Shown here: positions 1 to 64,000 of the stretch, one piece after another | Position numbering within the stretch: position 1 is the first letter of the stretch | Layout of the letters: every line of letters starts with the position of its first letter | Origin: Fodinicola acaciae | Lineage (GTDB): Bacteria > Actinomycetota > Actinomycetes > Mycobacteriales > HKI-0501 | Direction of reading: 5' to 3' | Assembly (NCBI RefSeq): GCF_010993745.1 | Contig: NZ_WOTN01000004.1 | Coordinates: forward strand, 248,001 to 312,000 | Length of the DNA stretch: 64,000 nt | The notes under the pieces: generated by a model | Told to the model about the DNA's origin: nothing | The model's input: the letters and a program-made list of their open reading frames with translations, nothing else | Databases searched by the model: none | Position numbers and translations under genes: made by a program

Positions 1-957
1 GCGTACGACCGCGATCACCGCATACGAGATGCCGAGCGCGGCGAGCACACCGGCCACACCGGCGACCAGGCCGGTCACCGCACCTTCGATGGTCAGCGCG
101 CCGACGATCTTGCCGCGTTTGGCACCGATCGAGCGGAGCAGCGCGAGCTGGCGCATCCGCTGCGCGAAGACGATCCGGAAGGTGCTCGCCGCGACCAGAC
201 CGGCGGCCAGCACGGCGACCAGTACGAACAGCCGCAGCACCAGGAACAGGCTGTCGACCGCGCGCGTCGCTTCGCTGGCGTCCGCGGCGCGTACGGTGGC
301 GCCGTCCTGCACGGTCGCGCCGGGTGCCAGCGGCTTGATCCTGTTGACCAGTGCGGTCGCGTCCGTGCCGGCGGCGGCGCTGATGTTGAGCCGGTAGACC
401 TGGCCACCGAGCGCACTCAGGCCGGCGGCGGAGACGTATCCGCCGCCGCTGTCGTGGCCTTCGACGATGCCGCTGACGGTCAGTCGGACCGTCTTCTTGG
501 TGTCCGGCAGGGTCGCCGCGACGGTGTCACCGACCTTGAGATTGCCGTCTTTGGCGCTGTCCGGCGTGAGCGCGATCTCGCCGGCCTGGCTCGGGAAGTG
601 GCCGGACTTGACGGTCACCAACGACAGCGGTCCACGGCCGGGGTCGGAGCGGATGAACAGGCCAATGCCGCCGGCCTGCGCGTACGCGGTGCCCTGCGCG
701 GCCACCTGGGCGACACCAGGCGCGGCTTTCACGTCCGCGATGACCTTGTCGGTCAGCGGCTTCTCGTCGCTTTTCACGACGACGCTGGTCGCCGGTGTCG
801 TGGTGCTGAAGGAGTCGCTGAGGGTCTGCTTGACGACGTCCTGCACGAGGAAGGTCGCATACGCAAAGGCGGTCGCGACGATCACCGCCAGGGAGGTGAG
901 CAGCAGGCGGGTCGGCCGGCTGGCCAGTCCGCGCAGCTGCGTACGGATGACGCTCAT
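1..957 (-). CDS. ABC transporter permease, FtsX/MacB-like (partial, C-terminus beyond left edge)
   Basis: This is the first 319 codons of a permease that reads off the left edge with no stop. The ATG start lies 7 bp after the stop of the ATPase gene upstream, so the two form an operon. A hydrophobic segment at about residues 15-36 is followed by a long extracytoplasmic region (about 40-235, MacB periplasmic-core type). Further membrane segments begin near residue 237, with the cytoplasmic loop RMRQLALLRSIGAKRGKI that is typical of FtsX-family coupling loops. The family exports lipoproteins, peptides or drugs, or acts mechanically on the envelope; the substrate cannot be told from the sequence. 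Confidence 0.85.
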   Translation of the reverse strand, partial: MSVIRTQLRGLASRPTRLLLTSLAVIVATAFAYATFLVQDVVKQTLSDSFSTTTPATSVVVKSDEKPLTDKVIADVKAAPGVAQVAAQGTAYAQAGGIGLFIRSDPGRGPLSLVTVKSGHFPSQAGEIALTPDSAKDGNLKVGDTVAATLPDTKKTVRLTVSGIVEGHDSGGGYVSAAGLSALGGQVYRLNISAAAGTDATALVNRIKPLAPGATVQDGATVRAADASEATRAVDSLFLVLRLFVLVAVLAAGLVAASTFRIVFAQRMRQLALLRSIGAKRGKIVGALTIEGAVTGLVAGVAGVLAALGISYAVIAVVR

Positions 958-964
958 CGCCGGC

Positions 965-1732
965 TCAGGCCCCCAGGTGACGCAGCGCGTCGACGACGGA
1001 GTCCTGGGTCGGCTGGTGGATCTCGCCGGCCAGCCGGCCGTCGGCGAGCAGCACCACGCGGTCGGCGTACGCGGCCGCTACCGGGTCGTGGGTGACCATC
1101 ACGACGGTCTGGCCGAGCTCGCGTACCGACCGACGCAGGAAGGACAGCACCTCGGCGCCGGACCGCGAGTCGAGGTTGCCGGTCGGCTCGTCGGCGAACA
1201 CCACGGCCGGCTGGCTGACCAGCGCGCGAGCCACCGCGACGCGCTGCTGCTGACCGCCGGAGAGCTGGCTCGGCCGGTGCTTGAGCCGGCTGCGCAGCCC
1301 CAGCACGTCGACCAGGTGGTTGAACAGCTGCGCGTCCGCGCGGCGGCCGGCCAGCTGCAACGGCAGCAGGATGTTTTCCTCGGCGGTCAGCTGCGGCAGC
1401 AGGTTGTAGGCCTGGAAGACGAAGCCGATCTGCTCGCGGCGGACCTTGGTCAGCTGCGCGTCACGCAGCTTGGTCAGCTCGGTGGAGCCGACCCAGACCT
1501 GGCCGGCGGTCGCGCTGTCCAGGCCGGCCATGCAGTGCATCAGCGTCGACTTGCCCGACCCCGAGGCCCCCATGATCGCGGTGAACTGCGCGCGGCCAAA
1601 CTGCACGCTGACCCCATCCAACGCGCGTACGGCCGCTTCGCCGCTGCCATAGACCTTCACGAGATCGCGAGTGGCCGCAGCCGGTTGGTGCGCGGCCTGC
1701 GGGGGTACGGCGACCGCCTGCGGTGCTGCCAT
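965..1732 (-). CDS. ABC transporter ATP-binding protein (MacB/LolD type)
   Basis: A 255-residue ATPase that would energise the permease read next. It has Walker A (GASGSGKST), a Q-loop in the context FVFQAYNLLPQLTAEEN, the ABC signature LSGGQQQR, Walker B (AVVFADEPT) followed by GNLDS, and the switch histidine MVTHD. The GNLDS/THD arrangement is that of LolD/MacB/SalX-type ATPases. The open frame extends 37 codons upstream, but the ATG at 1732 is preferred because GGAAGG lies 7 nt before it and the protein then begins like its relatives. The first 25 residues are Ala/Pro/Gln-rich and not conserved. The neighbouring two-component system may regulate it, as is common for this transporter class, but that is inference. 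Confidence 0.92.
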   Translation of the reverse strand: MAAPQAVAVPPQAAHQPAAATRDLVKVYGSGEAAVRALDGVSVQFGRAQFTAIMGASGSGKSTLMHCMAGLDSATAGQVWVGSTELTKLRDAQLTKVRREQIGFVFQAYNLLPQLTAEENILLPLQLAGRRADAQLFNHLVDVLGLRSRLKHRPSQLSGGQQQRVAVARALVSQPAVVFADEPTGNLDSRSGAEVLSFLRRSVRELGQTVVMVTHDPVAAAYADRVVLLADGRLAGEIHQPTQDSVVDALRHLGA

Positions 1733-1880
1733 GGTGGTGATGCCTTCCTGTGGAGACGTGAATCGACCAACCACAACTTTGCTTCGGCAAGGGCTTGCGG
1801 CGCGTCCACACGCGGTCGCCGGCTCGCGCGCCGTGAGGATCATTCGCCGGGCCGGACATTCATCCCCAAGTCGTAGACAG

Positions 1881-1931
1881 CCGCAGGGCCTCCCTACGTG
1901 CCGCTGGTGCGCGCGTAGGGAGGCCCTGCGG
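1881..1931. terminator. 18-bp perfect inverted repeat, probable terminator
   Basis: Arms at 1881-1898 and 1914-1931 pair perfectly over 18 bp around a 15-nt loop. There is no T-tract. It lies 19 bp beyond the response-regulator stop, so it probably ends that operon before the ABC operon promoter. A close relative with the same CCGCAGGG...CCCTACGTGC arm lies at 53621. Confidence 0.7.
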
Positions 1932-1950
1932 CCGATGAGGTCTAGGGCCT

Positions 1951-2619
1951 CTAGCCGGACGGACGCACCAGTCCGCGTTCGTACGCGAGCACCACGGCCT
2001 GCACACGGTCGCGCAGTTTGAGCTTGGCGAGGATGCGGCCGACATGCGTCTTCACGGTCGCCTCGGAGAGGAACAGCTTGGCGGCGATCTCGGCGTTGGA
2101 CGCGCCGCGCGCGACCTCCAGCAGCACCTCGCGCTCGCGCTCGGTCAGCGCGGCCAGCGGGTCCGGGCCCGGCTGCGGGTCCGGCAGCGCGGTCGCCACG
2201 TGGTCGAGCAACCGGCGGGTCGTCGACGGCGCGATGACCGCGTCGCCGCGGAAGACCGTACGCACGGCGGCCAGCACACTCTCCGGCGGTGCGTCCTTCA
2301 ACAGGAAGCCGCTGGCGCCGGCACGCAGCGCGGCGAAGGCGTACTCATCGAGGTCGAAGGTGGTCAGCACGATGACCTTCGGACCCTCCTCCCCGGTGCG
2401 TTGCGCGAGCAGCCGGCGGGTCGTCTCGACGCCGTCCATCCGCGGCATCCGTACGTCCATCAGGATCACGTCGGCGGCGGTGACGGCCAGCTTGGTCAGC
2501 GCCTCGGCGCCGTCGCCGGCCTCACCGACCACCCGCATGTCCTCCTGCGCGTCGACCACCATGGCGAAGCCGGCGCGCACCAGCGCCTGGTCGTCGACCA
2601 GGAAAACCCGAATTGTCAT
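1951..2619 (-). CDS. Two-component response regulator, NarL/LuxR family
   Basis: A 222-residue DNA-binding response regulator. The receiver domain (1-120) starts MTIRVFLVDDQALVRAGF, with the acidic pair near 9-10, the phosphoacceptor Asp in VILMDVRMPRMDG and the Lys of LLKDAPPE. A LuxR-type helix-turn-helix (about 150-215) contains LTEREREVLLEVARGASNAEIA and ATVKTHVGRILAKL. The frame is open further upstream, but the ATG at 2619, 16 bp after the kinase stop, gives the canonical N-terminus. It is co-transcribed with the sensor kinase and is its likely phosphorylation partner. The regulon is unknown; the downstream ABC exporter is a plausible target. Confidence 0.93.
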   Translation of the reverse strand: MTIRVFLVDDQALVRAGFAMVVDAQEDMRVVGEAGDGAEALTKLAVTAADVILMDVRMPRMDGVETTRRLLAQRTGEEGPKVIVLTTFDLDEYAFAALRAGASGFLLKDAPPESVLAAVRTVFRGDAVIAPSTTRRLLDHVATALPDPQPGPDPLAALTEREREVLLEVARGASNAEIAAKLFLSEATVKTHVGRILAKLKLRDRVQAVVLAYERGLVRPSG

Positions 2620-2635
2620 GCCGTGTATCCGATCA

Positions 2636-4453
2636 TCAGGTGGGACGGTACGGCAGCCGGGCCTGGACCTGGAAGCCGCCACCCGGTCGCGGGCCGGTCC
2701 GCACCGAGCCGCCGACCACCGACAACCGCTCCCGCATGCCGACCAGTCCATGGCCGCCGCTGGCCGGATCGTCGGGATCGCGCGGCTTGGGACCATGGCC
2801 GTCGTCGGCGACGGTGACCTCGAGCGCCTCCGGCGCCCAGTGCAACACCACGGTGGCGTGCGCGTCCGGACCGGCGTGCTTGAGCGTGTTGGTCAGCGAC
2901 TCCTGCACGAGCCGGTAGACCGCCAGCTCCGCGGTCGGTCCGAGCCGCTTGCGGTCGCCATCCTCGCTGTGCCGCACGTCCAAACCGCTGTCGCGTACGC
3001 GAGTGATCAGCTCGTCGAGCTCGTCCAGCGCCGGCTGCGGACGGTTTTCAACTGCCGCGTCGCGGCCGATCGGCGCGTTGCTGCGCAGCACGCCGAGCAG
3101 GCCACGCATGTCGGCGAGCGCCTGCCGTCCGGCGTCGGCGATGGTCCCGAGCACCTCGGTCGCACGCTCTGGATTGGCCTTCGCCGCGTACTGGCCGCCC
3201 TGCGCCTGCGACACGATGACCGCCAGCGAGTGCGCGACGACGTCGTGCATCTCGCGCGCGATCCGGTTGCGCTCCTCGACGACCGCGCGTTGAGCACGTT
3301 CTTCGCGCTCGGCCTCGGCGCGTTGAGCGCGCTCTTCGAGCGTGGCGAAGTACGCGTAGCGGACGCGGCGAAACTGGCCGAGCCCCCACGACGCGAACAC
3401 CGCGGCCACGATGAACATGAACAGGAAGAACAGCGCCAGCGCGAGACTCGGCTCCCGGGAGAATGCACCGGACAGGCCGATCGCGATCCGGATCGACTCG
3501 GCCATGCCGCCGGCGATGCCGAGGCCGAAGGCGATCGCGCCGGCCGGTCGCCGGCCGTACGCGCAGACCGAGTAGGTGACCAGCAGGAACAGCAGGTCGG
3601 ACGGAAACGGCACCCAGGTGATCAGGACCTTGATCGCCAGCGCCGCCGTCACGACGATCAGCGCGGTGATCGGCATGACGCGTCGTACGACCACCACGCC
3701 GTGCGTCACCAGCACGATCAGCACCAGCAACGCGACGACCGGCGCCGGCGGCGCGTACATGCCGGTGCCGACCGCCAGCGCCAGCGAGACCGGCGCCATG
3801 AACAGCAGCAGAACGATCGCCAGGATGCTGTCGGACAGCCACGGGTTGCCGCGCAGCCACGAGTCCAGGCGCTCCAAGAAGCGGCGGCGCGGCCGGCCGG
3901 CCGGTGAACCGTACGTGGTGCCGCGCGCCACGCCGGGTCCGACCGGCACCGGCGGTGGCACCTGCGCGGGACGGAAGATCGCCTGCGTGATGGTCGGTGG
4001 ACCGGAACGCCCGCTCGTCGCCGGCACCGGTGGCGGCTCCGGCCGGGGCTCGAACCGCGGCGGTTTGGGGCCGAGCCGCGGCGGTGCCGGCGGCTGCCAG
4101 CCGGCCGGCGGCGGGTACAGCGGCTGCGTCACCGGCACGGACGCGGATCCGCGTGCCGGCGGCCGGCTCGGCTCGGCCGTCTCCAGGGTCGGCACCGGCA
4201 CCGTCACAGCCTTGCCGACCAGCGGACTGAGCTCGTCGGGCTTGACCCGCAACGTCGGCGTGTCGTCCGCCGAGGCAGCCGAAGAGGCAGGCTCAGTGGC
4301 CTGGGTGGGTGACTCCGGCTGGCCAGCCTCGCCAGCCGGCAGCACCCTGGTGGGTGTCACCGGCTGATCGGGGTCTGGCGTGGTCACGTTCACGACTGTA
4401 TTTGGCGTATCTGGTAATGGCGTCGACCTGCCGGGTGATTGCTGGACCACCAC
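2636..4453 (-). CDS. Two-component sensor histidine kinase, HisKA_3 type, with long Pro-rich N-terminus
   Basis: A 605-residue sensor kinase for the NarL-type regulator just downstream. The first 200 residues are Pro/Thr/Ser-rich and low in complexity. About six hydrophobic segments follow (roughly 205-350), then a coiled linker and the HisKA_3 dimerisation helix with the phospho-His in REMHDVVAHSL (about residue 403). The HATPase_c domain ends with GHGLVGMRERL. The listed start is a GTG without a clear ribosome site; a GTG 57 nt further in is an alternative, and neither changes the domains. The long Pro-rich cytoplasmic tail is unusual for this family. The gene is divergent from clpB and shares its 106-bp upstream region. 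Confidence 0.88.
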   Translation of the reverse strand: MVVQQSPGRSTPLPDTPNTVVNVTTPDPDQPVTPTRVLPAGEAGQPESPTQATEPASSAASADDTPTLRVKPDELSPLVGKAVTVPVPTLETAEPSRPPARGSASVPVTQPLYPPPAGWQPPAPPRLGPKPPRFEPRPEPPPVPATSGRSGPPTITQAIFRPAQVPPPVPVGPGVARGTTYGSPAGRPRRRFLERLDSWLRGNPWLSDSILAIVLLLFMAPVSLALAVGTGMYAPPAPVVALLVLIVLVTHGVVVVRRVMPITALIVVTAALAIKVLITWVPFPSDLLFLLVTYSVCAYGRRPAGAIAFGLGIAGGMAESIRIAIGLSGAFSREPSLALALFFLFMFIVAAVFASWGLGQFRRVRYAYFATLEERAQRAEAEREERAQRAVVEERNRIAREMHDVVAHSLAVIVSQAQGGQYAAKANPERATEVLGTIADAGRQALADMRGLLGVLRSNAPIGRDAAVENRPQPALDELDELITRVRDSGLDVRHSEDGDRKRLGPTAELAVYRLVQESLTNTLKHAGPDAHATVVLHWAPEALEVTVADDGHGPKPRDPDDPASGGHGLVGMRERLSVVGGSVRTGPRPGGGFQVQARLPYRPT

Positions 4454-4484
4454 CGGTCGTATGGTCTCGGGCTATCCAGTCAGA

Positions 4485-4505
4485 CTTGAGTGGAATAGAC
4501 TCAAC
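4485..4505. promoter_or_regulatory. HAIR element (HspR operator) upstream of clpB
   Basis: CTTGAGT, seven bases, ACTCAAC matches the HAIR consensus CTTGAGT-N7-ACTCAAG at 13 of 14 positions. It ends 54 bp before the clpB start, where HspR represses clpB in Streptomyces and mycobacteria. Because the kinase gene is divergent, the same site could also affect that promoter. Confidence 0.88.
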
Positions 4506-4559
4506 TTAATTGTGTTGGAATTATCGTAACGGCTGGTTGAACACGCTGCTGAGGAGCCA

Positions 4560-7178
<2,619 letters not shown>

Positions 7179-7254
7179 TCTTCGCCGCAACTGGTCTACC
7201 CAAGGTGAGCAGGGGTTGGGAGGAAAGGGTGGCGGCCGTGGGGATACTGGTTCA

Positions 7255-8013
7255 GTGCCTCGAAGCCGCCACGAGATCGATCTGACCACCCTCAGCGCCC
7301 AGCAGCTGGCCGCCGGCCGGCCGAAGGGCCATCAGCTCCGCGAGATCCTGGAGGACCTGGCGCAGACCAAGGGCCCCGGTGGCCTGATGCCGTCCGAGCG
7401 GGTCATCGCCGAGCACTTCGCCGTCTCGCGTACGACCGTGCGGCAGGAGATCGAGCGGATGGTGTCCGACGGCCTGTTGTTTCGCCGCCACGGCCACGGC
7501 ACGCTGGTGGCCGAGCGGCGGGCGGCGCACCTGGACCTGCTGACCTCCTTCACAAAGGACATGCAGGCTCGCGGCATGGTGCCGGGGTCGGTGCCGCTGT
7601 CGGTGGCCACCGAGCCGGCGAGTCCGCGGCTGGCCGGACGGCTGCAGGTGCCGCCGGAGGCACCGGTGCTCCGGCTGGTGCGGCTGCGTACGGCGGACGG
7701 CGTGCCGATGGCCGTCGAGCGCACCGACCTGCCGGTGGTCCGCTTCCCTGGCATCGAGGACCTGGACTGGACCGACCGGTCGCTGTTCGAGACGTTGCGG
7801 GAGCGCTGGTCGGTGCATCCGGCGACCAGCGACGCGCACATCGCCTCCGTACTGCCGGACGCCGAGCAGGCCGACCGGCTGGCCATCGGCGCCGACCAGC
7901 CGTGCCTGCTGATCGACGGAGTCACGCGGGACACCACCGGCGCGGTCATCGAGTGGAGCCGGTCGCTGTTTCGTGGCGACCGCTACGAGGTCCTCGCGCA
8001 CGTACGACGTTAA
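7255..8013 (+). CDS. GntR-family transcriptional regulator with UTRA effector domain
   Basis: About 252 residues. The winged helix occupies residues 20-85, with the typical LMPSERVIAEHFAVSRTTVRQEIERMVSDGL and wing RRHGHGTLVA. The remainder is a UTRA ligand-binding domain, as in the HutC/FarR group, which usually binds a sugar phosphate or small acid. The frame is open from a TTG at 7216, but the GTG at 7255 gives a better N-terminus; the start is uncertain. It follows clpB by 76 bp and is followed within 10 bp by the DUF456 gene, so those two are probably co-transcribed. The effector is unknown. Confidence 0.85.
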   Translation: MPRSRHEIDLTTLSAQQLAAGRPKGHQLREILEDLAQTKGPGGLMPSERVIAEHFAVSRTTVRQEIERMVSDGLLFRRHGHGTLVAERRAAHLDLLTSFTKDMQARGMVPGSVPLSVATEPASPRLAGRLQVPPEAPVLRLVRLRTADGVPMAVERTDLPVVRFPGIEDLDWTDRSLFETLRERWSVHPATSDAHIASVLPDAEQADRLAIGADQPCLLIDGVTRDTTGAVIEWSRSLFRGDRYEVLAHVRR

Positions 8014-8022
8014 GGTCTGCGC

Positions 8023-8508
8023 ATGGAAGCGCTGCTTATCACCATCAGCTCGGTCCTGATCGTGGTCGGGCTCGTCGGCGGCGTCATCCAGGTGGTGCCG
8101 GGTCCGGCGCTGTGCTGGGTCGGCGTGCTGGTCTGGGTGATCTTCACCGACGCCGGCTGGGGCCGCTGGGTGGTGCTCGTCGTGGCGACGCTGCTGGCGA
8201 TCGTCGGCACGATCGTCAAGTTCGCGATCCCGGGCAAGCAGCTCAAGGAGTCCGGCGTACCGACCGTCACGATCCTCGCCGGCATCGTGCTCGGCATCGT
8301 CGGCATGTTCGTGATCCCGGTCGTGGGCCTGTTCGTCGGGTTTGTCCTCGGCGTCTTTCTCGCCGAGGCGTTGCGCGCGAAGAGCTTTTCCGGTGCCTGG
8401 CCGTCCACGGTGGAGGCCCTGAAGGCGACCGGCCTGTCCGTGCTGATCGAGCTGTTGACCGCGTTCGCGATCGCGGTGACCTTCGTCCTCGGCGTCATAT
8501 TCGCCTGA
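8023..8508 (+). CDS. DUF456 family membrane protein
   Basis: A 161-residue integral membrane protein with four or five hydrophobic segments rich in Gly and Val. It begins with the family's GxxGxxxPGPALCWVG-type motif (residues 18-36), in which a Gly/Pro turn sits between the first two helices. Length and layout match DUF456 proteins, whose function is unknown. Its ATG lies 9 bp after the GntR stop. Its 3' end overlaps the convergent kinase gene by 14 bp, so the two transcripts are antisense at their ends. Confidence 0.85.
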   Translation: MEALLITISSVLIVVGLVGGVIQVVPGPALCWVGVLVWVIFTDAGWGRWVVLVVATLLAIVGTIVKFAIPGKQLKESGVPTVTILAGIVLGIVGMFVIPVVGLFVGFVLGVFLAEALRAKSFSGAWPSTVEALKATGLSVLIELLTAFAIAVTFVLGVIFA

Positions 8509-9346
8509 TCGCGGTGGCAAACTCGGCGCTGTCGCAGGAGTCGACGGCGGCGCGTACGTCCAGGTCGATCCACTGCGCGATGTCCGGCAGCTCCGGATGC
8601 GCGGCGGCCTGCAGCACCAGCCACGGGATCCAGGCGATGATGCTAAGGGCGTGATAGAGCACGGCGCGGTCGGTCAGCTCGGCGGTGCCCGCGTACGCGA
8701 CGACCAACGGCTCGACAGCGGCGGGTGGCAGGGCGGACATCGCGACGGCGTTTCCCAGCTCCGCGGCGATGTCCCCGTCGGCCGCGTATTCGAAGTCGAT
8801 CAGCCAGACCCGGTCGCCGGCGTCGAGCACGTTGCCGGCGGACAGGTCGTTGTGGCACGGCACCACATCTCGCGCTGGACCGAGCGTGGCGGCGATCCGC
8901 TCGGCCTGATCGGTGAGCTGGTCGAAGCCGTCCGGCAGCGCGAGACCGGATTTCCTTACTCCATCGGAAAACCGTGCCAGAGACTCGAGATGGTCGAGGC
9001 GGCGCCCGAGCAGCGGTTGTGCGTGCAGGGCCTTCAAAGCCGCACACAGACGCGTACGAAATCCCTTGTCGAGCAAGGCATCCGCGGCCATCGCCGGGGC
9101 ATCGATCCAGCCGGTCAGCGTCTCGCCGGAGGCGGCGGTGGCGAGGACCGGCGGCGCCACGCCGGCCTCGTACGCCTGCCGGGCCGCACGCCGCTCGATC
9201 GTACGGTCGATGCCGAGCAACGAATCGTCGCTCGCCGGCTCACGCCACACCGCGACCGGCTGGCCGTCAATATCGACACGCCAGTTACGGTTTGTCGTGC
9301 CACCGGACAGAAATGTGAGAGTGCTTCCCTCCGGCTGGAGGTCCAC
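8495..9346 (-). CDS. Choline/aminoglycoside kinase-family phosphotransferase
   Basis: About 283 residues with the protein-kinase-like APH fold. The nucleotide-binding N-lobe begins FLSGGTTNRNWRV. The catalytic loop is CHNDLSAGNVL (Asp as catalytic base, Asn as metal ligand), and the Mg-binding Asp is in WLIDFEYAADGDIAAELGN. The Asn-rich start and FEYA motif resemble choline/ethanolamine kinases more than drug-resistance enzymes. The start is a GTG 10 bp after the DoxX-like gene; the open frame continues upstream through that gene and is not coding there. A substrate cannot be assigned. It overlaps the DUF456 gene tail to tail. Confidence 0.82.
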   Translation of the reverse strand: MDLQPEGSTLTFLSGGTTNRNWRVDIDGQPVAVWREPASDDSLLGIDRTIERRAARQAYEAGVAPPVLATAASGETLTGWIDAPAMAADALLDKGFRTRLCAALKALHAQPLLGRRLDHLESLARFSDGVRKSGLALPDGFDQLTDQAERIAATLGPARDVVPCHNDLSAGNVLDAGDRVWLIDFEYAADGDIAAELGNAVAMSALPPAAVEPLVVAYAGTAELTDRAVLYHALSIIAWIPWLVLQAAAHPELPDIAQWIDLDVRAAVDSCDSAEFATAIRRI

Positions 9347-9356
9347 GGCTAGCGCG

Positions 9357-9827
9357 TCACCAAGGAGCGATCTCGCTGGCCTTGTCGGCGGCCTTACGCG
9401 CGGCACGGCGTGCGCGCCAGCCGACCGATGGGCGGCCGGCGGTGTCGACGGCGGCCAGCAGCACGCCGCCGAGCAGGCCGAGGTCGGCGACGAAGCGGGC
9501 CTGCTTGGCCGGCACGTCCTGCGACTGCGCGGCCCAGAACGAGTCGCGCGCGATCGTCGTGCCGGCCAGCGACAACGCGAGCGCCGCCGCGGCGAGCCGC
9601 GGAAAGCGGCCGGTCGCCAGCAACAGTCCGCCGGCGATCTGCACGCCGGCGTTGGCGCGTACGACCACGTCGGTGTGGGTCTCCTCGATGCCAAGCGGCC
9701 TGGCCAGCCGCGCGCCGAAGCCCTCGGCGAGCTCGGCGGCGGCTTCCTTGCTGCGCAACGCGGTGACCCCTTCGTTGATCACGGCGGCGGCCAGCAACGG
9801 TCGTGCTATCCGGCGTACGACGCTCAC
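9357..9827 (-). CDS. DoxX-like membrane protein
   Basis: A 156-residue protein starting MSVVRRIARPLLAAAVINEG, with three or four hydrophobic helices (about 7-25, 62-80, 82-100, 117-135) and a basic C-terminus. The short ARPLLAA lead and GLLLATGRFPRLAA motif fit the DoxX family of quinone-pool or redox-associated membrane proteins; the exact role of these actinobacterial members is not established. It precedes the kinase gene by 10 bp and is likely co-transcribed with it. A good ribosome site (AGGAG) lies before the ATG. Confidence 0.82.
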   Translation of the reverse strand: MSVVRRIARPLLAAAVINEGVTALRSKEAAAELAEGFGARLARPLGIEETHTDVVVRANAGVQIAGGLLLATGRFPRLAAAALALSLAGTTIARDSFWAAQSQDVPAKQARFVADLGLLGGVLLAAVDTAGRPSVGWRARRAARKAADKASEIAPW

Positions 9828-9894
9828 GGTTCCTCCTGCTCCTCACCGGCAGGATTCCCCACCGGCGTCGAACGAAAACGTTACGGTCGTCGGC

Positions 9895-10668
9895 ATGACG
9901 ACGCGACCCACGGCGCTGGTCACCGGCGCCACGGCCGGCATCGGCGCGGCCTTCGCGAAAGCACTGGCGGCCGGTGGCTATGACCTCGTGCTGGTGGCAC
10001 GTGACCGCGAGCGGCTGGAGAAGGCCGCCACCGACCTCGGCGCGACCCACTCGGTGCTGGTGGCCGACCTGGCCACCGACGACGGCTGCGCGCTGGTCGA
10101 GCAGCGACTGTCCGATGTGGACAACCCGGTGGACCTGCTGGTCAACAACGCCGGCATCGGCCTGCGCGGCGCCTTCCGGTCCAACGGCCTGGAGGCGGAG
10201 CTGCGCCAGCTCGATCTCAACGTGCGTGCGGTGCTGCGGCTGACCCACGCGGCGCTCGGCCCGATGGTGGAGCGGCGCCGCGGCGCGATCGTCAACGTGT
10301 CGTCGGTCGCCGGTTTCGCCACGACGGCGCCAGGATCCACTTATGGCGCCACGAAATCCTGGGTGACCGCATTCAGCGAGTCGGTGCACCTGTCGGTCCG
10401 GCTCAAAGGCGTACGCGTGATGGCGTTGTGCCCCGGCTACGTACGCACCGAGTTTCACGAGCGCGCAGGCATCGACGTCGGCGACCGCGGCGGTCCGATG
10501 TGGCTCGACGCCGACCGGCTGGTCGCCACCGCGCTCGCCGACCTGCGCCGCGGCCGTACGGTCAGCGTGCCGAGCGTGCAGTACAAGGCGATCGTCGGCC
10601 TGCTCCGGCACGCACCTCGGTCGCTGCTCAACGCCGTACTCACACGCTCGTCACGTGCTCGCGACTAG
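9895..10668 (+). CDS. Short-chain dehydrogenase/reductase
   Basis: A 257-residue classical SDR. The Rossmann motif is TGATAGIGAAFAKAL (residues 10-24), followed by LLVNNAGIG and the catalytic Ser (VSSVAG) and Tyr-Lys (YGATKSW). The PGYVRTEFH segment after the active site is typical of the family. The long open frame upstream is not coding; the ATG at 9895 starts a normal SDR. It is divergent from the DoxX-like gene, with 67 bp between. The likely cofactor is NADP(H), because no acidic residue follows the dinucleotide motif at the NAD-specific position, but the substrate is unknown. Confidence 0.92.
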   Translation: MTTRPTALVTGATAGIGAAFAKALAAGGYDLVLVARDRERLEKAATDLGATHSVLVADLATDDGCALVEQRLSDVDNPVDLLVNNAGIGLRGAFRSNGLEAELRQLDLNVRAVLRLTHAALGPMVERRRGAIVNVSSVAGFATTAPGSTYGATKSWVTAFSESVHLSVRLKGVRVMALCPGYVRTEFHERAGIDVGDRGGPMWLDADRLVATALADLRRGRTVSVPSVQYKAIVGLLRHAPRSLLNAVLTRSSRARD

Positions 10669-10728
10669 CGTAATCGCCGAGCGCTGAATCGAGGTGGCCA
10701 GCGGCGGCGCCGGGCATAGGGTCGCGAC

Positions 10729-11622
10729 ATGACATCGCGAGCATTCCGGTTCGGGCTCAACCAGCGCGAGATCCAGGACCGGGACACCTTCGTCGAGCAC
10801 TGCCGCTGGGCCGAGCGCAGCGGCTTCGACACCCTGCACCTGCCGGACCACCTGCAGTCGCCGTCGCCGTTTCCGGTGATGATGGCGGCCGCCGACGCCA
10901 CCGAGCGGCTGCGGGTCGGCACGCTCGTGCTCAACATCGGCTTCTGGAACGCGGCGCTGCTGGCGCGCGAGGCGGCGAGCGTCGACCGGCTGTCCGGTGG
11001 CCGGCTGGAGCTGGGGGTCGGCGCCGGTCACATGAAGTCGGAGTTCGACCTGGCCGGCATCGAGTGGGAACCGGTCGGCAAGCGCGTGCAGCGGCTGCGC
11101 GAGACGGTCGTACGCCTCGACGAGCTGCTGACCGACCCCGACCACCTGCCGGCCGTCGTCCAACGGCCGCGGCCGCCGCTGCTGATCGCCGGCACCGGCG
11201 ACGGCCTGCTGGAGCTGGCCGCCGAGCACGCCGACATCTTCGGCTATGGCGGCCTGTGGCAGCAGAAAGGCCAGCCGCCCGGCACGTTCCGGCTGGCCAC
11301 CGCCGCCGAGACCGACGAGCGGATGGCGTTTCTGCGCGACCGCGCGGGCGACCGCTTCGACCGGATCGAGCTCAACGTCCTCATCCAGGCGGTGGAGATC
11401 ACCGACGACCGCGCGGCGGCCGCGGCACGGCTGTCCGCCGATCGGCTGGAGGGGATGGATCCGGCCGAGATCCTGAGTACGCCGACCGTGCTGATCGGCT
11501 CGGTGGAGGAGATCGTCGAGCAGCTGCACGAGCGGCGCGACCGCTATGGCTTCACCTACATCTCCTGCCACCAGCACCTGGCCGAGGACATGGCCAAGGT
11601 CATCGCCGCCATCAAGGGCTGA
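10729..11622 (+). CDS. Luciferase-like (LLM) F420-dependent oxidoreductase
   Basis: A 297-residue TIM-barrel protein of the bacterial luciferase superfamily. It starts FRFGLNQREIQDRDTFVEHC and has the hallmark segments LPDHLQSPSPFPVMMAAADATERL, GTLVLN and DRLSGGRLELGVGAGH. The last is the flavin-phosphate contact loop shared by F420-dependent and FMN-dependent members. In Actinomycetes this subgroup usually uses F420H2, so that is the likely cofactor. It stands alone, 60 bp after the SDR, and ends 4 bp before the convergent acyl-CoA dehydrogenase stop. Confidence 0.88.
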   Translation: MTSRAFRFGLNQREIQDRDTFVEHCRWAERSGFDTLHLPDHLQSPSPFPVMMAAADATERLRVGTLVLNIGFWNAALLAREAASVDRLSGGRLELGVGAGHMKSEFDLAGIEWEPVGKRVQRLRETVVRLDELLTDPDHLPAVVQRPRPPLLIAGTGDGLLELAAEHADIFGYGGLWQQKGQPPGTFRLATAAETDERMAFLRDRAGDRFDRIELNVLIQAVEITDDRAAAAARLSADRLEGMDPAEILSTPTVLIGSVEEIVEQLHERRDRYGFTYISCHQHLAEDMAKVIAAIKG

Positions 11623-11626
11623 GGGG

Positions 11627-12727
11627 TCAGGCGTCGAGCAGCCAGGCGGCCAGCTCCTCGCGCCACTGCGACGCCGAGCCTTCCCAGGAGGCGATCCACT
11701 GCGCCCGCTTGTACCAGCGCTGCAACGGATTCTCCCAGGTGAAGCCGATCCCGCCCATGCTCTGGATGGCGCGCTCGCAGCCGGCCGGCGCCACCTCGCT
11801 GACGCACGCGGCCGCCGCCGCGACCGCCTCCTCGGTGTCGTCGGCGCCGGTGTGTACGGACCAGGCGGCGCGATACGCGAGCGAGCGCGCCAGCTGCAGA
11901 TCCGTGTAGACGTCGGCCAGCTGGTATGCGATGCCCTGGTACGAGCCGATCGGCCGGCCGAACTGCTCACGCTGCCGCGCGTGTGACACAGCCATGTCCA
12001 GTGCGCGCTGCATGACGCCAACACCTTCGCAGGCAAGCAAAGCCGCGGTCTGCTGGCGTACGGCGGTGAGCACCGGCCGCGCGCGCCCCGGCTCCACCAC
12101 CACCTCGGCCGGCGTGTTGTCCAGCGTCAGCTCCGCGTACGGCCGGGTGGTGTCCACAGTGGACATGAGCCGCAGCCGGCGCGCGTCCGGACGCGTGACG
12201 AACAGGCCGACGCCGGGCTCGGCCTGCGCCACGACGACCACGTACTGTGCCGTGTTGGCCGCCGGCACCCGGGTTTTCACACCGGACAACCGCCAGCCGT
12301 CGCCAGCCTCCTCGGCGCGGCAGTCCACCGAGACGGCGGCATGCGCGAGCGTCAGCGCGCCGCTGTCGGCCCACGCCATCGTCGAGGTCTTGCCGCCGCG
12401 GCCACCGAGCACCGGCGCGGCCATCGACACGTGCATCAGCCACTGCACCGGCAGCAGGCCATAGCCGGCTTCCTCGGCGATCACCGCGAGATCCAGCACG
12501 GTCAGGTCGTCGTCCAGCCAACCGAGCTGGCTGAGCTCGTCCCATGCCTGGTCCGGCGTCGGCTTTTCGGCCTTCTTCTGGTTTTTCTCGTCGGCCGCCT
12601 TCTCGGCGGCTTTTTCGCCGATCCACTCGACGATCCGCTCGACCGGCCAACGGTCGGCGAGCCAGTCGCGCGCGGTCGAGCGCAGCGCCTCCTGCTCGTC
12701 GGAAAAGGCGAAATCCACTGTGGACAC
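11627..12727 (-). CDS. Acyl-CoA dehydrogenase, small (beta-type) subunit of a heteromeric pair
   Basis: A 366-residue acyl-CoA dehydrogenase-fold protein. The C-terminal half contains REQFGRPIGSYQGIAYQLAD and MGGIGFTWENPLQRWYKRA, diagnostic of subunits like mycobacterial FadE29/FadE27 that work as alpha2-beta2 complexes in steroid side-chain oxidation. An Asp/Lys-rich insertion (about residues 38-60) sits in the N-terminal helical domain. The GTG start is 4 bp after the upstream gene's stop, and the TAGGAGA ribosome site overlaps that stop, so translation is coupled. It is best read as a partner subunit of the gene upstream. Confidence 0.9.
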   Translation of the reverse strand: MSTVDFAFSDEQEALRSTARDWLADRWPVERIVEWIGEKAAEKAADEKNQKKAEKPTPDQAWDELSQLGWLDDDLTVLDLAVIAEEAGYGLLPVQWLMHVSMAAPVLGGRGGKTSTMAWADSGALTLAHAAVSVDCRAEEAGDGWRLSGVKTRVPAANTAQYVVVVAQAEPGVGLFVTRPDARRLRLMSTVDTTRPYAELTLDNTPAEVVVEPGRARPVLTAVRQQTAALLACEGVGVMQRALDMAVSHARQREQFGRPIGSYQGIAYQLADVYTDLQLARSLAYRAAWSVHTGADDTEEAVAAAAACVSEVAPAGCERAIQSMGGIGFTWENPLQRWYKRAQWIASWEGSASQWREELAAWLLDA

Positions 12728-12731
12728 TCTC

Positions 12732-13898
12732 CTAACGAGACCGCGGCAGGCCGAGTACGCGCTCGGCGACGATGCTACGCAACACTTCCGACGTGCCGGC
12801 TTCGATGGTGTTGCCGCGGCTGCGCAACTGCTGGTATTGCCAGTAGCCGGACCAGAAACCGTCCTCGCCGTCCAGTTGCGCGTCCGGTCCGAGCAGCTCC
12901 AGCGCGAGCTTGGTGAGCCGCTGGTTGGTCTCCGACCAACGCAGCTTCGTGATCGACGCCTCCGGCCCCGGCACCCCCGTACGCGCCAGCCCGGCCAGCG
13001 AACGGTAGGCGGTGTAACGCAGGCCCTGCATCTCGATCCACAGGCCGGCGAGCCGGTCCCTGGTCAGCGGGTCGGCGTCGGCACCGGTGCGCCGGGCGGT
13101 CGCCATCAGGTTTTGCAGCGCCACGTCGAGCCGAGCGGTCAACGCGAAACCGAGCGTGCCGCGCTCGTGCAGCAGCGTGGTCATCGCGACGCGCCAGCCG
13201 GCGCCGACCTCGCCGAGCACGCAGTCGGCCGGGATTTTCACCTCTTCCAGGAAAATCTCGTTGAACTCCGGGTCACCGGTGATCTGCCGCAGCGGTCGCA
13301 CCGTGACGCCTTCGGATTTCATGTCCAGCAGGAAATACGTGAGGGCGCGGTGGTTTTCGGCCTCGGGGTCGGTGCGCGCGAGCAGGATGCAGAAGTCGGC
13401 GATGTGCGCGTACGACGACCAGACTTTCTGGCCGTTCACCACATAATGGTCGCCGTCCTTGACCGCTTTGGTGCGCAGGCTGGCCAGATCCGATCCGCTG
13501 GAGGGCTCGGAGAAACCCTGGCAGAAGATCTGCTCGGCGGACAGGATCGCCTTGAGGTGCTTGGCTTTCTGCTTGTCGGTGCCGTGCGCGATGATCGTCG
13601 GGCCGGCCATGCCGAGACCGATCACACCGATGTGGTCCGGCGCGCCGACCCTGGCCGTCTCCTCCAGATAGATCGCCTGAAAGGACGGCGGCTTCCCGCC
13701 ACCGCCGAACTTCGCCGGCCAGGTCAGCCCGGCATAGCCGGCGTCGAACAGCCGTTTGCTCCACGCGCGGGAGAAATCCTCGTCCCAGCGGCCCGGTTCT
13801 GGCGTACGCTGGCCCCAGTCGGCCGGCAGGTTCGCGGCCAGCCAACCACGCAGATCGTCCCGGAAGGCCGCCTCGTCGGCGGTGTCGGACAGATCCAC
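12732..13898 (-). CDS. Acyl-CoA dehydrogenase, large (alpha-type) subunit
   Basis: A 388-residue flavoenzyme that introduces the alpha-beta double bond into an acyl-CoA. The central FAD-contact segment reads CQGFSEPSSGSDLASL and VNGQKVWSSYAH. The C-terminus carries RGNTIEAGTSEVLRSIVAERVLGLPR, the usual substrate/FAD clamp of FadE proteins. GTG at 13898 is chosen over the longer frame because GGGAGGAG sits 5-6 nt upstream. With the smaller subunit downstream it forms a ChsE-like pair. No thiolase, hydratase or regulator gene lies next to them, so the substrate is open. Electrons would pass to ETF and then perhaps to the EtfD-like protein at 51.4 kb. Confidence 0.92.
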   Translation of the reverse strand: MDLSDTADEAAFRDDLRGWLAANLPADWGQRTPEPGRWDEDFSRAWSKRLFDAGYAGLTWPAKFGGGGKPPSFQAIYLEETARVGAPDHIGVIGLGMAGPTIIAHGTDKQKAKHLKAILSAEQIFCQGFSEPSSGSDLASLRTKAVKDGDHYVVNGQKVWSSYAHIADFCILLARTDPEAENHRALTYFLLDMKSEGVTVRPLRQITGDPEFNEIFLEEVKIPADCVLGEVGAGWRVAMTTLLHERGTLGFALTARLDVALQNLMATARRTGADADPLTRDRLAGLWIEMQGLRYTAYRSLAGLARTGVPGPEASITKLRWSETNQRLTKLALELLGPDAQLDGEDGFWSGYWQYQQLRSRGNTIEAGTSEVLRSIVAERVLGLPRSR

Positions 13899-14115
13899 TC
13901 GTCTCCTCCCTCTCACCGAGCCCCGTGCGCTATCGGGCAGCGTCCCGGATCACCGCGGGCAATTTCCGGATCAGCGTACGCAGCCGCTGCTTACGCTAGT
14001 AGCCGCGCCGCCCGAGCCGCGGCAGAACACTCCAGTTGCCACCGCTCGGAGCGCGATTTCCGCACCGCCGGTGCGACCGGAACGTAAGCACACGCCTGCC
14101 GGCGGAGGGAATTCG

Positions 14116-14943
14116 GTGTCGTACAACAAGGATCATGGCGGCGGCGAAACGCGTCAGATGCCGTCCAACCCCGACTCCAGTGGTGAGATGTCCCATCCAC
14201 GGCCGAACCCCCAGCAGGCCTACACCGGCCAGACCACCGGCGACGTGCCATATGCGCCGGCCGACTATCCGCAGCGATATCCGGACCAGGCGACCGGTGG
14301 CGTGCCGTATGACATCTATGGCGACGACTACGACCCGGCCGACTACCAGGCGAGCGGCGACCTTGGCTACGACGTGCCTGGCCAGATCGGCACCGGCAGC
14401 CCGCAGACACCGAACGCGCCATGGGCTCCCGCCTCGCCGGCCGCCGGGATGCCGGCGTCCGTGCCACCGGCGCCGCCGTCGAACGCCCGGCCGGCCAGTG
14501 TCAAAGGCGCGGTCGGCTGCCTGATCGCCCAGCTGGCCATCGTGTTGCTCAACTTCGGCCTGCTCCTGCTGACCCAGGACGACATCACCAAGATGGCGAT
14601 CAAGGACTCCACCTTCGCCGGCTTCACGCCGGAGAGCGTCGCGCAGTTCGTGCGGATCGTGGTGTACGTGCTCGGCGGAGCGGAGGTCGCCTTCAGCCTG
14701 TTCCTCGCGGTCATGGCGCTGTTCGTGCTGCGCCGCCGCGCGCGCACGTTCACCCTGGTGCTGGCGATCGTCTGGCTGGTGGCGCAGATTGGCCTGCTGG
14801 CGTTTGGCGGTGTCGTGCCCGCCGGCGCCGGCACCAGTGCGCTCAGCAACGCGCTCAACGGCATCCTCATCCTAGTCATCGCCGCCGGTGTGGTGATGCT
14901 GGTCCTGCCGTCGACCGGACGTTGGATCCGCAACCGCACCTGA
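14116..14943 (+). CDS. Pro/Tyr-rich four-helix membrane protein
   Basis: About 275 residues. Residues 1-130 are hydrophilic and rich in Pro, Tyr, Asp and Gly, with recurring TGDVPY/TGGVPYD/YDVPG units. Residues 135-275 hold four hydrophobic helices with a short basic loop (LRRRART) between helices 2 and 3, ending WIRNRT. GTG at 14116 is chosen because GGAGGGA lies 6 nt upstream. The next gene is a paralogue with the same VSY start and YDVPG motif. No function is recognised; such proteins are common in Actinomycetes and are probably envelope-associated. Confidence 0.72.
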   Translation: MSYNKDHGGGETRQMPSNPDSSGEMSHPRPNPQQAYTGQTTGDVPYAPADYPQRYPDQATGGVPYDIYGDDYDPADYQASGDLGYDVPGQIGTGSPQTPNAPWAPASPAAGMPASVPPAPPSNARPASVKGAVGCLIAQLAIVLLNFGLLLLTQDDITKMAIKDSTFAGFTPESVAQFVRIVVYVLGGAEVAFSLFLAVMALFVLRRRARTFTLVLAIVWLVAQIGLLAFGGVVPAGAGTSALSNALNGILILVIAAGVVMLVLPSTGRWIRNRT

Positions 14944-15019
14944 CCGTACGCGCGCGACCCTCGCCGCTGCCCGATGAGGCACGGTAGGGTGCGCGCGTAG
15001 GCGTGCGGAGAGGGTGCGG

Positions 15020-15625
15020 GTGTCATATCGGGACGACCGTGAGTCGATGCCGAGCGGCCTGCCGTACGACGTGCCTGGCCGTGGCGGCGCCGGAGTCCCG
15101 TTTCCGTCCCCGCAACCGCTGACACCGCAGTCCGGCCCACCGGTGAGCGGTGGCCGGCCCACCGCGGTGACGCTCGCCGGCCTGTGCCTGATCGCCGACA
15201 TCGCCGTCTTCGTGGTGTCCTTCGCGCTGGTGGTGATCAATCAGGACGCCTTTGTCGCCGAGACGCAGCGCCAGCTCCAGCAGCTGACACCTGACCTGCC
15301 GTTCGACATCCCGACCTTCGTACGCGTCACGTTGTTCGGCATGGCGCTCGTGCAGCTGCTCATCAGCGTGGTGATCGCGGTGTTCGCGCTGCTGCTGATG
15401 CGGCGCCGGCGGATCCCGTGGATCCTCGCCACGATCCTGTCCTGGCTTTTCCTGATCGGCCAGGTCGTGGCGTTCCTGAGCACGGCCGGCACGCCGGCGC
15501 CGGAAGACCTGCAGGCGGCCAACGCGGTCGGTCAGGTGCTCACCGGCATGAGCATCCTGATGATCGGCGTGGCGGCGGTGGCGCTGGTGCTGCCTTCGTC
15601 GGCGCGCTGGTTTCTCCGGCGTTAG
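15020..15625 (+). CDS. Four-helix membrane protein, paralogue of the preceding gene
   Basis: About 201 residues with a short Pro-rich head (YDVPGRGGAGVPFPSPQP) and four hydrophobic helices (about 52-75, 95-122, 130-150, 165-190). The helices line up with those of the upstream gene, including the MRRRRIPW loop and the LVLPSSARWFLRR end (compare LVLPSTGRWIRNR). The start is taken as GTG 15020 (VSY...), with GGAG 9 nt upstream; GTG 15014 is an alternative. It ends 3 bp before pyrE, so the two are likely one transcript. No function is recognised. Confidence 0.75.
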   Translation: MSYRDDRESMPSGLPYDVPGRGGAGVPFPSPQPLTPQSGPPVSGGRPTAVTLAGLCLIADIAVFVVSFALVVINQDAFVAETQRQLQQLTPDLPFDIPTFVRVTLFGMALVQLLISVVIAVFALLLMRRRRIPWILATILSWLFLIGQVVAFLSTAGTPAPEDLQAANAVGQVLTGMSILMIGVAAVALVLPSSARWFLRR

Positions 15626-15628
15626 TGT

Positions 15629-16171
15629 GTGCTCGTGCCCGATCGCGACGAACTGCTGGCCCTCATCCGCGACCTCGCCGTGGTGCACGGCAGGGTGACG
15701 CTCTCTTCCGGTCAGGAAGCCGACTACTACGTCGACCTGCGCCGGGTGACGCTGCACCACGCCGCCGCACCGCTGATCGGCCGCGTGATGCTGGAGGTGA
15801 CCGACGGCTGGTCGTACGACGCGGTCGGTGGACTGACCCTCGGCGCCGACCCGGTCGCCACCGCGATGCTGCACGCCGGCGCGGCGGCCGGCCGCAAGCT
15901 CGACGCGTACGTGGTGCGCAAGGAAGGCAAGGCGCACGGCCTGCAGCGGCGGATCGAGGGACCGGAGGTGGCCGGCCGGAGCGTTCTGGCGGTCGAGGAC
16001 ACCTCCACGACCGGTTCCAGCGTGCTCTCCGCCGTCGAGGCACTGAAGGAGGCTGGCGCGTCGGTGTGCGGAGTCGCGGTCGTGGTCGACCGTGGAGCCG
16101 GCGACGTCGTACGCGCGGCCGGCCTGGACTATCGCGCCGCCTTCAGCCGCGAGGACCTCGGCCTGTCCTGA
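15629..16171 (+). CDS. pyrE: Orotate phosphoribosyltransferase
   Basis: A 180-residue enzyme that joins orotate to PRPP to give OMP, the fifth step of UMP synthesis. The PRPP-binding motif is VLAVEDTSTTGSSVLSAVEAL (residues 118-138). The flexible catalytic loop is VVRKEGKAHGLQRRIEG, and SGQEADYYVDLRRVTL is the typical orotate-side N-terminus. It starts at GTG 15629 or GTG 15635, directly after the membrane-protein stop. No other pyrimidine genes are nearby, which is usual for actinomycetes, where pyrE is separate from the main pyr operon. Confidence 0.95.
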   Translation: MLVPDRDELLALIRDLAVVHGRVTLSSGQEADYYVDLRRVTLHHAAAPLIGRVMLEVTDGWSYDAVGGLTLGADPVATAMLHAGAAAGRKLDAYVVRKEGKAHGLQRRIEGPEVAGRSVLAVEDTSTTGSSVLSAVEALKEAGASVCGVAVVVDRGAGDVVRAAGLDYRAAFSREDLGLS

Positions 16172-16196
16172 CGCGACACGCCGAGGCCCGGGCTTA

Positions 16197-16212
16197 TCGA
16201 ACACGCGTTCTA
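16197..16212. promoter_or_regulatory. Near-consensus SOS (LexA) box
   Basis: TCGAAC, four bases, GTTCTA matches the actinobacterial/Gram-positive LexA site (CGAAC-N4-GTTYG) with one mismatch at the right end. A possible -10 (TATTCT, 16222-16227) lies just downstream, 71 bp before the ATG of the AT-hook protein. That placement is what is expected for LexA repression of that gene. Confidence 0.6.
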
Positions 16213-16297
16213 GTGACAGCGTATTCTGTGCCGCGCGGGACCCGGCTCGGCACACGTGCGGACGCCGGGTCACACCATTTGTCATGGAAAGGAAAAC

Positions 16298-16744
16298 ATG
16301 GCCGAGCAGAGCACGACCGAGCGTCTGGAGTCCGCAGCCGAGGACACGACGATGGACACGCCGGCGACCGCTTCCGCGACCGCTGACACGCCGGCCACCG
16401 CGGAGGCCGAGTCCGCCGACAAGCCGACCCGTGGCCGGCCGCGCAAGAGCACGGCACGCAAGACCCGCCAGGTCGCGCTGACGCTGACGGTGACCGGCTC
16501 CGAGGACGGCGCCGACTGGCGCGCCGAGGTCGTCCACGGCACCACCCGGGTCGTACCGGAGCTGGCGGTGTCCGCGGCGGCGGTGGTCGCCGCCGCCAAG
16601 GACCTGCACCCCGACATCGCCGAGGCGATCGACGGCATCCTGGAGACCGCTCGCGAGCAGCACCGCAGCCGGGTCGAGCAGCTGCAGGCCGAGCTGGCCG
16701 CGGCACAGGCGGCACTGGCCAGCCTGGACGGCGAAACCGGCTGA
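16298..16744 (+). CDS. Small AT-hook/coiled-coil protein
   Basis: A 148-residue protein in three parts: a Thr/Ala/Glu-rich acidic head (1-45), a basic patch TRGRPRKSTARKTRQ (about 47-61) whose GRP core is an exact AT-hook, and a small beta-rich domain ending in an Ala/Glu/Gln coiled coil (about 115-148). AT-hooks bind the minor groove of AT-rich DNA, so a nucleoid or DNA-damage role is possible. GGAAAGGA precedes the ATG. An SOS box lies about 85 bp upstream. I recall similar uncharacterised proteins in actinomycetes but cannot name a proven function. Confidence 0.75.
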   Translation: MAEQSTTERLESAAEDTTMDTPATASATADTPATAEAESADKPTRGRPRKSTARKTRQVALTLTVTGSEDGADWRAEVVHGTTRVVPELAVSAAAVVAAAKDLHPDIAEAIDGILETAREQHRSRVEQLQAELAAAQAALASLDGETG

Positions 16745-16808
16745 TCCCGGTCGGGACAATCGGGTCCCGATTGATCACAGGGCGCCTGCGGATTCGTCCG
16801 CGGGCGCC

Positions 16809-17105
16809 TTATCTGCGCGCGGCCTTGCCAGCGCGTACGTCGGCGATGATCGCACCGAGCGCGCCGGCCACCGCGTCCACCGCCTCCGGCACGAGCGAAT
16901 AGCAGATCGTCGTGCCGTCCCGCCGCGTACGCACCACGCCGGCCGTCCGCAGCACCTTGAGATGACCCGAGATGGTCGGCTGCGAGACCTCGAAGTAGTC
17001 GGTGAAGTCGCAGGCACAGGTGTCCGGCTCGCGAGCCAGCCGGCGGACGATGCCGAGCCGGATCGGATGCGCCAGCGCCTTCAGGACTTCCACCTCGTCG
17101 AGCAT
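16809..17105 (-). CDS. ArsR-family metalloregulator with CxC motif
   Basis: A 98-residue winged-helix repressor. The recognition region contains DTCACDFTDYFEVSQPTISGHLKVL. The C-A-C just before the recognition helix corresponds to the ELCVCDL motif by which classic ArsR proteins sense As(III)/Sb(III). The wing is TRRDGTTICYSL. It is divergent from the questin-oxidase-like gene with 57 bp between, where two direct repeats form a likely operator. No arsenite pump or arsenate reductase is present here, so either the flavin-independent oxygenase neighbour is the target or the true regulon lies elsewhere. Confidence 0.9.
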   Translation of the reverse strand: MLDEVEVLKALAHPIRLGIVRRLAREPDTCACDFTDYFEVSQPTISGHLKVLRTAGVVRTRRDGTTICYSLVPEAVDAVAGALGAIIADVRAGKAARR

Positions 17106-17127
17106 GGTGTTAGCTTAACGGCAGGTG

Positions 17128-17153
17128 CCAATATAGGGCTATGCCGATATAGG
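17128..17153. promoter_or_regulatory. Direct repeats, candidate ArsR operator
   Basis: CCAATATAGG (17128-17137) and CCGATATAGG (17144-17153) are 16 bp apart centre to centre between the divergent arsR and questin-oxidase genes. The AT-rich ATATAG core stands out from the GC-rich surroundings. The second copy overlaps the ribosome site AGGAGG of the downstream gene, so a bound repressor would block its expression. Confidence 0.5.
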
Positions 17154-17162
17154 AGGCGCGCT

Positions 17163-18188
17163 ATGGTGGCGTCACCGGAGCTGGACGAGGCCCTCGACCG
17201 GTTGTCCCGGACCGGTCCGGAGTTTCGCGGCGGGCTGTCCAACCACGGCCCGATGGTGGCCGAAGCACTCGTACGACTCGGCTGCGCCGACGCGGTCGAG
17301 TCGTGGGTCGACGGCTATCTGGCGCTGCTCGACGAGCCGGCGCGGCCGAGCGACCGGATCACCGAGGACGGCTGGCGCGACGCGCTCGGCGACTATCGGA
17401 GAGTCGGCGACTGGCGCGCGTACTTCACCGACCAGTTGGCCGAGGCGCCGTGGCGCGCGGTGCTGGCTCAGTGGTGGCCGCGGCTGGTGCCAGGCATGGT
17501 CGCCGGCGCCACACACGGCGTGATTCGTACGTCGCAGGCGGTCCGCGGCCTGGCCGACGACGAACACAATCCGCAACGGATGGCCGAGCTGGCCAGCGGC
17601 CTGGCATACTGGTCGGCACGATACGTCGAACTGCCGGGCGCCGGGCCGCTCGCCGGCGAGAAGACGCCGGCTGAGGCGCTTGCCGCGCTGCCCACCACCG
17701 CGGTCGCCGAGAACGGCCTGATCCTCGACCAGCTTGGACCGCTCGTGCGGCTGCCGGAGTTTGCCGACGGCGTCGCCGCGCTGCGACCACCGGTCGCGAT
17801 CAACGCCGCTTTCGGCACGCTGACGCGTACGTTCGCCGACGTGTATGTCCACTTTGGACGCAACGAGCCGATCGGCCTGGTGCACGCGGTGACCGCGCCG
17901 ACCGCCGTACGGTCGATCCTGCCGCATTTGCCGGAGGTGGTCTGGCGGCCGACGCACGACGCGCTTTGGCACGTCGGCGCGGCGCTTTTTGCCGCCTTCG
18001 CACAGGGGAAACCGCGCGACGACGCACCCGTCGGCGCGCCGCAGGATCCGGCCGTCTCGGTCGCCAACGCGGTCGCGAGCGGCGACGCGCACGCCATCAA
18101 GCTGGCCGAGGCGTGCCTGCGCGAGCACGCCACGACCGGCGATCCGACGTATCTGCACGCCGCCAGCCGCGGCATGTACGCCGCCTGA
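17163..18188 (+). CDS. Questin oxidase-like family protein
   Basis: A 341-residue protein starting at ATG 17163, with AGGAGG 6 nt upstream. Features matching the questin oxidase-like family (PF14027, formerly DUF4243) are the N-terminal SNHGPMVAEAL, the mid-protein PGMVAGATHGVIRTSQAVRGL and the late histidine motifs VYVHFGRNEPIGLVHAVTAPTA and LWHVGAALFAAF. Fungal members cleave the anthraquinone questin oxidatively; bacterial substrates are unknown. It is controlled, by position, by the divergent ArsR. It ends at the boundary of the convergent secreted-protein gene with no gap. Confidence 0.78.
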   Translation: MVASPELDEALDRLSRTGPEFRGGLSNHGPMVAEALVRLGCADAVESWVDGYLALLDEPARPSDRITEDGWRDALGDYRRVGDWRAYFTDQLAEAPWRAVLAQWWPRLVPGMVAGATHGVIRTSQAVRGLADDEHNPQRMAELASGLAYWSARYVELPGAGPLAGEKTPAEALAALPTTAVAENGLILDQLGPLVRLPEFADGVAALRPPVAINAAFGTLTRTFADVYVHFGRNEPIGLVHAVTAPTAVRSILPHLPEVVWRPTHDALWHVGAALFAAFAQGKPRDDAPVGAPQDPAVSVANAVASGDAHAIKLAEACLREHATTGDPTYLHAASRGMYAA

Positions 18189-19826
18189 TCAGCAGGTGGC
18201 GGCGGTGTTGGGGTCGACCGGACTTCCCCTGGTGGCCATCGTGGTGATCGAGTTTGGCGGGGCCGGCACGATCAGGTAGCTCGGGTTCATGCTGCAGGTG
18301 ACGCGGAACGTGTAACCGTCACCGGATCCGACCGCGACACCGTCGCCGCGGATGGTGATGACCCCGGGCGTACTCGTCGACACCATGAAGCTGCCGTCGG
18401 TGCTCTGGTCCGGTGTGCCGAAGGACGGCAGCGTGCTGATCGTCCAGTGCAGGTTGCTGTAACGCGTCAGCGTCACGTTGCCGCTGGTGAACCGGCGCGG
18501 GTCGGCCAGCTTCATCGGACAGCTGGGCGGCGTCGGGGCCGCGACGGCCTGCGCCGCACAACCCTGGATGTGCGCGCGGATCTGCGACAGATAGACATCG
18601 GTCGCCGCCGTACCCATCGTCGCGCGCAGCGGGAGCTGCGTGGTCGCCGCCTTCGAGTTGCCGGCCGAGGCGACCACCAACGGCTGGTCGGACACCGTCA
18701 CGTACGACGGCACCAGCGACGCCGGCGTGTAGACGCCGGGGAAGACGTTGTAGGTGGTGGCCGTCAGCGTCGCCGGAAAGGACTTGCCGTTGAGCGAGAT
18801 GTAGCTCAGGGCTTTCGGCGCGTTGAGCAGGACGCGCGTGTATGGCTCCGGGATCCGCCAGTGCGACTGGCCGGACGGCGGGTTCTGGTCCTCGACCAGC
18901 GAGAGATAGCCGCTGCCGCTCACCGAGCCACTGGTGATCCGTACCGCGACCAGCCGTTCTTTCTTGTTGTCACCGGCATTCGGGTCGCCGGCGTCCTCGA
19001 GCGAGGCGACCTGCCACGAGGTGCTGAGCGCGTCCGCCGTGAGAAACACGTCGGCACTGGTCGGCTGGGTCGTCGGCCGCGCGATCTGCAGAGCGGTCGT
19101 CACGTTCTTCGCGCGCAACGCGTCCAGGAACTTGCGCGCCGTGTCGACCGGGTCGTCGCCGCGGGTCAGCAGCACGATCACCGGAATGGAGACGGCGACC
19201 AGGATCAGCACCAGCAGGATGCCGCCGCCGACCAGCAGCAGCGGCATCATCGCCTTGTTGCGCTGCGCCGGCGGCGGTGGTCCTCCCGGTCCCCAGCCGG
19301 AGGTCGGCTGGTTCGCCGGATAGCCGCTGGTCGGCTGGGCCGGATAGCCGGTGGTCGGCTGGGCCGGATAGCCGCTGGTGGGCGTCGGGACCGGCGGCAC
19401 TGGTGGCACGCCGCCGGAGGTCTGCTGCGTCGGGTAAGAGGCACCGGAGGTCTGCTGGGTCGGATACGACGTGCCAGATGTCGGTGCCGCGTACGGCGTG
19501 CCGCTGGACGGCTGCTGCGTGCCATAGCCGCTGGTCGGCTGCTGTTGACCCCACTGCTGCTGGCCCCACGTCTGCGCGGCGTACGGGTCGACCGTCGACG
19601 ATGACGGCGTCCCGTACGCCTGCTGCTGCGCGGTCTCCTGTGCGGGCGCCGGCGGCGTGGTGAACGAGCCGCTGGCCGGCTCTTCCTTGCTGGTGCTCAG
19701 CGGCGGCGTGCCATACGGGTTGGACGCGTACGGTTCCGCTGGCTGGCTGGCCGGCACGGAGGTCGTCGGCGGCTGGCTGTCCGGACTGCTCTGGCTTGGC
19801 TGGTCGCCTGGTTCCGGGGTGCTCAC
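18189..19826 (-). CDS. Membrane-anchored protein with Gln/Pro/Ser/Thr-rich repeat head
   Basis: A 545-residue protein. Residues 1-185 are low-complexity, with tandem SGYPAQPT-like and YPTQQTSGA-like units. One membrane helix follows near 195-220 (MPLLLVGGGILLVLILVAVS), then a long extracytoplasmic part. This has an NTF2-like beginning (DPVDTARKFLDALRAKNVTTALQIAR) and a beta-rich C-terminus with paired cysteines. Topology is cytoplasmic Pro-rich head, single helix, secreted domain, as in several actinobacterial anchor or Ser/Thr-kinase-linked proteins. Function is unknown. GTG start; it lies 12 bp downstream of the isomerase-like gene and is probably co-transcribed with it. Confidence 0.78.
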   Translation of the reverse strand: MSTPEPGDQPSQSSPDSQPPTTSVPASQPAEPYASNPYGTPPLSTSKEEPASGSFTTPPAPAQETAQQQAYGTPSSSTVDPYAAQTWGQQQWGQQQPTSGYGTQQPSSGTPYAAPTSGTSYPTQQTSGASYPTQQTSGGVPPVPPVPTPTSGYPAQPTTGYPAQPTSGYPANQPTSGWGPGGPPPPAQRNKAMMPLLLVGGGILLVLILVAVSIPVIVLLTRGDDPVDTARKFLDALRAKNVTTALQIARPTTQPTSADVFLTADALSTSWQVASLEDAGDPNAGDNKKERLVAVRITSGSVSGSGYLSLVEDQNPPSGQSHWRIPEPYTRVLLNAPKALSYISLNGKSFPATLTATTYNVFPGVYTPASLVPSYVTVSDQPLVVASAGNSKAATTQLPLRATMGTAATDVYLSQIRAHIQGCAAQAVAAPTPPSCPMKLADPRRFTSGNVTLTRYSNLHWTISTLPSFGTPDQSTDGSFMVSTSTPGVITIRGDGVAVGSGDGYTFRVTCSMNPSYLIVPAPPNSITTMATRGSPVDPNTAATC

Positions 19827-19838
19827 GACCCCACCCGC

Positions 19839-20711
19839 TCACTGCTCCAGAAGCGTACGCAGGTAGGCAACACTGACGGCGACATCGGTTTTCGGCCCTT
19901 CTCCCTCTGGCGCGCTGGCGAGCTGGATGTCCTGCTCGAGTACGTACCAACCCCGGTAGTCCGCCGCGCCCAACGCGCGAACGACGGCCGCGACATCGAT
20001 GTCACCGGCGCCGAGCGGACGGAAGACGCCGTCGGCGACGGCGTCGCTGAATGGCTGTTTTCCGGTCGCGACCAGGCCGGCCCGGTCGGCGTCGACGTCC
20101 TTGAGATGGACGTGGCCGATCCGGTCCGCGTGCCGGACCGCGAGCTCGACTGGATCACCGCCACCGCACGCCACGTGGCCGGTGTCCAGGCACAGCGGGA
20201 CACCGCTGCCGTCGAGCACGCGCTGGATCTCCGCGGGTTGCTCGACGACCGTCCCGACATGTGGATGCAGGCTGGCCGTCAGTCCGGCCTCGGCGCAGAC
20301 CGCGGCGGCCGCGTCAGCCGTCGCCAGCAGCGTTTTCCACTGCTCGGCGGACAGCTCGGGACGCGTGTCGTAGCCGTCCCGTCCGGTCGCCGCGGCGAGC
20401 ACCACCGAGTCGCCGCCAGCCGCCGTGAACCGTTCGATGCACGCGGCCAACGGCGTACGCCAATCCCAACCGGCCTCGTGCAGGACGAGCGGAGTGAAAC
20501 CGCCGACCAGGGTCAGCGACTCGGCTTCGAGCGCGGCTCTGAGGGCCGGGCCGTCCGCCGGCAGGAACCCGTCCGGACCCGCCTCGGTCGCGGTCACGCC
20601 GAGCTCGCGCATCTCGGCGAGCACCCGCCGCGGCGCCAACTGGTGTCCCCAGCCGGGGACCTCGCTGACCCCCCACGAGATCGGTGCCGCCGCGATTTTC
20701 GGCCCGGACAT
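19839..20711 (-). CDS. Sugar phosphate isomerase/epimerase, IolE (inosose dehydratase)-like
   Basis: A 290-residue AP-endonuclease-2-type TIM barrel. The start APISWGVSEVPGWGHQL is characteristic of IolE-like 2-keto-myo-inositol dehydratases. Metal-ligand regions are HPHVGT, CLDTGHVACGGGDP, IGHVHLKDVD and the C-terminal Glu in YVLEQDI. The reaction in IolE is dehydration of 2-keto-myo-inositol. No other iol genes are present, so it may serve another sugar; I give no gene symbol for that reason. The ATG at 20711 is well placed; the upstream 358 bp are non-coding. Confidence 0.85.
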   Translation of the reverse strand: MSGPKIAAAPISWGVSEVPGWGHQLAPRRVLAEMRELGVTATEAGPDGFLPADGPALRAALEAESLTLVGGFTPLVLHEAGWDWRTPLAACIERFTAAGGDSVVLAAATGRDGYDTRPELSAEQWKTLLATADAAAAVCAEAGLTASLHPHVGTVVEQPAEIQRVLDGSGVPLCLDTGHVACGGGDPVELAVRHADRIGHVHLKDVDADRAGLVATGKQPFSDAVADGVFRPLGAGDIDVAAVVRALGAADYRGWYVLEQDIQLASAPEGEGPKTDVAVSVAYLRTLLEQ

Positions 20712-21069
20712 GTGGCTCCAAGTCGTCAGGTGGCTTCACGCCGTCGGATCTTTCAGCGTGAGGCTATCCGACCGCTGCCACCCCCGGCGAAACGTCCGGC
20801 TCACCCTTTCGCACAGTTCTTCCGCCCGCTTGGCGTGTCGGCCCCCGCGACACGCCGCCCCCACCGCAAAACTGTCGTACCCCACCGATTATGTTGCCCC
20901 CACCCATTCCGGGTGGGGGGTGGGTGTGAGGACGTTCCCATCTCGAAAATGTTTGTCAGGGGTGCCTCTCGACCCACCCCCCGCCCCGAGCACTGGGTGG
21001 GGGTCAAAAGTGCCATGGGGGTATGACAGTTTCGCGCCGTAGCGGGTAAATCGGTGCGGTCGGCGTTCG
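20712..21069. other. Non-coding 358-bp region with several hairpins and G/C tracts
   Basis: No gene is supported here. It contains a 9-bp hairpin (20832-20840 with 20848-20856), a C/G-tract hairpin (20897-20905 with 20911-20919), further G- and C-runs to about 21008, and an outer inverted repeat. The outer arms are AAACTGTCGTACCCC (ending 20883) and its near-complement at 21018-21032, with 14 of 15 bases pairing and about 134 bp between. The composition and the outer arms set it apart from the flanking genes. Confidence 0.6.
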
Positions 21070-21561
21070 CTATGGCAGCTGGTTGGCCTGCTCCTTGTAG
21101 TACGCCCGCATGGCCGGGAAGTAGTCGGCGAAATCTGGCAGCGCGGTGTCGTGGTGCGCCGCCATGAGCATGTCCAGGTAATACTCCCAGCCGGGACCGA
21201 CCTCGTCGGCGCCGATGCCGGCCGGGTCCAGGTGCTGGACGAACCGGAGGCCGGTCGAGTCACCCTGGCCGGTCAGCCACACCTCCATCCGCCAGTTGCC
21301 AAACTGGTCGCTCGACGAGAGCGCGAGATGGCGCGGCGGCTCGCAGGCGTCGATCCGCAGGTCGCACCAGGGCGCACCTTCCTCGTACGACATCTGCACC
21401 TCGACCGTTCGCCCCACGCCGGCCTCGCCGCGCCACGGGCCATACCAGCGCGCCGTCCGCGACGACTCGGTGAGGCTGGCCCACACGTCGTCGACGGAGC
21501 CGCGGAGCGTACGTGTGATCTCCAGGTCGCCACCGGCCAACAACCGTCCAGTCGGCTTCAT
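21070..21561 (-). CDS. SRPBCC (START/AHA1-like) family protein
   Basis: A 163-residue protein of the helix-grip fold used for binding hydrophobic ligands. It shows the AHA1/polyketide-cyclase pattern: LEITRTLRGSVDDVWASLTESSRTARWYGPW near the start, a beta-rich centre, and GWEYYLDMLMA near the end. Its ATG overlaps the stop of the ArsR gene upstream (ATGA), and GGAGGAG precedes it. ArsR plus SRPBCC pairs are very common in actinomycetes, the ArsR probably controlling its own operon. The ligand is unknown. Confidence 0.9.
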   Translation of the reverse strand: MKPTGRLLAGGDLEITRTLRGSVDDVWASLTESSRTARWYGPWRGEAGVGRTVEVQMSYEEGAPWCDLRIDACEPPRHLALSSSDQFGNWRMEVWLTGQGDSTGLRFVQHLDPAGIGADEVGPGWEYYLDMLMAAHHDTALPDFADYFPAMRAYYKEQANQLP

Positions 21562-21917
21562 CCCGTCTCCTCCCGATCCTGCGCACGCTCGCGACGCGCG
21601 CGGTAAACCTCGGTCTGCAGTGCGTCGAACCGGTGCTCCCAGTCCGCCGGCCGGCGGAACTGGTCGATCCACTCGGCGATCTCGTCCAGCGGCGCCGGGT
21701 CGAGCCGATAGATCCGCTCGCGGCCGACCAGCTCGTCGTGCACCAGGCCGCACTCGCGGAGCACGCGCAGGTGGCGGCTCACCGCCGGCCGGCTGATGTC
21801 AAAGGACGCCGCGATCTCACCGGCCGTACGCCGCGAGTCGCGCAGCATCACGAGGATCCGGCGGCGGACCGGATCCGCGATGGCGCTCGCTGCTCGCACG
21901 GCAAAAGCGTAACACAT
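21558..21917 (-). CDS. ArsR-family transcriptional regulator (SRPBCC-linked type)
   Basis: A 119-residue winged-helix protein beginning MCYAFAVRAASAIADPVRRRILVML. The recognition helix region is FDISRPAVSRHLRVLRECGLV and the wing VGRERIYRLDPAPLDEIAEWI. It lacks the metal-binding cysteines of the other ArsR at 16.8 kb. It overlaps the SRPBCC gene by 4 bp. The subfamily (PF12840-like, often annotated as a winged helix-turn-helix regulator) typically represses the adjacent SRPBCC gene. A region TAACACATTGGTTACAT just before its start is a possible autoregulatory dyad. Confidence 0.9.
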   Translation of the reverse strand: MCYAFAVRAASAIADPVRRRILVMLRDSRRTAGEIAASFDISRPAVSRHLRVLRECGLVHDELVGRERIYRLDPAPLDEIAEWIDQFRRPADWEHRFDALQTEVYRARRERAQDREETG

Positions 21918-22020
21918 TGGTTACATGTCGCCTTTGTCTATGTTCCGCATGACCTGTGAGCAACAGCCAGATGAACTCTGATTGCGGCGGTTGCCGTACG
22001 CGCGGCCCGCGGCGCTCCAT

Positions 22021-23166
22021 ATGAGGGTGACTACCGGTCTGATCATCGTTGTCGTCGTCACCGCACTGGCGTTCGACTTCACCAACGGCTTTCACGACAC
22101 GGCCAACGCGATGGCGACCTCGATCGCCACCGGCGCGCTGAAACCGAAGATCGCCGTGCTGGTGTCGGCGACGCTGAACCTGGTCGGCGCCTTCCTGTCC
22201 ATCTCGGTCGCGGCGACCATCGCCTCCGGCGTGGTGGACGCCAAGGTCGTCACGCCGCAGGTGGTCTTCGCCGGCCTGGTCGGCGCGATCGCCTGGAACC
22301 TCGTCACCTGGTATTTCGGCCTGCCGTCCTCCTCATCGCACGCGCTCATCGGCGGCGTGGTCGGCGCGACCCTGGTGGCGCTCGGTCCGGCCGCGGTGAA
22401 GTTCGGCGGCATCGTGTCCAAAGTGCTGATCCCGGCGGTCGTATCGCCGCTGTTGGCCGCGCTCGTCGCCGGCGTCGCGACCTACGTGGCGTACGTCCTC
22501 ACCGACCGGCAGCGGCAGTCGACGGTGAAGACCGGTTTCCGGGTCGGCCAGATCGCCTCGGCCTCGCTGGTGTCGCTCGCGCACGGCACGAACGACGCGC
22601 AGAAGACCATGGGAGTGATCACGCTCGCGCTGATCACCGGCGGCCTGCTGCCGGCCGGCTCGGCGCCGCCGGTCTGGGTCATCCTGAGCGCCGGCCTGGC
22701 CATCGCGCTCGGCACCTACATCGGCGGCTGGCGGGTCATCCGTACGCTCGGCAAGGGCCTGACCGAGATCGAGAGCCCGCAGGGTTTCGCCGCGGAGACC
22801 TCGTCGGCGGTGGTCATCCTCGCCTCGTCGCACGCCGGTTTTCCGCTCTCCACAACGCACGTCTGCTCCGGCGGCATCATCGGCGCCGGCGTGGGCAAGC
22901 GGCTGGCCCGGGTGCGGTGGTCGGTCGCCGGCAAGATGGCGGTCGCCTGGATCCTCACGCTGCCGGCCGCCGCCATCGTCGGCGCGCTGGTGGGCCAGGG
23001 CGCCAGCGCACTCGGCGCCGCCGGCGTGTGGATCATGGCCGCGGTGGTGGCCGCGTTCGCGCTCGGCATCTGGCTGCTGTCGCGGCGCAACACCGTCGAC
23101 GCCGGAAACGTCAACGATCCGGTCGATTCGGCGTCCGAGCCGGTCCCGACCGCCGCTGGAGTGTGA
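22021..23166 (+). CDS. pit: Low-affinity inorganic phosphate transporter, PiT family
   Basis: A 381-residue phosphate:cation symporter of the cytoplasmic membrane. Both copies of the PiT signature are present: FDFTNGFHDTANAMA (about 20-34) and LAHGTNDAQKTMGVI (about 193-207), each with the conserved Asn-Asp/His-Asp core. About ten hydrophobic helices are visible in two homologous halves. The ATG at 22021 is chosen because it immediately precedes the first helix. The next gene, 7 bp downstream, encodes a small membrane protein that commonly accompanies pit in actinomycetes. Confidence 0.94.
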   Translation: MRVTTGLIIVVVVTALAFDFTNGFHDTANAMATSIATGALKPKIAVLVSATLNLVGAFLSISVAATIASGVVDAKVVTPQVVFAGLVGAIAWNLVTWYFGLPSSSSHALIGGVVGATLVALGPAAVKFGGIVSKVLIPAVVSPLLAALVAGVATYVAYVLTDRQRQSTVKTGFRVGQIASASLVSLAHGTNDAQKTMGVITLALITGGLLPAGSAPPVWVILSAGLAIALGTYIGGWRVIRTLGKGLTEIESPQGFAAETSSAVVILASSHAGFPLSTTHVCSGGIIGAGVGKRLARVRWSVAGKMAVAWILTLPAAAIVGALVGQGASALGAAGVWIMAAVVAAFALGIWLLSRRNTVDAGNVNDPVDSASEPVPTAAGV

Positions 23167-23173
23167 GGCCGAC

Positions 23174-23413
23174 ATGATCGAATGGGGAACACTCGGCGTC
23201 GTCGTACTGACCTCGCTGGTCGCCGGCGTCGTGATCGTCACGCTGTTCGCGCTCGGCATCGTGTCGTTGAGCAAGGCACCGCCGCTGCGCGCGCGTAACG
23301 ACGGCAAGGCCGAGGACGGCAGGCCGGGCTGGTACGTGCCGGCCGTCGCCTGTTTCCTCGCCTGCGCCGCCGCGATCGTCTACGGCGTGGTCGTCATGCT
23401 CAGCAAGGGCTGA
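23174..23413 (+). CDS. Small two-helix membrane protein linked to pit
   Basis: A 79-residue protein with two hydrophobic helices (about 7-32 and 54-75) joined by a charged loop (KAPPLRARNDGKAEDGRPGWY). It starts 7 bp after pit, with no gap for a promoter, so it is very probably co-transcribed. Proteins of this size and layout often follow pit genes in actinobacteria and may be accessory subunits, but no function has been shown that I know of. Confidence 0.8.
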   Translation: MIEWGTLGVVVLTSLVAGVVIVTLFALGIVSLSKAPPLRARNDGKAEDGRPGWYVPAVACFLACAAAIVYGVVVMLSKG

Positions 23414-23506
23414 CGATCTCCACCTCCTTCTCCACCCGCGGATGGTCCAACTCCACCCACCTCCGTCCGTAGCGTCAGAGCCGTCAACGACGCTCAGGAG
23501 GCGCAG

Positions 23507-23725
23507 ATGCAGGTCCTTTTCGATTATTTGTTGCTACGCATGGTCTATGTCGGCGCGGTCGCGGTCGGCCTGATCATCCTTGGCTTCGTGGCCATGGTGA
23601 TCCTCAAGAAACTCGAGCTGTGGGATCGCGTACGTGCGTTCCTGGAGCCGATCCTCCGGCAGAAGCTCAAGGAGCGGGGCGGCATCGCGTCGGTCATCGA
23701 GCAGCGGATCGGAGAGAAGAAATGA
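23507..23725 (+). CDS. Small membrane protein of unknown function
   Basis: A 72-residue protein with one N-terminal hydrophobic helix (about 5-33, containing YVGAVAVGLIILGFVAMVIL) and a basic amphipathic tail (KKLELWDRVRAFLEPILRQKLKER). AGGAGG precedes the ATG. Its stop overlaps the next start (ATGA). It leads a four-gene unit of two tiny membrane proteins, a sensor kinase and a response regulator, so a role in signalling to the kinase or in envelope stress is conceivable. I do not recognise the family. Confidence 0.78.
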   Translation: MQVLFDYLLLRMVYVGAVAVGLIILGFVAMVILKKLELWDRVRAFLEPILRQKLKERGGIASVIEQRIGEKK

Positions 23726-23847
23726 ACGCCTCCGACATCCTGTTCGAGATCCTCATGGAGCGCCTGCTGATCGGCGCGGGTATTTTCGTCGGTGTCATCG
23801 TCCTGCTTTTCGTACTGGCTTTCCTGTACAAGAAGTTCGTGAAGTAA
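23722..23847 (+). CDS. 41-residue membrane peptide
   Basis: A very short gene starting at the ATG that overlaps the preceding stop (ATGA), with GGAGA just upstream. The peptide has an acidic start (MNASDILFEILMERL), one strong hydrophobic helix (about 16-36) and a basic tail YKKFVK. The gene order and coupling argue that it is real despite its size. It lies 12 bp before the sensor-kinase gene. Its function is unknown; small membrane peptides of this sort often modulate a membrane partner. Confidence 0.68.
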   Translation: MNASDILFEILMERLLIGAGIFVGVIVLLFVLAFLYKKFVK

Positions 23848-23859
23848 TCGGGGTCGCGG

Positions 23860-25005
23860 TTGAACCGGTACGTCGCGCGGATGCGCCAGTGGTTCGGCAG
23901 CGCCGACCCGGAAACCGGCCTGGCGATGCGACTGCTCGGCACCGCGTTGCTGGTGGCCAACCTGATCCTGGCGCGGCCAGGCGGTCCGCCGCTGCTCGGC
24001 TGGAGTGTGCTGCTGGTCGCCTTCGCCGCCTGGATCTTCTACGTGGTCGGCGATCCGCGTTGGCCTGTCCCCGCGGCGATTGGTCTGGTGGCGGCCTCGG
24101 CGCTGCCGACCTTGCTGCTCGGACCGACGCGCGACAACACCGCGGTTTTCGCGGTGTGCATTCCCTTCGCGGTGTTGGCGGCGCACATTCGCGTACGCGT
24201 GTGGGTCGTCGTCGCGGTCAGCGTTGCCGAGATCGCCGTCGCGATCGCCGGACTGACGCTGTTTGGTCGCGGTGCCACCGAAATCGTCAGCGACATCGCG
24301 GTCCTGGTGGTGCTCGGCGCGTTTGGCCTGGCCCGCCGGCAATACCGGATCCACGCGCAACAGACGCAGGACCTGCTCGTGCAGACGCGGCTGGCACAGC
24401 GCGAGAAGGCACGTGCGGCCGCACTCGACGAGCGCGCACGGATCGCTCGCGAAATGCATGACGTGCTCGCGCATTCGCTTGGTGCGCTGAGCGTGCAACT
24501 CGATGTCGCGGAGGCATTGTTGAGCGAGCGCGGAGACGTCGAAAACGCACTCGCGCGCGTACGCCGGTCGCGCCGGCTCGCCGTCGACGGCCTGGCCGAG
24601 GCACGCGCCGCGGTGGCCGCGCTGCGCGCGGACATCCCGCCGCTGGCCGACGCGCTGACCGAGTTGGCCGGTGCGTACGCGCGCGACCATGATGTCGAGG
24701 TGGACTTCCAGACGACCGGCGAGCCCGTGCCGCTGTCGCCGGCGGCCGAGGTGTCGCTGCTGCGTACGGCTCGGGAAGCGCTGACCAACGCGGCAAAACA
24801 CGCGCCGGGTGCGCCGGTCGCGATGACGCTGGCGTACGCGGACGGCTGGGTCAGGCTGGTCGTACGCAACCCGGCTTTGGCCGAGGAGACCGGAAACGGC
24901 TATGGCCTCGCCGGCATGCGCGAGCGGATCGCCCTGCTGGAAGGAAAACTGCGCGCCGGCTGGGACGGCGAGTGCTGGCAGGTGGTCGCCGAGGTGCCGG
25001 TGTGA
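23860..25005 (+). CDS. Two-component sensor histidine kinase, HisKA_3 type
   Basis: About 381 residues. Four or five hydrophobic helices span about 22-150. A coiled linker precedes the dimerisation helix with the phospho-His in REMHDVLAHSLGALSVQL (about residue 203). The HATPase domain has REALTNAAKHAPGAPV (N-box) and NGYGLAGMRERIALLEG. The TTG start at 23860 is tentative; ATG at 23881 is the next choice. The stop overlaps the regulator's GTG start. The signal sensed is unknown; the two small membrane proteins encoded immediately upstream are candidate partners. Confidence 0.9.
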   Translation: MNRYVARMRQWFGSADPETGLAMRLLGTALLVANLILARPGGPPLLGWSVLLVAFAAWIFYVVGDPRWPVPAAIGLVAASALPTLLLGPTRDNTAVFAVCIPFAVLAAHIRVRVWVVVAVSVAEIAVAIAGLTLFGRGATEIVSDIAVLVVLGAFGLARRQYRIHAQQTQDLLVQTRLAQREKARAAALDERARIAREMHDVLAHSLGALSVQLDVAEALLSERGDVENALARVRRSRRLAVDGLAEARAAVAALRADIPPLADALTELAGAYARDHDVEVDFQTTGEPVPLSPAAEVSLLRTAREALTNAAKHAPGAPVAMTLAYADGWVRLVVRNPALAEETGNGYGLAGMRERIALLEGKLRAGWDGECWQVVAEVPV

Positions 25006-25637
25006 TCCGCGTGCTCGTGGTCGACGACCAGCAGCTCATGCGCGAGGGTTTGGTGGCACTGCTGGACATGCTCGACGACGTCGAGGTGGTCGGCAACGCT
25101 GGCAACGGGCGGGACGCGCTGGCGCGACTCGCCGAGACGCCGGCCGACGTGGTGCTGATGGACCTGCGCATGCCGGTGCTCGACGGCGTCGACACCACGA
25201 AGCAGATTTCCGCTCGCTATCCGGAAACCGCGGTCCTGGTCCTGACGACGTACGACGACGACTCGTCCATCGCCGCCGCGTTGCAGGCGGGTGCGCGCGG
25301 ATATCTCACCAAAGACGCCGGCCGGGTGGAGATCGCCGCCGCGGTCCGGTCGGCCGCCGCCGGCCAGTCGACCTTCGATCCGGCGGTGTCGGCGCGGCTG
25401 GTCGCGGCGTTGAGCCGCGCGGAACCGGCGAAACGCGAGCTGCCGGACGGACTGACCGAGCGAGAAGGCCAGATTCTCGCGTTGATCGGCCGCGGCCTCA
25501 GCAATGCCGAGATCGCCGCGCAGCTGTTCATCGGCCAGGCGACGGTGAAGACCCACATCAACAACGCGTTCGCGAAGATCGGCGCCCGCAACCGCGCCGA
25601 CGCCACTCGTTACGCGTACGACCACGACCTCAGCTGA
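25002..25637 (+). CDS. Two-component response regulator, NarL/LuxR family
   Basis: A 211-residue partner of the kinase just upstream; the GTG start overlaps the kinase stop (GTGA). The receiver has VDDQQLMREGL, the phosphoacceptor Asp in VVLMDLRMPVLDG and Lys in YLTKDAG. The LuxR helix-turn-helix is LTEREGQILALIGRGLSNAEIAAQL...ATVKTHINNAFAKIG. Its end overlaps the convergent TetR gene by 8 bp. Targets are unknown. Confidence 0.94.
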   Translation: MIRVLVVDDQQLMREGLVALLDMLDDVEVVGNAGNGRDALARLAETPADVVLMDLRMPVLDGVDTTKQISARYPETAVLVLTTYDDDSSIAAALQAGARGYLTKDAGRVEIAAAVRSAAAGQSTFDPAVSARLVAALSRAEPAKRELPDGLTEREGQILALIGRGLSNAEIAAQLFIGQATVKTHINNAFAKIGARNRADATRYAYDHDLS

Positions 25638-26280
25638 TCGCGGCCTCGACCTCGGCCGCATAGAGCAGCGCCGGATCGAAGGTCATGCCGGTGAAATGGC
25701 CGGCGATCTCCAGGCTGAGCACGCCCTGCATCCGCGTCCAGAAGACGAGCGCCCGGCGCAGCACGGCCTCCGACACGCCGTCGTCCGGAGACCACGCGCG
25801 ATGTGTCGCCAGGTCCTTCTCGAAGGCCGCGGCGGCCGCGGACGTGGCCGGCGGGGCGAGCTGGGCGAAGGCGTCGACCAGCACGGCCATCATGCGTGCC
25901 GTGATCGCGGTGGCCTCCGGTGGCGCGTGATAGCCGGGCACCGGTGTGCCGTAGATGAGCAGATAGCGATGCGGCTCCGCGACGGCCCACTCGCGGGTCG
26001 CCTGCGCCAGCGCGGAGAGCTTGGCCGCGGGCGTACGAGCTGACGCGGCCGCGGCCTCGCAGGCGTCGGCCAGGTCGCGGTAAGCCTCGAGCACGAGCTC
26101 GGTGATCAGCTCGTCGCGGCCGGCGTAGTAGCGATAGAGCGCCGGACCGCTCATCCCCATCTGTTTGGCGATCGCGTTCAGCGACAGCGCCGACGCACCG
26201 GTCGTGGCGACCTGGCTCCACGCGTGCGTCCTGATCTCGTCGCGTACCTGCTCGCGATAGCGCTGCCGTGGACCGGCCAT
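25630..26280 (-). CDS. TetR-family transcriptional regulator
   Basis: A 216-residue repressor. The N-terminal helix-turn-helix reads ALSLNAIAKQMGMSGPALYRYYAGRDELI (about 30-58), and the C-terminal part is of the TetR_C_13/WHG type (PHRYLLIYGTPVPGYHAP is typical of that group). It is divergent from the alcohol-dehydrogenase-like gene with 75 bp between. That intergenic DNA contains a perfect 10-bp palindrome and AT-rich repeats, so the pair is probably a self-contained regulator/target unit. Confidence 0.92.
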   Translation of the reverse strand: MAGPRQRYREQVRDEIRTHAWSQVATTGASALSLNAIAKQMGMSGPALYRYYAGRDELITELVLEAYRDLADACEAAAASARTPAAKLSALAQATREWAVAEPHRYLLIYGTPVPGYHAPPEATAITARMMAVLVDAFAQLAPPATSAAAAAFEKDLATHRAWSPDDGVSEAVLRRALVFWTRMQGVLSLEIAGHFTGMTFDPALLYAAEVEAAIS

Positions 26281-26355
26281 GGCGACCCCTTGCTTGACAT
26301 CGTGAATGTGAGGTCATCATACTCTAGTTATAACTTCTAACTCTAGCGAGAGGCT
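26281..26355. promoter_or_regulatory. Divergent promoter/operator between tetR and oxidoreductase
   Basis: TTGACA (26294-26299) and CATACT (26318-26323), 18 bp apart, form a plausible plus-strand promoter. Just downstream lie two ACTCTAG direct repeats around the perfect palindrome AGTTATAACT (26326-26335). A TetR dimer bound there would sit on the start region of the dehydrogenase transcript. Confidence 0.5.
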
Positions 26356-27369
26356 ATGGAGATGCTCGAGGTCGTGCTGCCAGGGGTGGTGGAGCCGGAG
26401 GGTCTGCAACTGCGTACGGCTGCGGCGCCGACGCCGTCGGCTGGCGAGGTGTTGATCCGCATGGAGGCGACCGGCGTGTCCTTCGCCGAGCAGCAGATGC
26501 GCCGCGGCCGTTACTACGACCAGCCGCCGTTTCCGTTCGTCCCTGGATATGACCTGGTGGGGACGGTCGAGACGGTCGGCGATGGCGTCGATGCCGCGTT
26601 GACCGGCCGCCGGGTCGCTGTGTTGACCAAGGTCGGCGGCTGGTCGACACATGTGCTCGCTGAGGCGGCCGACGTGGTGCCGGTGCCGGACGGCCTTGAC
26701 CCCGTCGACGCTGAGACGGTCGTCGTCAACGGCATCACGGCGTGGCAGATGCTGCATCGCAAGGCCCGGATCGCCGCCGGTCAGACGATCCTGGTGCACG
26801 GCGCCAACGGTGGCGTCGGCTCGACGCTCGTCCAGCTGGCGCGGCATGCCGGCGTACGCGTCATCGGTACGGCAGCACCGCGCCACCACGACCGGCTGCG
26901 CGGTCTCGGCGTCACGCCGATCGACTATCGCTCAGACGTGCCCGCGGCCGTACGCAGGATCGCGCCGAACGGCGTCGACGCCGTCTTCGACCACCTCGGC
27001 GGCCGTAGTGTCGTCGACTCGTGGCGACTGCTCGCGCCCGGCGGCACGCTCGTCTCGTATGGCAGCGCCACCACCCGCGACGACACCGGCTCCAAGCAGT
27101 GGCCGGTGCTCAAGATCCTGCTCCGCGTCGTGATCTGGAACGCGCTGCCCAACCGTCGCCGGGCCTTCTTCTACAACATCTGGGCGGGCCGGGGCACCGC
27201 GCGGTTCCGGGACCAGCTGCGAGAAGACCTCGGCCAGGTGCTGCGGGCGATGCGGGCGGGCGACCTCACCGCGCAGGTGGCCGCACGCTTTCCACTGGCG
27301 GAGGTCGCCGAGGCCGTACGCGTGGCGGAGTCCGGCACGGTCACCGGCAAGGTCGTGCTGACGCCTTAG
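26356..27369 (+). CDS. Medium-chain dehydrogenase/reductase, quinone oxidoreductase type
   Basis: A 337-residue MDR protein without the structural-zinc cysteines, so of the zeta-crystallin/quinone-reductase branch. The catalytic domain has FVPGYDLVGTVETVGDGV. The NADP-binding motif is VHGANGGVGSTLVQLARHAGVRVIGT (about 147-172). The C-terminus FPLAEVAEAVRVAESGTVTGKVVLTP is typical. It likely reduces a quinone or enone with NADPH; the substrate is unknown. The ATG at 26356 follows GCGAGAGG; a second ATG two codons later is equally possible. Regulation by the divergent TetR is inferred. Confidence 0.9.
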   Translation: MEMLEVVLPGVVEPEGLQLRTAAAPTPSAGEVLIRMEATGVSFAEQQMRRGRYYDQPPFPFVPGYDLVGTVETVGDGVDAALTGRRVAVLTKVGGWSTHVLAEAADVVPVPDGLDPVDAETVVVNGITAWQMLHRKARIAAGQTILVHGANGGVGSTLVQLARHAGVRVIGTAAPRHHDRLRGLGVTPIDYRSDVPAAVRRIAPNGVDAVFDHLGGRSVVDSWRLLAPGGTLVSYGSATTRDDTGSKQWPVLKILLRVVIWNALPNRRRAFFYNIWAGRGTARFRDQLREDLGQVLRAMRAGDLTAQVAARFPLAEVAEAVRVAESGTVTGKVVLTP

Positions 27370-27376
27370 GCCCTAC

Positions 27377-27396
27377 GGTCTGTTTCGAAACAGACC
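27377..27396. terminator. 20-bp perfect palindrome between convergent genes
   Basis: GGTCTGTTTC and its exact complement form a loopless palindrome placed 7 bp after the oxidoreductase stop and directly against the DedA-gene stop. The flanks CTTAGG and CCTAAG extend pairing. It most likely terminates both convergent transcripts, although neither side has a T-tract. Confidence 0.7.
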
Positions 27397-28146
27397 CTAA
27401 GCGCGGTCGGCGGCGTGCTTCGGCTGGTGTTCGCCGGCCTCGGCCTCGCGGCGCTGCGCGCGCTTGTTCTTGACCAGCTCGATGACGACCGGGATCACCG
27501 ACAGCACGACCACGGTGGCGACCACCGGCAGGATGAACTTCTCGATCGGGAAGGCCGCGCCGACCTTCTCGCCGAGGAAGTGGCCGATCAGCAGGATCGA
27601 GTCGGTCCACAGCACGCCACCAATGACGTTCCAGACGAAGAACCGCCTGGCCGACATCTCCAGCACGCCGGCGACCGGGTTGAGGAACGTCCGCACCAGC
27701 GGGATGAACCGCGCGAGCACCACCGACTTGCCCGGGCCAAACCTGTTGAAGATCCCCTCCGCCTTGTCCACGTACTTGCGCTGGAAGATCACCGAGTTGG
27801 GCCGGTCGAACATCGCGCGGCCGAACTTGGCGCCGAGGAAATGGCCCAGCTGCGCGCCGGCGATGGCGAAGACCGGACAGCCGACCAGCAACAGCGGCAG
27901 GCTCAGCTGCAGGCCGAACGCCTTGGTCGCGATGCTGGTGGTGGCGATGCCGGCGGTGAACAGCAGCGTGTCGCCAGGCAGGAAAAAGCCGATCAGCAGG
28001 CCGGTTTCAGCAAAAAGGACGGCGTAAACACCGAAAAGGCCGAATGCCTGGATGTAGTCCTTCGGATCCAGCGGGTTGAACGACAGCCCCTGCTTCGTGG
28101 CAAGGGTGTCGGTCACGTGCTGCGTGGCGTAATCGCGGAGGCTCAC
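27397..28146 (-). CDS. DedA-family membrane protein (SNARE-associated/VTT domain)
   Basis: A 249-residue membrane protein with the DedA signature: E-x-G-L in FAETGLLIGFFLPGDTLLFTAG (about 47-68), re-entrant loops, and ARFIPLVRTFLNPVAGVLEMSARRFFVWN (about 146-174) with the conserved Arg and Pro-Gly residues. About five helices, then a charged tail with KNKRAQRREAEAGE. Family members act as lipid (undecaprenyl phosphate or phosphatidylethanolamine) flippases and affect proton-motive force. It stands alone between two strong hairpins. Confidence 0.92.
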   Translation of the reverse strand: MSLRDYATQHVTDTLATKQGLSFNPLDPKDYIQAFGLFGVYAVLFAETGLLIGFFLPGDTLLFTAGIATTSIATKAFGLQLSLPLLLVGCPVFAIAGAQLGHFLGAKFGRAMFDRPNSVIFQRKYVDKAEGIFNRFGPGKSVVLARFIPLVRTFLNPVAGVLEMSARRFFVWNVIGGVLWTDSILLIGHFLGEKVGAAFPIEKFILPVVATVVVLSVIPVVIELVKNKRAQRREAEAGEHQPKHAADRA

Positions 28147-28238
28147 CGTTACAAGGCTACCTGGCCGGCCGGTCCATCCGGTCCGCCGGCCTCAGCCGCT
28201 CCTCAGAAATCGACCATACCCCTAGTGGGGCTCGAAAA

Positions 28239-28289
28239 GCCGCAACGCCTCGTTACGGGCGGATTCCGCTCATAACGAGGCGTTGCGGC
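28239..28289 (-). terminator. 17-bp stem-loop terminator after the peptidoglycan-hydrolase operon
   Basis: Arms 28239-28255 and 28273-28289 pair perfectly over 17 bp around a 17-nt loop. The structure begins 7 bp beyond the last stop of the minus-strand hydrolase operon, and TTTTCGAGCC follows it on that strand, giving a short T-run. Confidence 0.78.
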
Positions 28290-28295
28290 GAAGGA

Positions 28296-30044
28296 TCAGT
28301 GGTCGGTGCGGGTGAAGCCGTCGGCCTGCAGGAGCCATGGCTGGCGCTCGGCGTCGGCGACCGTGCGGTAGCCAGCGCGTACGCGGATGCCGTCGACGTA
28401 GACGCCGCGGCCCTCTTCCGACGGGTCGGTCTTGTATTGCCACCGTACGAGCGCGGCCGCGGGGATGTCGGCGGTCGCGGTCATCCAGCGCCGGCCGAAG
28501 AAGCCGGAGATCTGGCCGTTGTCGTAGGCCTTGCCACCGACCACCGGCGAGCTGACCTTGAACGGCAACGCCGTCCAGGTGGCGCCGTTGTCGGTCGAGA
28601 CGGTCAGGCTGAGGATGTCCGAGTCGGCCTCGGTGTCCACGAAGAGGTCGAAGTCCAGCCGGCCGGCTTTGGGCACGTCCAGGGTGAGCCCGGACATACG
28701 GTTGTCGCCATAGCCGGAGAACCACTCGTCGCGGCCTTCGGCCGGACCGACCGGCAGCGACTCACCGACCAGCCGTGCCGCCGTACGCCGCGCCGGGTTG
28801 ATCGACGGTCCGCTGCGCACCGGATGCACGCGGTTTGTCAGCAGGATCTCGAAAGTGTGCGACATCGGGTCGATGACGATCGTCGTGCCGGTGAAGCCGG
28901 TGTGGCCCGCGGTGGTCGGGCTGGACAGGGCGTCCATGTACCACCGGTGGTTGAGCTCGAAACCGAGGCCGTGCTGCGCCTCCGGATCGGTGAAACCGGG
29001 GTTGAAGTTGGTGAACAGCATCTTCACCGACTTCTCCGCCAGAATGCGGTGGCCACGATACGTGCCGCCGTTGAGCAGTGTCTGGGCCAGAATCGCCAGG
29101 TCGTCCACCGTGGAGAAAAGGCCGGCATGGCCGGAAACACCGCCGAAGGACCACGCGTTTTCGTCGTGCACGCTTCCCCACACGATGCCGCGCGGCGGGT
29201 TCGCCTCGTATTCGGTGGCGGCGATCCGCGGCTTGAGCGAGGCCGGCGGGTTGTACATGGTGTCCTTCATGCCGAGCGGGCCGGTGATCCGCTCGCGGAC
29301 CAGCTGGTCGAGCTTCTTGCCGGTGACCCGCTCGGCCAGCACACCGAGGTTGATCATGTTCAGGTCGGAGTAGAGATAGAACGTGCCGGGCGCGTGCGTC
29401 AGTTTCGCGCGTACGGCCGCGTCGATCCGCGAGGCCGGGTCGGGATAGGTGCTCCACAGCGGCAGCCAGGCCGGAAAACCGGACGTGTGCGTCAGCAGCA
29501 TCCGTACGGTCACGTCCTGCTTGCCATTGTCGGCGAACTCCGGCACATATTGCGCGACCGGCGTCTCCAGGCCGATCTTGCCGCTCTGGATCAGCTGCAC
29601 GATCACGATCGAGGTGAACAGCTTGGTCATGCTGGCCAGGTCGTAGATCGTGTTCGTGCGCGCCGGAATCTGCTGCTCCGGCGGCAGCTCGTTGGTCGCG
29701 TCGGCGTATTTCACCGCCGATCCGATGGCCTCCTTGTCGACCAGCACACCGTCGTGGCCGACGATCCAGCTGGCCCCGGGAAACAGCGGGAACCCGTTGG
29801 CCTGCTTGGCAAGGTAGGCGCTCAGCTGCGGCCGCAGCTGGTCGATCTCGCTCGCGGTCAGGCCGGCCCGCGCCGGACTGCCGGTGCGCAGGGTCGTCCA
29901 CGGCGAGGCGAAACCGCCGTATGGCTGGTCGAATCCGCGATGGAACCCGTACGCGCTGGCCGGCTGCGCGCCGCTCAGTGTCGCGGAAACCGCGGTGGTC
30001 ACACCGATCGCGAGCGCCGCGACGCGAACAATGCTTCGTCTCAT
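28296..30044 (-). CDS. Secreted serine beta-lactamase-fold hydrolase (AmiE/YbbE type) with C-terminal beta domain
   Basis: A 582-residue exported enzyme with a Sec signal peptide (MRRSIVRVAALAIGVTTAVSATLSGAQPASA, cut near 31; only the key pattern matters). The class C catalytic domain (about 60-430) has Ser-x-x-Lys in SMTKLFTS, Tyr-Ser-Asp in LYSDLN and HTG in AGHTGFTGT. A C-terminal beta-sandwich-like region (about 440-582) follows. In Bacillus the homologous AmiE (YbbE) removes peptides from MurNAc, in the same cluster as NagZ and NamZ, and the same neighbours are found here. An esterase or D-peptidase role is an alternative. ATG overlaps the namZ stop (ATGA). Confidence 0.85.
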   Translation of the reverse strand: MRRSIVRVAALAIGVTTAVSATLSGAQPASAYGFHRGFDQPYGGFASPWTTLRTGSPARAGLTASEIDQLRPQLSAYLAKQANGFPLFPGASWIVGHDGVLVDKEAIGSAVKYADATNELPPEQQIPARTNTIYDLASMTKLFTSIVIVQLIQSGKIGLETPVAQYVPEFADNGKQDVTVRMLLTHTSGFPAWLPLWSTYPDPASRIDAAVRAKLTHAPGTFYLYSDLNMINLGVLAERVTGKKLDQLVRERITGPLGMKDTMYNPPASLKPRIAATEYEANPPRGIVWGSVHDENAWSFGGVSGHAGLFSTVDDLAILAQTLLNGGTYRGHRILAEKSVKMLFTNFNPGFTDPEAQHGLGFELNHRWYMDALSSPTTAGHTGFTGTTIVIDPMSHTFEILLTNRVHPVRSGPSINPARRTAARLVGESLPVGPAEGRDEWFSGYGDNRMSGLTLDVPKAGRLDFDLFVDTEADSDILSLTVSTDNGATWTALPFKVSSPVVGGKAYDNGQISGFFGRRWMTATADIPAAALVRWQYKTDPSEEGRGVYVDGIRVRAGYRTVADAERQPWLLQADGFTRTDH

Positions 30045-31336
30045 CGAGACCGTCCTCCGTAGAGTAGGTACGGCGCGCGCTGTCGGTTGAAAGCGGCGAC
30101 CTCGGGTTTCCAGGAGGCGACGATCTCGGCCACCTCCGCGCCGGCGTCGATCTGCGAGCGCAGCCGGTCCGAGCCGGACAACAGATCGAGCCAGTACTGG
30201 CTGCCGCTGTGCACCCAGCTGAAGTTCGGGTATTTCCGCGCCTCGATCAGCATCGCGACCGCCGTCTCGATCGCGCGGAAACGGTGCGGGTCGGTCACCG
30301 TGACCTCCACACCGGCGCAGGTTTTGCCCGCCTGGTCCTCGAAACTCGGCACGAAGTAGGCCTCGCGGAAGCGTACGCCCGGCAGTTTCCTGGCGTTGAG
30401 CCGGTCGCCGAACTTGTAGTCCAGGTCCGGCGAGCCGATGAACTCGAACGGCCGGGTGGTGCCGCGACCTTCGGACAGCGGTACGGCTTCGAAATAGCAG
30501 GTGCCGACGTACACCTGCGCGGTTTGCTGCGTCGGCATGTTCGGCGACGGCGGGACCCACGGCACGCCGGTCTCGGTGGCGAGCATGTTGGCGCGCCAGC
30601 CGGTGCACCGGATCACCGACAGGTTCTTTCCGAGTTTCGCGCCGACTTCGGCCTGCAGGAACTCACCGTCGTAGAACCGCGCCAACTCGCCGACGGTCAT
30701 GCCGTGGCGCTGCACGATCTGTTTGAGGCCCACGCCGGAGGTGAACCCCGGTCGCATCAACGGACCGTCGGCCTCGCCGCCGACCGGGTTCGGCCGGTCG
30801 AGGACGACGTATTTCCGCCCGGTCGCGGCGGCCGCGGCCATCGAGTTGTAGAGAGTCCAGATATAGGTGTAAAAACGGGCGCCGACATCCTGGATGTCGA
30901 AGATGACCGTCTCGACGCCGGCCTTGTCGAAGAGCGTCTTGAACTTGTTGATGTTGGCGCCGTACGCGTCGTAGACGGTCAGTCCGGTCCGCGCGTCGGT
31001 GCCGGTCCCCTCCGAGCCGCCGGCCTGCGCGCTGCCGCGGAAACCGTGCTCCGGACCGAAAACTCCGGCGATGGTCAGCTTCTTGTTGGTGACCATCGAG
31101 TCGACGATGTGGCTGTAGTCCGGCAGCACGCCGGTCGGGTTGGAGATCACGCCGAGCTTCTGCCCGGCGAACATCGACCAGTTGGCGGCGGCCGCGACCT
31201 CCGCTCCGGTGCGTACGCGTCCCCAGCCGGGCAACCCGGCGGCCGCCGGCAACGCCGGCGCGGCGACCGCACCGGTGACGCCGACCGCGCCACCGACCGC
31301 TGCGCCGAGCACGGCCCTTCGACCCAGTCCTGCCAT
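30041..31336 (-). CDS. namZ: Exo-beta-N-acetylmuramidase NamZ (DUF1343), exported
   Basis: A 431-residue DUF1343 protein. The N-terminus MAGLGRRAVLGAAVGGAVG has a twin-arginine-like signal, so export may be Tat-dependent. Family landmarks are VISNPTGVLPDYSHIVDSM, FGPEHGFRGSAQAGG, DIQDVGARFYTYIWTL, LDRPNPVGG and GRGTTRPFEFIGSP. NamZ of Bacillus (YbbC) cleaves MurNAc from the non-reducing end of peptidoglycan chains, alternating with NagZ. It starts inside the preceding stop (TGATG) and overlaps the next start, so translation of the operon is coupled. Confidence 0.9.
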   Translation of the reverse strand: MAGLGRRAVLGAAVGGAVGVTGAVAAPALPAAAGLPGWGRVRTGAEVAAAANWSMFAGQKLGVISNPTGVLPDYSHIVDSMVTNKKLTIAGVFGPEHGFRGSAQAGGSEGTGTDARTGLTVYDAYGANINKFKTLFDKAGVETVIFDIQDVGARFYTYIWTLYNSMAAAAATGRKYVVLDRPNPVGGEADGPLMRPGFTSGVGLKQIVQRHGMTVGELARFYDGEFLQAEVGAKLGKNLSVIRCTGWRANMLATETGVPWVPPSPNMPTQQTAQVYVGTCYFEAVPLSEGRGTTRPFEFIGSPDLDYKFGDRLNARKLPGVRFREAYFVPSFEDQAGKTCAGVEVTVTDPHRFRAIETAVAMLIEARKYPNFSWVHSGSQYWLDLLSGSDRLRSQIDAGAEVAEIVASWKPEVAAFNRQRAPYLLYGGRSR

Positions 31337-32193
31337 CACAATCCTCCCACTGGTACGGAAAGGTCGGCGAGCATCGGCCGGTGATCGGACGCCGTTGTCG
31401 CCAGAAAGCTGTCCGGGACGACCGCGTGCCGCGCCGTGATGCCGGCCGAGGCGGCCACGTAGTCGATCCGGATCGTCGGTGTGCCGGCCGGATAGGTGAA
31501 GCCGGCGGCCGTGCCGTAGGTGTCGGTGAGCCGCGTCCACAGTGGAGCGATCTCCGGTGCGGTCGGCGCGGCGTTGAAGTCGCCGATCAGCAGCTGCCGC
31601 GCGTTTTTCCGGTCCTCGGCAAGGATTTTCAGCGTGTCGGCGACCTGCATCCGGCGTACGGCCGGGTCCGAGCGATAGTCCAGATGCGTCACGTACGCGT
31701 GCACCAGCGTGCCCGGCGTCGCGATCACCGCCTCGCCGAAACCGGGCGCCGGTTTCGGCGTCGGATTCGGCTCCTGCGTCGACAGCCTGGTCAGCTCGTG
31801 GTTGGTGAACGAGACGATCGGATAGCGCGACAGGATCGCCACGCCGAACTCGCGCCGCGGCTGACCGGCGGCCGGTGGGTCGAGCGAGTAGATCGGCGCG
31901 AACCGTACGAACATGTGCAGCCGGCGGCCGAGTGCGGTGGCGGTGTCGTCCCAGTTGCTGCGCGCACCCCAGTGCACGTCAACCTCTTGCAGGCCAACGA
32001 CATCGGCGTGCGTCGACGCGATCGCCGCCGCCGTACGCGACAGGTCATAGACGTTGTCCTCGCCCGCGCCGGCGTGGATGTTGTAAGACAACACCCGCAA
32101 CGGCACGGAAAACCCGTGCGCCGACGCGCTCGCCGGCGCCAGGCCGACGACAATCAGCAGTGACAGCAGGAAAACGGCGGCGCGTTTCACCAT
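31336..32193 (-). CDS. Secreted endonuclease/exonuclease/phosphatase-fold enzyme
   Basis: A 285-residue protein with a Sec signal peptide (about 1-25, ending ASASAHG). The EEP fold is clear: LSYNIHAGAG (Asn for metal), GLQEVDVHW (metal Glu), AYVTHLDYRSD, LLIGDFNAAPTAPE (Asp/Asn) and TASDHRPMLADL (catalytic Asp-His). It could be a phosphodiesterase, nuclease or sphingomyelinase-like enzyme; the substrate is unknown. It is embedded in the muropeptide operon between nagZ and namZ, with overlaps on both sides, which is unusual and suggests a linked job such as removing a wall-polymer substituent. Confidence 0.87.
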   Translation of the reverse strand: MVKRAAVFLLSLLIVVGLAPASASAHGFSVPLRVLSYNIHAGAGEDNVYDLSRTAAAIASTHADVVGLQEVDVHWGARSNWDDTATALGRRLHMFVRFAPIYSLDPPAAGQPRREFGVAILSRYPIVSFTNHELTRLSTQEPNPTPKPAPGFGEAVIATPGTLVHAYVTHLDYRSDPAVRRMQVADTLKILAEDRKNARQLLIGDFNAAPTAPEIAPLWTRLTDTYGTAAGFTYPAGTPTIRIDYVAASAGITARHAVVPDSFLATTASDHRPMLADLSVPVGGL

Positions 32194-34007
32194 GAGAGTC
32201 CAAGACCGTAGGGATAGAGCGGCTTGTCGACGTCGCCGGCGGTCGGGATCGCGACCGGCAGCTTGCCGGCCGGCCTGACCTCGCCGAACAGCACGCGGGC
32301 GAGTGATTCCATCGACCCGGCGCCATAGGAGAAGGTGGCCAGATAGGTCTGCGCCTCGGTGAGATACGCGATGTCGTACGGATCGCGCACCGCCACCACG
32401 ACGACCGGCTTACCGGTCGCGATCAGGTGATGGACCAACTTTTGTTGCCGGCCATCGGGATCGGTCGGCGTACCGGTCGGATTGGTGACCTTCGTGTCGA
32501 ACGCCTTCATGGTCAGCACAACGGTGAGATCTGACCCCTGCGCGGCATCGACGGCGGTGGCGATCGACGTGTCGGCAGGTGTCGCGCCGGTCTCCACGAC
32601 CCGCGTCGTGGCACCGCGTTTTCCAAGCGCACCAGCCAAAGCCGGCAGCGTGCTCGCACCCCAGCCGGTCACCAGGACCTTGCGGGCGCCGGTTGTCAGC
32701 GGCAACAGCTTCGCGTCGTTCTTGATCGCCGTGACCGTGCGATCGGTGATCGCCTGCGCGGCCGCCAGATGCGCCGGCGTGCCGACCACCTGCGGCACGC
32801 GCGAGGCGTCCACGTACGGCCGGGTCAGCACGCCCTGCTTGAGTTTCAGCAGCAGGATGCGGAAAACCGACTGGTCGATCCGGCTCTCGGTGAGCTCGCC
32901 GGAGCGTACGGCGGCCAGCACGGCGTTGTACGCCACGTCCAGGTCCGGCGGGTTCAACAGCATGTCGACGCCGGCTTTCAGGGCCAGCACCGGCACGCGC
33001 GCATCGCCGTATTTCTGCCGTACGCCGGCCATTCCGAGCGAGTCGGTGGCGATCACGCCGCGGAAACCGAGCTCACCGCGCAGGATGCCGGTCAGGATCG
33101 GCTTGGACAGCGTGGCCGGATCGCCGGAGTTGTCCAGCGCCGGCACCTGGATGTGCGCGGTCATGATCGCGTCGATGCCGCTGGCGATCGCCGCCTTGAA
33201 CGGCGGAGCGTCGATCTGTTCCCACTGTTGGCGCGTGTGGTTGATGACCGGAAAGCCGTAATGGCTGTCGACCGCGGTGTCGCCGTGCCCGGGGAAGTGC
33301 TTGGCGGTGGCGGAAATCCGCGCGTCTCGCTGATATCCGGTGACCTGAGCGGACACCATCGACGACACCAGCTGCGGGTCGGATCCGAAGGAGCGTACGC
33401 CGATCACCGGGTTGAGCGGGTTGACGTTGACGTCGGCGACCGGCGCGAAGTCCTGTGTGACGCCGACGGCCTTCAGCTCCTGGCCCTGGATCCGCGCGGT
33501 CGTACGCGCGTCGGTGGCACTGCGTCCGGCGCCGGTGGCCATGTTGCCGGGAAACTGCGTCGCCGGCGGTCCGATCCGGGCGACGATGCCGCCTTCCTGG
33601 TCGATCGAGATCAGCAGCGGCAGGTGCGCGCCGGAGCCGATCGCCGCCCGCTGCAGTCCGTTGGACAGACCGGCGGCCTGCTGCGGACTGTCGACGCTGT
33701 GCGTCCAGGCGAAGTAGAGAATGCCGCCAAGGTGGTATTTCTGCACGATCTCGCGCGGCGTCGCGAGGCCGAACTCCTTGACGTTGTCCGGATCGGCGGA
33801 GTCGACGGTGCGACCGTACACGTGCGTCGTGAAAAGCTGGCCGACCTTTTCTTCCAGCGTCATGTGGCCAATTGCGGACATCGCGACCGCGGTCGGCGTG
33901 TGCGAGGTCGCCGCGGCACCGGTCAGCGGCAACGCGGCCAGCGCGGCCACCACCGCGACCGGCCGCCGGATTTTGTTGTTGGACAGCACAAAACCAGCGC
34001 GGAACAA
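32187..34007 (-). CDS. nagZ: Glycoside hydrolase family 3 beta-N-acetylglucosaminidase, NagZ type, exported
   Basis: A 606-residue enzyme with an N-terminal export signal (hydrophobic about 17-35). The GH3 catalytic barrel carries IDQEGG, the NagZ-specific loop KHFPGHGDTAVDSHYGFP whose Asp-His dyad is the acid/base, and the nucleophile Asp in GVIATDSLGMAGV. A GH3 C-terminal domain follows (about 400-606). It releases GlcNAc from the non-reducing end of muropeptides. TTG at 34007 is chosen because GGGAGG lies 5 nt upstream. First gene of the operon. Long NagZ with an extra C-terminal domain is the Gram-positive secreted form. Confidence 0.9.
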   Translation of the reverse strand: MFRAGFVLSNNKIRRPVAVVAALAALPLTGAAATSHTPTAVAMSAIGHMTLEEKVGQLFTTHVYGRTVDSADPDNVKEFGLATPREIVQKYHLGGILYFAWTHSVDSPQQAAGLSNGLQRAAIGSGAHLPLLISIDQEGGIVARIGPPATQFPGNMATGAGRSATDARTTARIQGQELKAVGVTQDFAPVADVNVNPLNPVIGVRSFGSDPQLVSSMVSAQVTGYQRDARISATAKHFPGHGDTAVDSHYGFPVINHTRQQWEQIDAPPFKAAIASGIDAIMTAHIQVPALDNSGDPATLSKPILTGILRGELGFRGVIATDSLGMAGVRQKYGDARVPVLALKAGVDMLLNPPDLDVAYNAVLAAVRSGELTESRIDQSVFRILLLKLKQGVLTRPYVDASRVPQVVGTPAHLAAAQAITDRTVTAIKNDAKLLPLTTGARKVLVTGWGASTLPALAGALGKRGATTRVVETGATPADTSIATAVDAAQGSDLTVVLTMKAFDTKVTNPTGTPTDPDGRQQKLVHHLIATGKPVVVVAVRDPYDIAYLTEAQTYLATFSYGAGSMESLARVLFGEVRPAGKLPVAIPTAGDVDKPLYPYGLGLSW

Positions 34008-34051
34008 GAATGCCTCCCAGCCGGAAGCAGAGCGACGACGCGGAATACGGC

Positions 34052-34069
34052 GAGGAAACTAAATTCCTC
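34052..34069. promoter_or_regulatory. Inverted repeat in front of the nagZ operon, candidate operator
   Basis: GAGGAA, six bases, TTCCTC is a perfect dyad with an AT-rich centre (ACTAAA), 45 bp upstream of the nagZ start in otherwise GC-rich DNA. Its form suits a dimeric repressor such as an RpiR/MurR-type regulator. No such regulator gene is visible in the window. Confidence 0.4.
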
Positions 34070-34175
34070 TACGTGCGAGACGTTCGAAAGCTACCTTCAG
34101 CGGTGCCGGCGGTCAATGACAGCGCCGGGCAGAATCACCTAACTTGTCCCGAAATAGAGCAGAAAATCGCGGATG

Positions 34176-34829
34176 TCAGCCGGCGTTCGTCCGGATGGTC
34201 GTCGCCATCGCGGAAAGCAGCGTACGGTCGGCAACCGGTCCTTCCACCACGACCGCGTAGTGATACGGCGAATCGTCAAATTTGGTGAAACGCGAGAGCG
34301 CGGCGAAATAGCTGGCCGACGACTGCGTTTCCGCGGTCGCGGTGTCGATGTCGACCTGCACCAGCCGGCGCACCTCGCCGAACCAGGCCACCTGCCAGTC
34401 CACCGTCAGCACGTTGCGGCGCAGGATGTTGCAGTCCTCCGGGCACGGCCGCCAGACCAGCCGCAGCCGGTCGGTCACCTTGGCCGGGTCGGAGCTGTTG
34501 GCGCACTCGTAGCTGAACACACCGAGCCCGGCGCCGTCCGGCTGGCACGTCCAGGTCGCCGGCAGCACGACGTCGAACGGCAGCGCCGGCAGGGCGTCCG
34601 CGTTGACCGCCGCTGTGCCGGGAAGGCTCGGCGATCCGGACGGCGACGGGCGGTCGCTCGGTGTCGGCGAGGGAGTCGGAGAGGGCGTCGGCGACGGCGT
34701 CGGCCGGCTGGAGGTCGCCGGAGCCGTGGTCGGCTGGCTCGCCGGCCGCGACAGCGCGTACCAGCCGATGCCGGCGAGGACCACGACCGCCACGGCGGCC
34801 GCTGCGAGGACGATCCACCGGCGGTTCAT
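34176..34829 (-). CDS. Membrane-anchored secreted protein with Pro-Thr-Pro-Ser spacer
   Basis: A 217-residue protein. The N-terminal anchor helix (about 5-26) is followed by a wall-spanning-type spacer of PTPS repeats (about 38-70) and a globular domain with four cysteines (WTCQ, YECAN, WRPCPEDCN). The domain resembles that of the gene upstream, including PCPEDC/DCVNGC and the end PVADRTLLSAM. It is the last gene of a three-gene operon, starting in a 4-bp overlap. No family name is recognised. Confidence 0.75.
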   Translation of the reverse strand: MNRRWIVLAAAAVAVVVLAGIGWYALSRPASQPTTAPATSSRPTPSPTPSPTPSPTPSDRPSPSGSPSLPGTAAVNADALPALPFDVVLPATWTCQPDGAGLGVFSYECANSSDPAKVTDRLRLVWRPCPEDCNILRRNVLTVDWQVAWFGEVRRLVQVDIDTATAETQSSASYFAALSRFTKFDDSPYHYAVVVEGPVADRTLLSAMATTIRTNAG

Positions 34830-35524
34830 CGCTGCGCCTGCATCCGGATGTCGTTGACGATCTGCTGCATGAGGACGGTGTCGGCGACCGGACCGTCGAT
34901 CGCCACCGCCACCTGCATCCGCGCCTTGTCGTTGTTTGCCCTGGCGATCAGCGAGACCCACAGGTGATAGCGCGCGGCGGCGGTCACCTGCGCGTACTGC
35001 GCCGCCATGTCGGCGACCGTCCAGGACACACCGGCCGGCGGAGCCCACGCGGCTGGCCAGCCGTGCCGCGCCAGCTGGTCGCGTACGGCCGTGCCGCAGC
35101 CGTTGACGCAGTCACGGGCCATGATCCGCAGCTGGATGGTGAACGTCGTCGCGCCGCTGTTCACGCAGTCGGCGCGTACGCCGTAGCTCGCGTCGGTGGT
35201 CAGCGGCACGCAGACCCAGCCACCCGGCAGCTTGAACGCGAAGGGCAGGTTGAGGTCATTGCGTACGCCGACCTTGGCGTTGTCCGGGAACACCGGACCG
35301 ACCAGCGGTTGCAGGCGTGCCGGCGGCGTCCATTTCGCCGGCTTGTTGGTCGGCGTGTAGCCCACGAACGGCGGCGACGGACTCATGGACGGCTCCGGCA
35401 CGGCTCGTACGATGTCGGACGGCCGCTCGATGGCGGAGTGGACCAGCGCGCCGGAGAAGTACGCGATGGTCAGCACCAGCACCGCGATAACCGCCGGCAC
35501 CACCAGCTTCGCCGGCTTAATCAC
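34826..35524 (-). CDS. Membrane-anchored secreted protein, paralogue of the downstream gene
   Basis: A 232-residue protein with an N-terminal anchor (about 8-26), a Pro/Ser-rich linker and a Cys-containing domain (GGWVCVPL, ADCVNSG, ARDCVNGCGTA). It ends in PVADTVLMQQIVNDIRMQAQR, similar to its neighbour's end. Gene order and similarity suggest a duplication. Its start overlaps the stop of the gene upstream by 8 bp and its stop overlaps the next start. Function unknown; possibly a substrate of or partner for envelope machinery. Confidence 0.75.
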   Translation of the reverse strand: MIKPAKLVVPAVIAVLVLTIAYFSGALVHSAIERPSDIVRAVPEPSMSPSPPFVGYTPTNKPAKWTPPARLQPLVGPVFPDNAKVGVRNDLNLPFAFKLPGGWVCVPLTTDASYGVRADCVNSGATTFTIQLRIMARDCVNGCGTAVRDQLARHGWPAAWAPPAGVSWTVADMAAQYAQVTAAARYHLWVSLIARANNDKARMQVAVAIDGPVADTVLMQQIVNDIRMQAQR

Positions 35525-36098
35525 GGCCCACCGCCACCCGCGACAGCGCCTGCTGCGCGAGCAGCGTGGCCGTCCGGTCGGTCAGCTTCTGGGACGCGGC
35601 GACGACCGTGTAGCGGACCGTCACGATGTCCTTGCCGGCGCGCGCCACCACCCTGGAGGTGACCGGGTCGTTGCCGCCTTTGACGCCGTGCGTCAGATAA
35701 CCCTCGTCGCCGACGCCGGAGATCAGGTGATAGGCGGCGCTGCGGTGGTCGACCTGCCGGTCGTACGCAAGCATCGCCTCAGCGTGCGCGACGGCGTCGC
35801 TGCCCCGATAGCGGTTGACGATGACCGAGAGGTCGGCCCGCGGCGTCTGCCGCGGCACGTTCGGGCCGGTCGCCACGTGGCAGGTGACGCTCGAATACTG
35901 GTCGGTGACCGGCTTGTTGTCGGCCTTCTGGATGCCGGCCTCGGGGACCAGCTGGTTGAGCAGCTCGCGCCCGATCGCCCGGCAGAGGCTGGTCGGCAGC
36001 GGGATGTCGGCGGCGACCACCGACTGACCGACCGGGTTGGTCAACCATCCGAGTCCGAACATCGCCGCGACGCCGACACCGGTCACGATGACACGCAT
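35517..36098 (-). CDS. Exported protein, DUF3558-like
   Basis: A 193-residue protein with a hydrophobic signal (about 1-30) lacking a lipobox cysteine. The mature part has two cysteines (SLCRAIG and SVTCHVATG), then RGSDAVAHAEAMLAYDRQ and GVGDEGYLT, features reminiscent of actinobacterial DUF3558-type exported proteins. It is the first gene of a three-gene operon of small exported proteins. The assignment to DUF3558 is by resemblance only. The large hairpin element at 36139 lies just upstream. Confidence 0.72.
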   Translation of the reverse strand: MRVIVTGVGVAAMFGLGWLTNPVGQSVVAADIPLPTSLCRAIGRELLNQLVPEAGIQKADNKPVTDQYSSVTCHVATGPNVPRQTPRADLSVIVNRYRGSDAVAHAEAMLAYDRQVDHRSAAYHLISGVGDEGYLTHGVKGGNDPVTSRVVARAGKDIVTVRYTVVAASQKLTDRTATLLAQQALSRVAVGRD

Positions 36099-36138
36099 CG
36101 GAACGCCGCTGACTCGGATGACTCCTCCCCTCGGTTCA

Positions 36139-36239
36139 GAGGGTGTCTGGACACTGTGGTGGCCGAGAGTCGAGATCCAAACGCCGCTCTGCCGGTGTTT
36201 GGGCTCGGCTATCGGTTGCCACAGTGTCCAGACACCCTC
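36139..36239. repeat. 101-bp hairpin element, copy 1 (21-bp perfect arms)
   Basis: Arms 36139-36159 and 36219-36239 are exact complements over 21 bp. The interior can pair further (GCCGAG with CTCGGC). The 18-bp core GTTTGGGCTCGGCTATCG at 36197-36214 recurs unchanged in the element at 38152. It lies between divergent genes, so it is not an ordinary terminator. A small palindromic mobile or REP-like repeat is likely. Confidence 0.7.
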
Positions 36240-36324
36240 CTACCTGCCGAATTCTAGGGTGGCTGCTGTCATCGCCTGTCCGGAGCCCTGCGCAACGGCG
36301 ATCTTTTGCCGGATGATCGTTGGT

Positions 36325-37743
36325 ATGAAAGAGCGTCTGGTGGTCATCGGCGGCGACGCCGGAGGCATGGCGGCGGCCTCGCAGGCGCGCCGGATGCGCG
36401 GACCGGAGGAGCTGGAGATCGTCGCGCTGGAGCGCGGCGACTACACCTCATACTCCGCGTGCGGCATTCCGTACTGGGTCGGCGACCAGGTCGCCGCCGG
36501 CCCCGGCTCGCTGGTCGCGCGCGATCCGCAGACGTTCCGCGACAAGTTCGCCGTGGACGTACGGCTGCGCCACCGCGTCACCAGCATCGACCTGTCCGCC
36601 GGCCTGGTCGGCGTGAGCGACGACGGCACCGGTGCCGAGCTGGCGCTGCCGTACGACCATCTGATGATCGCGACCGGCGCCGAGCCGGTCCGGCCGCCGT
36701 GGTTCACCCGGCAGATCGAGGACGAGGTCGACGGCATCCACTTCGCGCAGACGCTGCCGCAGGGCGCCGACCTGCGCGACGACCTCGAGGTGGTGCCCGG
36801 AGGCCGCGCGGTGATCTGCGGCGGCGGCTACATCGGCGTCGAGATCGCCGACGCGCTGCTGCGCCGCGGCATGGACGTGACGGTCGTCCAGCGCTCCGCC
36901 GAGATCATGACGGCGTTGGATCCGGACATCGCCGCCGAGCTGCGCGTCGCGATGGAGAAGGCCGGCGTGACCGTACGCACCGGAAACGCGGCGACCGGCG
37001 TCAAGCACCGCGACGGCCGGGTCGCCGCCGTGCTTCTTGAGGACGGCACCGAGGACGGCACCGAGCTGGCCGCCGACCTGGTCGTGCTCGGCCTCGGCGT
37101 GCGTCCACGCACGTCCATCGCCGCGACGGCCGGCCTGGAGCTCGGCGTGTCCGGTGGTCTGGTGACCGACGAGCAGCAGCGCGTACGCCGTGCCGGTCAG
37201 GTCCTCGAGCGGGTCTACGCGGCCGGCGACTGCACCGAGGTCTGGCACCGCGTACTCGGGCGGCACGCGTTCATCCCGCTCGGCACGCACGCCAACAAGC
37301 AGTCACGGGTCGCCGGCATCACCATCGGCGGCGGCGCGGCGTCCTTCGCCGGCGCGGTCGGCACGGCCATCACCGGCTTCTGGAGCGGCGACATCGAGGT
37401 GGAGGTCGGCCGCACCGGCCTGAGCTGCCGCGAGCTCAGCGCCGAGGGCCGGCCGTACGTGGAGGCCACCATCCACGGCACCGCGATCTCCGGCTACATG
37501 CCGTCGCCGCCGTCGGTGACCTGCCGCCTGGTCGCCGACCCCGCGAGCGGCGTCATCCTCGGCGGCCAGCTCATCGGCGGCCGCGGCGTCGCCAAGCGGA
37601 TCGACGCGGTCTCGCTGGCTGTCTGGCACAAGCTGGCCGCCGCCGACCTGGTCGACGCCGACCTGGGTTACTGCCCGCCGCTGTCGCCGACCTGGGACCC
37701 GATCCAGATCGCCGCCCGCAAGCTGCTGGCCAAGCTCGGCTAG
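36325..37743 (+). CDS. CoA-disulfide reductase/NADH oxidase-like FAD-dependent oxidoreductase
   Basis: A 472-residue flavoprotein. The FAD-binding motif is VIGGDAGGMAAASQARR (about 6-22). The single redox cysteine sits in YSACGIPYWVGDQV, the active-site motif of CoA-disulfide reductase and NADH oxidase. A second dinucleotide motif is AVICGGGYIGVEIADALLRRG. FAD-contact VYAAGDC and the C-terminal dimerisation domain (from about 345) complete it. It likely maintains a low-molecular-weight thiol or reduces O2 or persulfide; substrate unproven. ATG 36325 starts the canonical N-terminus; the open frame upstream crosses the hairpin element and is not coding. Confidence 0.9.
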   Translation: MKERLVVIGGDAGGMAAASQARRMRGPEELEIVALERGDYTSYSACGIPYWVGDQVAAGPGSLVARDPQTFRDKFAVDVRLRHRVTSIDLSAGLVGVSDDGTGAELALPYDHLMIATGAEPVRPPWFTRQIEDEVDGIHFAQTLPQGADLRDDLEVVPGGRAVICGGGYIGVEIADALLRRGMDVTVVQRSAEIMTALDPDIAAELRVAMEKAGVTVRTGNAATGVKHRDGRVAAVLLEDGTEDGTELAADLVVLGLGVRPRTSIAATAGLELGVSGGLVTDEQQRVRRAGQVLERVYAAGDCTEVWHRVLGRHAFIPLGTHANKQSRVAGITIGGGAASFAGAVGTAITGFWSGDIEVEVGRTGLSCRELSAEGRPYVEATIHGTAISGYMPSPPSVTCRLVADPASGVILGGQLIGGRGVAKRIDAVSLAVWHKLAAADLVDADLGYCPPLSPTWDPIQIAARKLLAKLG

Positions 37744-37986
37744 CTCGGGAAAATCGGTTGGGAGCTGGCTGGCCGCGGTTGTACGGTGCCGGCATGGCGA
37801 GTCCAGAGGCGTCCAGAAGCTAGCCACCGAGCCGTCGGTGGCCTGTTCCATCCCCGTACGGCTCAGACGTCTGTCGATCTCCTGCCTACGCAAGGACTCC
37901 GCCGTGCATCCGGTCCTGACTCCGGCCGTCCCCGATCCACCTCGCTCCGTAGTCCCTCATTCACCTCGGACTATGGGAGCGACGAC

Positions 37987-38157
37987 ATGGCATCTTCCGG
38001 TTTCCGGAGAAAATCCCGATCCAGAACGAAAAGCCGGCGCGCACACTGGAAGGCCACCGCGCCGGCCGTGACGACGTGCGCCGAGTGCGGCAACGCCAGG
38101 CGACCGCACCACGCCTGCCCGCACTGCGGCACCTACCAAGGCCGCACCGCGGTCTGA
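37987..38157 (+). CDS. rpmF: 50S ribosomal protein L32 (zinc-ribbon form)
   Basis: A 56-residue basic protein. RRKSRSRTKSRRAHWKA is the L32 N-terminal signature, followed by a zinc ribbon with two Cys pairs (CAEC and CPHC) and the end GTYQGRTAV. GGGAGC lies 6 nt before the ATG. The start MASSGFRRKS replaces the very common MAVPKRK(M/T)S. Standing alone rather than beside a DUF177 protein is usual for the extra rpmF copies in actinomycetes, so a second rpmF may exist elsewhere. The upstream 243 bp (37744-37986) show no gene. Confidence 0.88.
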   Translation: MASSGFRRKSRSRTKSRRAHWKATAPAVTTCAECGNARRPHHACPHCGTYQGRTAV

Positions 38158-38250
38158 GAGACAGCGCTATGGTGGGGTTCCGTCCGGTGCCGGCAGGCGG
38201 CGTTTGGGCTCGGCTATCGCGTGCCTCGGTTCCCCAACAGTCTCTGAGAC
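38152..38250. repeat. 99-bp hairpin element, copy 2
   Basis: Arms 38152-38162 and 38240-38250 pair at 10 of 11 positions. The interior carries TGGGG/CCCCA pairing and the 18-bp core GTTTGGGCTCGGCTATCG at 38202-38219, identical to copy 1. The left arm overlaps the rpmF stop codon. Arms differ in sequence from copy 1 while structure and core are kept. Confidence 0.6.
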
Positions 38251-38365
38251 GTGGCGTACGCGACGAGGTGTGGCGGGACGGTGGCCGGTAGGGTTGGCGC
38301 TGGTTGGCCCGGCTGGCCGGGTCGTACGCGGATCGTATCTGGTTCGATACAGAGGAGCGGTTGCA

Positions 38366-39391
38366 ATGCCTGTCGCCACGCCCGAGGTCTACGCGGAGAT
38401 GTTCGACCGCGCGAAGGACGGCTCCTTCGCGTATCCGGCGATCAACGTCACCTCGTCGCAGACGCTCAACGCCGCCATCCGCGGCTTCGCCGAGGCCGAG
38501 AGCGACGGCATCGTGCAGGTGTCGACCGGCGGCGCCGAATACCTCTCCGGCCCGACCGTCAAGGACATGGTGACCGGAGCGACCGCGCTCGCAGAGTACG
38601 CGCACGTGGTGGCCAAGCAGTATGGGGTCAACATCGCGCTGCACACGGACCACTGTCCGAAGGACAAGCTCGACGGGTTCGTACGGCCGCTGCTGGCGAT
38701 CTCCGCCGAGCGCGTCAAGAACGGCCAGGAGCCGCTGTTCCAGTCGCACATGTGGGACGGCTCCGCGGTGCCGCTCGAGGAGAACCTGGAGATCGCCAAG
38801 GAGCTGCTGGCGCAGGCCGCCGCGGCCAAGATCATCCTGGAGATCGAGGTCGGCGTGGTCGGCGGCGAGGAGGACGGCGTCGCCAACGAGATCAACGAAA
38901 AGCTCTACACCACGGCCGACGACGGCCTCAAGACCGTCGAGGCGCTGGGCACCGGCGAGCACGGCCGCTATCTGACCGCGCTCACCTTCGGCAACGTGCA
39001 CGGCGTCTACAAGCCGGGCAACGTCAAGCTGCGGCCGGAGATCCTCAACGAGATCCAGCAGGCGGTCGGCCAGAAGGTCGGCAAGGACAAGCCGTTCGAC
39101 CTGGTCTTCCACGGCGGCTCCGGATCGCTGCCGGAGGAGATCTCGGCCGCGGTCAGCTACGGCGTGGTGAAGATGAACGTCGACACCGACACGCAGTACG
39201 CCTTCACCAGGCCGGTCGTCGAGCACATGTTCCGCAACTACGACGGCGTGCTCAAGATCGACGGCGAGGTCGGCAACAAGAAGCAGTACGACCCGCGCGC
39301 GTGGGGTAAGTCGGCCGAGGCCGGCATGGCGGCCCGGGTCGTCGAGGCCTGCCAGAACCTCAACTCCGCGGGGACCTCGTTGAAGAAGTAG
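38366..39391 (+). CDS. fbaA: Class II fructose-bisphosphate aldolase
   Basis: A 341-residue zinc aldolase that splits fructose 1,6-bisphosphate into DHAP and glyceraldehyde 3-phosphate in glycolysis. The zinc and catalytic region is ALHTDHCPKDKLD; other ligands are in GNVHGVYKPGNVKL and VFHGGSGSLPEE. Phosphate contacts are in KMNVDTDTQYAF. GAGGAG precedes the ATG by 7 nt. Size and motifs match class IIA enzymes of actinobacteria (Fba of M. tuberculosis). The stop shares a base with the GTG of the sigma-factor gene, an unexpected coupling. Confidence 0.96.
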   Translation: MPVATPEVYAEMFDRAKDGSFAYPAINVTSSQTLNAAIRGFAEAESDGIVQVSTGGAEYLSGPTVKDMVTGATALAEYAHVVAKQYGVNIALHTDHCPKDKLDGFVRPLLAISAERVKNGQEPLFQSHMWDGSAVPLEENLEIAKELLAQAAAAKIILEIEVGVVGGEEDGVANEINEKLYTTADDGLKTVEALGTGEHGRYLTALTFGNVHGVYKPGNVKLRPEILNEIQQAVGQKVGKDKPFDLVFHGGSGSLPEEISAAVSYGVVKMNVDTDTQYAFTRPVVEHMFRNYDGVLKIDGEVGNKKQYDPRAWGKSAEAGMAARVVEACQNLNSAGTSLKK

Positions 39392-39879
39392 TGAAGGTGC
39401 GCAAACCGGAGACGGAGCAGCTCTACGCGGACGAGTTCCGGGTCTTCCTGGAAAACCGCTATGCCGTGCTGCTCCGTTTCGGCTATCTGCTGACCGGCGA
39501 CCTCGCCGAGGCCGAGGAGCTGCTCGACTCGGTGCTCGCCAACGCGCGCCGCCACTGGCATTTCGTCCGCTATGCCGGCGCGGAGGTGCACGTACGCAAG
39601 CGGCTGCTGACCCTCGCGCTGGCCTCCTGGTGGCGGGTTTTGCTCGGCAGCAGGCGAAAGAAGTACGCGCCGCCGCGCGCCGAGGTCACCGCGCCGGACG
39701 ACGAGACGGCCGCGATGTGGCAGCGGCTCGCCGGCCTGCCACGGCTGCAACGCGCCATCTTGGTGTTGCAGTATGACGAAAACCTGCCACTGCCGGGGAT
39801 CAGCGAGATCGTCGGCCTGCCGCCGAAGCGGATCACCAGGCTGGCCACCGAGGCACTCCACCGGCTGGAAACGGCATGA
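39391..39879 (+). CDS. SigE-family ECF-like RNA polymerase sigma factor
   Basis: A 162-residue protein. Region 2 is EFRVFLENRYAVLLRFGYLLTGDLAEAEELLDSVLANARRHW, with the helix pattern of core binding. Region 4 is LPRLQRAILVLQYDENLPLPGISEIVGLPPKRITRLATEALHRL. The layout matches the short SigE-family sigma factors common in Streptomyces and relatives. The GTG start overlaps the aldolase stop by one base, and its stop overlaps the next gene's start. The following membrane protein sits where an anti-sigma factor is usually encoded. Promoter targets are unknown. Confidence 0.85.
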   Translation: MKVRKPETEQLYADEFRVFLENRYAVLLRFGYLLTGDLAEAEELLDSVLANARRHWHFVRYAGAEVHVRKRLLTLALASWWRVLLGSRRKKYAPPRAEVTAPDDETAAMWQRLAGLPRLQRAILVLQYDENLPLPGISEIVGLPPKRITRLATEALHRLETA

Positions 39880-41153
39880 ACGACGGCATGAACGAGGTGG
39901 AGCAGCAGTCCGCCACCGAATCGTTGCTGCGTAAGACCTTCGCGGCGCGTACGCCGGTGGTGCCGGTCGACCCGCATCCGGCGATCCACCGGCACGACCG
40001 GCGACAGCGCCGGTTTTTCGCGGTGACACTGGCAAGTGTGCTCGCCGTCGCCGCGCTCGCCGTCGGCGTCCCGGCCGCGGTCACCGCGCTGTCACGGCAA
40101 CCGGAGGTGTCGCTGGCGACGCCGGCCGCCGGCAGTGGCCTGATTCCGTGGCGTGCGCGCGGCGACCGGATCAGTGACACGGCCGCGATCACCACCGCGC
40201 AGCGCGCGTGGTCGCGCCGGACCGAGGCCGACCCGGCCGTACGAGACGTGCACCTGCTCTATGCCGCGTCGTCGTCCGACGGCGTTTTGGTCGTGCTGCA
40301 GGGATTCGACAAGGACGGCGAGGCAAACGCCGCGCTCGCGCGCTATGCCGCCGGCGGCGCGTACGTCGAGTGGAGCGGCCTGGTGCCGAAGGTGGCGCCA
40401 CTCGCGCTGCTGTTCCCCGAAGGTCTGATCGGCCAGCGCATGCTGCTGGATCCGCGATTTGCCAGCAGTGGCACCAAAATCACCATCCGCGAGGACCGTG
40501 GCGCCGGCCAGGACGGCGGCTTCACGCTGCCGGTCGCTGCCGACGGCCTGTCCGGCGTCATCCCTCCGCGCGGCGGCGCGCTGCCGACCAACGACTCGTT
40601 CGACTACGACGTTTCCGTACAACGCAACGGTAGGCAGCAGCCGGTCGCCTCCGGGTCGGCCGCTTTTGGCTCTCTGATTGGCACTCCGACACCGGTGACG
40701 GTCGCGCCTCCACCGGCCGGCTGGACCGGCGACGGCATTCCGTCCGGCCGGATGCTGGCGCTGGCCGAGAAAGCGCGCCGGCAGCTCGGTGTCGGCACGT
40801 TGACCGTCGCCGAGCTGGGTCGCTTCACTCCGGTCACCATCGGCCGCGGCGAAGTCGCCGGCGAGGCGTTGCTGGCAACCTCCGGCGATCGCCGTTGGCT
40901 GGTCACCGGCTTTGCCATCAACGAAAACCTGACCTGCGTACGGACGACGCCGGTCACCACCGTCACGATCGTCGCGGCGGCCTGCCAAAACGCGGTCATG
41001 GCTTCGGCGGCAGCTCCTGCTTCCACGCTGTGGCTGGGAAACACGCGGCTCGGCAACGCGTCCGTCACCGCCGCCGACCCCGGCGGCAGCCGCCAGCTTC
41101 AGGCTCGTACGGCCACCGGCCAGGTGGTCGCCACCGCGACCGTCACGTCCTAG
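39876..41153 (+). CDS. Single-helix membrane protein coupled to the sigma factor
   Basis: A 425-residue protein with a cytoplasmic head of about 46 residues (SLLRKTFAARTPVVPVDPHPAI), one membrane helix (about 48-70) and a long extracytoplasmic domain with two late cysteines (LTCVRT, AACQNAV). Position and topology fit a sigma-linked regulator, but the short head has no clear zinc-binding anti-sigma motif (HxxxCxxC). It starts in an ATGA overlap with the sigma gene. Such CU044_5270-type partners follow SigE-family genes in actinomycetes; the function is unproven. Confidence 0.75.
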   Translation: MNDGMNEVEQQSATESLLRKTFAARTPVVPVDPHPAIHRHDRRQRRFFAVTLASVLAVAALAVGVPAAVTALSRQPEVSLATPAAGSGLIPWRARGDRISDTAAITTAQRAWSRRTEADPAVRDVHLLYAASSSDGVLVVLQGFDKDGEANAALARYAAGGAYVEWSGLVPKVAPLALLFPEGLIGQRMLLDPRFASSGTKITIREDRGAGQDGGFTLPVAADGLSGVIPPRGGALPTNDSFDYDVSVQRNGRQQPVASGSAAFGSLIGTPTPVTVAPPPAGWTGDGIPSGRMLALAEKARRQLGVGTLTVAELGRFTPVTIGRGEVAGEALLATSGDRRWLVTGFAINENLTCVRTTPVTTVTIVAAACQNAVMASAAAPASTLWLGNTRLGNASVTAADPGGSRQLQARTATGQVVATATVTS

Positions 41154-41722
41154 TGGTCTGTCTGCAGTCCGTCCATCAGGAGGTTGAGCAGGCGAGCCGC
41201 CATCGCCGCACGCTCCGGTGAGCCGGCCACGGTGAAGATGCCGATGAGAGCGGCGGCGATGTCTTCGGCGGAAACGTCGGCTCGGAGTTCTCCGCTCGTA
41301 CGGCCCGCCTCGAGGATGTGGTCGATGGCCGCGAGCAGCTCGGTCCGGGTGTGAGCATGTGCGATCTCGCCGGATTCGATCATCGCGAGCAACGTGTCGA
41401 GCATGCCGTTCTTGGTCGCGATCCAGTCTCCGAACAGGTCCATCCAGCGCCGCAGCGCTGCCGGCGGGTCGAGGTGAGTGAGCAGCTCGCCGGCACTTGC
41501 GGTGAGCCGCGAGACCTGGCCCCGGTAGACCGCGTCGACCAGCGACTCGCGGGTGGGGAAGTGCCGGTAAAGAGTGGCGATGCCGACCCCGGCCTCGTTG
41601 GCGATCGCGCGCATCGACGGCTCGGTCTCGGCCGAAGCGAACAAGCGGGTCGCGGCGACCAGCAGGTGTTCGCGGTTGCGGGTCGCGTCGGCGCGGGGCC
41701 TCCGGGTCACGGCAGGAGCCAA
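41150..41722 (-). CDS. TetR-family transcriptional regulator
   Basis: A 190-residue repressor: the helix-turn-helix is SMRAIANEAGVGIATLYRHFPTRESLVDAVYRG (about 36-68), and the C-terminal domain (TetR_C_33-like) contains WMDLFGDWIATKNGMLDTLLAMI. The start may be TTG at 41722 or GTG at 41710. It is divergent from a quinone-reductase-like gene, with a perfect 8-bp inverted repeat between them (41767-41789), almost certainly its operator. Its end overlaps the previous gene's end by 4 bp. Confidence 0.91.
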   Translation of the reverse strand: MAPAVTRRPRADATRNREHLLVAATRLFASAETEPSMRAIANEAGVGIATLYRHFPTRESLVDAVYRGQVSRLTASAGELLTHLDPPAALRRWMDLFGDWIATKNGMLDTLLAMIESGEIAHAHTRTELLAAIDHILEAGRTSGELRADVSAEDIAAALIGIFTVAGSPERAAMAARLLNLLMDGLQTDH

Positions 41723-41766
41723 AGCGGATCACGCTCCACTTGTGCTAGGTTGAGGTCAGGCAAAAC

Positions 41767-41789
41767 GAAGCGTAGTCCGTTTACGCTTC
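41767..41789. promoter_or_regulatory. TetR operator, 8-bp perfect inverted repeat
   Basis: GAAGCGTA, seven bases, TACGCTTC lies 45 bp after the tetR start side and 28 bp before the oxidoreductase ATG. Length and symmetry are those of TetR dimer sites, and position allows control of both divergent genes. Confidence 0.72.
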
Positions 41790-41816
41790 ACGGACCGCTC
41801 CAGGAGGCAGCCGCGC

Positions 41817-42764
41817 ATGAACGAATCGAGCATCGCCACCGGCCGGGCCGTCCAGTTTGAGTCATTCGGCGGACCGGAGGCACTGAGCATCCGCGAAGTG
41901 CCCGTGCCACGCGCCGGCTTGGGGCAGATCCGCGTGCGGGTCACCGCGGCCGGCCTGAACCCGATGGACTGGTTCATGACCTCTGACGCGGAGACCGCCG
42001 CGCGATTCGGCTTGAGCCTGCCGTGCGGCTTCGGCACCGACTATGCCGGGGTCGTGGATCAGGTCGGCGACGGTGTCAGCGACTTCGTGGTCGGTGACCG
42101 GGTCTTTGGTGGCGCCCTGTCGCGCGCGGTCGCGGACTACGTCGTGGTGGATGTGGCGGGGACCATCGTGGACGGCGGCGAGGCGCACCGCACTCCTGAC
42201 GGCCTCGACGACCGCACCGCTGCCACCCTGACGATTGCCAGCCGTACGGCAGCCGCGGCTCTCGCCGTGGTCAACCCGGGCGCGGGCGACACCGTACTCA
42301 TCGGCGGCGCGGGAGGCGGAGTCGGCGTGTTCGCCGTCCAGCTCGCGCGCCGCACTGGCGCGCGAGTGATCGGCACGGGGTCGGCGACCTCGGCCGATGC
42401 CCTGCGAGCCCTGGGGGCCGAGCCGGTCGCCTATGGGGACGGTCTGGTCGACCGGGTCCGCACGCTGGCTCCCGCCGGCGTCACCGCGGCCATGGACCTG
42501 CACGGGACGGACACGGCGTACGCGGCGCGCGAGCTTGGCGTGCCGGACGAGCGCATCACCACCATCGCCGGCCAGCTCGACGGCATCATCCCGGCTAACG
42601 GTGCCAACGCAGCGCCGAGCGCCATCGAAGAGATCGCTGGGCTGGTCGCGGCGGGACGGCTCCGGGTGCCGATCGCGGCAAGCTTTCCGGTCGAGCGGAT
42701 CCGTGCGGCGGTCGAGCTTCAGGCCGGACGGCACGTGCACGGCAAGGTCGTCATCGACCTCTAG
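41817..42764 (+). CDS. NADP-dependent quinone oxidoreductase-like protein (MDR)
   Basis: A 315-residue medium-chain reductase. Features are PCGFGTDYAGVVDQVGDGVSDFVVGDRVFG, the cofactor motif LIGGAGGGVGVFAVQLARRTGARVIGTGSA (about 160-189) and the end FPVERIRAAVELQAGRHVHGKVVIDL. No zinc-binding cysteines are present. It probably reduces quinones or reactive carbonyls. CAGGAGG precedes the ATG. TetR control from the divergent gene is inferred from the operator. A strong 22-bp hairpin follows the stop. Confidence 0.91.
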   Translation: MNESSIATGRAVQFESFGGPEALSIREVPVPRAGLGQIRVRVTAAGLNPMDWFMTSDAETAARFGLSLPCGFGTDYAGVVDQVGDGVSDFVVGDRVFGGALSRAVADYVVVDVAGTIVDGGEAHRTPDGLDDRTAATLTIASRTAAAALAVVNPGAGDTVLIGGAGGGVGVFAVQLARRTGARVIGTGSATSADALRALGAEPVAYGDGLVDRVRTLAPAGVTAAMDLHGTDTAYAARELGVPDERITTIAGQLDGIIPANGANAAPSAIEEIAGLVAAGRLRVPIAASFPVERIRAAVELQAGRHVHGKVVIDL

Positions 42765-42769
42765 AGGCC

Positions 42770-42814
42770 GCATGGCCCCCATGCTTGCGTTGAACGCAAG
42801 CATGGGGGCCATGC
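42770..42814. terminator. 22-bp perfect stem-loop between convergent genes
   Basis: Arms 42770-42791 and 42793-42814 pair perfectly with a minimal loop. It sits between the oxidoreductase stop and the hspR stop, so it should end the heat-shock operon and the oxidoreductase transcript. No T-tract is present. Confidence 0.75.
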
Positions 42815-42818
42815 GCTC

Positions 42819-43238
42819 CTACCGTCGTTTGGGCTTCCAGACGACCAGGGCGTTTTGGTTGAGCGGCACCAGATCGCGCCGGTATGACGCGTGTACGGCG
42901 GCCTGCACCTCGGCGACCTCGCGGTGCGCGGCCTCCAGCTCGACGACCAGCTCGTGCACGCGTTCCTGCAGCGCGGCCACCTGGTTTTCCAGGTCGATGA
43001 TCCGCTTGATGCCGGCCAGGTTGACGCCGTCTTCCTGCGACAGCCGGGAAATCGACCGCAACAGCGCCACGTCACGGGTGCTGTAGCGGCGACCGCCGCC
43101 GGCCGTCCGGCCCGGCTGCACGAGCCCGAGCCGGTCATACTGTCTCAGCGTCTGCGGATGCATGCCGGCCAGTTGCGCGGCCACCGAGATGACGAAGACC
43201 TTGGCGTCTTCCGGCACGCCGATGACATCGTCAGCCAT
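42819..43238 (-). CDS. hspR: Heat-shock repressor HspR (MerR family)
   Basis: A 139-residue MerR-type repressor that binds HAIR sites and uses DnaK as co-repressor. The helix-turn-helix reads [41 protein letters not shown] (about 19-60). A coiled coil (about 80-115) and a short hydrophobic-basic tail (VVWKPKRR) follow. It is the last gene of dnaK-grpE-dnaJ-hspR, overlapping dnaJ by 8 bp. HAIR elements upstream of dnaK and clpB in this window are its predicted targets, making a feedback loop. Confidence 0.95.
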
Positions 43239-44409
43239 GGCGGTTCACCTCACGCTCCAGGTTGGTCCGCGGGTCCTCGTCGGTGAGCTCCGCGTACGCC
43301 TTGAGGGCCTGTTTGGCTTCCTCAGACAGGTTTTTCGGGATCACCACGTCGATGGTGATCAGCAGATCGCCGACGCCGCCTTTCGGCTTGGACACGCCGC
43401 GGCCGCGCACGCGAAGCGTACGCCCGCTCGGCGTGCCGGCCGGCACCTTGACGGTGACGGCGCCGTCGAGGGTCGGCACGCGGATCGACGTCCCCATCGC
43501 CGCCTCCGGAAACGTGACCGGCACCTTCAGGGTCAGGTCGTCGCCGGTGCGGCCGAACAGCTCGTGCTTGCGTACGTGCGCGATGACGAACAGGTCGCCG
43601 GGCGGACCGCCGCGCCGGCCCGGCATTCCCTTGCCGCGGATCCGGATCCGCTGGCCGTCGGTGACACCCGGCGGGATCCGTACGTTGAGCGTGCGGGTCT
43701 TGGTGACGCCGCCGGTCCCTCGGCAGGTTGGACACTTCTCGTCCACCACTGTGCCGGCACCCTGACATTCGCGGCACGGCTCGGAAAAGCTGAACGCACC
43801 CTGGTCACGGCTCACCAACCCGCTGCCGTGGCAGACCGGACAGGTGCGCGGCGTGGTGCCGGGTTTCGCGCCGGAGCCGTGGCAGGTGTCGCAGACTCCC
43901 GGCGAGTTCAGCGTGAGCGGCAGCGTGACGCCGTGCGCGGCTTCGTCGAAGTTGAGCGTGGCCTCGGCCTCGATGTCACCGCCTCGGTTGGGACCGGACG
44001 CGCGGCCGCCGCCGCCGAAGACCGAGCCGAACAGGTCGCCGAGTCCGCCGCCGGCCGGACCGGCCGTCGGACCGGCACCACCGCCGGCACCGCGCAGCAG
44101 GTCGGACAGGTCGAACGGCATGCCGCCGCCGAAACCGCCGGTGTCGCCGGCCTGCCGGCGAAAAGCGCCGGCGCCGAACAGCGACCGTGCCTCGTCGTAT
44201 TCCTTGCGCTTGACCGGATCCGACAGCACGCCGTAGGCCTCGGAGACCTCCTTGAACCGGCGCTCGGCCTCCACGTTTCCGGGGTTCTTGTCCGGATGCA
44301 GGTCGCGCGCGAGTGCGCGATAGGCCTTCTTGATCTCGTCCTGACTGGCCTTCTTGGAGACGCCCAGCGCCTTGTAGAAGTCCTTTTCCAGCCAGTCCCT
44401 CGCACTCAC
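43231..44409 (-). CDS. dnaJ: Chaperone DnaJ (Hsp40)
   Basis: A 392-residue J-protein that stimulates DnaK ATPase and delivers substrates. The J-domain (10-75) has the HPDKNPGN motif. A Gly/Phe-rich region follows (about 85-150). Four zinc-binding CxxCxGxG repeats are visible ([32 protein letters not shown]), and the substrate-binding C-terminal domains end at [14 protein letters not shown]. It is the DnaJ1-type protein of the dnaK operon, 27 bp after grpE. Expression is predicted to be HspR-controlled. Confidence 0.97.
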
Positions 44410-44436
44410 CGAGCGTCCCTCCTCTCCATGTTCGTC

Positions 44437-45168
44437 TTACTCTTCGTCGGCGGCCGGGACAGCGGCATCCGGGTCGGGACCGGCGACCGGGTCGGCCGGC
44501 GCGGCAGCCGGCGCGGCCGGGTCAGCCACCTCCACCATCGCGGCCCGGACCAGCCGCTCGCCGAGCAGATAGCCGGGCCGGAACACGCGTACGCAGGTCG
44601 GCTCGGTCACGTCGGCCGACTCCGAGTGCATGACCGCCTCGTGCCGGTTGGGGTCGAAGGGGTCGCCCTTCTCACCGAACGCCACCAACCCGGCCTTGGC
44701 CAGCGTGGCCTGCAGCTTCTCGGCGACCGCGGCGAACGCGCCGGTCAGGTCGCCGTGCTCGCGAGCCCGGTCGATGTCGTCGATGACCGGCAGCAACGCG
44801 GTCAGCACCGCGGCGGTGGCCTGCTCGCCGGCCACCGCGCGGTCCCGCTCGACCCGGCGGCGATAGTTGGCGTATTCGGCGGTGACCCGCTGCAGGTCCG
44901 CCGTACGCTCCTCGAGCTGCTTGCGCACTCCCTCAACCTCAACATCGGCCCTGGCCGGCTCGTCCGCCGCGGTCTCCTGGCCGGCCGACGGCTCGTCGGC
45001 CGGCTGCTCGCCCGCTGGCGGACCGCCAGCGGGCTGCTTGGACGTGGCAGCGGTCGGACCGGGTGACGGCCGGCGCGGCTGACCCGTTTCCGGGTCGATG
45101 CGCCGGCGGTCCCGTACGACGACCCGCGGCTCCTCCGCCTCCGGCTCACGGCCTTCCGGTGACGTCAT
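44437..45168 (-). CDS. grpE: Nucleotide exchange factor GrpE
   Basis: A 243-residue GrpE, which releases ADP from DnaK. The first 80 residues are acidic and low in complexity with Pro/Glu/Ala, typical of actinobacterial GrpE. The coiled-coil (about 82-120) has [15 protein letters not shown], and the C-terminal beta domain contains [40 protein letters not shown]. The ATG overlaps the dnaK stop by 4 bp (ATGA), so translation is coupled. Confidence 0.96.
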
Positions 45169-47039
45169 GACTTCTTGTCGTCCTCGTCGACGATCTCGGC
45201 GTCCACCACGTCGTCAGCGGACTGCGCGCTGCCGCCGGCCTGACCGGTGCTCGCCTGCTGCGCGCCGGCGTCATCGGCGTCGCCGCCGGCGGCGCTGGCC
45301 TGCGTGTTGGCGTACATCGCCGCGCCGGCCTCCTGGCTGGCCTTGGCCAGCTTCTCCTGCGCGGACTTGATCGCCTCCAGGTCGGAGCCGCCGAGCGCCG
45401 AGCGCAGGTCGCCGAGCGCGTCGTTGATCTCGGTCTTCTTCTCGTCCGGGATCTTGTCGCCGTTCTCGGCGAGGAACTTCTCGGTCTGGTATTGCAGGGA
45501 CTCGGCCAGGTTGCGGGTCTCCGCCTCCTCGCGGCGCTTCTTGTCCTCCTCAGCGTGCGCCTCGGCGTCGCGCATCATCCGCTCGATGTCCTCCTTCGGC
45601 AGCGCGGAGCCACCGGTGATGGTCATCGACTGCTCGCGACCCGTACCCAGGTCCTTGGCGTTGACGTGCACGATGCCGTTGGCGTCGATGTCGAAGGACA
45701 CCTCGATCTGCGGCACGCCACGCGGCGCCGGCGGCAGGCCGGTCAGCTCGAACATGCCGAGCTTCTTGTTGTACGCCGCCATCTCGCGCTCGCCCTGGTA
45801 GACCTGGATCTGCACGCTCGGCTGGTTGTCGTCGGCGGTGGTGAAGACCTCCGACTTCTTGGTCGGGATCGTGGTGTTGCGCTCGATCAGCTTGGTCATC
45901 ACGCCACCCTTGGTCTCGATGCCGAGGGACAGCGGCGTCACGTCCAGCAGCAGGACGTCCTTGACCTCACCGCGCAGCACACCGGCCTGCAGGGCCGCGC
46001 CGACCGCGACGACCTCGTCGGGGTTGACACCCTTGTTCGGCTCCTTGCCGCCGGTCAGCTCCTTCACCAGCTCGGTCACCGCCGGCATCCGGGTCGAACC
46101 GCCGACCAGCACCACGTGGTCGATCGCGCTGGTGGAGATGCCGGCGTCCTTGATCGCCTGCTGGAACGGCGCCTGGCAGCGGCGCAGCAGGTCCTCGGTC
46201 ATCCGCTGGAACTCCGACCGGCTGATCGTCACGTCCAGGTGCAGCGGACCGTCGGCGCCGGCCGTGATGTATGGCAGGTTGATGTTGGTCGACTGCGAGC
46301 CGGACAGCTCGATCTTGGCCTTCTCGGCCGCCTCGCGCAGCCGCTGCATCGCCATCTTGTCCTTGGACAGGTCGATGCCGTTCTGGCTGTTGAAGGTCTT
46401 GACCAGGTGGTCGACGATCCGCTGGTCCCAGTCGTCGCCGCCGAGGTGGTTGTCGCCGTTGGTGGCCTTCACCTCGATGACGCCGTCGCCGATCTCCAGC
46501 AGCGACACGTCGAACGTGCCGCCACCGAGGTCGAAGACCAGGATGGTCTGCTCCTTCTCACCCTTGTCCAGGCCGTACGCGAGCGCCGCCGCGGTCGGCT
46601 CGTTGACGATCCGCAGCACGTTCAGGCCGGCGATCTCGCCGGCCTCCTTGGTGGCCTGGCGCTGCGCGTCCTCGAAGTAGGCCGGCACCGTGATGACCGC
46701 GTCGGTCACCGGCTCACCGAGATAGGACTCGGCGTCGCGCTTCAGCTTCTGCAGCACCCGCGCGGAGATCTCCTGCGCGGTGTAGTTCTTGCCGTCGATG
46801 TCGATCTTCCAGTCGGTCCCCATGTGCCGCTTGACCGACCGGACGGTGCGATCGACGTTGGTGACCGCCTGACGCTTCGCGACCTCGCCGACCAGCACCT
46901 CGCCGTTCTTGGCGAAGGCCACGATCGACGGCGTCGTCCGCGAGCCCTCGGCGTTGGCGATGACGGTCGGCTCACCACCTTCCAGCACAGAGACGACCGA
47001 GTTCGTCGTACCAAGGTCGATTCCGACCGCACGTGCCAT
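45165..47039 (-). CDS. dnaK: Chaperone DnaK (Hsp70)
   Basis: A 624-residue Hsp70. The start [22 protein letters not shown] is canonical, so ATG 47039 (with GGAGG upstream) is used rather than the longer frame. The nucleotide-binding domain (1-365) includes [14 protein letters not shown]-type phosphate-2 motif (here [16 protein letters not shown]) and [12 protein letters not shown]. The linker [16 protein letters not shown] leads to the substrate-binding domain and an alpha-helical lid with a Gly/Ala/Gln-rich tail ending in [13 protein letters not shown]. First gene of the operon with HAIR upstream. Confidence 0.98.
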
Positions 47040-47061
47040 TACTTCCTCCGTAGGCTGACGA

Positions 47062-47082
47062 GTTGAGCTGGACTGACTCAAT
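47062..47082. promoter_or_regulatory. HAIR element upstream of dnaK
   Basis: GTTGAGC, seven bases, ACTCAAT contains the TTGAG-N9-CTCAA core of the HspR site exactly. It ends 23 bp before the dnaK start, where it would overlap the promoter or 5' leader and permit autoregulation of the hspR operon. Confidence 0.82.
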
Positions 47083-47116
47083 GTTGCACACGTCCCGACC
47101 TGGTCGTCAAACCAGA

Positions 47117-47137
47117 CTTGAGCTGGGTCGTAGCAAC
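47117..47137. promoter_or_regulatory. Degenerate second HAIR half-site upstream of dnaK
   Basis: CTTGAGC matches the left HAIR half, but the right half (TAGCAAC) matches the consensus ACTCAAG at only three of seven positions. It lies 55 bp from the first site. Streptomyces dnaK promoters carry several HAIR copies, so a weak second HspR contact is plausible. Confidence 0.45.
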
Positions 47138-47192
47138 TTTCCCAATCGGTCCAACGTCAGCCTACCGGAGGACATTCCCGCTGGTACGCGCA

Positions 47193-47681
47193 CTAGTCCT
47201 TGTGGACCACGCGCTCTGCCTCTCCCGGCCTCCAGATGTGGATGTCCAGCCGGTCGCCGGCGACCTCGACCGACGATCCGCCGGTGATGTCTGCGCTGAA
47301 CAGGTCGAACGGCACTTCGGTCAGGTCATAGCCACTCTCCGCACGGAAGCCGGTGATGTACGTCTCGCGTACGTCCGGATCGGTGACCTCCGTCGCCACC
47401 CCGAAGAGTTTTGCGTCACCATCGCTCACCTTCGTGTCGACCGTGCCCGTGTGCAGGCAGAAGCGCGGGTCGCGGCGGAGGTCCTTGGACTTGGTCGTGT
47501 CGGCCATGCCGCCGAGCCACAGTTGGTCGCCGAGCACGATCGGCTCCATCGGGCTGATCCGCGGAAAGCCGTCCGACCGCAGCGTGGCGATCAGGCTGAG
47601 GCGCCCGGTCGCCTTGAGCCGGCGCGTGAAGACGCCGGCGATGTGCGGTGCGGCGGCGGCGAACTCGGTCCAGTTGGTCAT
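47193..47681 (-). CDS. Split-barrel flavin/PNPOx-like family protein (copy 2)
   Basis: A 162-residue protein starting MTNWTEFAAAAPHIAGVFTRRL. SLIATLRSDGFPRISPMEPIVLGDQLWLGGM is the characteristic beta-barrel cofactor segment of pyridoxamine-5'-phosphate-oxidase-like and F420/FMN-binding proteins. DTTKSKDLRRDPRFCLHTGTVD is the conserved middle. It is about half identical by eye to the gene 2 bp upstream, a tandem duplication. The cofactor (FMN, F420 or heme) is not determined. Confidence 0.85.
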   Translation of the reverse strand: MTNWTEFAAAAPHIAGVFTRRLKATGRLSLIATLRSDGFPRISPMEPIVLGDQLWLGGMADTTKSKDLRRDPRFCLHTGTVDTKVSDGDAKLFGVATEVTDPDVRETYITGFRAESGYDLTEVPFDLFSADITGGSSVEVAGDRLDIHIWRPGEAERVVHKD

Positions 47682-47682
47682 C

Positions 47683-48174
47683 TCAGTGCTTCCTCACTAT
47701 GCGTTCGGTCTCGCCTGGCTTCCACACCGTCACGTCCATGTGCCCGTCACCGACCTCGACCGCCGACGCGCCGGTCAGATCGGCGACGTAGAACGGGTCG
47801 AAGTCACGTCCTCGCAGGTCGAAGCCGACATCGTCGTACAGCTTCCGCGCGAACCTCTGATGCAACTCCTTGTCCCGCAGATCGCGTACGGTGCCGAACA
47901 GCTTGGCGTCGCCGTCCTTGACCTCCGTGTCGACGGTCGCGGTGTGCAGGCAGAACCGCGGGTCGCGCGCCAGGTCGACGAACTTGGTCGTGCCCGGCAT
48001 GCCGGCGAGCACCAGGTGGTCCTCGAACATCCGCGGCTCCAGCGGACTGATCCGCGGGAAGCCGTCCCTGCGCAAGGTGCCCAGCAGGCACAGGTTGCCG
48101 GTCGCCCGATGTCGCCGTACGAAGATCTCGGCGATCTTCGGCGCAGCTTCGGTGAACTCTTTCCAGGTGGTCAT
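47683..48174 (-). CDS. Split-barrel flavin/PNPOx-like family protein (copy 1)
   Basis: A 163-residue paralogue of the following gene: MTTWKEFTEAAPKIAEIFVRRH, LCLLGTLRRDGFPRISPLEPRMFEDHLVLAGMPGTTKFVDLARDPRFCLHTATVD and GDGHMDVTVWKPGETERIVRKH match segment by segment. The shared C-terminal motif W-(K/R)-PGE-x-ERxV-(R/H)-K shows the duplication covers the full length. The two are one transcript. Substrate unknown. Confidence 0.85.
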   Translation of the reverse strand: MTTWKEFTEAAPKIAEIFVRRHRATGNLCLLGTLRRDGFPRISPLEPRMFEDHLVLAGMPGTTKFVDLARDPRFCLHTATVDTEVKDGDAKLFGTVRDLRDKELHQRFARKLYDDVGFDLRGRDFDPFYVADLTGASAVEVGDGHMDVTVWKPGETERIVRKH

Positions 48175-48282
48175 ACGCGCGACGCTATCGACAAACCTTG
48201 CCAGCCGCTGTCATGGTTTCTCGGCAACACACCGGACGCAATCCGCGCGTACGCTCGCCACCGACGATCTTTGGAGGAGTGC

Positions 48283-49611
48283 GTGACCAGCACGGATGTG
48301 AGCCTGCCGCGGACGCTCGGACTGCGCGAGCTGATCGCCAACGGCCTGTTGTTCATCGGTCCGGCGGCACCGTTCAGCGTGTACGGACTGCTCGACGCGC
48401 GCGCCAACGGCGCGGTGGCGACGGTCTACCTGGTGGCGACCATCGCGGTCGCGTTCACCGCGATCTCGTACGCGCAGATGGCCAGCCAGGTGCCCAAGGC
48501 TGGCTCGGTGTCGGCGTACGCGCAGGCCGGCCTCGGGCGGATCCCGGGCTTCTTCGCCGGCTGGATGGCCGGCCTGGACTACCTGTTCATCCCGAGCCTG
48601 GCCGCGCTGTTCACCGGCATCGCGACCAACGCCCTGGTGCCGGCGATCCCGACCTGGCTGATCACCGGCGTGGCGTTGGTGCTGATCACCGGCCTGAACA
48701 TCGCCGGCGCCAAGGTCGCCGCGCGGGTCGGCATCGCCGTACTGATCATCGAGATCGTCATGGTCGCGGTCTTCGTCGTGCTGGCGATCGCGGTGCTGGT
48801 CGGCGGCGCGCCACATCGTCCGTGGCTGTCACCGTTCACCTCGGTCGGCGTCTTCGCGCTGGCGCCGGTGCTGACGGCCGCGTCGGTCGCCGTGCTGTCC
48901 TTCCTCGGCTTCGACGGCATCGCGTCCTTCGCCGAGGACAACAACGGCGATCCGAAGCAGGTCAGCAAGGCGCTGCTGATCTGCTTGGCGGTGGCCGGCG
49001 GGCTCTTCGTCGTGCAGACCTATCTCGGCGCGCTGCTGATGCCGGTCACGCCCGAGCAACTGGCCGCGAAGCCGGCCGACCAGGGCACCGCCTTCTACAC
49101 GATGTTGCAGACCTCGATCGCCGGCTGGTTCGGCACGACGGTGACCGTCATCAAGGCGGTCGGACCGGTCTTCGCGGCGATGGTCGCGCAGGCGGCCGCC
49201 AGCCGGCTGATGTATGGCATGTCGCGGCAGGGACACCTGCCGGCCGCGCTCGGCCGGGTCAACGCGCGGACCCGTACGCCGGTCGCGGCGATCCTGGTGT
49301 CGGCGGTCAGCACGCTCGGCATCGCGGTCGGCGCGGCTCTGCTGCCCAATGGCCTCGACCTGCTGTCGTCGCTGGTCACGGTCGGCGCACTGGTCGCCTT
49401 CGGGATGCTGCACGCATCGGTGATCGGCTATTTCCTGGTGAAGCGGCGCAGCCGCTCGTGGTGGCCGCACCTGGTCGTACCGGTCGTCGGCGCGCTGGTG
49501 ATCCTCGCCGTGCTGGTGTCCGCGAACCCGCTGGCGCTGACTGTCGCCGCTGGCTGGCTGGTCGTTGGCATCGTCTTCGTGGTCGTACGACGTAACCCTG
49601 TCAAGGCGTGA
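48283..49611 (+). CDS. APC-superfamily amino acid/polyamine permease
   Basis: A 442-residue transporter with about 12 hydrophobic helices. It begins with LRELIANGLLFIGPAAPFSVYGLL, the unwound first helix of APC transporters (usually GxGIGxG, here more divergent), and has SQVPKAGSVSAYAQAGLGRIPGFFAGWMAGLDYL and SFLGFDGIASFAEDNNGDPKQVSKALL, classic APC motifs. GTG at 48283 with GGAGGA 5 nt upstream is the start. The FGFDxxxSxAEE-like segment suggests the amino acid/ethanolamine-type branch; the substrate is unresolved. The next gene (WYL regulator) begins 12 bp downstream. Confidence 0.9.
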   Translation: MTSTDVSLPRTLGLRELIANGLLFIGPAAPFSVYGLLDARANGAVATVYLVATIAVAFTAISYAQMASQVPKAGSVSAYAQAGLGRIPGFFAGWMAGLDYLFIPSLAALFTGIATNALVPAIPTWLITGVALVLITGLNIAGAKVAARVGIAVLIIEIVMVAVFVVLAIAVLVGGAPHRPWLSPFTSVGVFALAPVLTAASVAVLSFLGFDGIASFAEDNNGDPKQVSKALLICLAVAGGLFVVQTYLGALLMPVTPEQLAAKPADQGTAFYTMLQTSIAGWFGTTVTVIKAVGPVFAAMVAQAAASRLMYGMSRQGHLPAALGRVNARTRTPVAAILVSAVSTLGIAVGAALLPNGLDLLSSLVTVGALVAFGMLHASVIGYFLVKRRSRSWWPHLVVPVVGALVILAVLVSANPLALTVAAGWLVVGIVFVVVRRNPVKA

Positions 49612-49623
49612 CATGGTTGAGGC

Positions 49624-50586
49624 GTGCGCGCGAGTCGGTTGGTCCAGTTGCTGCTGCTGTTGCAGACGCGTGGCCAGCTGACCGCACCGGAGATCGCCGC
49701 TGAGCTGGAGGTGTCCGTACGCACCGTCTACCGCGACCTGGAGGCACTGTCGGCTGCCGGTGTGCCGGTGTATTCCGAGCCTGGCCGCAACGGCGGCGCT
49801 CGGCTGGTGGACGGCTACCGTACGCGGCTGACGGGATTGACCACCGAGGAAGCCGACGCGGTCCTGTTGTCCGGACTGCCGGGTCCGGCGGCTGACCTCG
49901 GGCTCGGCACGGTGTTGGCGGCGGCTCAGCTGAAGATGCTGGCGGCGCTGCCACCGGAGCTGCGCGGTCGCGCCCGGCGCGTGTCGGAGCGGTTTCACCT
50001 GGACGCGCCCGGCTGGTTCCGGCGGCCGGAGGAGACGCCGGCGTTGGCTGTGGTCGCCGACGCGTTGTGGAGCGATCGGTCTGTCGAGGTGTCGTATCAG
50101 CGATCCGACCGCGTGGTGGCGCGTACGCTCGACCCGCTTGGCTTGGTGCTGAAGGCCGGCACCTGGTATCTGGTCGCCCGGTCCGGCGACGCGGTGCGGT
50201 CGTACCGGGTCGGCCGGATCGTGGCGGCTGAGCTGGCGGATCCCTTCGAGCGGCCGGAAAACTTCGACCTGGCCGAGTTCTGGGCCGCTTCCAGCGAGGA
50301 ATTCGCGCGATCGATGCTGCGTTTTCGCGCGCGCTGCCGGATCCGCGCGTCGGCGCTGCGGCTGCTGAAGCTCGCCATCGAGCCGGCGGCCGTCGAGGAG
50401 GCGCTCGCGTCGGCTCAGCCGGCGGACGCGGAGGGCTGGATCGAGATGACGATTCCGAGCGAGGCGCCGTACGTGCTCGCCACCGCCGTCCTGATGCTCG
50501 GCGAGCACGCCGAGGTGTTGGACCCGCCGGAGCTGCGTGCCGAGATCGCCGCGCGTACGGCCGCCGCCGCCGCGCTCTATCTCTGA
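49624..50586 (+). CDS. WYL-domain transcriptional regulator
   Basis: A 320-residue regulator: HTH_11 winged helix at the N-terminus (LLLLQTRGQLTAPEIAAELEVSVRTVYRDLEALSAAGVPVY), then a WYL domain (about 140-215, with GTWYLVARSGDAVRSYRVGRI) and a WCX-type C-terminus. WYL domains bind nucleic acids or small ligands and control DNA-damage or defence genes in several systems. GTG start. Likely co-transcribed with the permease, 12 bp before it. Confidence 0.92.
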   Translation: MRASRLVQLLLLLQTRGQLTAPEIAAELEVSVRTVYRDLEALSAAGVPVYSEPGRNGGARLVDGYRTRLTGLTTEEADAVLLSGLPGPAADLGLGTVLAAAQLKMLAALPPELRGRARRVSERFHLDAPGWFRRPEETPALAVVADALWSDRSVEVSYQRSDRVVARTLDPLGLVLKAGTWYLVARSGDAVRSYRVGRIVAAELADPFERPENFDLAEFWAASSEEFARSMLRFRARCRIRASALRLLKLAIEPAAVEEALASAQPADAEGWIEMTIPSEAPYVLATAVLMLGEHAEVLDPPELRAEIAARTAAAAALYL

Positions 50587-50616
50587 GCGCGGCTCAGTCT
50601 CTCAGAGGCCATCCGG

Positions 50617-51219
50617 TCAGCTGGCGCGGTCGGAGGATTCGGAGAGGGTGTCGGCGGCGAGGCGGCGTGCCAGGGCGAACTCGGCCACCTGCTGGCCGAC
50701 CGTCTCCAGCTGAAACCGTACGGTGTCGTCGACCAGCTCGCCGTCAGGCGCGAAGACCCCCGCGGCGGCGTTGACGGTGGCGCCGAGCGGGCTCGGCCAG
50801 CCGCGCAGGGCGTGTACGACCGTACGGATGCTGGTCAGCGTCGAGACGGTCGCTTGCCAGCCGTGCGCGACCGCGATGCAGCCGACCGGGATGCCGTCGA
50901 GGTACGGCCGCGGGTCGTGCCGCGTGTCCTCGACGTAGTCGAGCGCGTTCTTCATCAGGCCGGACATCGTGCCGTGATAGCCAGGCGAGGCGACGATCAG
51001 CGCGTCCGCGCGGCGTACGGCGGAGAGGAAGGCCGCGGCCTCGGCGGTGCGTACGGTGGCCTCGGTGTCATAGATCGGCAGCATCAGGGAGCGGCCGACG
51101 ATCAGCTCGGCGGTTAGGCCGCCGGCTTCGGCGGCGGCGATGGCGACCCGCAGGGCTCGTTCGGAGGTCGAGTTGGGACGCGTCGATCCACCTATCCCCA
51201 GCACCCTCACGGTCACCAC
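50617..51219 (-). CDS. NADPH-dependent FMN reductase family protein
   Basis: A 200-residue flavodoxin-fold protein. The FMN phosphate loop is GIGGSTRPNSTSERALR (about 8-24), and ASPGYHGTMSGLMKNALDYVEDTR is the family signature around the isoalloxazine. It likely reduces FMN or quinones with NADPH. The gene stands alone. The end is 30 bp from the WYL regulator's stop, convergent. Confidence 0.9.
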   Translation of the reverse strand: MVTVRVLGIGGSTRPNSTSERALRVAIAAAEAGGLTAELIVGRSLMLPIYDTEATVRTAEAAAFLSAVRRADALIVASPGYHGTMSGLMKNALDYVEDTRHDPRPYLDGIPVGCIAVAHGWQATVSTLTSIRTVVHALRGWPSPLGATVNAAAGVFAPDGELVDDTVRFQLETVGQQVAEFALARRLAADTLSESSDRAS

Positions 51220-51410
51220 TCCAACCTACCTCCGCCACGCACGAGCAGCGGCTGCCGAAAGCGGCCGATGACCGGCGGCGAGTGGCATTCTTCACCGCTC
51301 CACGACAAGATAAGTTACCGGCCAGTAGCGTAGGGTCGGCTGGGTAATGCCGGAAATCCGGCGCGGTCGTACGCTGTCGGCCAGGCGAGACACCGGTGGA
51401 GGGGAACGCG

Positions 51411-53612
51411 ATGGTTGTCCGGCTCGTGATCGGCCTGCTCATGACCGTGGTCGCTGGGGCCATCGCCGGCCACCGGCTGTGGTGGCTGTTCCGGCTGGTA
51501 CGCAGCGGCCAGCCGGCGGTCGACCGCACCGACGACTGGCCGAAGCGGCTGGCCGCGCAGGTCACCGAGGTGTTCGGCCAGAAGAAGCTGCTCAAGTGGA
51601 CGATCCCCGGCGTCGCGCACTTCATCACCTTCTGGGGCTTCATCGTCCTGTTCCTGACGATCATCGAGGCGTACGGCGCGCTGTTCAAGAAGGACTTCGC
51701 GATCCCGTTGATCGGCACCTGGCCGGTCGTCGGCTTCCTGGAGGACCTGTTCGCGGTCGCGATCATCCTCGCGCTGATCGCGTTCACCGTCATCCGGTTC
51801 CAGCAGCAGCCCAAGACCCTCGGCCGCGCCTCGCGGTTCTACAAGTCCCACACCGGGGCCGCCTGGTTCGTGCTCTTCATGATCTTCAACGTGGTGTGGA
51901 CGCTGCTGCTGATGCGCGGCGCACAGGTCAACACCGGCGTTTTTCCTTACAAGAGCGGGGCTTTCGCCTCGTACGCGGTCGGCGCCCTGCTGCATCCGCT
52001 CGGCGTGCCGGCCAACGAGGTGCTGGAGACGGTCGGCACGCTCCTGCAGCTCGGCGTGGTGCTCGCCTTCGGCGTTTTCGTCGTCTATTCCAAGCACATG
52101 CACATCGCACTGGCCCCGCCAAACATCCTGTTCTCGCGGCGGCCCCGCGCGCTCGGCGCCCTGCTGCCTATGTATTCCAACGGCAAGCCGATCGACTTCG
52201 AGGACCCGGGCGACGACGACCTGTTCGGCCGCGGCGCGATCGAGCACACCACCTGGAAGGGGATGCTCGACTTCGCCACGTGCACGGAGTGCGGCCGCTG
52301 CCAGAGCCAGTGCCCGGCCTGGAACACCGGCAAGCCGCTGTCACCGAAGCTGCTGATCACCGACCAGCGCGACCACCTGTTCGCCAAGGCGCCGTATCTG
52401 CTGGCCGGCGGCGGAGTCAGCGCCGCGGGCGAGGAGAAACTGTCCGACGAGAAGCTCGCGGCGTTGCCAGAAGGCGTGCGGAAAGAGGTCGAGCGCCCGC
52501 TGGTCGGCAAGGTCGAGGACGGTGGCGTCATCGACCCCGACGTGCTGTGGGCCTGTACGACCTGCGGCGCCTGTGTCGAGCAGTGTCCGGTCGACATCGA
52601 GCACATCGACCACATCGTCGACATGCGCCGCTATCAGGTGCTGATCGAGTCGGCCTTCCCGTCCGAGGCCGGCGTGATGCTGAAAAACCTGGAAAGCAAA
52701 GGCAACCCGTGGGGTCAGAACCCCAACGAGCGGGAGGACTGGACCAAGGGCCTGGACTTCGACGTACGCCGGGTCGAAGGCGAGATCCCGGACGAGGTCG
52801 AGTATCTGTTCTGGGTGGGCTGCGCCGGCGCGCTGGACGACCGCGCCAAACGTACGACCAAGGCGGTCGCCGAGCTGCTGCACACCGCCGGCGTCGAGTT
52901 CGCCATCCTCGGCAACGGCGAGACGTGCACGGGTGACCCGGCGCGCCGGATGGGCAACGAGTTCATCTTCCAGATGCTGGCGCAGCAAAACGTGGAGACG
53001 CTCAACGAGGCGTTTGGCGAGCGGCCGGTGGAAAAGCGCAAGATCGTCGCCACCTGCGCGCACTGCTTCAACACGCTGGCCAACGAGTACGAGCAGGTCG
53101 GCGGCCGCTATCAGGTCGTCCACCACACGCAGCTGCTGTCCCAGCTGGTCGCGGACGGCAAGCTCACGCCGGTGACGCCACTGGAGTCGACGCTGACCTA
53201 TCACGACCCGTGCTATCTCGGCCGGCACAACCGCGTCTTCACGCCGCCGCGCGAGGTCCTGCAGGGCCTGCCCGGTACGACGTACAAGGAGATGCCCCGC
53301 TTCGGCGAGCGCTCTTTCTGCTGCGGCGCCGGCGGCGCGCGGATGTGGATGGAGGAGAAGATCGGCCAGCGGGTCAACCAGAACCGCACGCAGGAGGCGC
53401 TGGAGCTGAAGCCGGACGTGATCGCGATCGGCTGCCCGTTCTGCCTGACGATGCTCTCCGACGGTGTCAACGAGAGCGAGTCCAAGGACGACGTCGAGGT
53501 CCTGGACGTGTCGCAGGTGCTGCTGCGTACGGTCAAGCCGACCACGGCCGCGGCCGGCGCCGCGCCGACCGGCACCACAACGGCCGAGGACCCCACGACC
53601 ACGCAGCCCTGA
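51411..53612 (+). CDS. EtfD-like membrane (Fe-S) oxidoreductase
   Basis: A 733-residue membrane protein with a NarI/HdrE-like hydrophobic N-terminus (about six helices to residue 240), two 4Fe-4S motifs (CTECGRCQSQCP near 288 and CTTCGACVEQCPVDIEHIDH near 384), and two CCG domains (CAHCF... with YHDPCYLGRHN, and CCGAGGARMWMEE with GCPFC). This is the layout of mycobacterial Rv0338c (EtfD), which passes electrons from acyl-CoA dehydrogenases via EtfBA to menaquinone. ATG 51411 is chosen over the GTG five codons earlier because GGAGGGG precedes it. A functional link to the FadE pair at 12 kb is reasonable. Confidence 0.92.
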   Translation: MVVRLVIGLLMTVVAGAIAGHRLWWLFRLVRSGQPAVDRTDDWPKRLAAQVTEVFGQKKLLKWTIPGVAHFITFWGFIVLFLTIIEAYGALFKKDFAIPLIGTWPVVGFLEDLFAVAIILALIAFTVIRFQQQPKTLGRASRFYKSHTGAAWFVLFMIFNVVWTLLLMRGAQVNTGVFPYKSGAFASYAVGALLHPLGVPANEVLETVGTLLQLGVVLAFGVFVVYSKHMHIALAPPNILFSRRPRALGALLPMYSNGKPIDFEDPGDDDLFGRGAIEHTTWKGMLDFATCTECGRCQSQCPAWNTGKPLSPKLLITDQRDHLFAKAPYLLAGGGVSAAGEEKLSDEKLAALPEGVRKEVERPLVGKVEDGGVIDPDVLWACTTCGACVEQCPVDIEHIDHIVDMRRYQVLIESAFPSEAGVMLKNLESKGNPWGQNPNEREDWTKGLDFDVRRVEGEIPDEVEYLFWVGCAGALDDRAKRTTKAVAELLHTAGVEFAILGNGETCTGDPARRMGNEFIFQMLAQQNVETLNEAFGERPVEKRKIVATCAHCFNTLANEYEQVGGRYQVVHHTQLLSQLVADGKLTPVTPLESTLTYHDPCYLGRHNRVFTPPREVLQGLPGTTYKEMPRFGERSFCCGAGGARMWMEEKIGQRVNQNRTQEALELKPDVIAIGCPFCLTMLSDGVNESESKDDVEVLDVSQVLLRTVKPTTAAAGAAPTGTTTAEDPTTTQP

Positions 53613-53620
53613 CCCCTTTT

Positions 53621-53671
53621 GCCGCAGGGTCGCCCTACGTGCGCCAGGTGCACGCAGGGCGACCCTGCGGC
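53621..53671 (+). terminator. 16-bp (extendable) inverted repeat, probable terminator
   Basis: Arms 53621-53636 and 53656-53671 pair perfectly; six further inner bases pair with one mismatch. It starts 8 bp after the EtfD-like gene stop. The arm CCGCAGGG...CCCTACGTGC repeats the arm of the hairpin at 1881. Confidence 0.75.
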
Positions 53672-53695
53672 ATTCCCGGGCGCTAGGTTGGCAGC

Positions 53696-54253
53696 GTGGC
53701 GAGGAGAGGCGACCCGTACGAGGGCGCGTACGACCGGTCGGAGGCCCGGCGGCGGCTCGAGGAGCCGTCCCTGCGTGACCTGGAGCCACACGTCGGCATC
53801 CCGTTCGGCCGGCTGCCCAAGCTGCCGACCCGGTGGCTGCTGATCGCCTTCGTCGCCTTCGTCGCGCTCGGCGCCGGCTTCGTCATCGCCAACCCCAATG
53901 GCCGGCTGCCGTCCGGCAACTGCGACCACACCAGCCTGACGCTGCGCTCGGCCGACCAGCCGACCGGCTATCCGGTCTCCTGGACCGCGACCGGGCCGAA
54001 GGGCCGGTACGTCCTCACCGTCGGTGTCACCAGGCTGGACAGCCAGCTCCACATCCTGGCCACCGACAAAGGCAACGAGACCGACGCCTCGGTCGAGGGC
54101 GGCCAGTTCACCATGGACGGCTGTCGCGCCTCCGGTACGTTCCAGGTCCACCAGGGCCGAGGCACGCAGCAGGCACGCATCTTCCGCCTCGACGGCGGCG
54201 CACCACGGGCGGTGGCCACCGCCGAGCTGACCTCGCGCGGAACTCCCGGCTAG
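53696..54253 (+). CDS. Single-helix membrane protein of unknown function
   Basis: A 185-residue protein. The cytoplasmic head is charged (GDPYEGAYDRSEARRRLEEPSLRDLEPHVGI), one helix spans about 48-65, and the extracytoplasmic beta-rich domain has two cysteines (GNCDHTS and MDGCRASG) that could form a disulfide. Start GTG at 53696. It lies 44 bp before the hemolysin-like gene; their relation is unknown. No family recognised. Confidence 0.7.
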   Translation: MARRGDPYEGAYDRSEARRRLEEPSLRDLEPHVGIPFGRLPKLPTRWLLIAFVAFVALGAGFVIANPNGRLPSGNCDHTSLTLRSADQPTGYPVSWTATGPKGRYVLTVGVTRLDSQLHILATDKGNETDASVEGGQFTMDGCRASGTFQVHQGRGTQQARIFRLDGGAPRAVATAELTSRGTPG

Positions 54254-54297
54254 ACCGACGTACGATCAATGGCCAGGAAAATATTGGGGGGCCGACT

Positions 54298-55665
54298 ATC
54301 GACGTCCTGGCGCTGCTGGCGTTCGTCCTGCTGACCGGGGCCAATGCCTTTTTCGTCATCGCCGAGTATTCCCTGGTCACCGTCGACCGTGCGCTCGTAC
54401 ACGAGCAGGCCGAGGCCGGTGACGGCCGCGCCAAAGGCGTGGCTCGCGCACTCCAGTCGCTGTCCTTCCAGCTCTCCGGCGCTCAGCTCGGGATCACCCT
54501 GGCCGCGCTGCTCACCGGTTATCTGGCCAAGCCGGCCATCGCGCACCTGCTCGACCCCGGCCTGATGGCGCTCGGGATGAGCCAGCAGTTCGCCGACGGC
54601 GTGGCCACCGCCATCGCACTGGTCATCGCGACCGTCTTCACGGTGCTTTTCGGCGAGCTCGTACCAAAAAACGCGGCCTTGGCGGTGCCGATGCCGCTGG
54701 CCCGGTTTTCCGCGCCGGTCCAGCGGATCTTCTCGATGGTCTTCCGGCCGCTCATCGTCGTGCTCAACGGCACCGCCAACGGCCTCGTACGCGCGCTCGG
54801 CATCGAGCCGCAGGAGGAGCTCGCGTCGGCGCGTTCGCCGGAGGAGCTCGGCCTGCTGGCGGCGATCTCGGCCCGCGCCGGCGCGTTGCCAGGTGAGACG
54901 GCGACGCTGCTGCAGCGGACGATCCGTTTCGGCGACAAGCGCGCCGCCGAGGCGATGACACCGCGGGTCGACGTGGTCGGGCTGCCGGCCGACGCGACCG
55001 TACGCGACCTGCTCGACCTCGCTCGCGAGTCGGGCCACACGCGGTTTCCGGTGTACGACGGCACTTTGGACACCGTCGTCGGCATCGCCTCGGTCACCAG
55101 CGCACTGCAGGTGCCGGCCAACCGCCGCGACACCACCGGCGTACGCCGGATCGCGCACGAGCCGCTGCTGGTGCCGGAGAGCCTGGAGCTGGACACCACG
55201 CTCAGCCGCCTGCAGGACAGCGACACGCAGATGGCGATCGTCGTCGACGAGTACGGCGGCACCGACGGCATCGTCACCGTCGAGGACCTGGCCGAGGAGC
55301 TGGTCGGCGAGATCGCCGACGAGTTCGACGAGCCGGACGACGCCGCCGAACCGGAGTCGGCGGTCGCGCCGGCGACCACCAGCTCTGAGACCGTCACCTC
55401 ACCGCACGCCGACAGATCCGTGCTGGTCAGCGGCCTGCTGCGGGAGGACGAGCTGGCCGAGCAGGCCGGCTTCCGGCTGCCGGACGGACCGTTCGAGACC
55501 CTGGCCGGCTTTCTGATGGCGCGGCTCGGCCACATCCCGGCCGAAGGCGAGACGGTGACCGAGCGAGACTGGGAGTTCACCGTCACGTCGGTGGAGAAGC
55601 ACCGGGTCGAGCAGGTGCGGATCGTCCAGCCGGAGGTGCCGGAAGAGGACGTGACCGGCGGATGA
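54298..55665 (+). CDS. CNNM/CorC hemolysin-family membrane protein, apparent ATC start
   Basis: A 455-residue protein: CNNM (DUF21) transmembrane domain (1-200), two CBS domains (about 215-335) with MTPRVDVVGL and YGGTDGIVTVEDLAEELVGEI, and a C-terminal CorC_HlyC domain. Such proteins move or sense Mg2+/Co2+. No ATG, GTG or TTG occurs in frame near the expected start. ATC at 54298 has GGGGGG 6 nt upstream and aligns residue for residue with the Met of the paralogue downstream. A non-standard start, or a sequencing error, is therefore proposed. Confidence 0.85.
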   Translation: MDVLALLAFVLLTGANAFFVIAEYSLVTVDRALVHEQAEAGDGRAKGVARALQSLSFQLSGAQLGITLAALLTGYLAKPAIAHLLDPGLMALGMSQQFADGVATAIALVIATVFTVLFGELVPKNAALAVPMPLARFSAPVQRIFSMVFRPLIVVLNGTANGLVRALGIEPQEELASARSPEELGLLAAISARAGALPGETATLLQRTIRFGDKRAAEAMTPRVDVVGLPADATVRDLLDLARESGHTRFPVYDGTLDTVVGIASVTSALQVPANRRDTTGVRRIAHEPLLVPESLELDTTLSRLQDSDTQMAIVVDEYGGTDGIVTVEDLAEELVGEIADEFDEPDDAAEPESAVAPATTSSETVTSPHADRSVLVSGLLREDELAEQAGFRLPDGPFETLAGFLMARLGHIPAEGETVTERDWEFTVTSVEKHRVEQVRIVQPEVPEEDVTGG

Positions 55666-56699
55666 CCGCACTGCAGTTCGCCGCGACCGTGCTCCTGCTG
55701 CTGGGGAACGGGTTCTTCGTCGGGTCGGAGTTCGCGATCATCTCCGCACGGCGTACGCAGGTCGAGCCGCTGGCCAGGGCCGGCTCGCGGCGCGCGGCGG
55801 CAGCGTTGCGCGCGATGAGCGACGTACCGCTGATGATCGCCGGTGCGCAGCTGGGCATCCAGATCTGCTCGCTGGGCCTCGGTGCCATCGCCGAGCCGCT
55901 TTTCGCCGGCCTGCTGGAAGATCCGTTCAAGGCGTTGCACCTGCCAGAGGGCCTGGTACATCCGGTGGCATTCGTCATCGCGCTGGGTCTGGTGACCTAT
56001 GGCCACACCGTGATCGGCGAGATGGTGCCGAAAAACCTGGCGCTGGCCGGACCGGACCGGCTGGTGCTCTGGGTCGGTCCGCCGATGCTCGCCTTCTGCG
56101 TGGCCACCAGGCCGATCCTGCTCGCCCTGCGCTGGGTCTCGGAGAGCCTGCTGCGGCTGATCCGGATCGAGACGCCGGACGAGGTGAAGACCGTCTACAC
56201 GGCCGAGGAGCTGGCCAGCCTGGTCGCCGAGTCGCGCACCGAAGGCTTGCTGGACGCCGACGACCACAAGCGGATCACCGGTGCTCTGACGCTGACCTCG
56301 CGTACGGCCGCCGACTTCATGTCGCCGTGGTCGCAGGTCCGCACGGTCACCTCCGACGTGAGTCCGGCGTCGTTGGAGACCCTGTCGGTGGCCACCAAGC
56401 TGTCGCGTTTTCCGGTCATCGACCGGCACAGCCGCGCGGTGCTCGGCTTCGCACATGTCAAGGAGGTGCTCGGCATCTCCGGCGAGGCACGCCGCGCACC
56501 GCTGGCGAGCGACGCCGTACGGCCTCTGGCCGTGGTCGCGCCGGCCACGCCGCTGGCCGAGGTGCTGCTGATCATGCGGCGTACGCGGTCGCACCTGGTG
56601 CTGGTCTCCGACGGCGGGAAGCCGCTCGGCATCCTCACCCTCGACGACGTGCTGGCCGCGGTCGTCGGCGGCGACCTCCCCGCCAGTGCCGCTATCTGA
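55662..56699 (+). CDS. CNNM/CorC hemolysin-family membrane protein, shorter paralogue
   Basis: A 345-residue partner of the gene upstream, beginning in a 4-bp overlap (ATGA). CNNM domain (about 1-190: LGNGFFVGSEFAIISARRTQ, AGAQLGIQICSLGLG, GEMVPKNLALAGPDR) and two CBS domains (to about 340, with DFMSPWSQVRTV and GILTLDDVLAAVVGG). It lacks the C-terminal CorC_HlyC domain of its neighbour. Paired long and short forms are the usual arrangement in actinomycetes. It overlaps the convergent DUF4240 gene by 8 bp. Confidence 0.92.
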   Translation: MTALQFAATVLLLLGNGFFVGSEFAIISARRTQVEPLARAGSRRAAAALRAMSDVPLMIAGAQLGIQICSLGLGAIAEPLFAGLLEDPFKALHLPEGLVHPVAFVIALGLVTYGHTVIGEMVPKNLALAGPDRLVLWVGPPMLAFCVATRPILLALRWVSESLLRLIRIETPDEVKTVYTAEELASLVAESRTEGLLDADDHKRITGALTLTSRTAADFMSPWSQVRTVTSDVSPASLETLSVATKLSRFPVIDRHSRAVLGFAHVKEVLGISGEARRAPLASDAVRPLAVVAPATPLAEVLLIMRRTRSHLVLVSDGGKPLGILTLDDVLAAVVGGDLPASAAI

Positions 56700-57678
56700 A
56701 CGGCACCAAGCCGCGGCCGCCTTCGCGCAGCCGCACCAGATCCGGTGCCTTCGCCAACCCCGCCTCGTAATCGCGGGCCACCTCGATCACGACGTGCGCC
56801 GCGAGCGCGACGATCGCGCGCTCGGCCTGCTCGTACGACCAGCTGTGCACGGCAGTGGCCTCCACGTGGACGGCTCCGGAGAACGGCCGCAGCAGCAACG
56901 TGAGATCCCAGCGCTCGGCCAGCACGAGCATGACCCAGAGCCGGTTCATGCTGAGCCCGACCAGGCCGCCGTTACGCCGCACGGCGTAGCTGACTCTCGT
57001 CGCGGCCACACCGAAAACGCGCTCGCTGATCATCGGCGGCCACTCGACCAGCTGCGCCTCCGGCGGCAGCTCGATCCGCGGCGACGGCTCGGCCAGGAAG
57101 CCTTCCATCGGCTGCACGTCGTAGGTGCCGACCACGTCGACCAGCCGATATGCCTCGGCGCTGACGTCGAGCCGGATGGCGCCGGCGTCCGGGTCCTCGC
57201 TGATGGTCGGCACCGGGCTGACCGGACTCACCTCCGCCGGATAGTCCTCGACGCGGTTGTCCGAGCCGGGCAACGGATGCGGCCACCGCTCGCCGGTCGC
57301 CGACTCGTACGCCTCCACCGGCACGTACAACAGCATCTCGGCGGCGAAGTCCCACACACCGCCGAACCGGGCCGGATCGGCCAGCACCTGCTCATACGTG
57401 GCACGACCGGCGCAGACGACCGCCGCGCGCGCGTCGAGAAAACCATCGGCGTTCAGCGGCGGCGCGGGCTCGGACCGGTCGTCCTCGGAGTCCCAGACCT
57501 GCTGGCTCCACAGCTCCGGCAGGTCGAGCCGGCGCAACACCTGGTCCAGCCGCTCGCCAAAGGCGACGATCTCGGTCACCGGTCCGGCGGCCAACCGCGC
57601 GGTGAGCCGGTCGAACGCCGGCTCGGCGACCCGGCCACCGAGCTCGCCGACCAGCTGCCAGAACTCGTCCTCGGTCAT
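56692..57678 (-). CDS. DUF4240 domain protein
   Basis: A 328-residue soluble protein. The N-terminus MTEDEFWQLVGELGGRVAEPAFDRLTARLA begins the DUF4240 domain (about 1-130), whose conserved tryptophan and acidic helix are seen again in YEQVLADPARFGGVWDFAAEMLLYVPVEAYE. The C-terminal 200 residues are not recognised. ATG 57678 is selected as the domain start; the open frame upstream reads into the GNAT gene. Function unknown. Confidence 0.8.
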   Translation of the reverse strand: MTEDEFWQLVGELGGRVAEPAFDRLTARLAAGPVTEIVAFGERLDQVLRRLDLPELWSQQVWDSEDDRSEPAPPLNADGFLDARAAVVCAGRATYEQVLADPARFGGVWDFAAEMLLYVPVEAYESATGERWPHPLPGSDNRVEDYPAEVSPVSPVPTISEDPDAGAIRLDVSAEAYRLVDVVGTYDVQPMEGFLAEPSPRIELPPEAQLVEWPPMISERVFGVAATRVSYAVRRNGGLVGLSMNRLWVMLVLAERWDLTLLLRPFSGAVHVEATAVHSWSYEQAERAIVALAAHVVIEVARDYEAGLAKAPDLVRLREGGRGLVPFR

Positions 57679-57688
57679 CGGCGCGAGC

Positions 57689-58309
57689 CTATCCGCTGCC
57701 TCCGAGGTCGAGGCGCATGACGACCCGGCGTTTGCTCGGACGGCTGACCGCGGTGAAGCCGGCCTCCTCGAAGACCTGGACGCTGCCGACGTGCAGCTCA
57801 CCCCAGGTGATCTCCTTGCCAGGCTCGGTGATCATCGCGTACGCCTCCAACGCGAGCGCTCCACGCTCGCGCGCGTAGTCAACGGTCGCGGCTGCCAGCG
57901 CGTACGTGATGCCGCGTTTGCGATATCCCTTGCGGACCGTGAAACACGTGACGGCCCAGACGCTGTCGTCGGCCTTGTCCTCCTGGCGGCCGCTCCAGAC
58001 CGTACGCAGGCCACGCAGGCGCGGATAGGCCGTACGCGGATCGACCGCGACCCAGCCGACCGGCTCGTCCTCGAGATAGGCGATCAGCCCGGAGGTCTCG
58101 GGAGAGTCGGGGTCGTCGCAATGTGTCTGCTCGCGCAGCCGGTCGCGCCGCTCGTCGTCGCTGAGGTCCCAGTGCCAGCCAGCCGTCTTGAACCGCTGGC
58201 AATAACACCGGCCCGGATAGTCGGTGGTGCCGAAGACGGCCTGGACGTCCTGCCACGACGCCTGGTTGGCCGGGACGATCGTCAGCTGCTCGCGGGTGAT
58301 CGCGGTCAA
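57689..58309 (-). CDS. GNAT-family N-acetyltransferase
   Basis: A 206-residue acetyltransferase. The acetyl-CoA motif is VTCFTVRKGYRKRGITYALAAATVDYARERGALALEAYA (about 115-153), the Arg/Gly-x-x-Gly loop being RKGYRKRG. An N-terminal segment with CYCQRFKTAGWHW has closely spaced cysteines, typical of a subgroup annotated as GNAT near DinB proteins. The TTG start overlaps the DinB stop (TTGA). Substrate unknown. Confidence 0.88.
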   Translation of the reverse strand: MTAITREQLTIVPANQASWQDVQAVFGTTDYPGRCYCQRFKTAGWHWDLSDDERRDRLREQTHCDDPDSPETSGLIAYLEDEPVGWVAVDPRTAYPRLRGLRTVWSGRQEDKADDSVWAVTCFTVRKGYRKRGITYALAAATVDYARERGALALEAYAMITEPGKEITWGELHVGSVQVFEEAGFTAVSRPSKRRVVMRLDLGGSG

Positions 58310-58839
58310 TCCGCCGGGTCCTCTCCGACCAGTCCGTCGACCGACTCTCGCAGCAGGTCGATGTGGCCGACGTGCCGCGCGTACTCCTCGATCATGTCCA
58401 TCAGCATGCGCCGCAGGCTGGGTTTGCGGCCGTCCGGCCAGGTGTACGCGGCGAGTCGGTCCAGGCCGCCGTCGGCGAGCGCGTCGGCCACCGCGACACG
58501 GGACCGCTCCACCGACGCCTGCCACCGAGCCATCAGCTGCTCCGGTGAGTCGGCGTCGGCCGTACGCCACTCGTAATCCGAGTCGGTGGCCCAGTCGACG
58601 GCGTCCCACGGCGCCGGCATCGCGCGGCCATGCAGCTTCCACGTGAACATGTCGTCTTCCACCAGCGCGAGGTGGTTGAGCAGCCCACCGAGGGTCATCG
58701 TGGACGGCCTGAGGGTCTTGCGCAGGCCGGTCGCGTCGAGGTTTGCGCACTTCCAGGCGACGTAGCGGCGTTGGCGCTCCAACCCACCGAGCAACGTGTC
58801 GACTTCGTTTCCGGCCGCTGGCGGCTCTTTCAGGATCAT
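58306..58839 (-). CDS. DinB-family (DUF664) protein
   Basis: A 177-residue four-helix-bundle protein. The three metal-binding histidines are visible as GGLLNHLALVEDDMF (about 55), then EEYARHVGHIDLLRE (two His, near 157-161). Actinobacterial members include mycothiol- or bacillithiol-linked transferases. ATG 58839 gives the typical start MILKEPPAAG. It is co-transcribed with the GNAT gene and divergent from a WYL regulator. Confidence 0.9.
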   Translation of the reverse strand: MILKEPPAAGNEVDTLLGGLERQRRYVAWKCANLDATGLRKTLRPSTMTLGGLLNHLALVEDDMFTWKLHGRAMPAPWDAVDWATDSDYEWRTADADSPEQLMARWQASVERSRVAVADALADGGLDRLAAYTWPDGRKPSLRRMLMDMIEEYARHVGHIDLLRESVDGLVGEDPAD

Positions 58840-58880
58840 GGCCGTACGGTAACCGTTATCCCGGACGATCTGCTTCCGCG

Positions 58881-59810
58881 ATGATGGCGGACATGACCAG
58901 TCCAACCGCGCGTGCGCTGCTGGCGCTGGAGGCGATCCAGGACAGCCCTGGCATCACGGCGCAGCGGCTCGGCGACCGCCTCGGCGTCACCGAACGCGCC
59001 GCGCGCCGTTACGTCGCGATCCTGCGTGAGGCCGACCTGCCGATCGAGTCGTTGACGGGTCCGCTCGGCGGCTATCGCGTCGGCCGCAGCCTGCGCCTGC
59101 CACCGCTGATGTTCACCGCCGCCGAGGCGATGGGGATGGTGATGGCCGTCCTGGAAGGCCACCGCGACGCCGCCGACCCGTCCGACGTGGTCGGCCGTGC
59201 GCTGGCCAAGATCATCCGCGTACTGCCAACGCGGATCGCTGAGCCGGTGCGCGCTTTCCGCGAGATCACACCGCCGGTCGGCGGCGACGTACGACCGGAT
59301 GCCGCGACAGTGGCGCGGCTCGTCGAGGCCTGCGACACGGCTCGGCGACTGCGTCTGGCCTACTGGACGGGGACGATGGACGTCGATCCGTGGGCCGTGG
59401 TGTTGCGGCACAGCCGCTGGTATTTACTTTGCTGGTCGCACAAAAAGCAGGCGCGGCGGGTGTTGCGTGTCGACCGGATCTCCTCTGTAGAGACGCTGGC
59501 CGATTCCTTCACGCCGCCGGCCGGACTCGACGCGTTGCGCACCTTGGAGGATCACCTGTCCCAAGGCTGGACGCACGCTGTGGACGTCGTCCTCGACGCG
59601 CCGATCGCCGACGCCACCCGCTGGCTGTCCCGCAGCCTCGGCCGCGTCGAGGCGATTTCCGAGCGACAGAGCCGATTGGTGGCCACCACCGACAATCCGG
59701 AGTGGTACGCACGGCAACTCGCCGCGCTGCCCCTGTCCTTTCAGGTGATTGGATCGGCGGAGCTCAAGGCGGCGGTGGTCGCACTAGGGGAGCGGCTGAT
59801 CGGGTCGTGA
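58881..59810 (+). CDS. WYL-domain transcriptional regulator
   Basis: About 309 residues: HTH_11 helix-turn-helix (ALLALEAIQDSPGITAQRLGDRLGVTERAARRYVAILREADLPI), a WYL domain with HSRWYLLCWSHKKQARRVLRVDRIS, and a WCX C-terminus. ATGs at 58881, 58884 and 58893 are all possible starts. Divergent from the DinB operon by 41 bp, so it probably regulates DinB/GNAT or itself. It overlaps the convergent P-loop gene by 27 bp. Confidence 0.9.
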   Translation: MMADMTSPTARALLALEAIQDSPGITAQRLGDRLGVTERAARRYVAILREADLPIESLTGPLGGYRVGRSLRLPPLMFTAAEAMGMVMAVLEGHRDAADPSDVVGRALAKIIRVLPTRIAEPVRAFREITPPVGGDVRPDAATVARLVEACDTARRLRLAYWTGTMDVDPWAVVLRHSRWYLLCWSHKKQARRVLRVDRISSVETLADSFTPPAGLDALRTLEDHLSQGWTHAVDVVLDAPIADATRWLSRSLGRVEAISERQSRLVATTDNPEWYARQLAALPLSFQVIGSAELKAAVVALGERLIGS

Positions 59811-60344
59811 TTTTCGCGGCAGGTGGCCGGCCGCGGCCAGAATCGCCGCGGCGACGTCCTCCGGCGTACCAGCACTGCTGATGATCGTCGCGCCGAAACG
59901 TCGATAGCTTGCCTCGGCCTCGGCATTGCGTTGGAGCGCCGCGACCAACTCCTCCGGATGCTTGCCGAAGGCATTCGTCGTACGCGTCAGAAGGCGGTCT
60001 CGGAGGGTCGTGTTGTCGACCACCAGGCAGACGACGAGGTCGAACAGATCCCACACCTCGTTCTCGTTTTCCACCGTTCCAAAGAGAAACGCGCGGTCGC
60101 CAGACGTACTCTCCGCCAGCGCCTCAATCTTCGCGCGGCTGATCCGCCATCCAAAGCGATCAAGCCAGCCGGCCGGCGCCGGATAGGGCGGATCGACAAC
60201 GACCTGCCCGGTCTTGCGGTCGACCCAGTGGTTGTAGCCATCCCAGTCGGCATCGACCGCCTGCTCGCCACGGCTCTTCAACAACGTACAAACCGTCGAC
60301 TTGCCGACGCCTGAACTGCCCGTCACCCACACCAACCCCACCAC
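59784..60344 (-). CDS. P-loop nucleoside/small-molecule kinase-like ATPase
   Basis: About 186 residues with Walker A GSSGVGKSTV (about 8-17) near the N-terminus, ADWDGYNHWVDRKTG, FLFGTVENENEVWDLFDLVVCLVVD and RTTNAFGKHPEEL, as in adenylate/shikimate-kinase-like AAA proteins (AAA_18 group). The reading frame continues without a stop upstream into the truncated cutA, but the intervening sequence (60345-60506) looks unlike either gene. GTG at 60344, GTG 60341 or TTG 60335 are likely starts. The substrate is unknown. Confidence 0.78.
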   Translation of the reverse strand: MVGLVWVTGSSGVGKSTVCTLLKSRGEQAVDADWDGYNHWVDRKTGQVVVDPPYPAPAGWLDRFGWRISRAKIEALAESTSGDRAFLFGTVENENEVWDLFDLVVCLVVDNTTLRDRLLTRTTNAFGKHPEELVAALQRNAEAEASYRRFGATIISSAGTPEDVAAAILAAAGHLPRKSRPDQPLP

Positions 60345-60505
60345 CGCAGCATCGCACAACCACCGGTTGGCTTCGTTGCGATGACGCCAGGGGCATGGAC
60401 GATCCGGCGTCGCCATGGGCCGTGCGCGAACTCGACGTTTTGTGCCGCGACACGCCGCGAACCCTGCCGACAACGTCAAGTTCGCGGAGCCGCAACCGCT
60501 TCTCG

Positions 60506-60556
60506 CGTACGGATGCTGGTCGTTGACGCGCTGCACGATCTCGTCAACCAGGCTCA
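60506..60556. repeat. 51-bp direct repeat within cutA, left copy
   Basis: Matches 63950-64000 at 47 of 51 bases in the same orientation, with a 26-bp perfect core (TGCTGGTCGTTGACGCGCTG and beyond). The coding meaning (SLVDEIVQRVNDQHPY) is kept. It forms the left boundary of the accessory segment. Confidence 0.85.
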
Positions 60557-60749
60557 TTTTGGTGTGACATATGAGCATCGCTTCGGGCTTGTCGTTGATC
60601 TGGTTGTCCCAGCGGTAAACGGCGCGGATCGGCGCGATGTTGTGTGCGCCGGCCGCCAGGCGGTCAGAGACCAGCTGGCGGGAGAATTCCATCAACCAGT
60701 CCGCATCTGGCGCGGTGATCGTGACACGGCAGACTGGCTCGTCACTCAT
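60507..60749 (-). pseudogene. cutA: cutA, 5' portion (truncated copy)
   Basis: The first 81 codons encode a clear CutA1 N-terminus: MSDEPVCRVTITAPDADWLM, LVSDRLAAGAHNIAPIRAVYRWD, ICHTKMSLVDEIVQRVNDQHPY. CutA1 is a trimeric divalent-cation-tolerance protein of about 105 residues, and the final part (PCVIA...YLQWI) is missing. After Tyr-81 the frame runs on through unrelated sequence into the P-loop gene. The break coincides with the 51-bp repeat, and the missing 3' part is seen at 63870-64000. Most likely a truncated, non-functional copy. Confidence 0.85.
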
Positions 60750-60891
60750 CGTATTCCGTTTTCAGCTGCTCGGTGATCTCGGCTTCCTCAGCCGTGCGCG
60801 CCATGCCAAACCATATTAGCTCAGCCTGCTGGCGGAACTGGACTCCTTGAAGCGCGATGCGCTCCTCACCGTTACGGAAGGTCTGCCACAC
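60742..60891 (-). CDS. Small ORF directly upstream of truncated cutA
   Basis: About 49 codons from GTG 60891 to a TGA that overlaps the cutA ATG region by 8 bp. The peptide is Gln/Glu/Ala-rich with WFGMARTAEEAEITEQLKTEYDE at its end. The tight coupling with cutA favours translation; a shorter start at the internal ATG (60804) is possible. It lies between the tRNA terminator and cutA. Not recognised. Confidence 0.35.
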   Translation of the reverse strand: MWQTFRNGEERIALQGVQFRQQAELIWFGMARTAEEAEITEQLKTEYDE

Positions 60892-60915
60892 GACCACCAG
60901 TCGCCGGACAGCGCG

Positions 60916-60948
60916 AACGCCTGGCCTCCGAGCGGAGGGCCAGGCGTT
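60916..60948 (-). terminator. Stem-loop terminator of the tRNA-Ser locus
   Basis: AACGCCTGGCC-TCCG pairs with CGGA-GGGCCAGGCGTT around a 2-nt turn; one extra base bulges. It begins 12 bp beyond the CCA end of the tRNA fragment on the minus strand and is thus probably the original terminator of that tRNA gene. The plus-strand reading ends in TTTT. Confidence 0.75.
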
Positions 60949-60960
60949 TTGGCTGGTCAG

Positions 60961-61019
60961 TGGCGGTGGTGGTGGGATTTGAACCCACGGAGGGCGTGAA
61001 CCCTCACACGCTTTCGAGG
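60961..61019 (-). tRNA. tRNA-Ser(CGA), 3' half only; attachment-site remnant
   Basis: Reading the minus strand, the sequence begins at the anticodon loop CTCGAAA (anticodon CGA), continues through a long serine-type variable arm (GAGGGTTCACGCCCTC), a perfect T-arm (GTGGG TTCAAAT CCCAC), the acceptor strand CACCACC, G and encoded CCA. The expected 5' half (GGTGGTG... and a D-arm) is absent upstream: the DNA there cannot pair with the acceptor or anticodon stems. Such 3' halves are what tyrosine integrases leave at one end of an element inserted in a tRNA gene. Confidence 0.82.
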
Positions 61020-61308
61020 TCTGCGACCACGCGTCCAGCGACAACCGGCACTGTCCATAAGCTGCGCAAACACGTTGCGCTGAACGTCTGCGGACGGCTC
61101 CGTACAACCCTGAATGAGACGAAAACTGAGACGATAGCCGAACTGCCGGTACTGGAATCTCACCTGCGGTGCAGCGTCGGTCAGATTGCCATACTCCGCG
61201 CCGCATGAGTACCAGCGACAAGCAAGGCGAGAGCATCTGATTCCATACCGTACCTATGGAATCAGACGCTCTCGCCTTACACAGTTGAACAATTGCTAAT
61301 GTAATTGC
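61020..61308. other. Non-coding stretch next to the tRNA fragment
   Basis: No gene is supported. The base composition drops in GC compared with the core chromosome. Only the hairpin at 61224-61278 stands out. If the tRNA scar is an att site, this is the outer end of the inserted element. Confidence 0.6.
61224..61278 (-). terminator. 24-bp stem-loop (one mismatch), terminator of the 61309 gene
   Basis: Arms 61224-61247 and 61255-61278 pair at 23 of 24 positions around a 7-nt loop. It starts 30 bp beyond the stop of the small membrane-protein gene on the minus strand, so it probably ends that transcript. There is no strong T-tract. Confidence 0.72.
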
Positions 61309-61698
61309 TTAAGCGGAGTGGCGTCCGAAGTAGAAGCCCACCACGAGTCCGACCGCCGGCAATATCGGCACGACGAAAACGTCAAGCAATTTGCCGAGTT
61401 CGTCAATACCTATGGCGTGAAAAGCCAACGCCAGTAGCGCCGCGAGGCCCCAGGCACCGAGGTACCCAATCAGCAAACGTACTAGCCGACCCCGCGTCCG
61501 TTCTCGAAGCTCACGCTCCGACGGTTGCAGCAGTCCTGGAGTCATGGGTTCATCGGCCGAAAGCTTCCCGCCGACATCAGTTGCCGTTTTCTCGCTGGAA
61601 TCAGAGCCGGAAGCAGACTCATCTGACCCAACGCGAAGAATGATCTCGTCCGGGAGACAGAGCCCTTCTTCCATCTCCTCGTCTGAATGCAGTGACAT
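61309..61698 (-). CDS. Small acidic protein with two membrane helices, unrecognised
   Basis: A 129-residue protein. Residues 1-60 are acidic and Ser-rich (MSLHSDEEMEEG...). A basic helix ELRERTRGRLVRLLIGYLGAWGLAALLALAFHAIG leads into the first membrane segment (about 74-94), and VFVVPILPAVGLVVGFYFGRHSA forms the second. Cytoplasmic acidic domain plus a two-helix anchor resembles small membrane partners in mobile elements, but I recognise no family. Codon use is less GC-rich than in the core genes, consistent with transfer. Confidence 0.68.
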   Translation of the reverse strand: MSLHSDEEMEEGLCLPDEIILRVGSDESASGSDSSEKTATDVGGKLSADEPMTPGLLQPSERELRERTRGRLVRLLIGYLGAWGLAALLALAFHAIGIDELGKLLDVFVVPILPAVGLVVGFYFGRHSA

Positions 61699-62238
61699 TT
61701 CGCACTCGCTTTGTCCGATGACAAATCAATCAACAAACCAAAATGTGCTAGGGATATCTAAGGCGGTGCGCGCTGTATATTCAAGTGGACCTCCCTTTAG
61801 CGACTACGACTACGAGGGCTTGAAATAACTCCCATAAGGATGTTGCCTCCTCAGAGGTCTAACAACTCACTCCTGTACGGTTGCGTCTCTCCGTGGGTTA
61901 ACTAATCAATGTCGACCGGAGAAGCTCAATCGACACCGACCTTCTTTCGGTGTAGCCACACTCCCCCGCGTGGTCAGTGCGGCCTGGGATAGACCAGACG
62001 ATGTGGAACCCAAGCCTCGTTGCCATACCTCGCCTGAACCAAAATCGACTGGTAACCGGCGACGCAATATTCGTCATACGGGATTACCAATCCGATCGGC
62101 GGACCGATCGGAAAGCCAAAAGCCACTACACAATTCACCTCCTTCATTACAAGATTTGAGCAGCACGAAATGAAGGGCGATCTCTGACATTCAGAACGAT
62201 TTGGTTATCAAAGAACGTTAGTTAGCCAGTCGGCAAAC
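61699..62238. other. AT-richer 540-bp stretch without a convincing gene
   Basis: Only short overlapping open frames with no ribosome sites or family resemblance are present. GC is clearly below the rest of the window. It must contain the promoter of the 61309 gene on the minus strand. Decayed coding sequence or a structured RNA cannot be excluded. Confidence 0.6.
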
Positions 62239-62469
62239 TTAAAGAGGAAAGATTAATTCCTTTAGAGTTTTGTCTGGCTCCTCGATTAGTATTCTCGCTC
62301 CACGCTGCGCGGCATCATCGATATATTTCTGAGTCGAGATGGCCCGGCGCAACGCCTCGGTCAGCGTTACCCCTCGGCGACTTGTGATCGTGCGTATCGC
62401 TTCGGCGGCCTCCGCAGACAGATTTACAGAAAGGCGGACCCCCTTGCCCTCCTGCCTATCATTATTCAT
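62239..62469 (-). CDS. Ribbon-helix-helix (Arc/CopG-type) DNA-binding protein
   Basis: A 76-residue protein from ATG 62469 (GAGGAG 6 nt upstream). GVRLSVNLSAEAAEAIRTITSRRGVTLTEALRRAISTQKYI is an RHH fold: beta strand RLSVNL, two helices. The tail ILIEEPDKTLKELIFPL is common in small RHH regulators of mobile elements and antitoxins. The frame is open up to 62622, and ATG 62592 has GGAGG at ideal spacing, giving a possible 117-residue form with a 41-residue extension. No toxin gene is recognised beside it. Confidence 0.78.
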   Translation of the reverse strand: MNNDRQEGKGVRLSVNLSAEAAEAIRTITSRRGVTLTEALRRAISTQKYIDDAAQRGARILIEEPDKTLKELIFPL

Positions 62470-62826
62470 TTGCTTCTCCTCAAGCAGCACCTGTCGGTGA
62501 TCCAGACGATCAGCCGGCGGCCCCCTGGCGGTGGCGTACCGCGCAGATCCGACCAACGCCTCAGCGAAGGTCGCCTCTTGACCACACACCATCATCACCT
62601 CCTCGACACACCTAAAGTACACCAGAAACCCGCATCATGCATGCGGCACGCCCTCTCGATACGCCGCCCCTTGCCGGCCAGCTCGACTGCTTGGACTGCA
62701 GGGCGCTAGGGGTTTCCACCCGCCGTGATTACCGGTGTCTTAATAGTCCTCTCCCCGGGACGTGTTCGTCCCATATGCTGGCGCCAGTCGCAGAGGGTGA
62801 TTGGGCGATCGAAAGGACAGCGATTT
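62470..62826. other. Intergenic/leader region between divergent small genes
   Basis: About 357 bp between the RHH gene and a small plus-strand gene. The part up to 62592 may be coding on the minus strand as an N-terminal extension of the RHH protein. The rest (62600-62826) should hold divergent promoters; no strong consensus is seen. Confidence 0.5.
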
Positions 62827-63081
62827 ATGAGCATTCGGGAGGCACTTCTTTATGCTCGCCGGAGGGAGCACGACCACGAAGCGGGCAAGATCTACATCGT
62901 TCCCGATGGCTTGCGGCTGGATGACGAGATCGAAGTCAAGCATCTGATTTCGATGTGCAAGTTCTGCGCGCAGCATCTGCATGCACTCGGCCTGTACGTC
63001 GATGGCGAGCACAAGAGCACGACTAAGTGGATATCCAACGGCGAGGCAGCAAGGGCCGGTTGGAAAGCGCGCAACTCGTAG
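62827..63081 (+). CDS. Small unrecognised protein of the accessory segment
   Basis: An 84-residue protein from ATG 62827, with GAAAGGA about 10 nt upstream. Key stretches are SIREALLYARRREHDHEAGK, IYIVPDGLRLDDEIEVKHL and MCKFCAQHLHALGLYVDGEHKS. The C-x-x-C with nearby His residues could bind a metal. Length, charge and context are those of small cargo genes in actinobacterial integrative elements. No family recognised. Confidence 0.65.
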   Translation: MSIREALLYARRREHDHEAGKIYIVPDGLRLDDEIEVKHLISMCKFCAQHLHALGLYVDGEHKSTTKWISNGEAARAGWKARNS

Positions 63082-63316
63082 ACTGGGCCGCCGCTAGACC
63101 GCCGTCGAATTTTCCAGCAGTGACAAAGTAAAGCTGGCCGGATGGGTCCGGTTGCAGGCTTCTACCGCCTGGGTGAGGGAGTGCGGTGGAGCACATATCT
63201 CCTGGGCTCGTCCGGCCTTTCATCGGCTTCAGTCCGGCCATCTGCGGGTTCCCCGATCCCCATCGTCACCGCAGATAGCTGGGCTGGGGCCTCACTTTCT
63301 CTTGGAGGTCTCCGGC

Positions 63317-63583
63317 GTGGTCGTCGTACGCGTTGACTCGGTGCTGGCGCAGACTGCGCGAGAGCATGCCCGTGAGCATCAGCCCGTTGCCCGACGCGAT
63401 GGCGCCTGGTGCCGATCTTGCGATGATTCGTGGCCGTGCGACGTGCGGGCTAATGCCGACGCAGTATTGCGCGCTGCGGGAGTCGATCCCCGATCGCTGG
63501 ATAATCGCCGGTCCCGACCATCTCCCCGTGGTACGGACCGCGTCGGCACGGGCCACAAGACGTATGTGGTGGTGGGTCGGTGA
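63317..63583 (+). CDS. Small Cys-rich protein with WCRSCDDSWPC motif
   Basis: An 88-residue protein from GTG 63317 (GGAGG 8 nt upstream). The segment HQPVARRDGAWCRSCDDSWPCDVRANADAVL has W-C-x2-C and W-P-C elements, a pattern I recall from many uncharacterised actinobacterial proteins; it could be a small zinc-binding module. The C-terminus is basic (RRSRPSPRGTDR). Its stop overlaps the next start (GTGA). Confidence 0.68.
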   Translation: MVVVRVDSVLAQTAREHAREHQPVARRDGAWCRSCDDSWPCDVRANADAVLRAAGVDPRSLDNRRSRPSPRGTDRVGTGHKTYVVVGR

Positions 63584-63810
63584 TCGAGGTCAGGCAGGTG
63601 CTATCGCTGCGCCGGCAGGTCGTACAGGCGCGGCTTGATGCCACGCGGGAGCTGCACACTGCCCGGATCAGTGCCGATCAGCGGCGGGTTGATCATCTAG
63701 CGGGCAAGGCGCTGGCTATGCAGATGATCGTTGACATGATCGATATCGAGTTTCAGCTAAACGTCGACGAGGAAGAATATCCAGCGCTCGGCCGGCATCG
63801 CCGCGCCTGA
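63580..63810 (+). CDS. Small helical protein coupled to the Cys-rich protein
   Basis: A 76-residue protein, GTG start overlapping the previous stop. It is largely alpha-helical and charged (VLSLRRQVVQARLDATRELHTARISADQRRVDHLAG), then QMIVDMIDIEFQLNVDEEEYPAL. A perfect terminator hairpin follows 11 bp after the stop. Not recognised; probably a partner of the upstream protein because translation is coupled. Confidence 0.65.
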   Translation: MIEVRQVLSLRRQVVQARLDATRELHTARISADQRRVDHLAGKALAMQMIVDMIDIEFQLNVDEEEYPALGRHRRA

Positions 63811-63821
63811 TCTCATTAACG

Positions 63822-63864
63822 AAATGCCCCGCCTCCGGCCATCGTGGCCGGAGGCGGGGCATTT
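63822..63864. terminator. 20-bp perfect bidirectional terminator
   Basis: Arms 63822-63841 and 63845-63864 pair perfectly around TCG, with TTTTGCGTTT following on the plus strand and an A/T flank on the other. It separates the plus-strand small genes from the convergent cutA 3' end, terminating both. Confidence 0.92.
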
Positions 63865-63869
63865 TGCGT

Positions 63870-64000
63870 TTACCGTGTCTCGTCGCGAATCCACTGGAGG
63901 TACGGCGGATTGCCCGCGTCGATGACGTGCGCGATGACGCACGGGACTACGTATGGGTGCTGGTCGTTGACGCGCTGCACGATTTCGTCAACGAGGCTCA
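63870..64000 (-). CDS. cutA: cutA, 3' portion (second copy; 5' end beyond right edge)
   Basis: Reading the minus strand from the edge gives SLVDEIVQRVNDQHPYVVPC then VIAHVIDAGNPPYLQWIRDE, T, R and stop: the normal CutA1 C-terminus that the left copy lacks. CutA1 is a trimer implicated in divalent-cation tolerance. The first 51 bases of the shown part (63950-64000) are the direct repeat shared with 60506-60556. Whether the gene is complete beyond the edge cannot be seen. Confidence 0.85.
   Translation of the reverse strand, partial: SLVDEIVQRVNDQHPYVVPCVIAHVIDAGNPPYLQWIRDETR
63950..64000. repeat. 51-bp direct repeat within cutA, right copy
   Basis: Same orientation as the left copy at 60506-60556. 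Four differences in 51 bases; the one that can be read as a codon change in the left copy is minor, and most are third-position. The repeat may extend beyond the window edge. Confidence 0.85.

What the first reader, a model, noticed from the sequence alone, without database searches (positions are those of the whole stretch)
60961..61019. tRNA-Ser(CGA) 3' half as an integrase attachment scar
The sequence from the anticodon loop to the encoded CCA is a perfect serine tRNA 3' half, with its probable terminator intact downstream, but the 5' half is replaced. Tyrosine integrases typically use exactly this portion as attB. The inserted element would extend to higher coordinates, past the window edge, where an intact tRNA-Ser and an integrase would be expected.
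Basis: partly seen in the sequence, partly recalled or inferred. Interest (0 to 1): 0.68.

Follow-up and report, generated by a model that had tools for sequence, protein, structure and literature searches.

The report
Scar of a mobile DNA element
The broken serine tRNA piece is the leftover end of a gene that a 13-kb actinobacterial mobile element split and repaired when it inserted, an ordinary kind of event, but comparing relatives shows an unusually regular layout of the DNA that such elements seem to use to choose their target.

Summary
Window 60961-61019 (minus strand) is the 3' half of tRNA-Ser(CGA), from the anticodon loop to CCA. The only other good copy in the genome lies 12,885 bp to the right, as the 3' half of the intact tRNA-Ser(CGA) (exact repeat 68 bp). 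Integrase and excisionase genes sit beside the intact tRNA. [quoted passage not shown] The inferred empty site aligns unbroken, up to the terminator, with a congener's locus. So the feature is ordinary in kind.

Two things go further. Left of the scar lies a decayed copy of the element's own XRE-CutA pair, perhaps an older visitor. And the attachment site is strikingly regular. TGAGAC-N6-TGAGAC occurs four times in 8.86 Mb: at the ends of this element and of a sister in tRNA-Ser(GGA). At 21 of 25 scars examined (own two included) the scar-side copy starts 96-98 nt from the anticodon loop. Serine anticodons CGA and GGA swap between integrases as close as 89.5%. I infer fixed arms plus a swappable anticodon-loop core. 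Nothing was tested at the bench.

The parts
60952..61019 (-). Exact 68-bp repeat shared with the intact tRNA-Ser(CGA) locus; the scar end of the element (attachment core)
60961..61019 (-). tRNA-Ser(CGA) 3' half, displaced; first base of the 7-nt anticodon loop at 61018
60916..60948 (-). Terminator-like hairpin of the original host tRNA gene, now behind the scar
   Evidence: -32.8 kcal/mol, z -5.3; G001 keeps a similar hairpin at the same place
61019..64000 (.). Left end of the 12.9-kb element (inside the window); it continues to about position 73,846 in window numbering (G000:C4:321,846), where the intact tRNA begins
61115..61132 (+). Putative integrase arm site TGAGACGAAAACTGAGAC on the scar side; the identical 18-mer lies at the integrase end (G000:C4:321770-321787)
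61309..61698 (-). 129-aa ORF inside the element, no family match above its cut-off
62239..62622 (-). 127-aa ORF with a borderline ribbon-helix-helix match (PF01402, 20.3 bits, cut-off 20.5)
62725..63081 (+). 118-aa ORF, no family match
60506..60911 (-). Decayed copy of the element's XRE-regulator and CutA gene pair, on the host side of the scar; both genes truncated and 225 bp missing inside
   Evidence: identity 278 of 312 and 88 of 98 columns
59784..60749 (-). ORF in which the truncated CutA (residues 9-82) runs on into a P-loop kinase-like protein (AAA_18)

Best explanation
The segment is the displaced 3' half of the tRNA-Ser(CGA) gene at the far end of an integrated AICE of 12.9 kb. The element's tyrosine integrase recombined the element's attP with the tRNA gene at the 7-nt anticodon loop. 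The element brought its own copy of the 3' half plus a terminator, so the tRNA next to the integrase is whole again and the host's original 3' half was pushed 12.9 kb away (the layout is shown by sequence). Inferred: integrase binds two TGAGAC-N6-TGAGAC arm sites, one on each side of the core, and holds the core on the anticodon stem. Because overlap DNA must match, the anticodon-loop sequence of attP sets which serine tRNA is used, and relatives change target by changing the core while keeping the arms.
For: Second copy and intact tRNA. Integrase (PF00589, PF14659), excisionase (TIGR01764), Prim-Pol (PF09250), DUF3631 (PF12307) and SSB; FtsK/SpoIIIE-like transfer protein (phrog_1358, 6.6e-18) with a P-loop-like AQPRKGKT. 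The inferred empty site aligns over 305 columns at 82% (7 gap columns) to congener G001, which shows one full-length match to this tRNA, no scar and no integrase relative at E <= 1e-60. Conserved DNA lies on both sides in G001. The motif occurs 4 times in 8.86 Mb, at both ends of both elements; reversed control 0. Of 48 integrase loci with an adjacent tRNA, 42 have the motif; 24 of 25 scars (own two included) carry a 7-nt loop identical to the restored tRNA, and 21 of 25 have the motif 96-98 nt away. Circular pCM32 shows the same attP: motif, tRNA-Ser(GGA) 3' half, motif.
Against: No excision, circular form or transfer was shown. Arm binding is inferred from position and conservation only. The transfer protein has no Pfam or NCBIfam match. 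G001 is only 74% complete, and beyond its terminator it does not align with the window until about 57.7 kb, so some other change there cannot be excluded; it also has an arm-like GTCTCAGTTTTTGGTCTCA (N7 spacing) behind its terminator, so its site may be a healed, once-used one. Six of 48 tRNA-adjacent integrases lack the motif, three of them at serine tRNAs; 14 of 62 integrase loci have no such tRNA; 5 of 29 long loci gave no scar by the 33-nt probe.
Confidence: 0.93

Rival explanations
1. Stacked insertions: the scar is really the junction between two successive elements. An older related element sat on the left and was largely lost; the present one inserted into the tRNA that the older one had restored.
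For: Decayed XRE-CutA copy directly left of the terminator. XRE and CutA homologues also lie inside relatives' elements in L086 and L087. Another locus shows stacking: L052 has two scars 1,156 bp apart, each with the motif at +97.
Against: No third copy of the tRNA 3' half further left, no arm motif in window 1-60000, and the integrase search of the own genome lists no hit in the left flank. A captured or duplicated fragment is also possible.
Confidence: 0.5
2. The element is a prophage or phage satellite that uses the same kind of integrase.
For: Integrase matches phrog_1 (1.1e-65); 51 phage records encode relatives at E <= 1e-40, all under 60% identity, the best listed 45.9% (10 of 51 listed).
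Against: No structural phage gene matched among the proteins scanned; Prim-Pol plus DUF3631 plus FtsK-like plus Xis plus Int, in the order transfer-replication-integration, is the AICE plan described in PMC3218068. Not every ORF was scanned.
Confidence: 0.03
3. The fragment is a chance duplicate or an assembly artefact, unrelated to integration.
For: None found.
Against: 68-bp exact repeat in direct orientation bounding an integrase element, matching arm motifs, an aligned empty site in a congener, and a second example in the same genome.
Confidence: 0.01

Closest known systems
AICEs with RepAM (DUF3631) and Prim-Pol (Ghinet et al. 2011, PMC3218068; passages and section 6 read)
   Same: att-tra-rep-int-att order, tyrosine integrase, Xis, Prim-Pol next to a DUF3631 protein, insertion at the 3' end of a tRNA gene; tandem AICEs and target differences between related integrases are described there
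pCM32 of Saccharopolyspora endophytica (NZ_KM260754)
   Same: Only plasmid hit for the integrase at E <= 1e-60 (50.9%); its circular attP has a tRNA-Ser(GGA) 3' half between two TGAGAC-N6-TGAGAC motifs
   Different: Different anticodon, different other genes; motif-to-loop distance on the integrase side 104 nt instead of 116
pSAM2 and pACPL arm-type sites (PMC3364876, passages read; Raynal et al. 2002, cited there, is not held)
   Same: Two short repeats flank the att identity segment of attP; that paper says that pSAM2 integrase binds them and needs them for efficient recombination
   Different: The word printed there is of the GTCACCCAGTTAGT(T/C)AC(C/T)CAG kind; here it is TGAGAC-N6-TGAGAC. 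Both have a 12-bp internal period, as I read them
Mycobacteriophages Ms6 and L5 (PMC1762012, passages read)
   Same: L5 is said to exchange strands in a 7-bp anticodon loop; changing the Ms6 attP core redirected it to other tRNA-Ala genes, the experimental precedent for a core-set target
   Different: Ms6 uses the T-loop; its switches were engineered, here they appear among natural relatives

Membership tests
AICE | Integrase with excisionase at one end, next to the att site | tested here: met
   Int L009:14518-15762 and Xis L009:14293-14514
AICE | FtsK/SpoIIIE-type transfer protein | tested here: met
   phrog_1358 at 6.6e-18 over residues 309-678; but no Pfam or NCBIfam match
AICE | Own replication module (RepSA, RepAM/DUF3631 or Prim-Pol type) | tested here: met
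   PF09250 at 8.7e-36 and PF12307 at 1e-67, adjacent genes
AICE | Direct att repeats, one of them completing a tRNA gene | tested here: met
   68-bp repeat, intact tRNA-Ser(CGA)
AICE | Excision, replication and conjugal transfer | not testable with these tools
   needs living cells
Anticodon-loop (class I, A-site) tyrosine integrases | Identity block starts at the 7-nt anticodon loop | tested here: met
   Own repeat starts 1 nt before the loop; 24 of 25 scars examined, own two included, keep the 7-nt loop unchanged. The point of strand exchange itself was not tested
pSAM2-like arm-type sites | Paired repeats flanking the attP core | tested here: met
   Identical 18-mers on both sides
pSAM2-like arm-type sites | Same recognition word as pSAM2/pACPL | tested here: not met
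   TGAGAC-N6-TGAGAC against the GTCACCCAG-type word printed in PMC3364876
pSAM2-like arm-type sites | Integrase binds the repeats | not testable with these tools
   A model of the L011 integrase (about 70% identical) has three strands and a helix at the N-terminus and its best match is lambda Int, but confidence is modest (pLDDT 68.7, pTM 0.44)
pSE211 integrase subfamily | Integrase clusters with pSE211 in a tree | not tested
   pSE211 sequence was not fetched; the subfamily is named in PMC3218068

The most novel reading that the evidence does not exclude
A whole actinobacterial integrase family works as a fixed-arm, swappable-core machine. TGAGAC-N6-TGAGAC arms, with the scar-side one held at 96-98 nt from the anticodon loop and the other often containing the integrase stop codon, stay constant across elements in Ser, Thr, Phe and Pro tRNA genes. 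The 7-nt anticodon loop alone decides between serine tRNAs that share an anticodon stem, so elements hop between isoacceptors without much change of the integrase. Motif plus position would then serve as a genome-wide marker of these elements and their relics.
Probability: 0.5. Interest if true: 0.55.

Novelty: new member of a known kind. Interest (0 to 1): 0.4.

Why it matters
The scar itself is textbook. What it led to is a testable rule for how one integrase family finds its target: constant arm sites at a nearly constant distance and a core whose anticodon loop names the tRNA. If true, attP sites and insertion targets of many actinobacterial elements can be read from sequence, relics can be found by an 18-bp pattern taken together with its position, and integration vectors could be steered between serine tRNA genes.

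Tried and rejected
Functional tRNA in the window: rejected (ARAGORN 0 in window; Rfam tRNA-Sec match below threshold). A third, older scar further left: none found (the other matches there are 33 bp or shorter). A plasmid home for the XRE-CutA pair: no DNA match in the plasmid collection. Printed description of the TGAGAC motif: one search found 35 papers holding tgagac, integrase and attP, of which I saw the 15 listed titles, none on this subject, and did not see the other 20; one search listed 5 of 899 papers that hold any one of four terms, none useful. Williams 2002, Raynal 2002 and the AICE review PMC2440964 are not held. So absence from print is not shown. Paper searches (no paper) gave the papers cited or nothing used; PMC4383910 and PMC12884075 were seen in passages only.

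Results that weaken the rule: the class-wide motif search matched 141 of 394 genomes, but its reversed control matched 66 genomes by my hand count of the table, so a 12-base pattern alone has chance hits in large sets. L100 has no recognisable scar-side arm (best 8 of 12 bases), L102 has 10 of 12 at the wrong distance, L051 has 11 of 12 at the right distance; L097 has the arm at 118. Scars in L086, L102 and L104 lie only 5.1, 4.7 and 8.6 kb from the tRNA, so those elements are shortened or the pairing is not the original one. The structure model is of the Micromonospora wenchangensis integrase L011, not of the element's own, and is of modest confidence.

Full report
What is there. The window is G000:C4:248001-312000 of an 8.86-Mb, four-contig genome. 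On the minus strand, 61019 to 60961 reads as the 3' half of a serine tRNA from the anticodon loop to CCA. ARAGORN finds no tRNA in the window. A search of the own genome with the surrounding 161 bases finds one other good copy, C4:321818-321904, same strand. There ARAGORN calls an intact tRNA-Ser(CGA) at C4:321846-321935. The exact repeat is 68 bp, start-to-start spacing 12,885 bp. A search with the whole tRNA and some flank finds only these two matches in the genome at E <= 1e-12, so this seems to be the only close copy of that tRNA gene, which the element had to restore.

The element. Between the copies (L009 = C4:306001-326000; window position = L009 position + 58000) lie, from the scar to the tRNA: low-G+C DNA with small ORFs, a CutA gene and an XRE regulator on the minus strand, then on the plus strand a 286-aa protein without a match, a 770-aa FtsK/SpoIIIE-like protein, a 123-aa ORF with only below-cut-off matches, SSB, Prim-Pol, a DUF3631 protein, Xis and a 414-aa tyrosine integrase whose gene points at the tRNA. 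This is the AICE plan att-tra-rep-int-att described by Ghinet et al. (PMC3218068, passages and section 6 read). The element also brings a terminator: the hairpin behind the restored tRNA (-37.5 kcal/mol) differs in sequence from the host hairpin left behind the scar (-32.8 kcal/mol).

Empty site. Only one other genome of the genus (G001) and one more of the family (G002) are held; each has a single match to this tRNA and no scar-like partial one (in G001 40 of 75 first-look candidates were scored). The host flanks joined at the loop align to G001 over 305 columns at 82% with 7 gap columns, from the HAD-hydrolase side through the tRNA to the terminator. Beyond the terminator the two genomes do not align until window 57677-56768. 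G001 and G002 have no integrase relative at E <= 1e-60 (G001 is 74% complete). G001 holds GTCTCAGTTTTTGGTCTCA just behind its terminator, which looks like a vestigial arm site with N7 spacing; its locus may have been used before.

Left of the scar. Window 60506-60911 is a decayed copy of the element's XRE-CutA pair: 278 of 312 and 88 of 98 alignment columns identical, both genes truncated, 225 bp missing inside. The truncated CutA now runs on into a kinase-like ORF. XRE and CutA homologues also occur in L086 and L087, and CutA in L051 (XRE in 2 of 42 and CutA in 3 of 42 regions). I read this as the remains of an older related element, at about even odds.

Attachment-site rule. The 18-mer TGAGACGAAAACTGAGAC lies once near each end of the element, outside the core. 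TGAGAC-N6-TGAGAC occurs exactly four times in the genome: at both ends of this element and both ends of a second AICE-like element, C4:451508-465666, whose integrase is 62% identical and which sits in tRNA-Ser(GGA) with its own 61-bp scar; the reversed control pattern occurs 0 times. I then used 62 integrase loci: the own two and those (list). Some come from related genomes, and L012 and L061 are identical. In 48 of 62 a tRNA lies within 400 bp behind the integrase on the other strand: Ser(GGA) 23, Ser(CGA) 14, Ser(TGA) 3, Ser(GCT) 1, Phe 2, Thr 2, Pro 1, Ala 1, Arg 1; 14 of 62 have none. Of the 48, 42 carry YGAGAC-N6-TGAGAC between 45 nt before the integrase stop and the tRNA, including both Phe, one Thr and the Pro case; in 20 of the 42 the integrase stop codon is the first TGA of the motif. 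The six without it are two Ser(GGA), one Ser(CGA), and the Ala, Arg and one Thr case; the last three lie in a distant part of the tree. Window 1-60000 and 54 kb of other sequence have no copy.

For 29 loci with long sequence, own two included, 24 show a scar by a 33-nt probe (25 scars, one locus having two). In 24 of 25 the 7-nt anticodon loop of scar and tRNA agree; one has a single change. In 21 of 25 the scar-side motif starts 96-98 nt from the first loop base; one lies at 118, three have no strict motif. Many of these genomes are related, so these are not 25 independent events. The circular plasmid pCM32, the only plasmid hit of the integrase at E <= 1e-60, shows the same order in one piece: motif, a hairpin seen by eye, tRNA-Ser(GGA) 3' half, and a motif 98 nt beyond the loop.

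Target switching. On a tree of 57 integrases, the CGA and GGA labels alone need 3 changes and all tRNA labels 12. The clearest case is L062 (GGA) and L065 (CGA), sisters with full support and 89.5% identical; both have scars with their own anticodon, although the L065 scar lies only 5.1 kb away and has one loop change outside the anticodon. L076 (GCT) is nested among GGA users (78% identical). CGA and GGA tRNAs here mostly share the anticodon stem (GCACGC / GCGTG) and differ in the loop. Ghinet et al. already noted related integrases with different tRNA targets, and Ms6 was redirected by changing its attP core (PMC1762012, passages read). So the principle is known. Natural isoacceptor switching with constant arms is the part I did not meet in print, in searches that saw only part of their hits and with the main att papers not held.

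Mechanism. Shown by sequence: the repeat, its edge at the anticodon loop, the restored tRNA, paired arm-like motifs, their spacing. Inferred: the integrase N-terminal domain binds the arms (a modest model of the L011 integrase has three strands and a helix there, and its best match is lambda Int), the catalytic domains bind the anticodon stem arms, and overlap identity in the loop locks the isoacceptor. Not shown: binding, excision, transfer.

Verdict. The element is a new member of a known kind; interest is moderate because of the regular attachment-site layout.

Noticed in passing
G000:C4:451508-465666 (L049): A second integrase element in the same genome, integrase 62% identical, inserted in tRNA-Ser(GGA) with a 61-bp scar and the same pair of arm motifs.
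   Followed up: partly
window 60506-60911: Decayed XRE-CutA copy beside the scar, 89-90% identical to the pair inside the element.
   Followed up: partly
window 59784-60749: Truncated CutA fused in frame to a P-loop kinase-like protein; may be a chance fusion after a deletion.
   Followed up: no
L052 (G013:C1:182001-202000), positions 388-474 and 1544-1630: Two stacked tRNA-Ser(GGA) scars 1,156 bp apart, each followed by an arm motif at +97: trace of successive insertions.
   Followed up: partly
L027 (G001) 10108-10126: Arm-like repeat with N7 spacing right behind the tRNA terminator of the otherwise empty site.
   Followed up: partly
window 63822-63864: Perfect 20-bp inverted repeat with a 3-nt loop inside the element (L009:5822-5864), next to the end of the CutA gene; likely a terminator.
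   Followed up: no
L009:14103-14241: 52-nt inverted repeat (87%) with a 35-nt loop; its left arm overlaps the end of the DUF3631 gene, its right arm lies before Xis. Possible replication or regulatory site.
   Followed up: no
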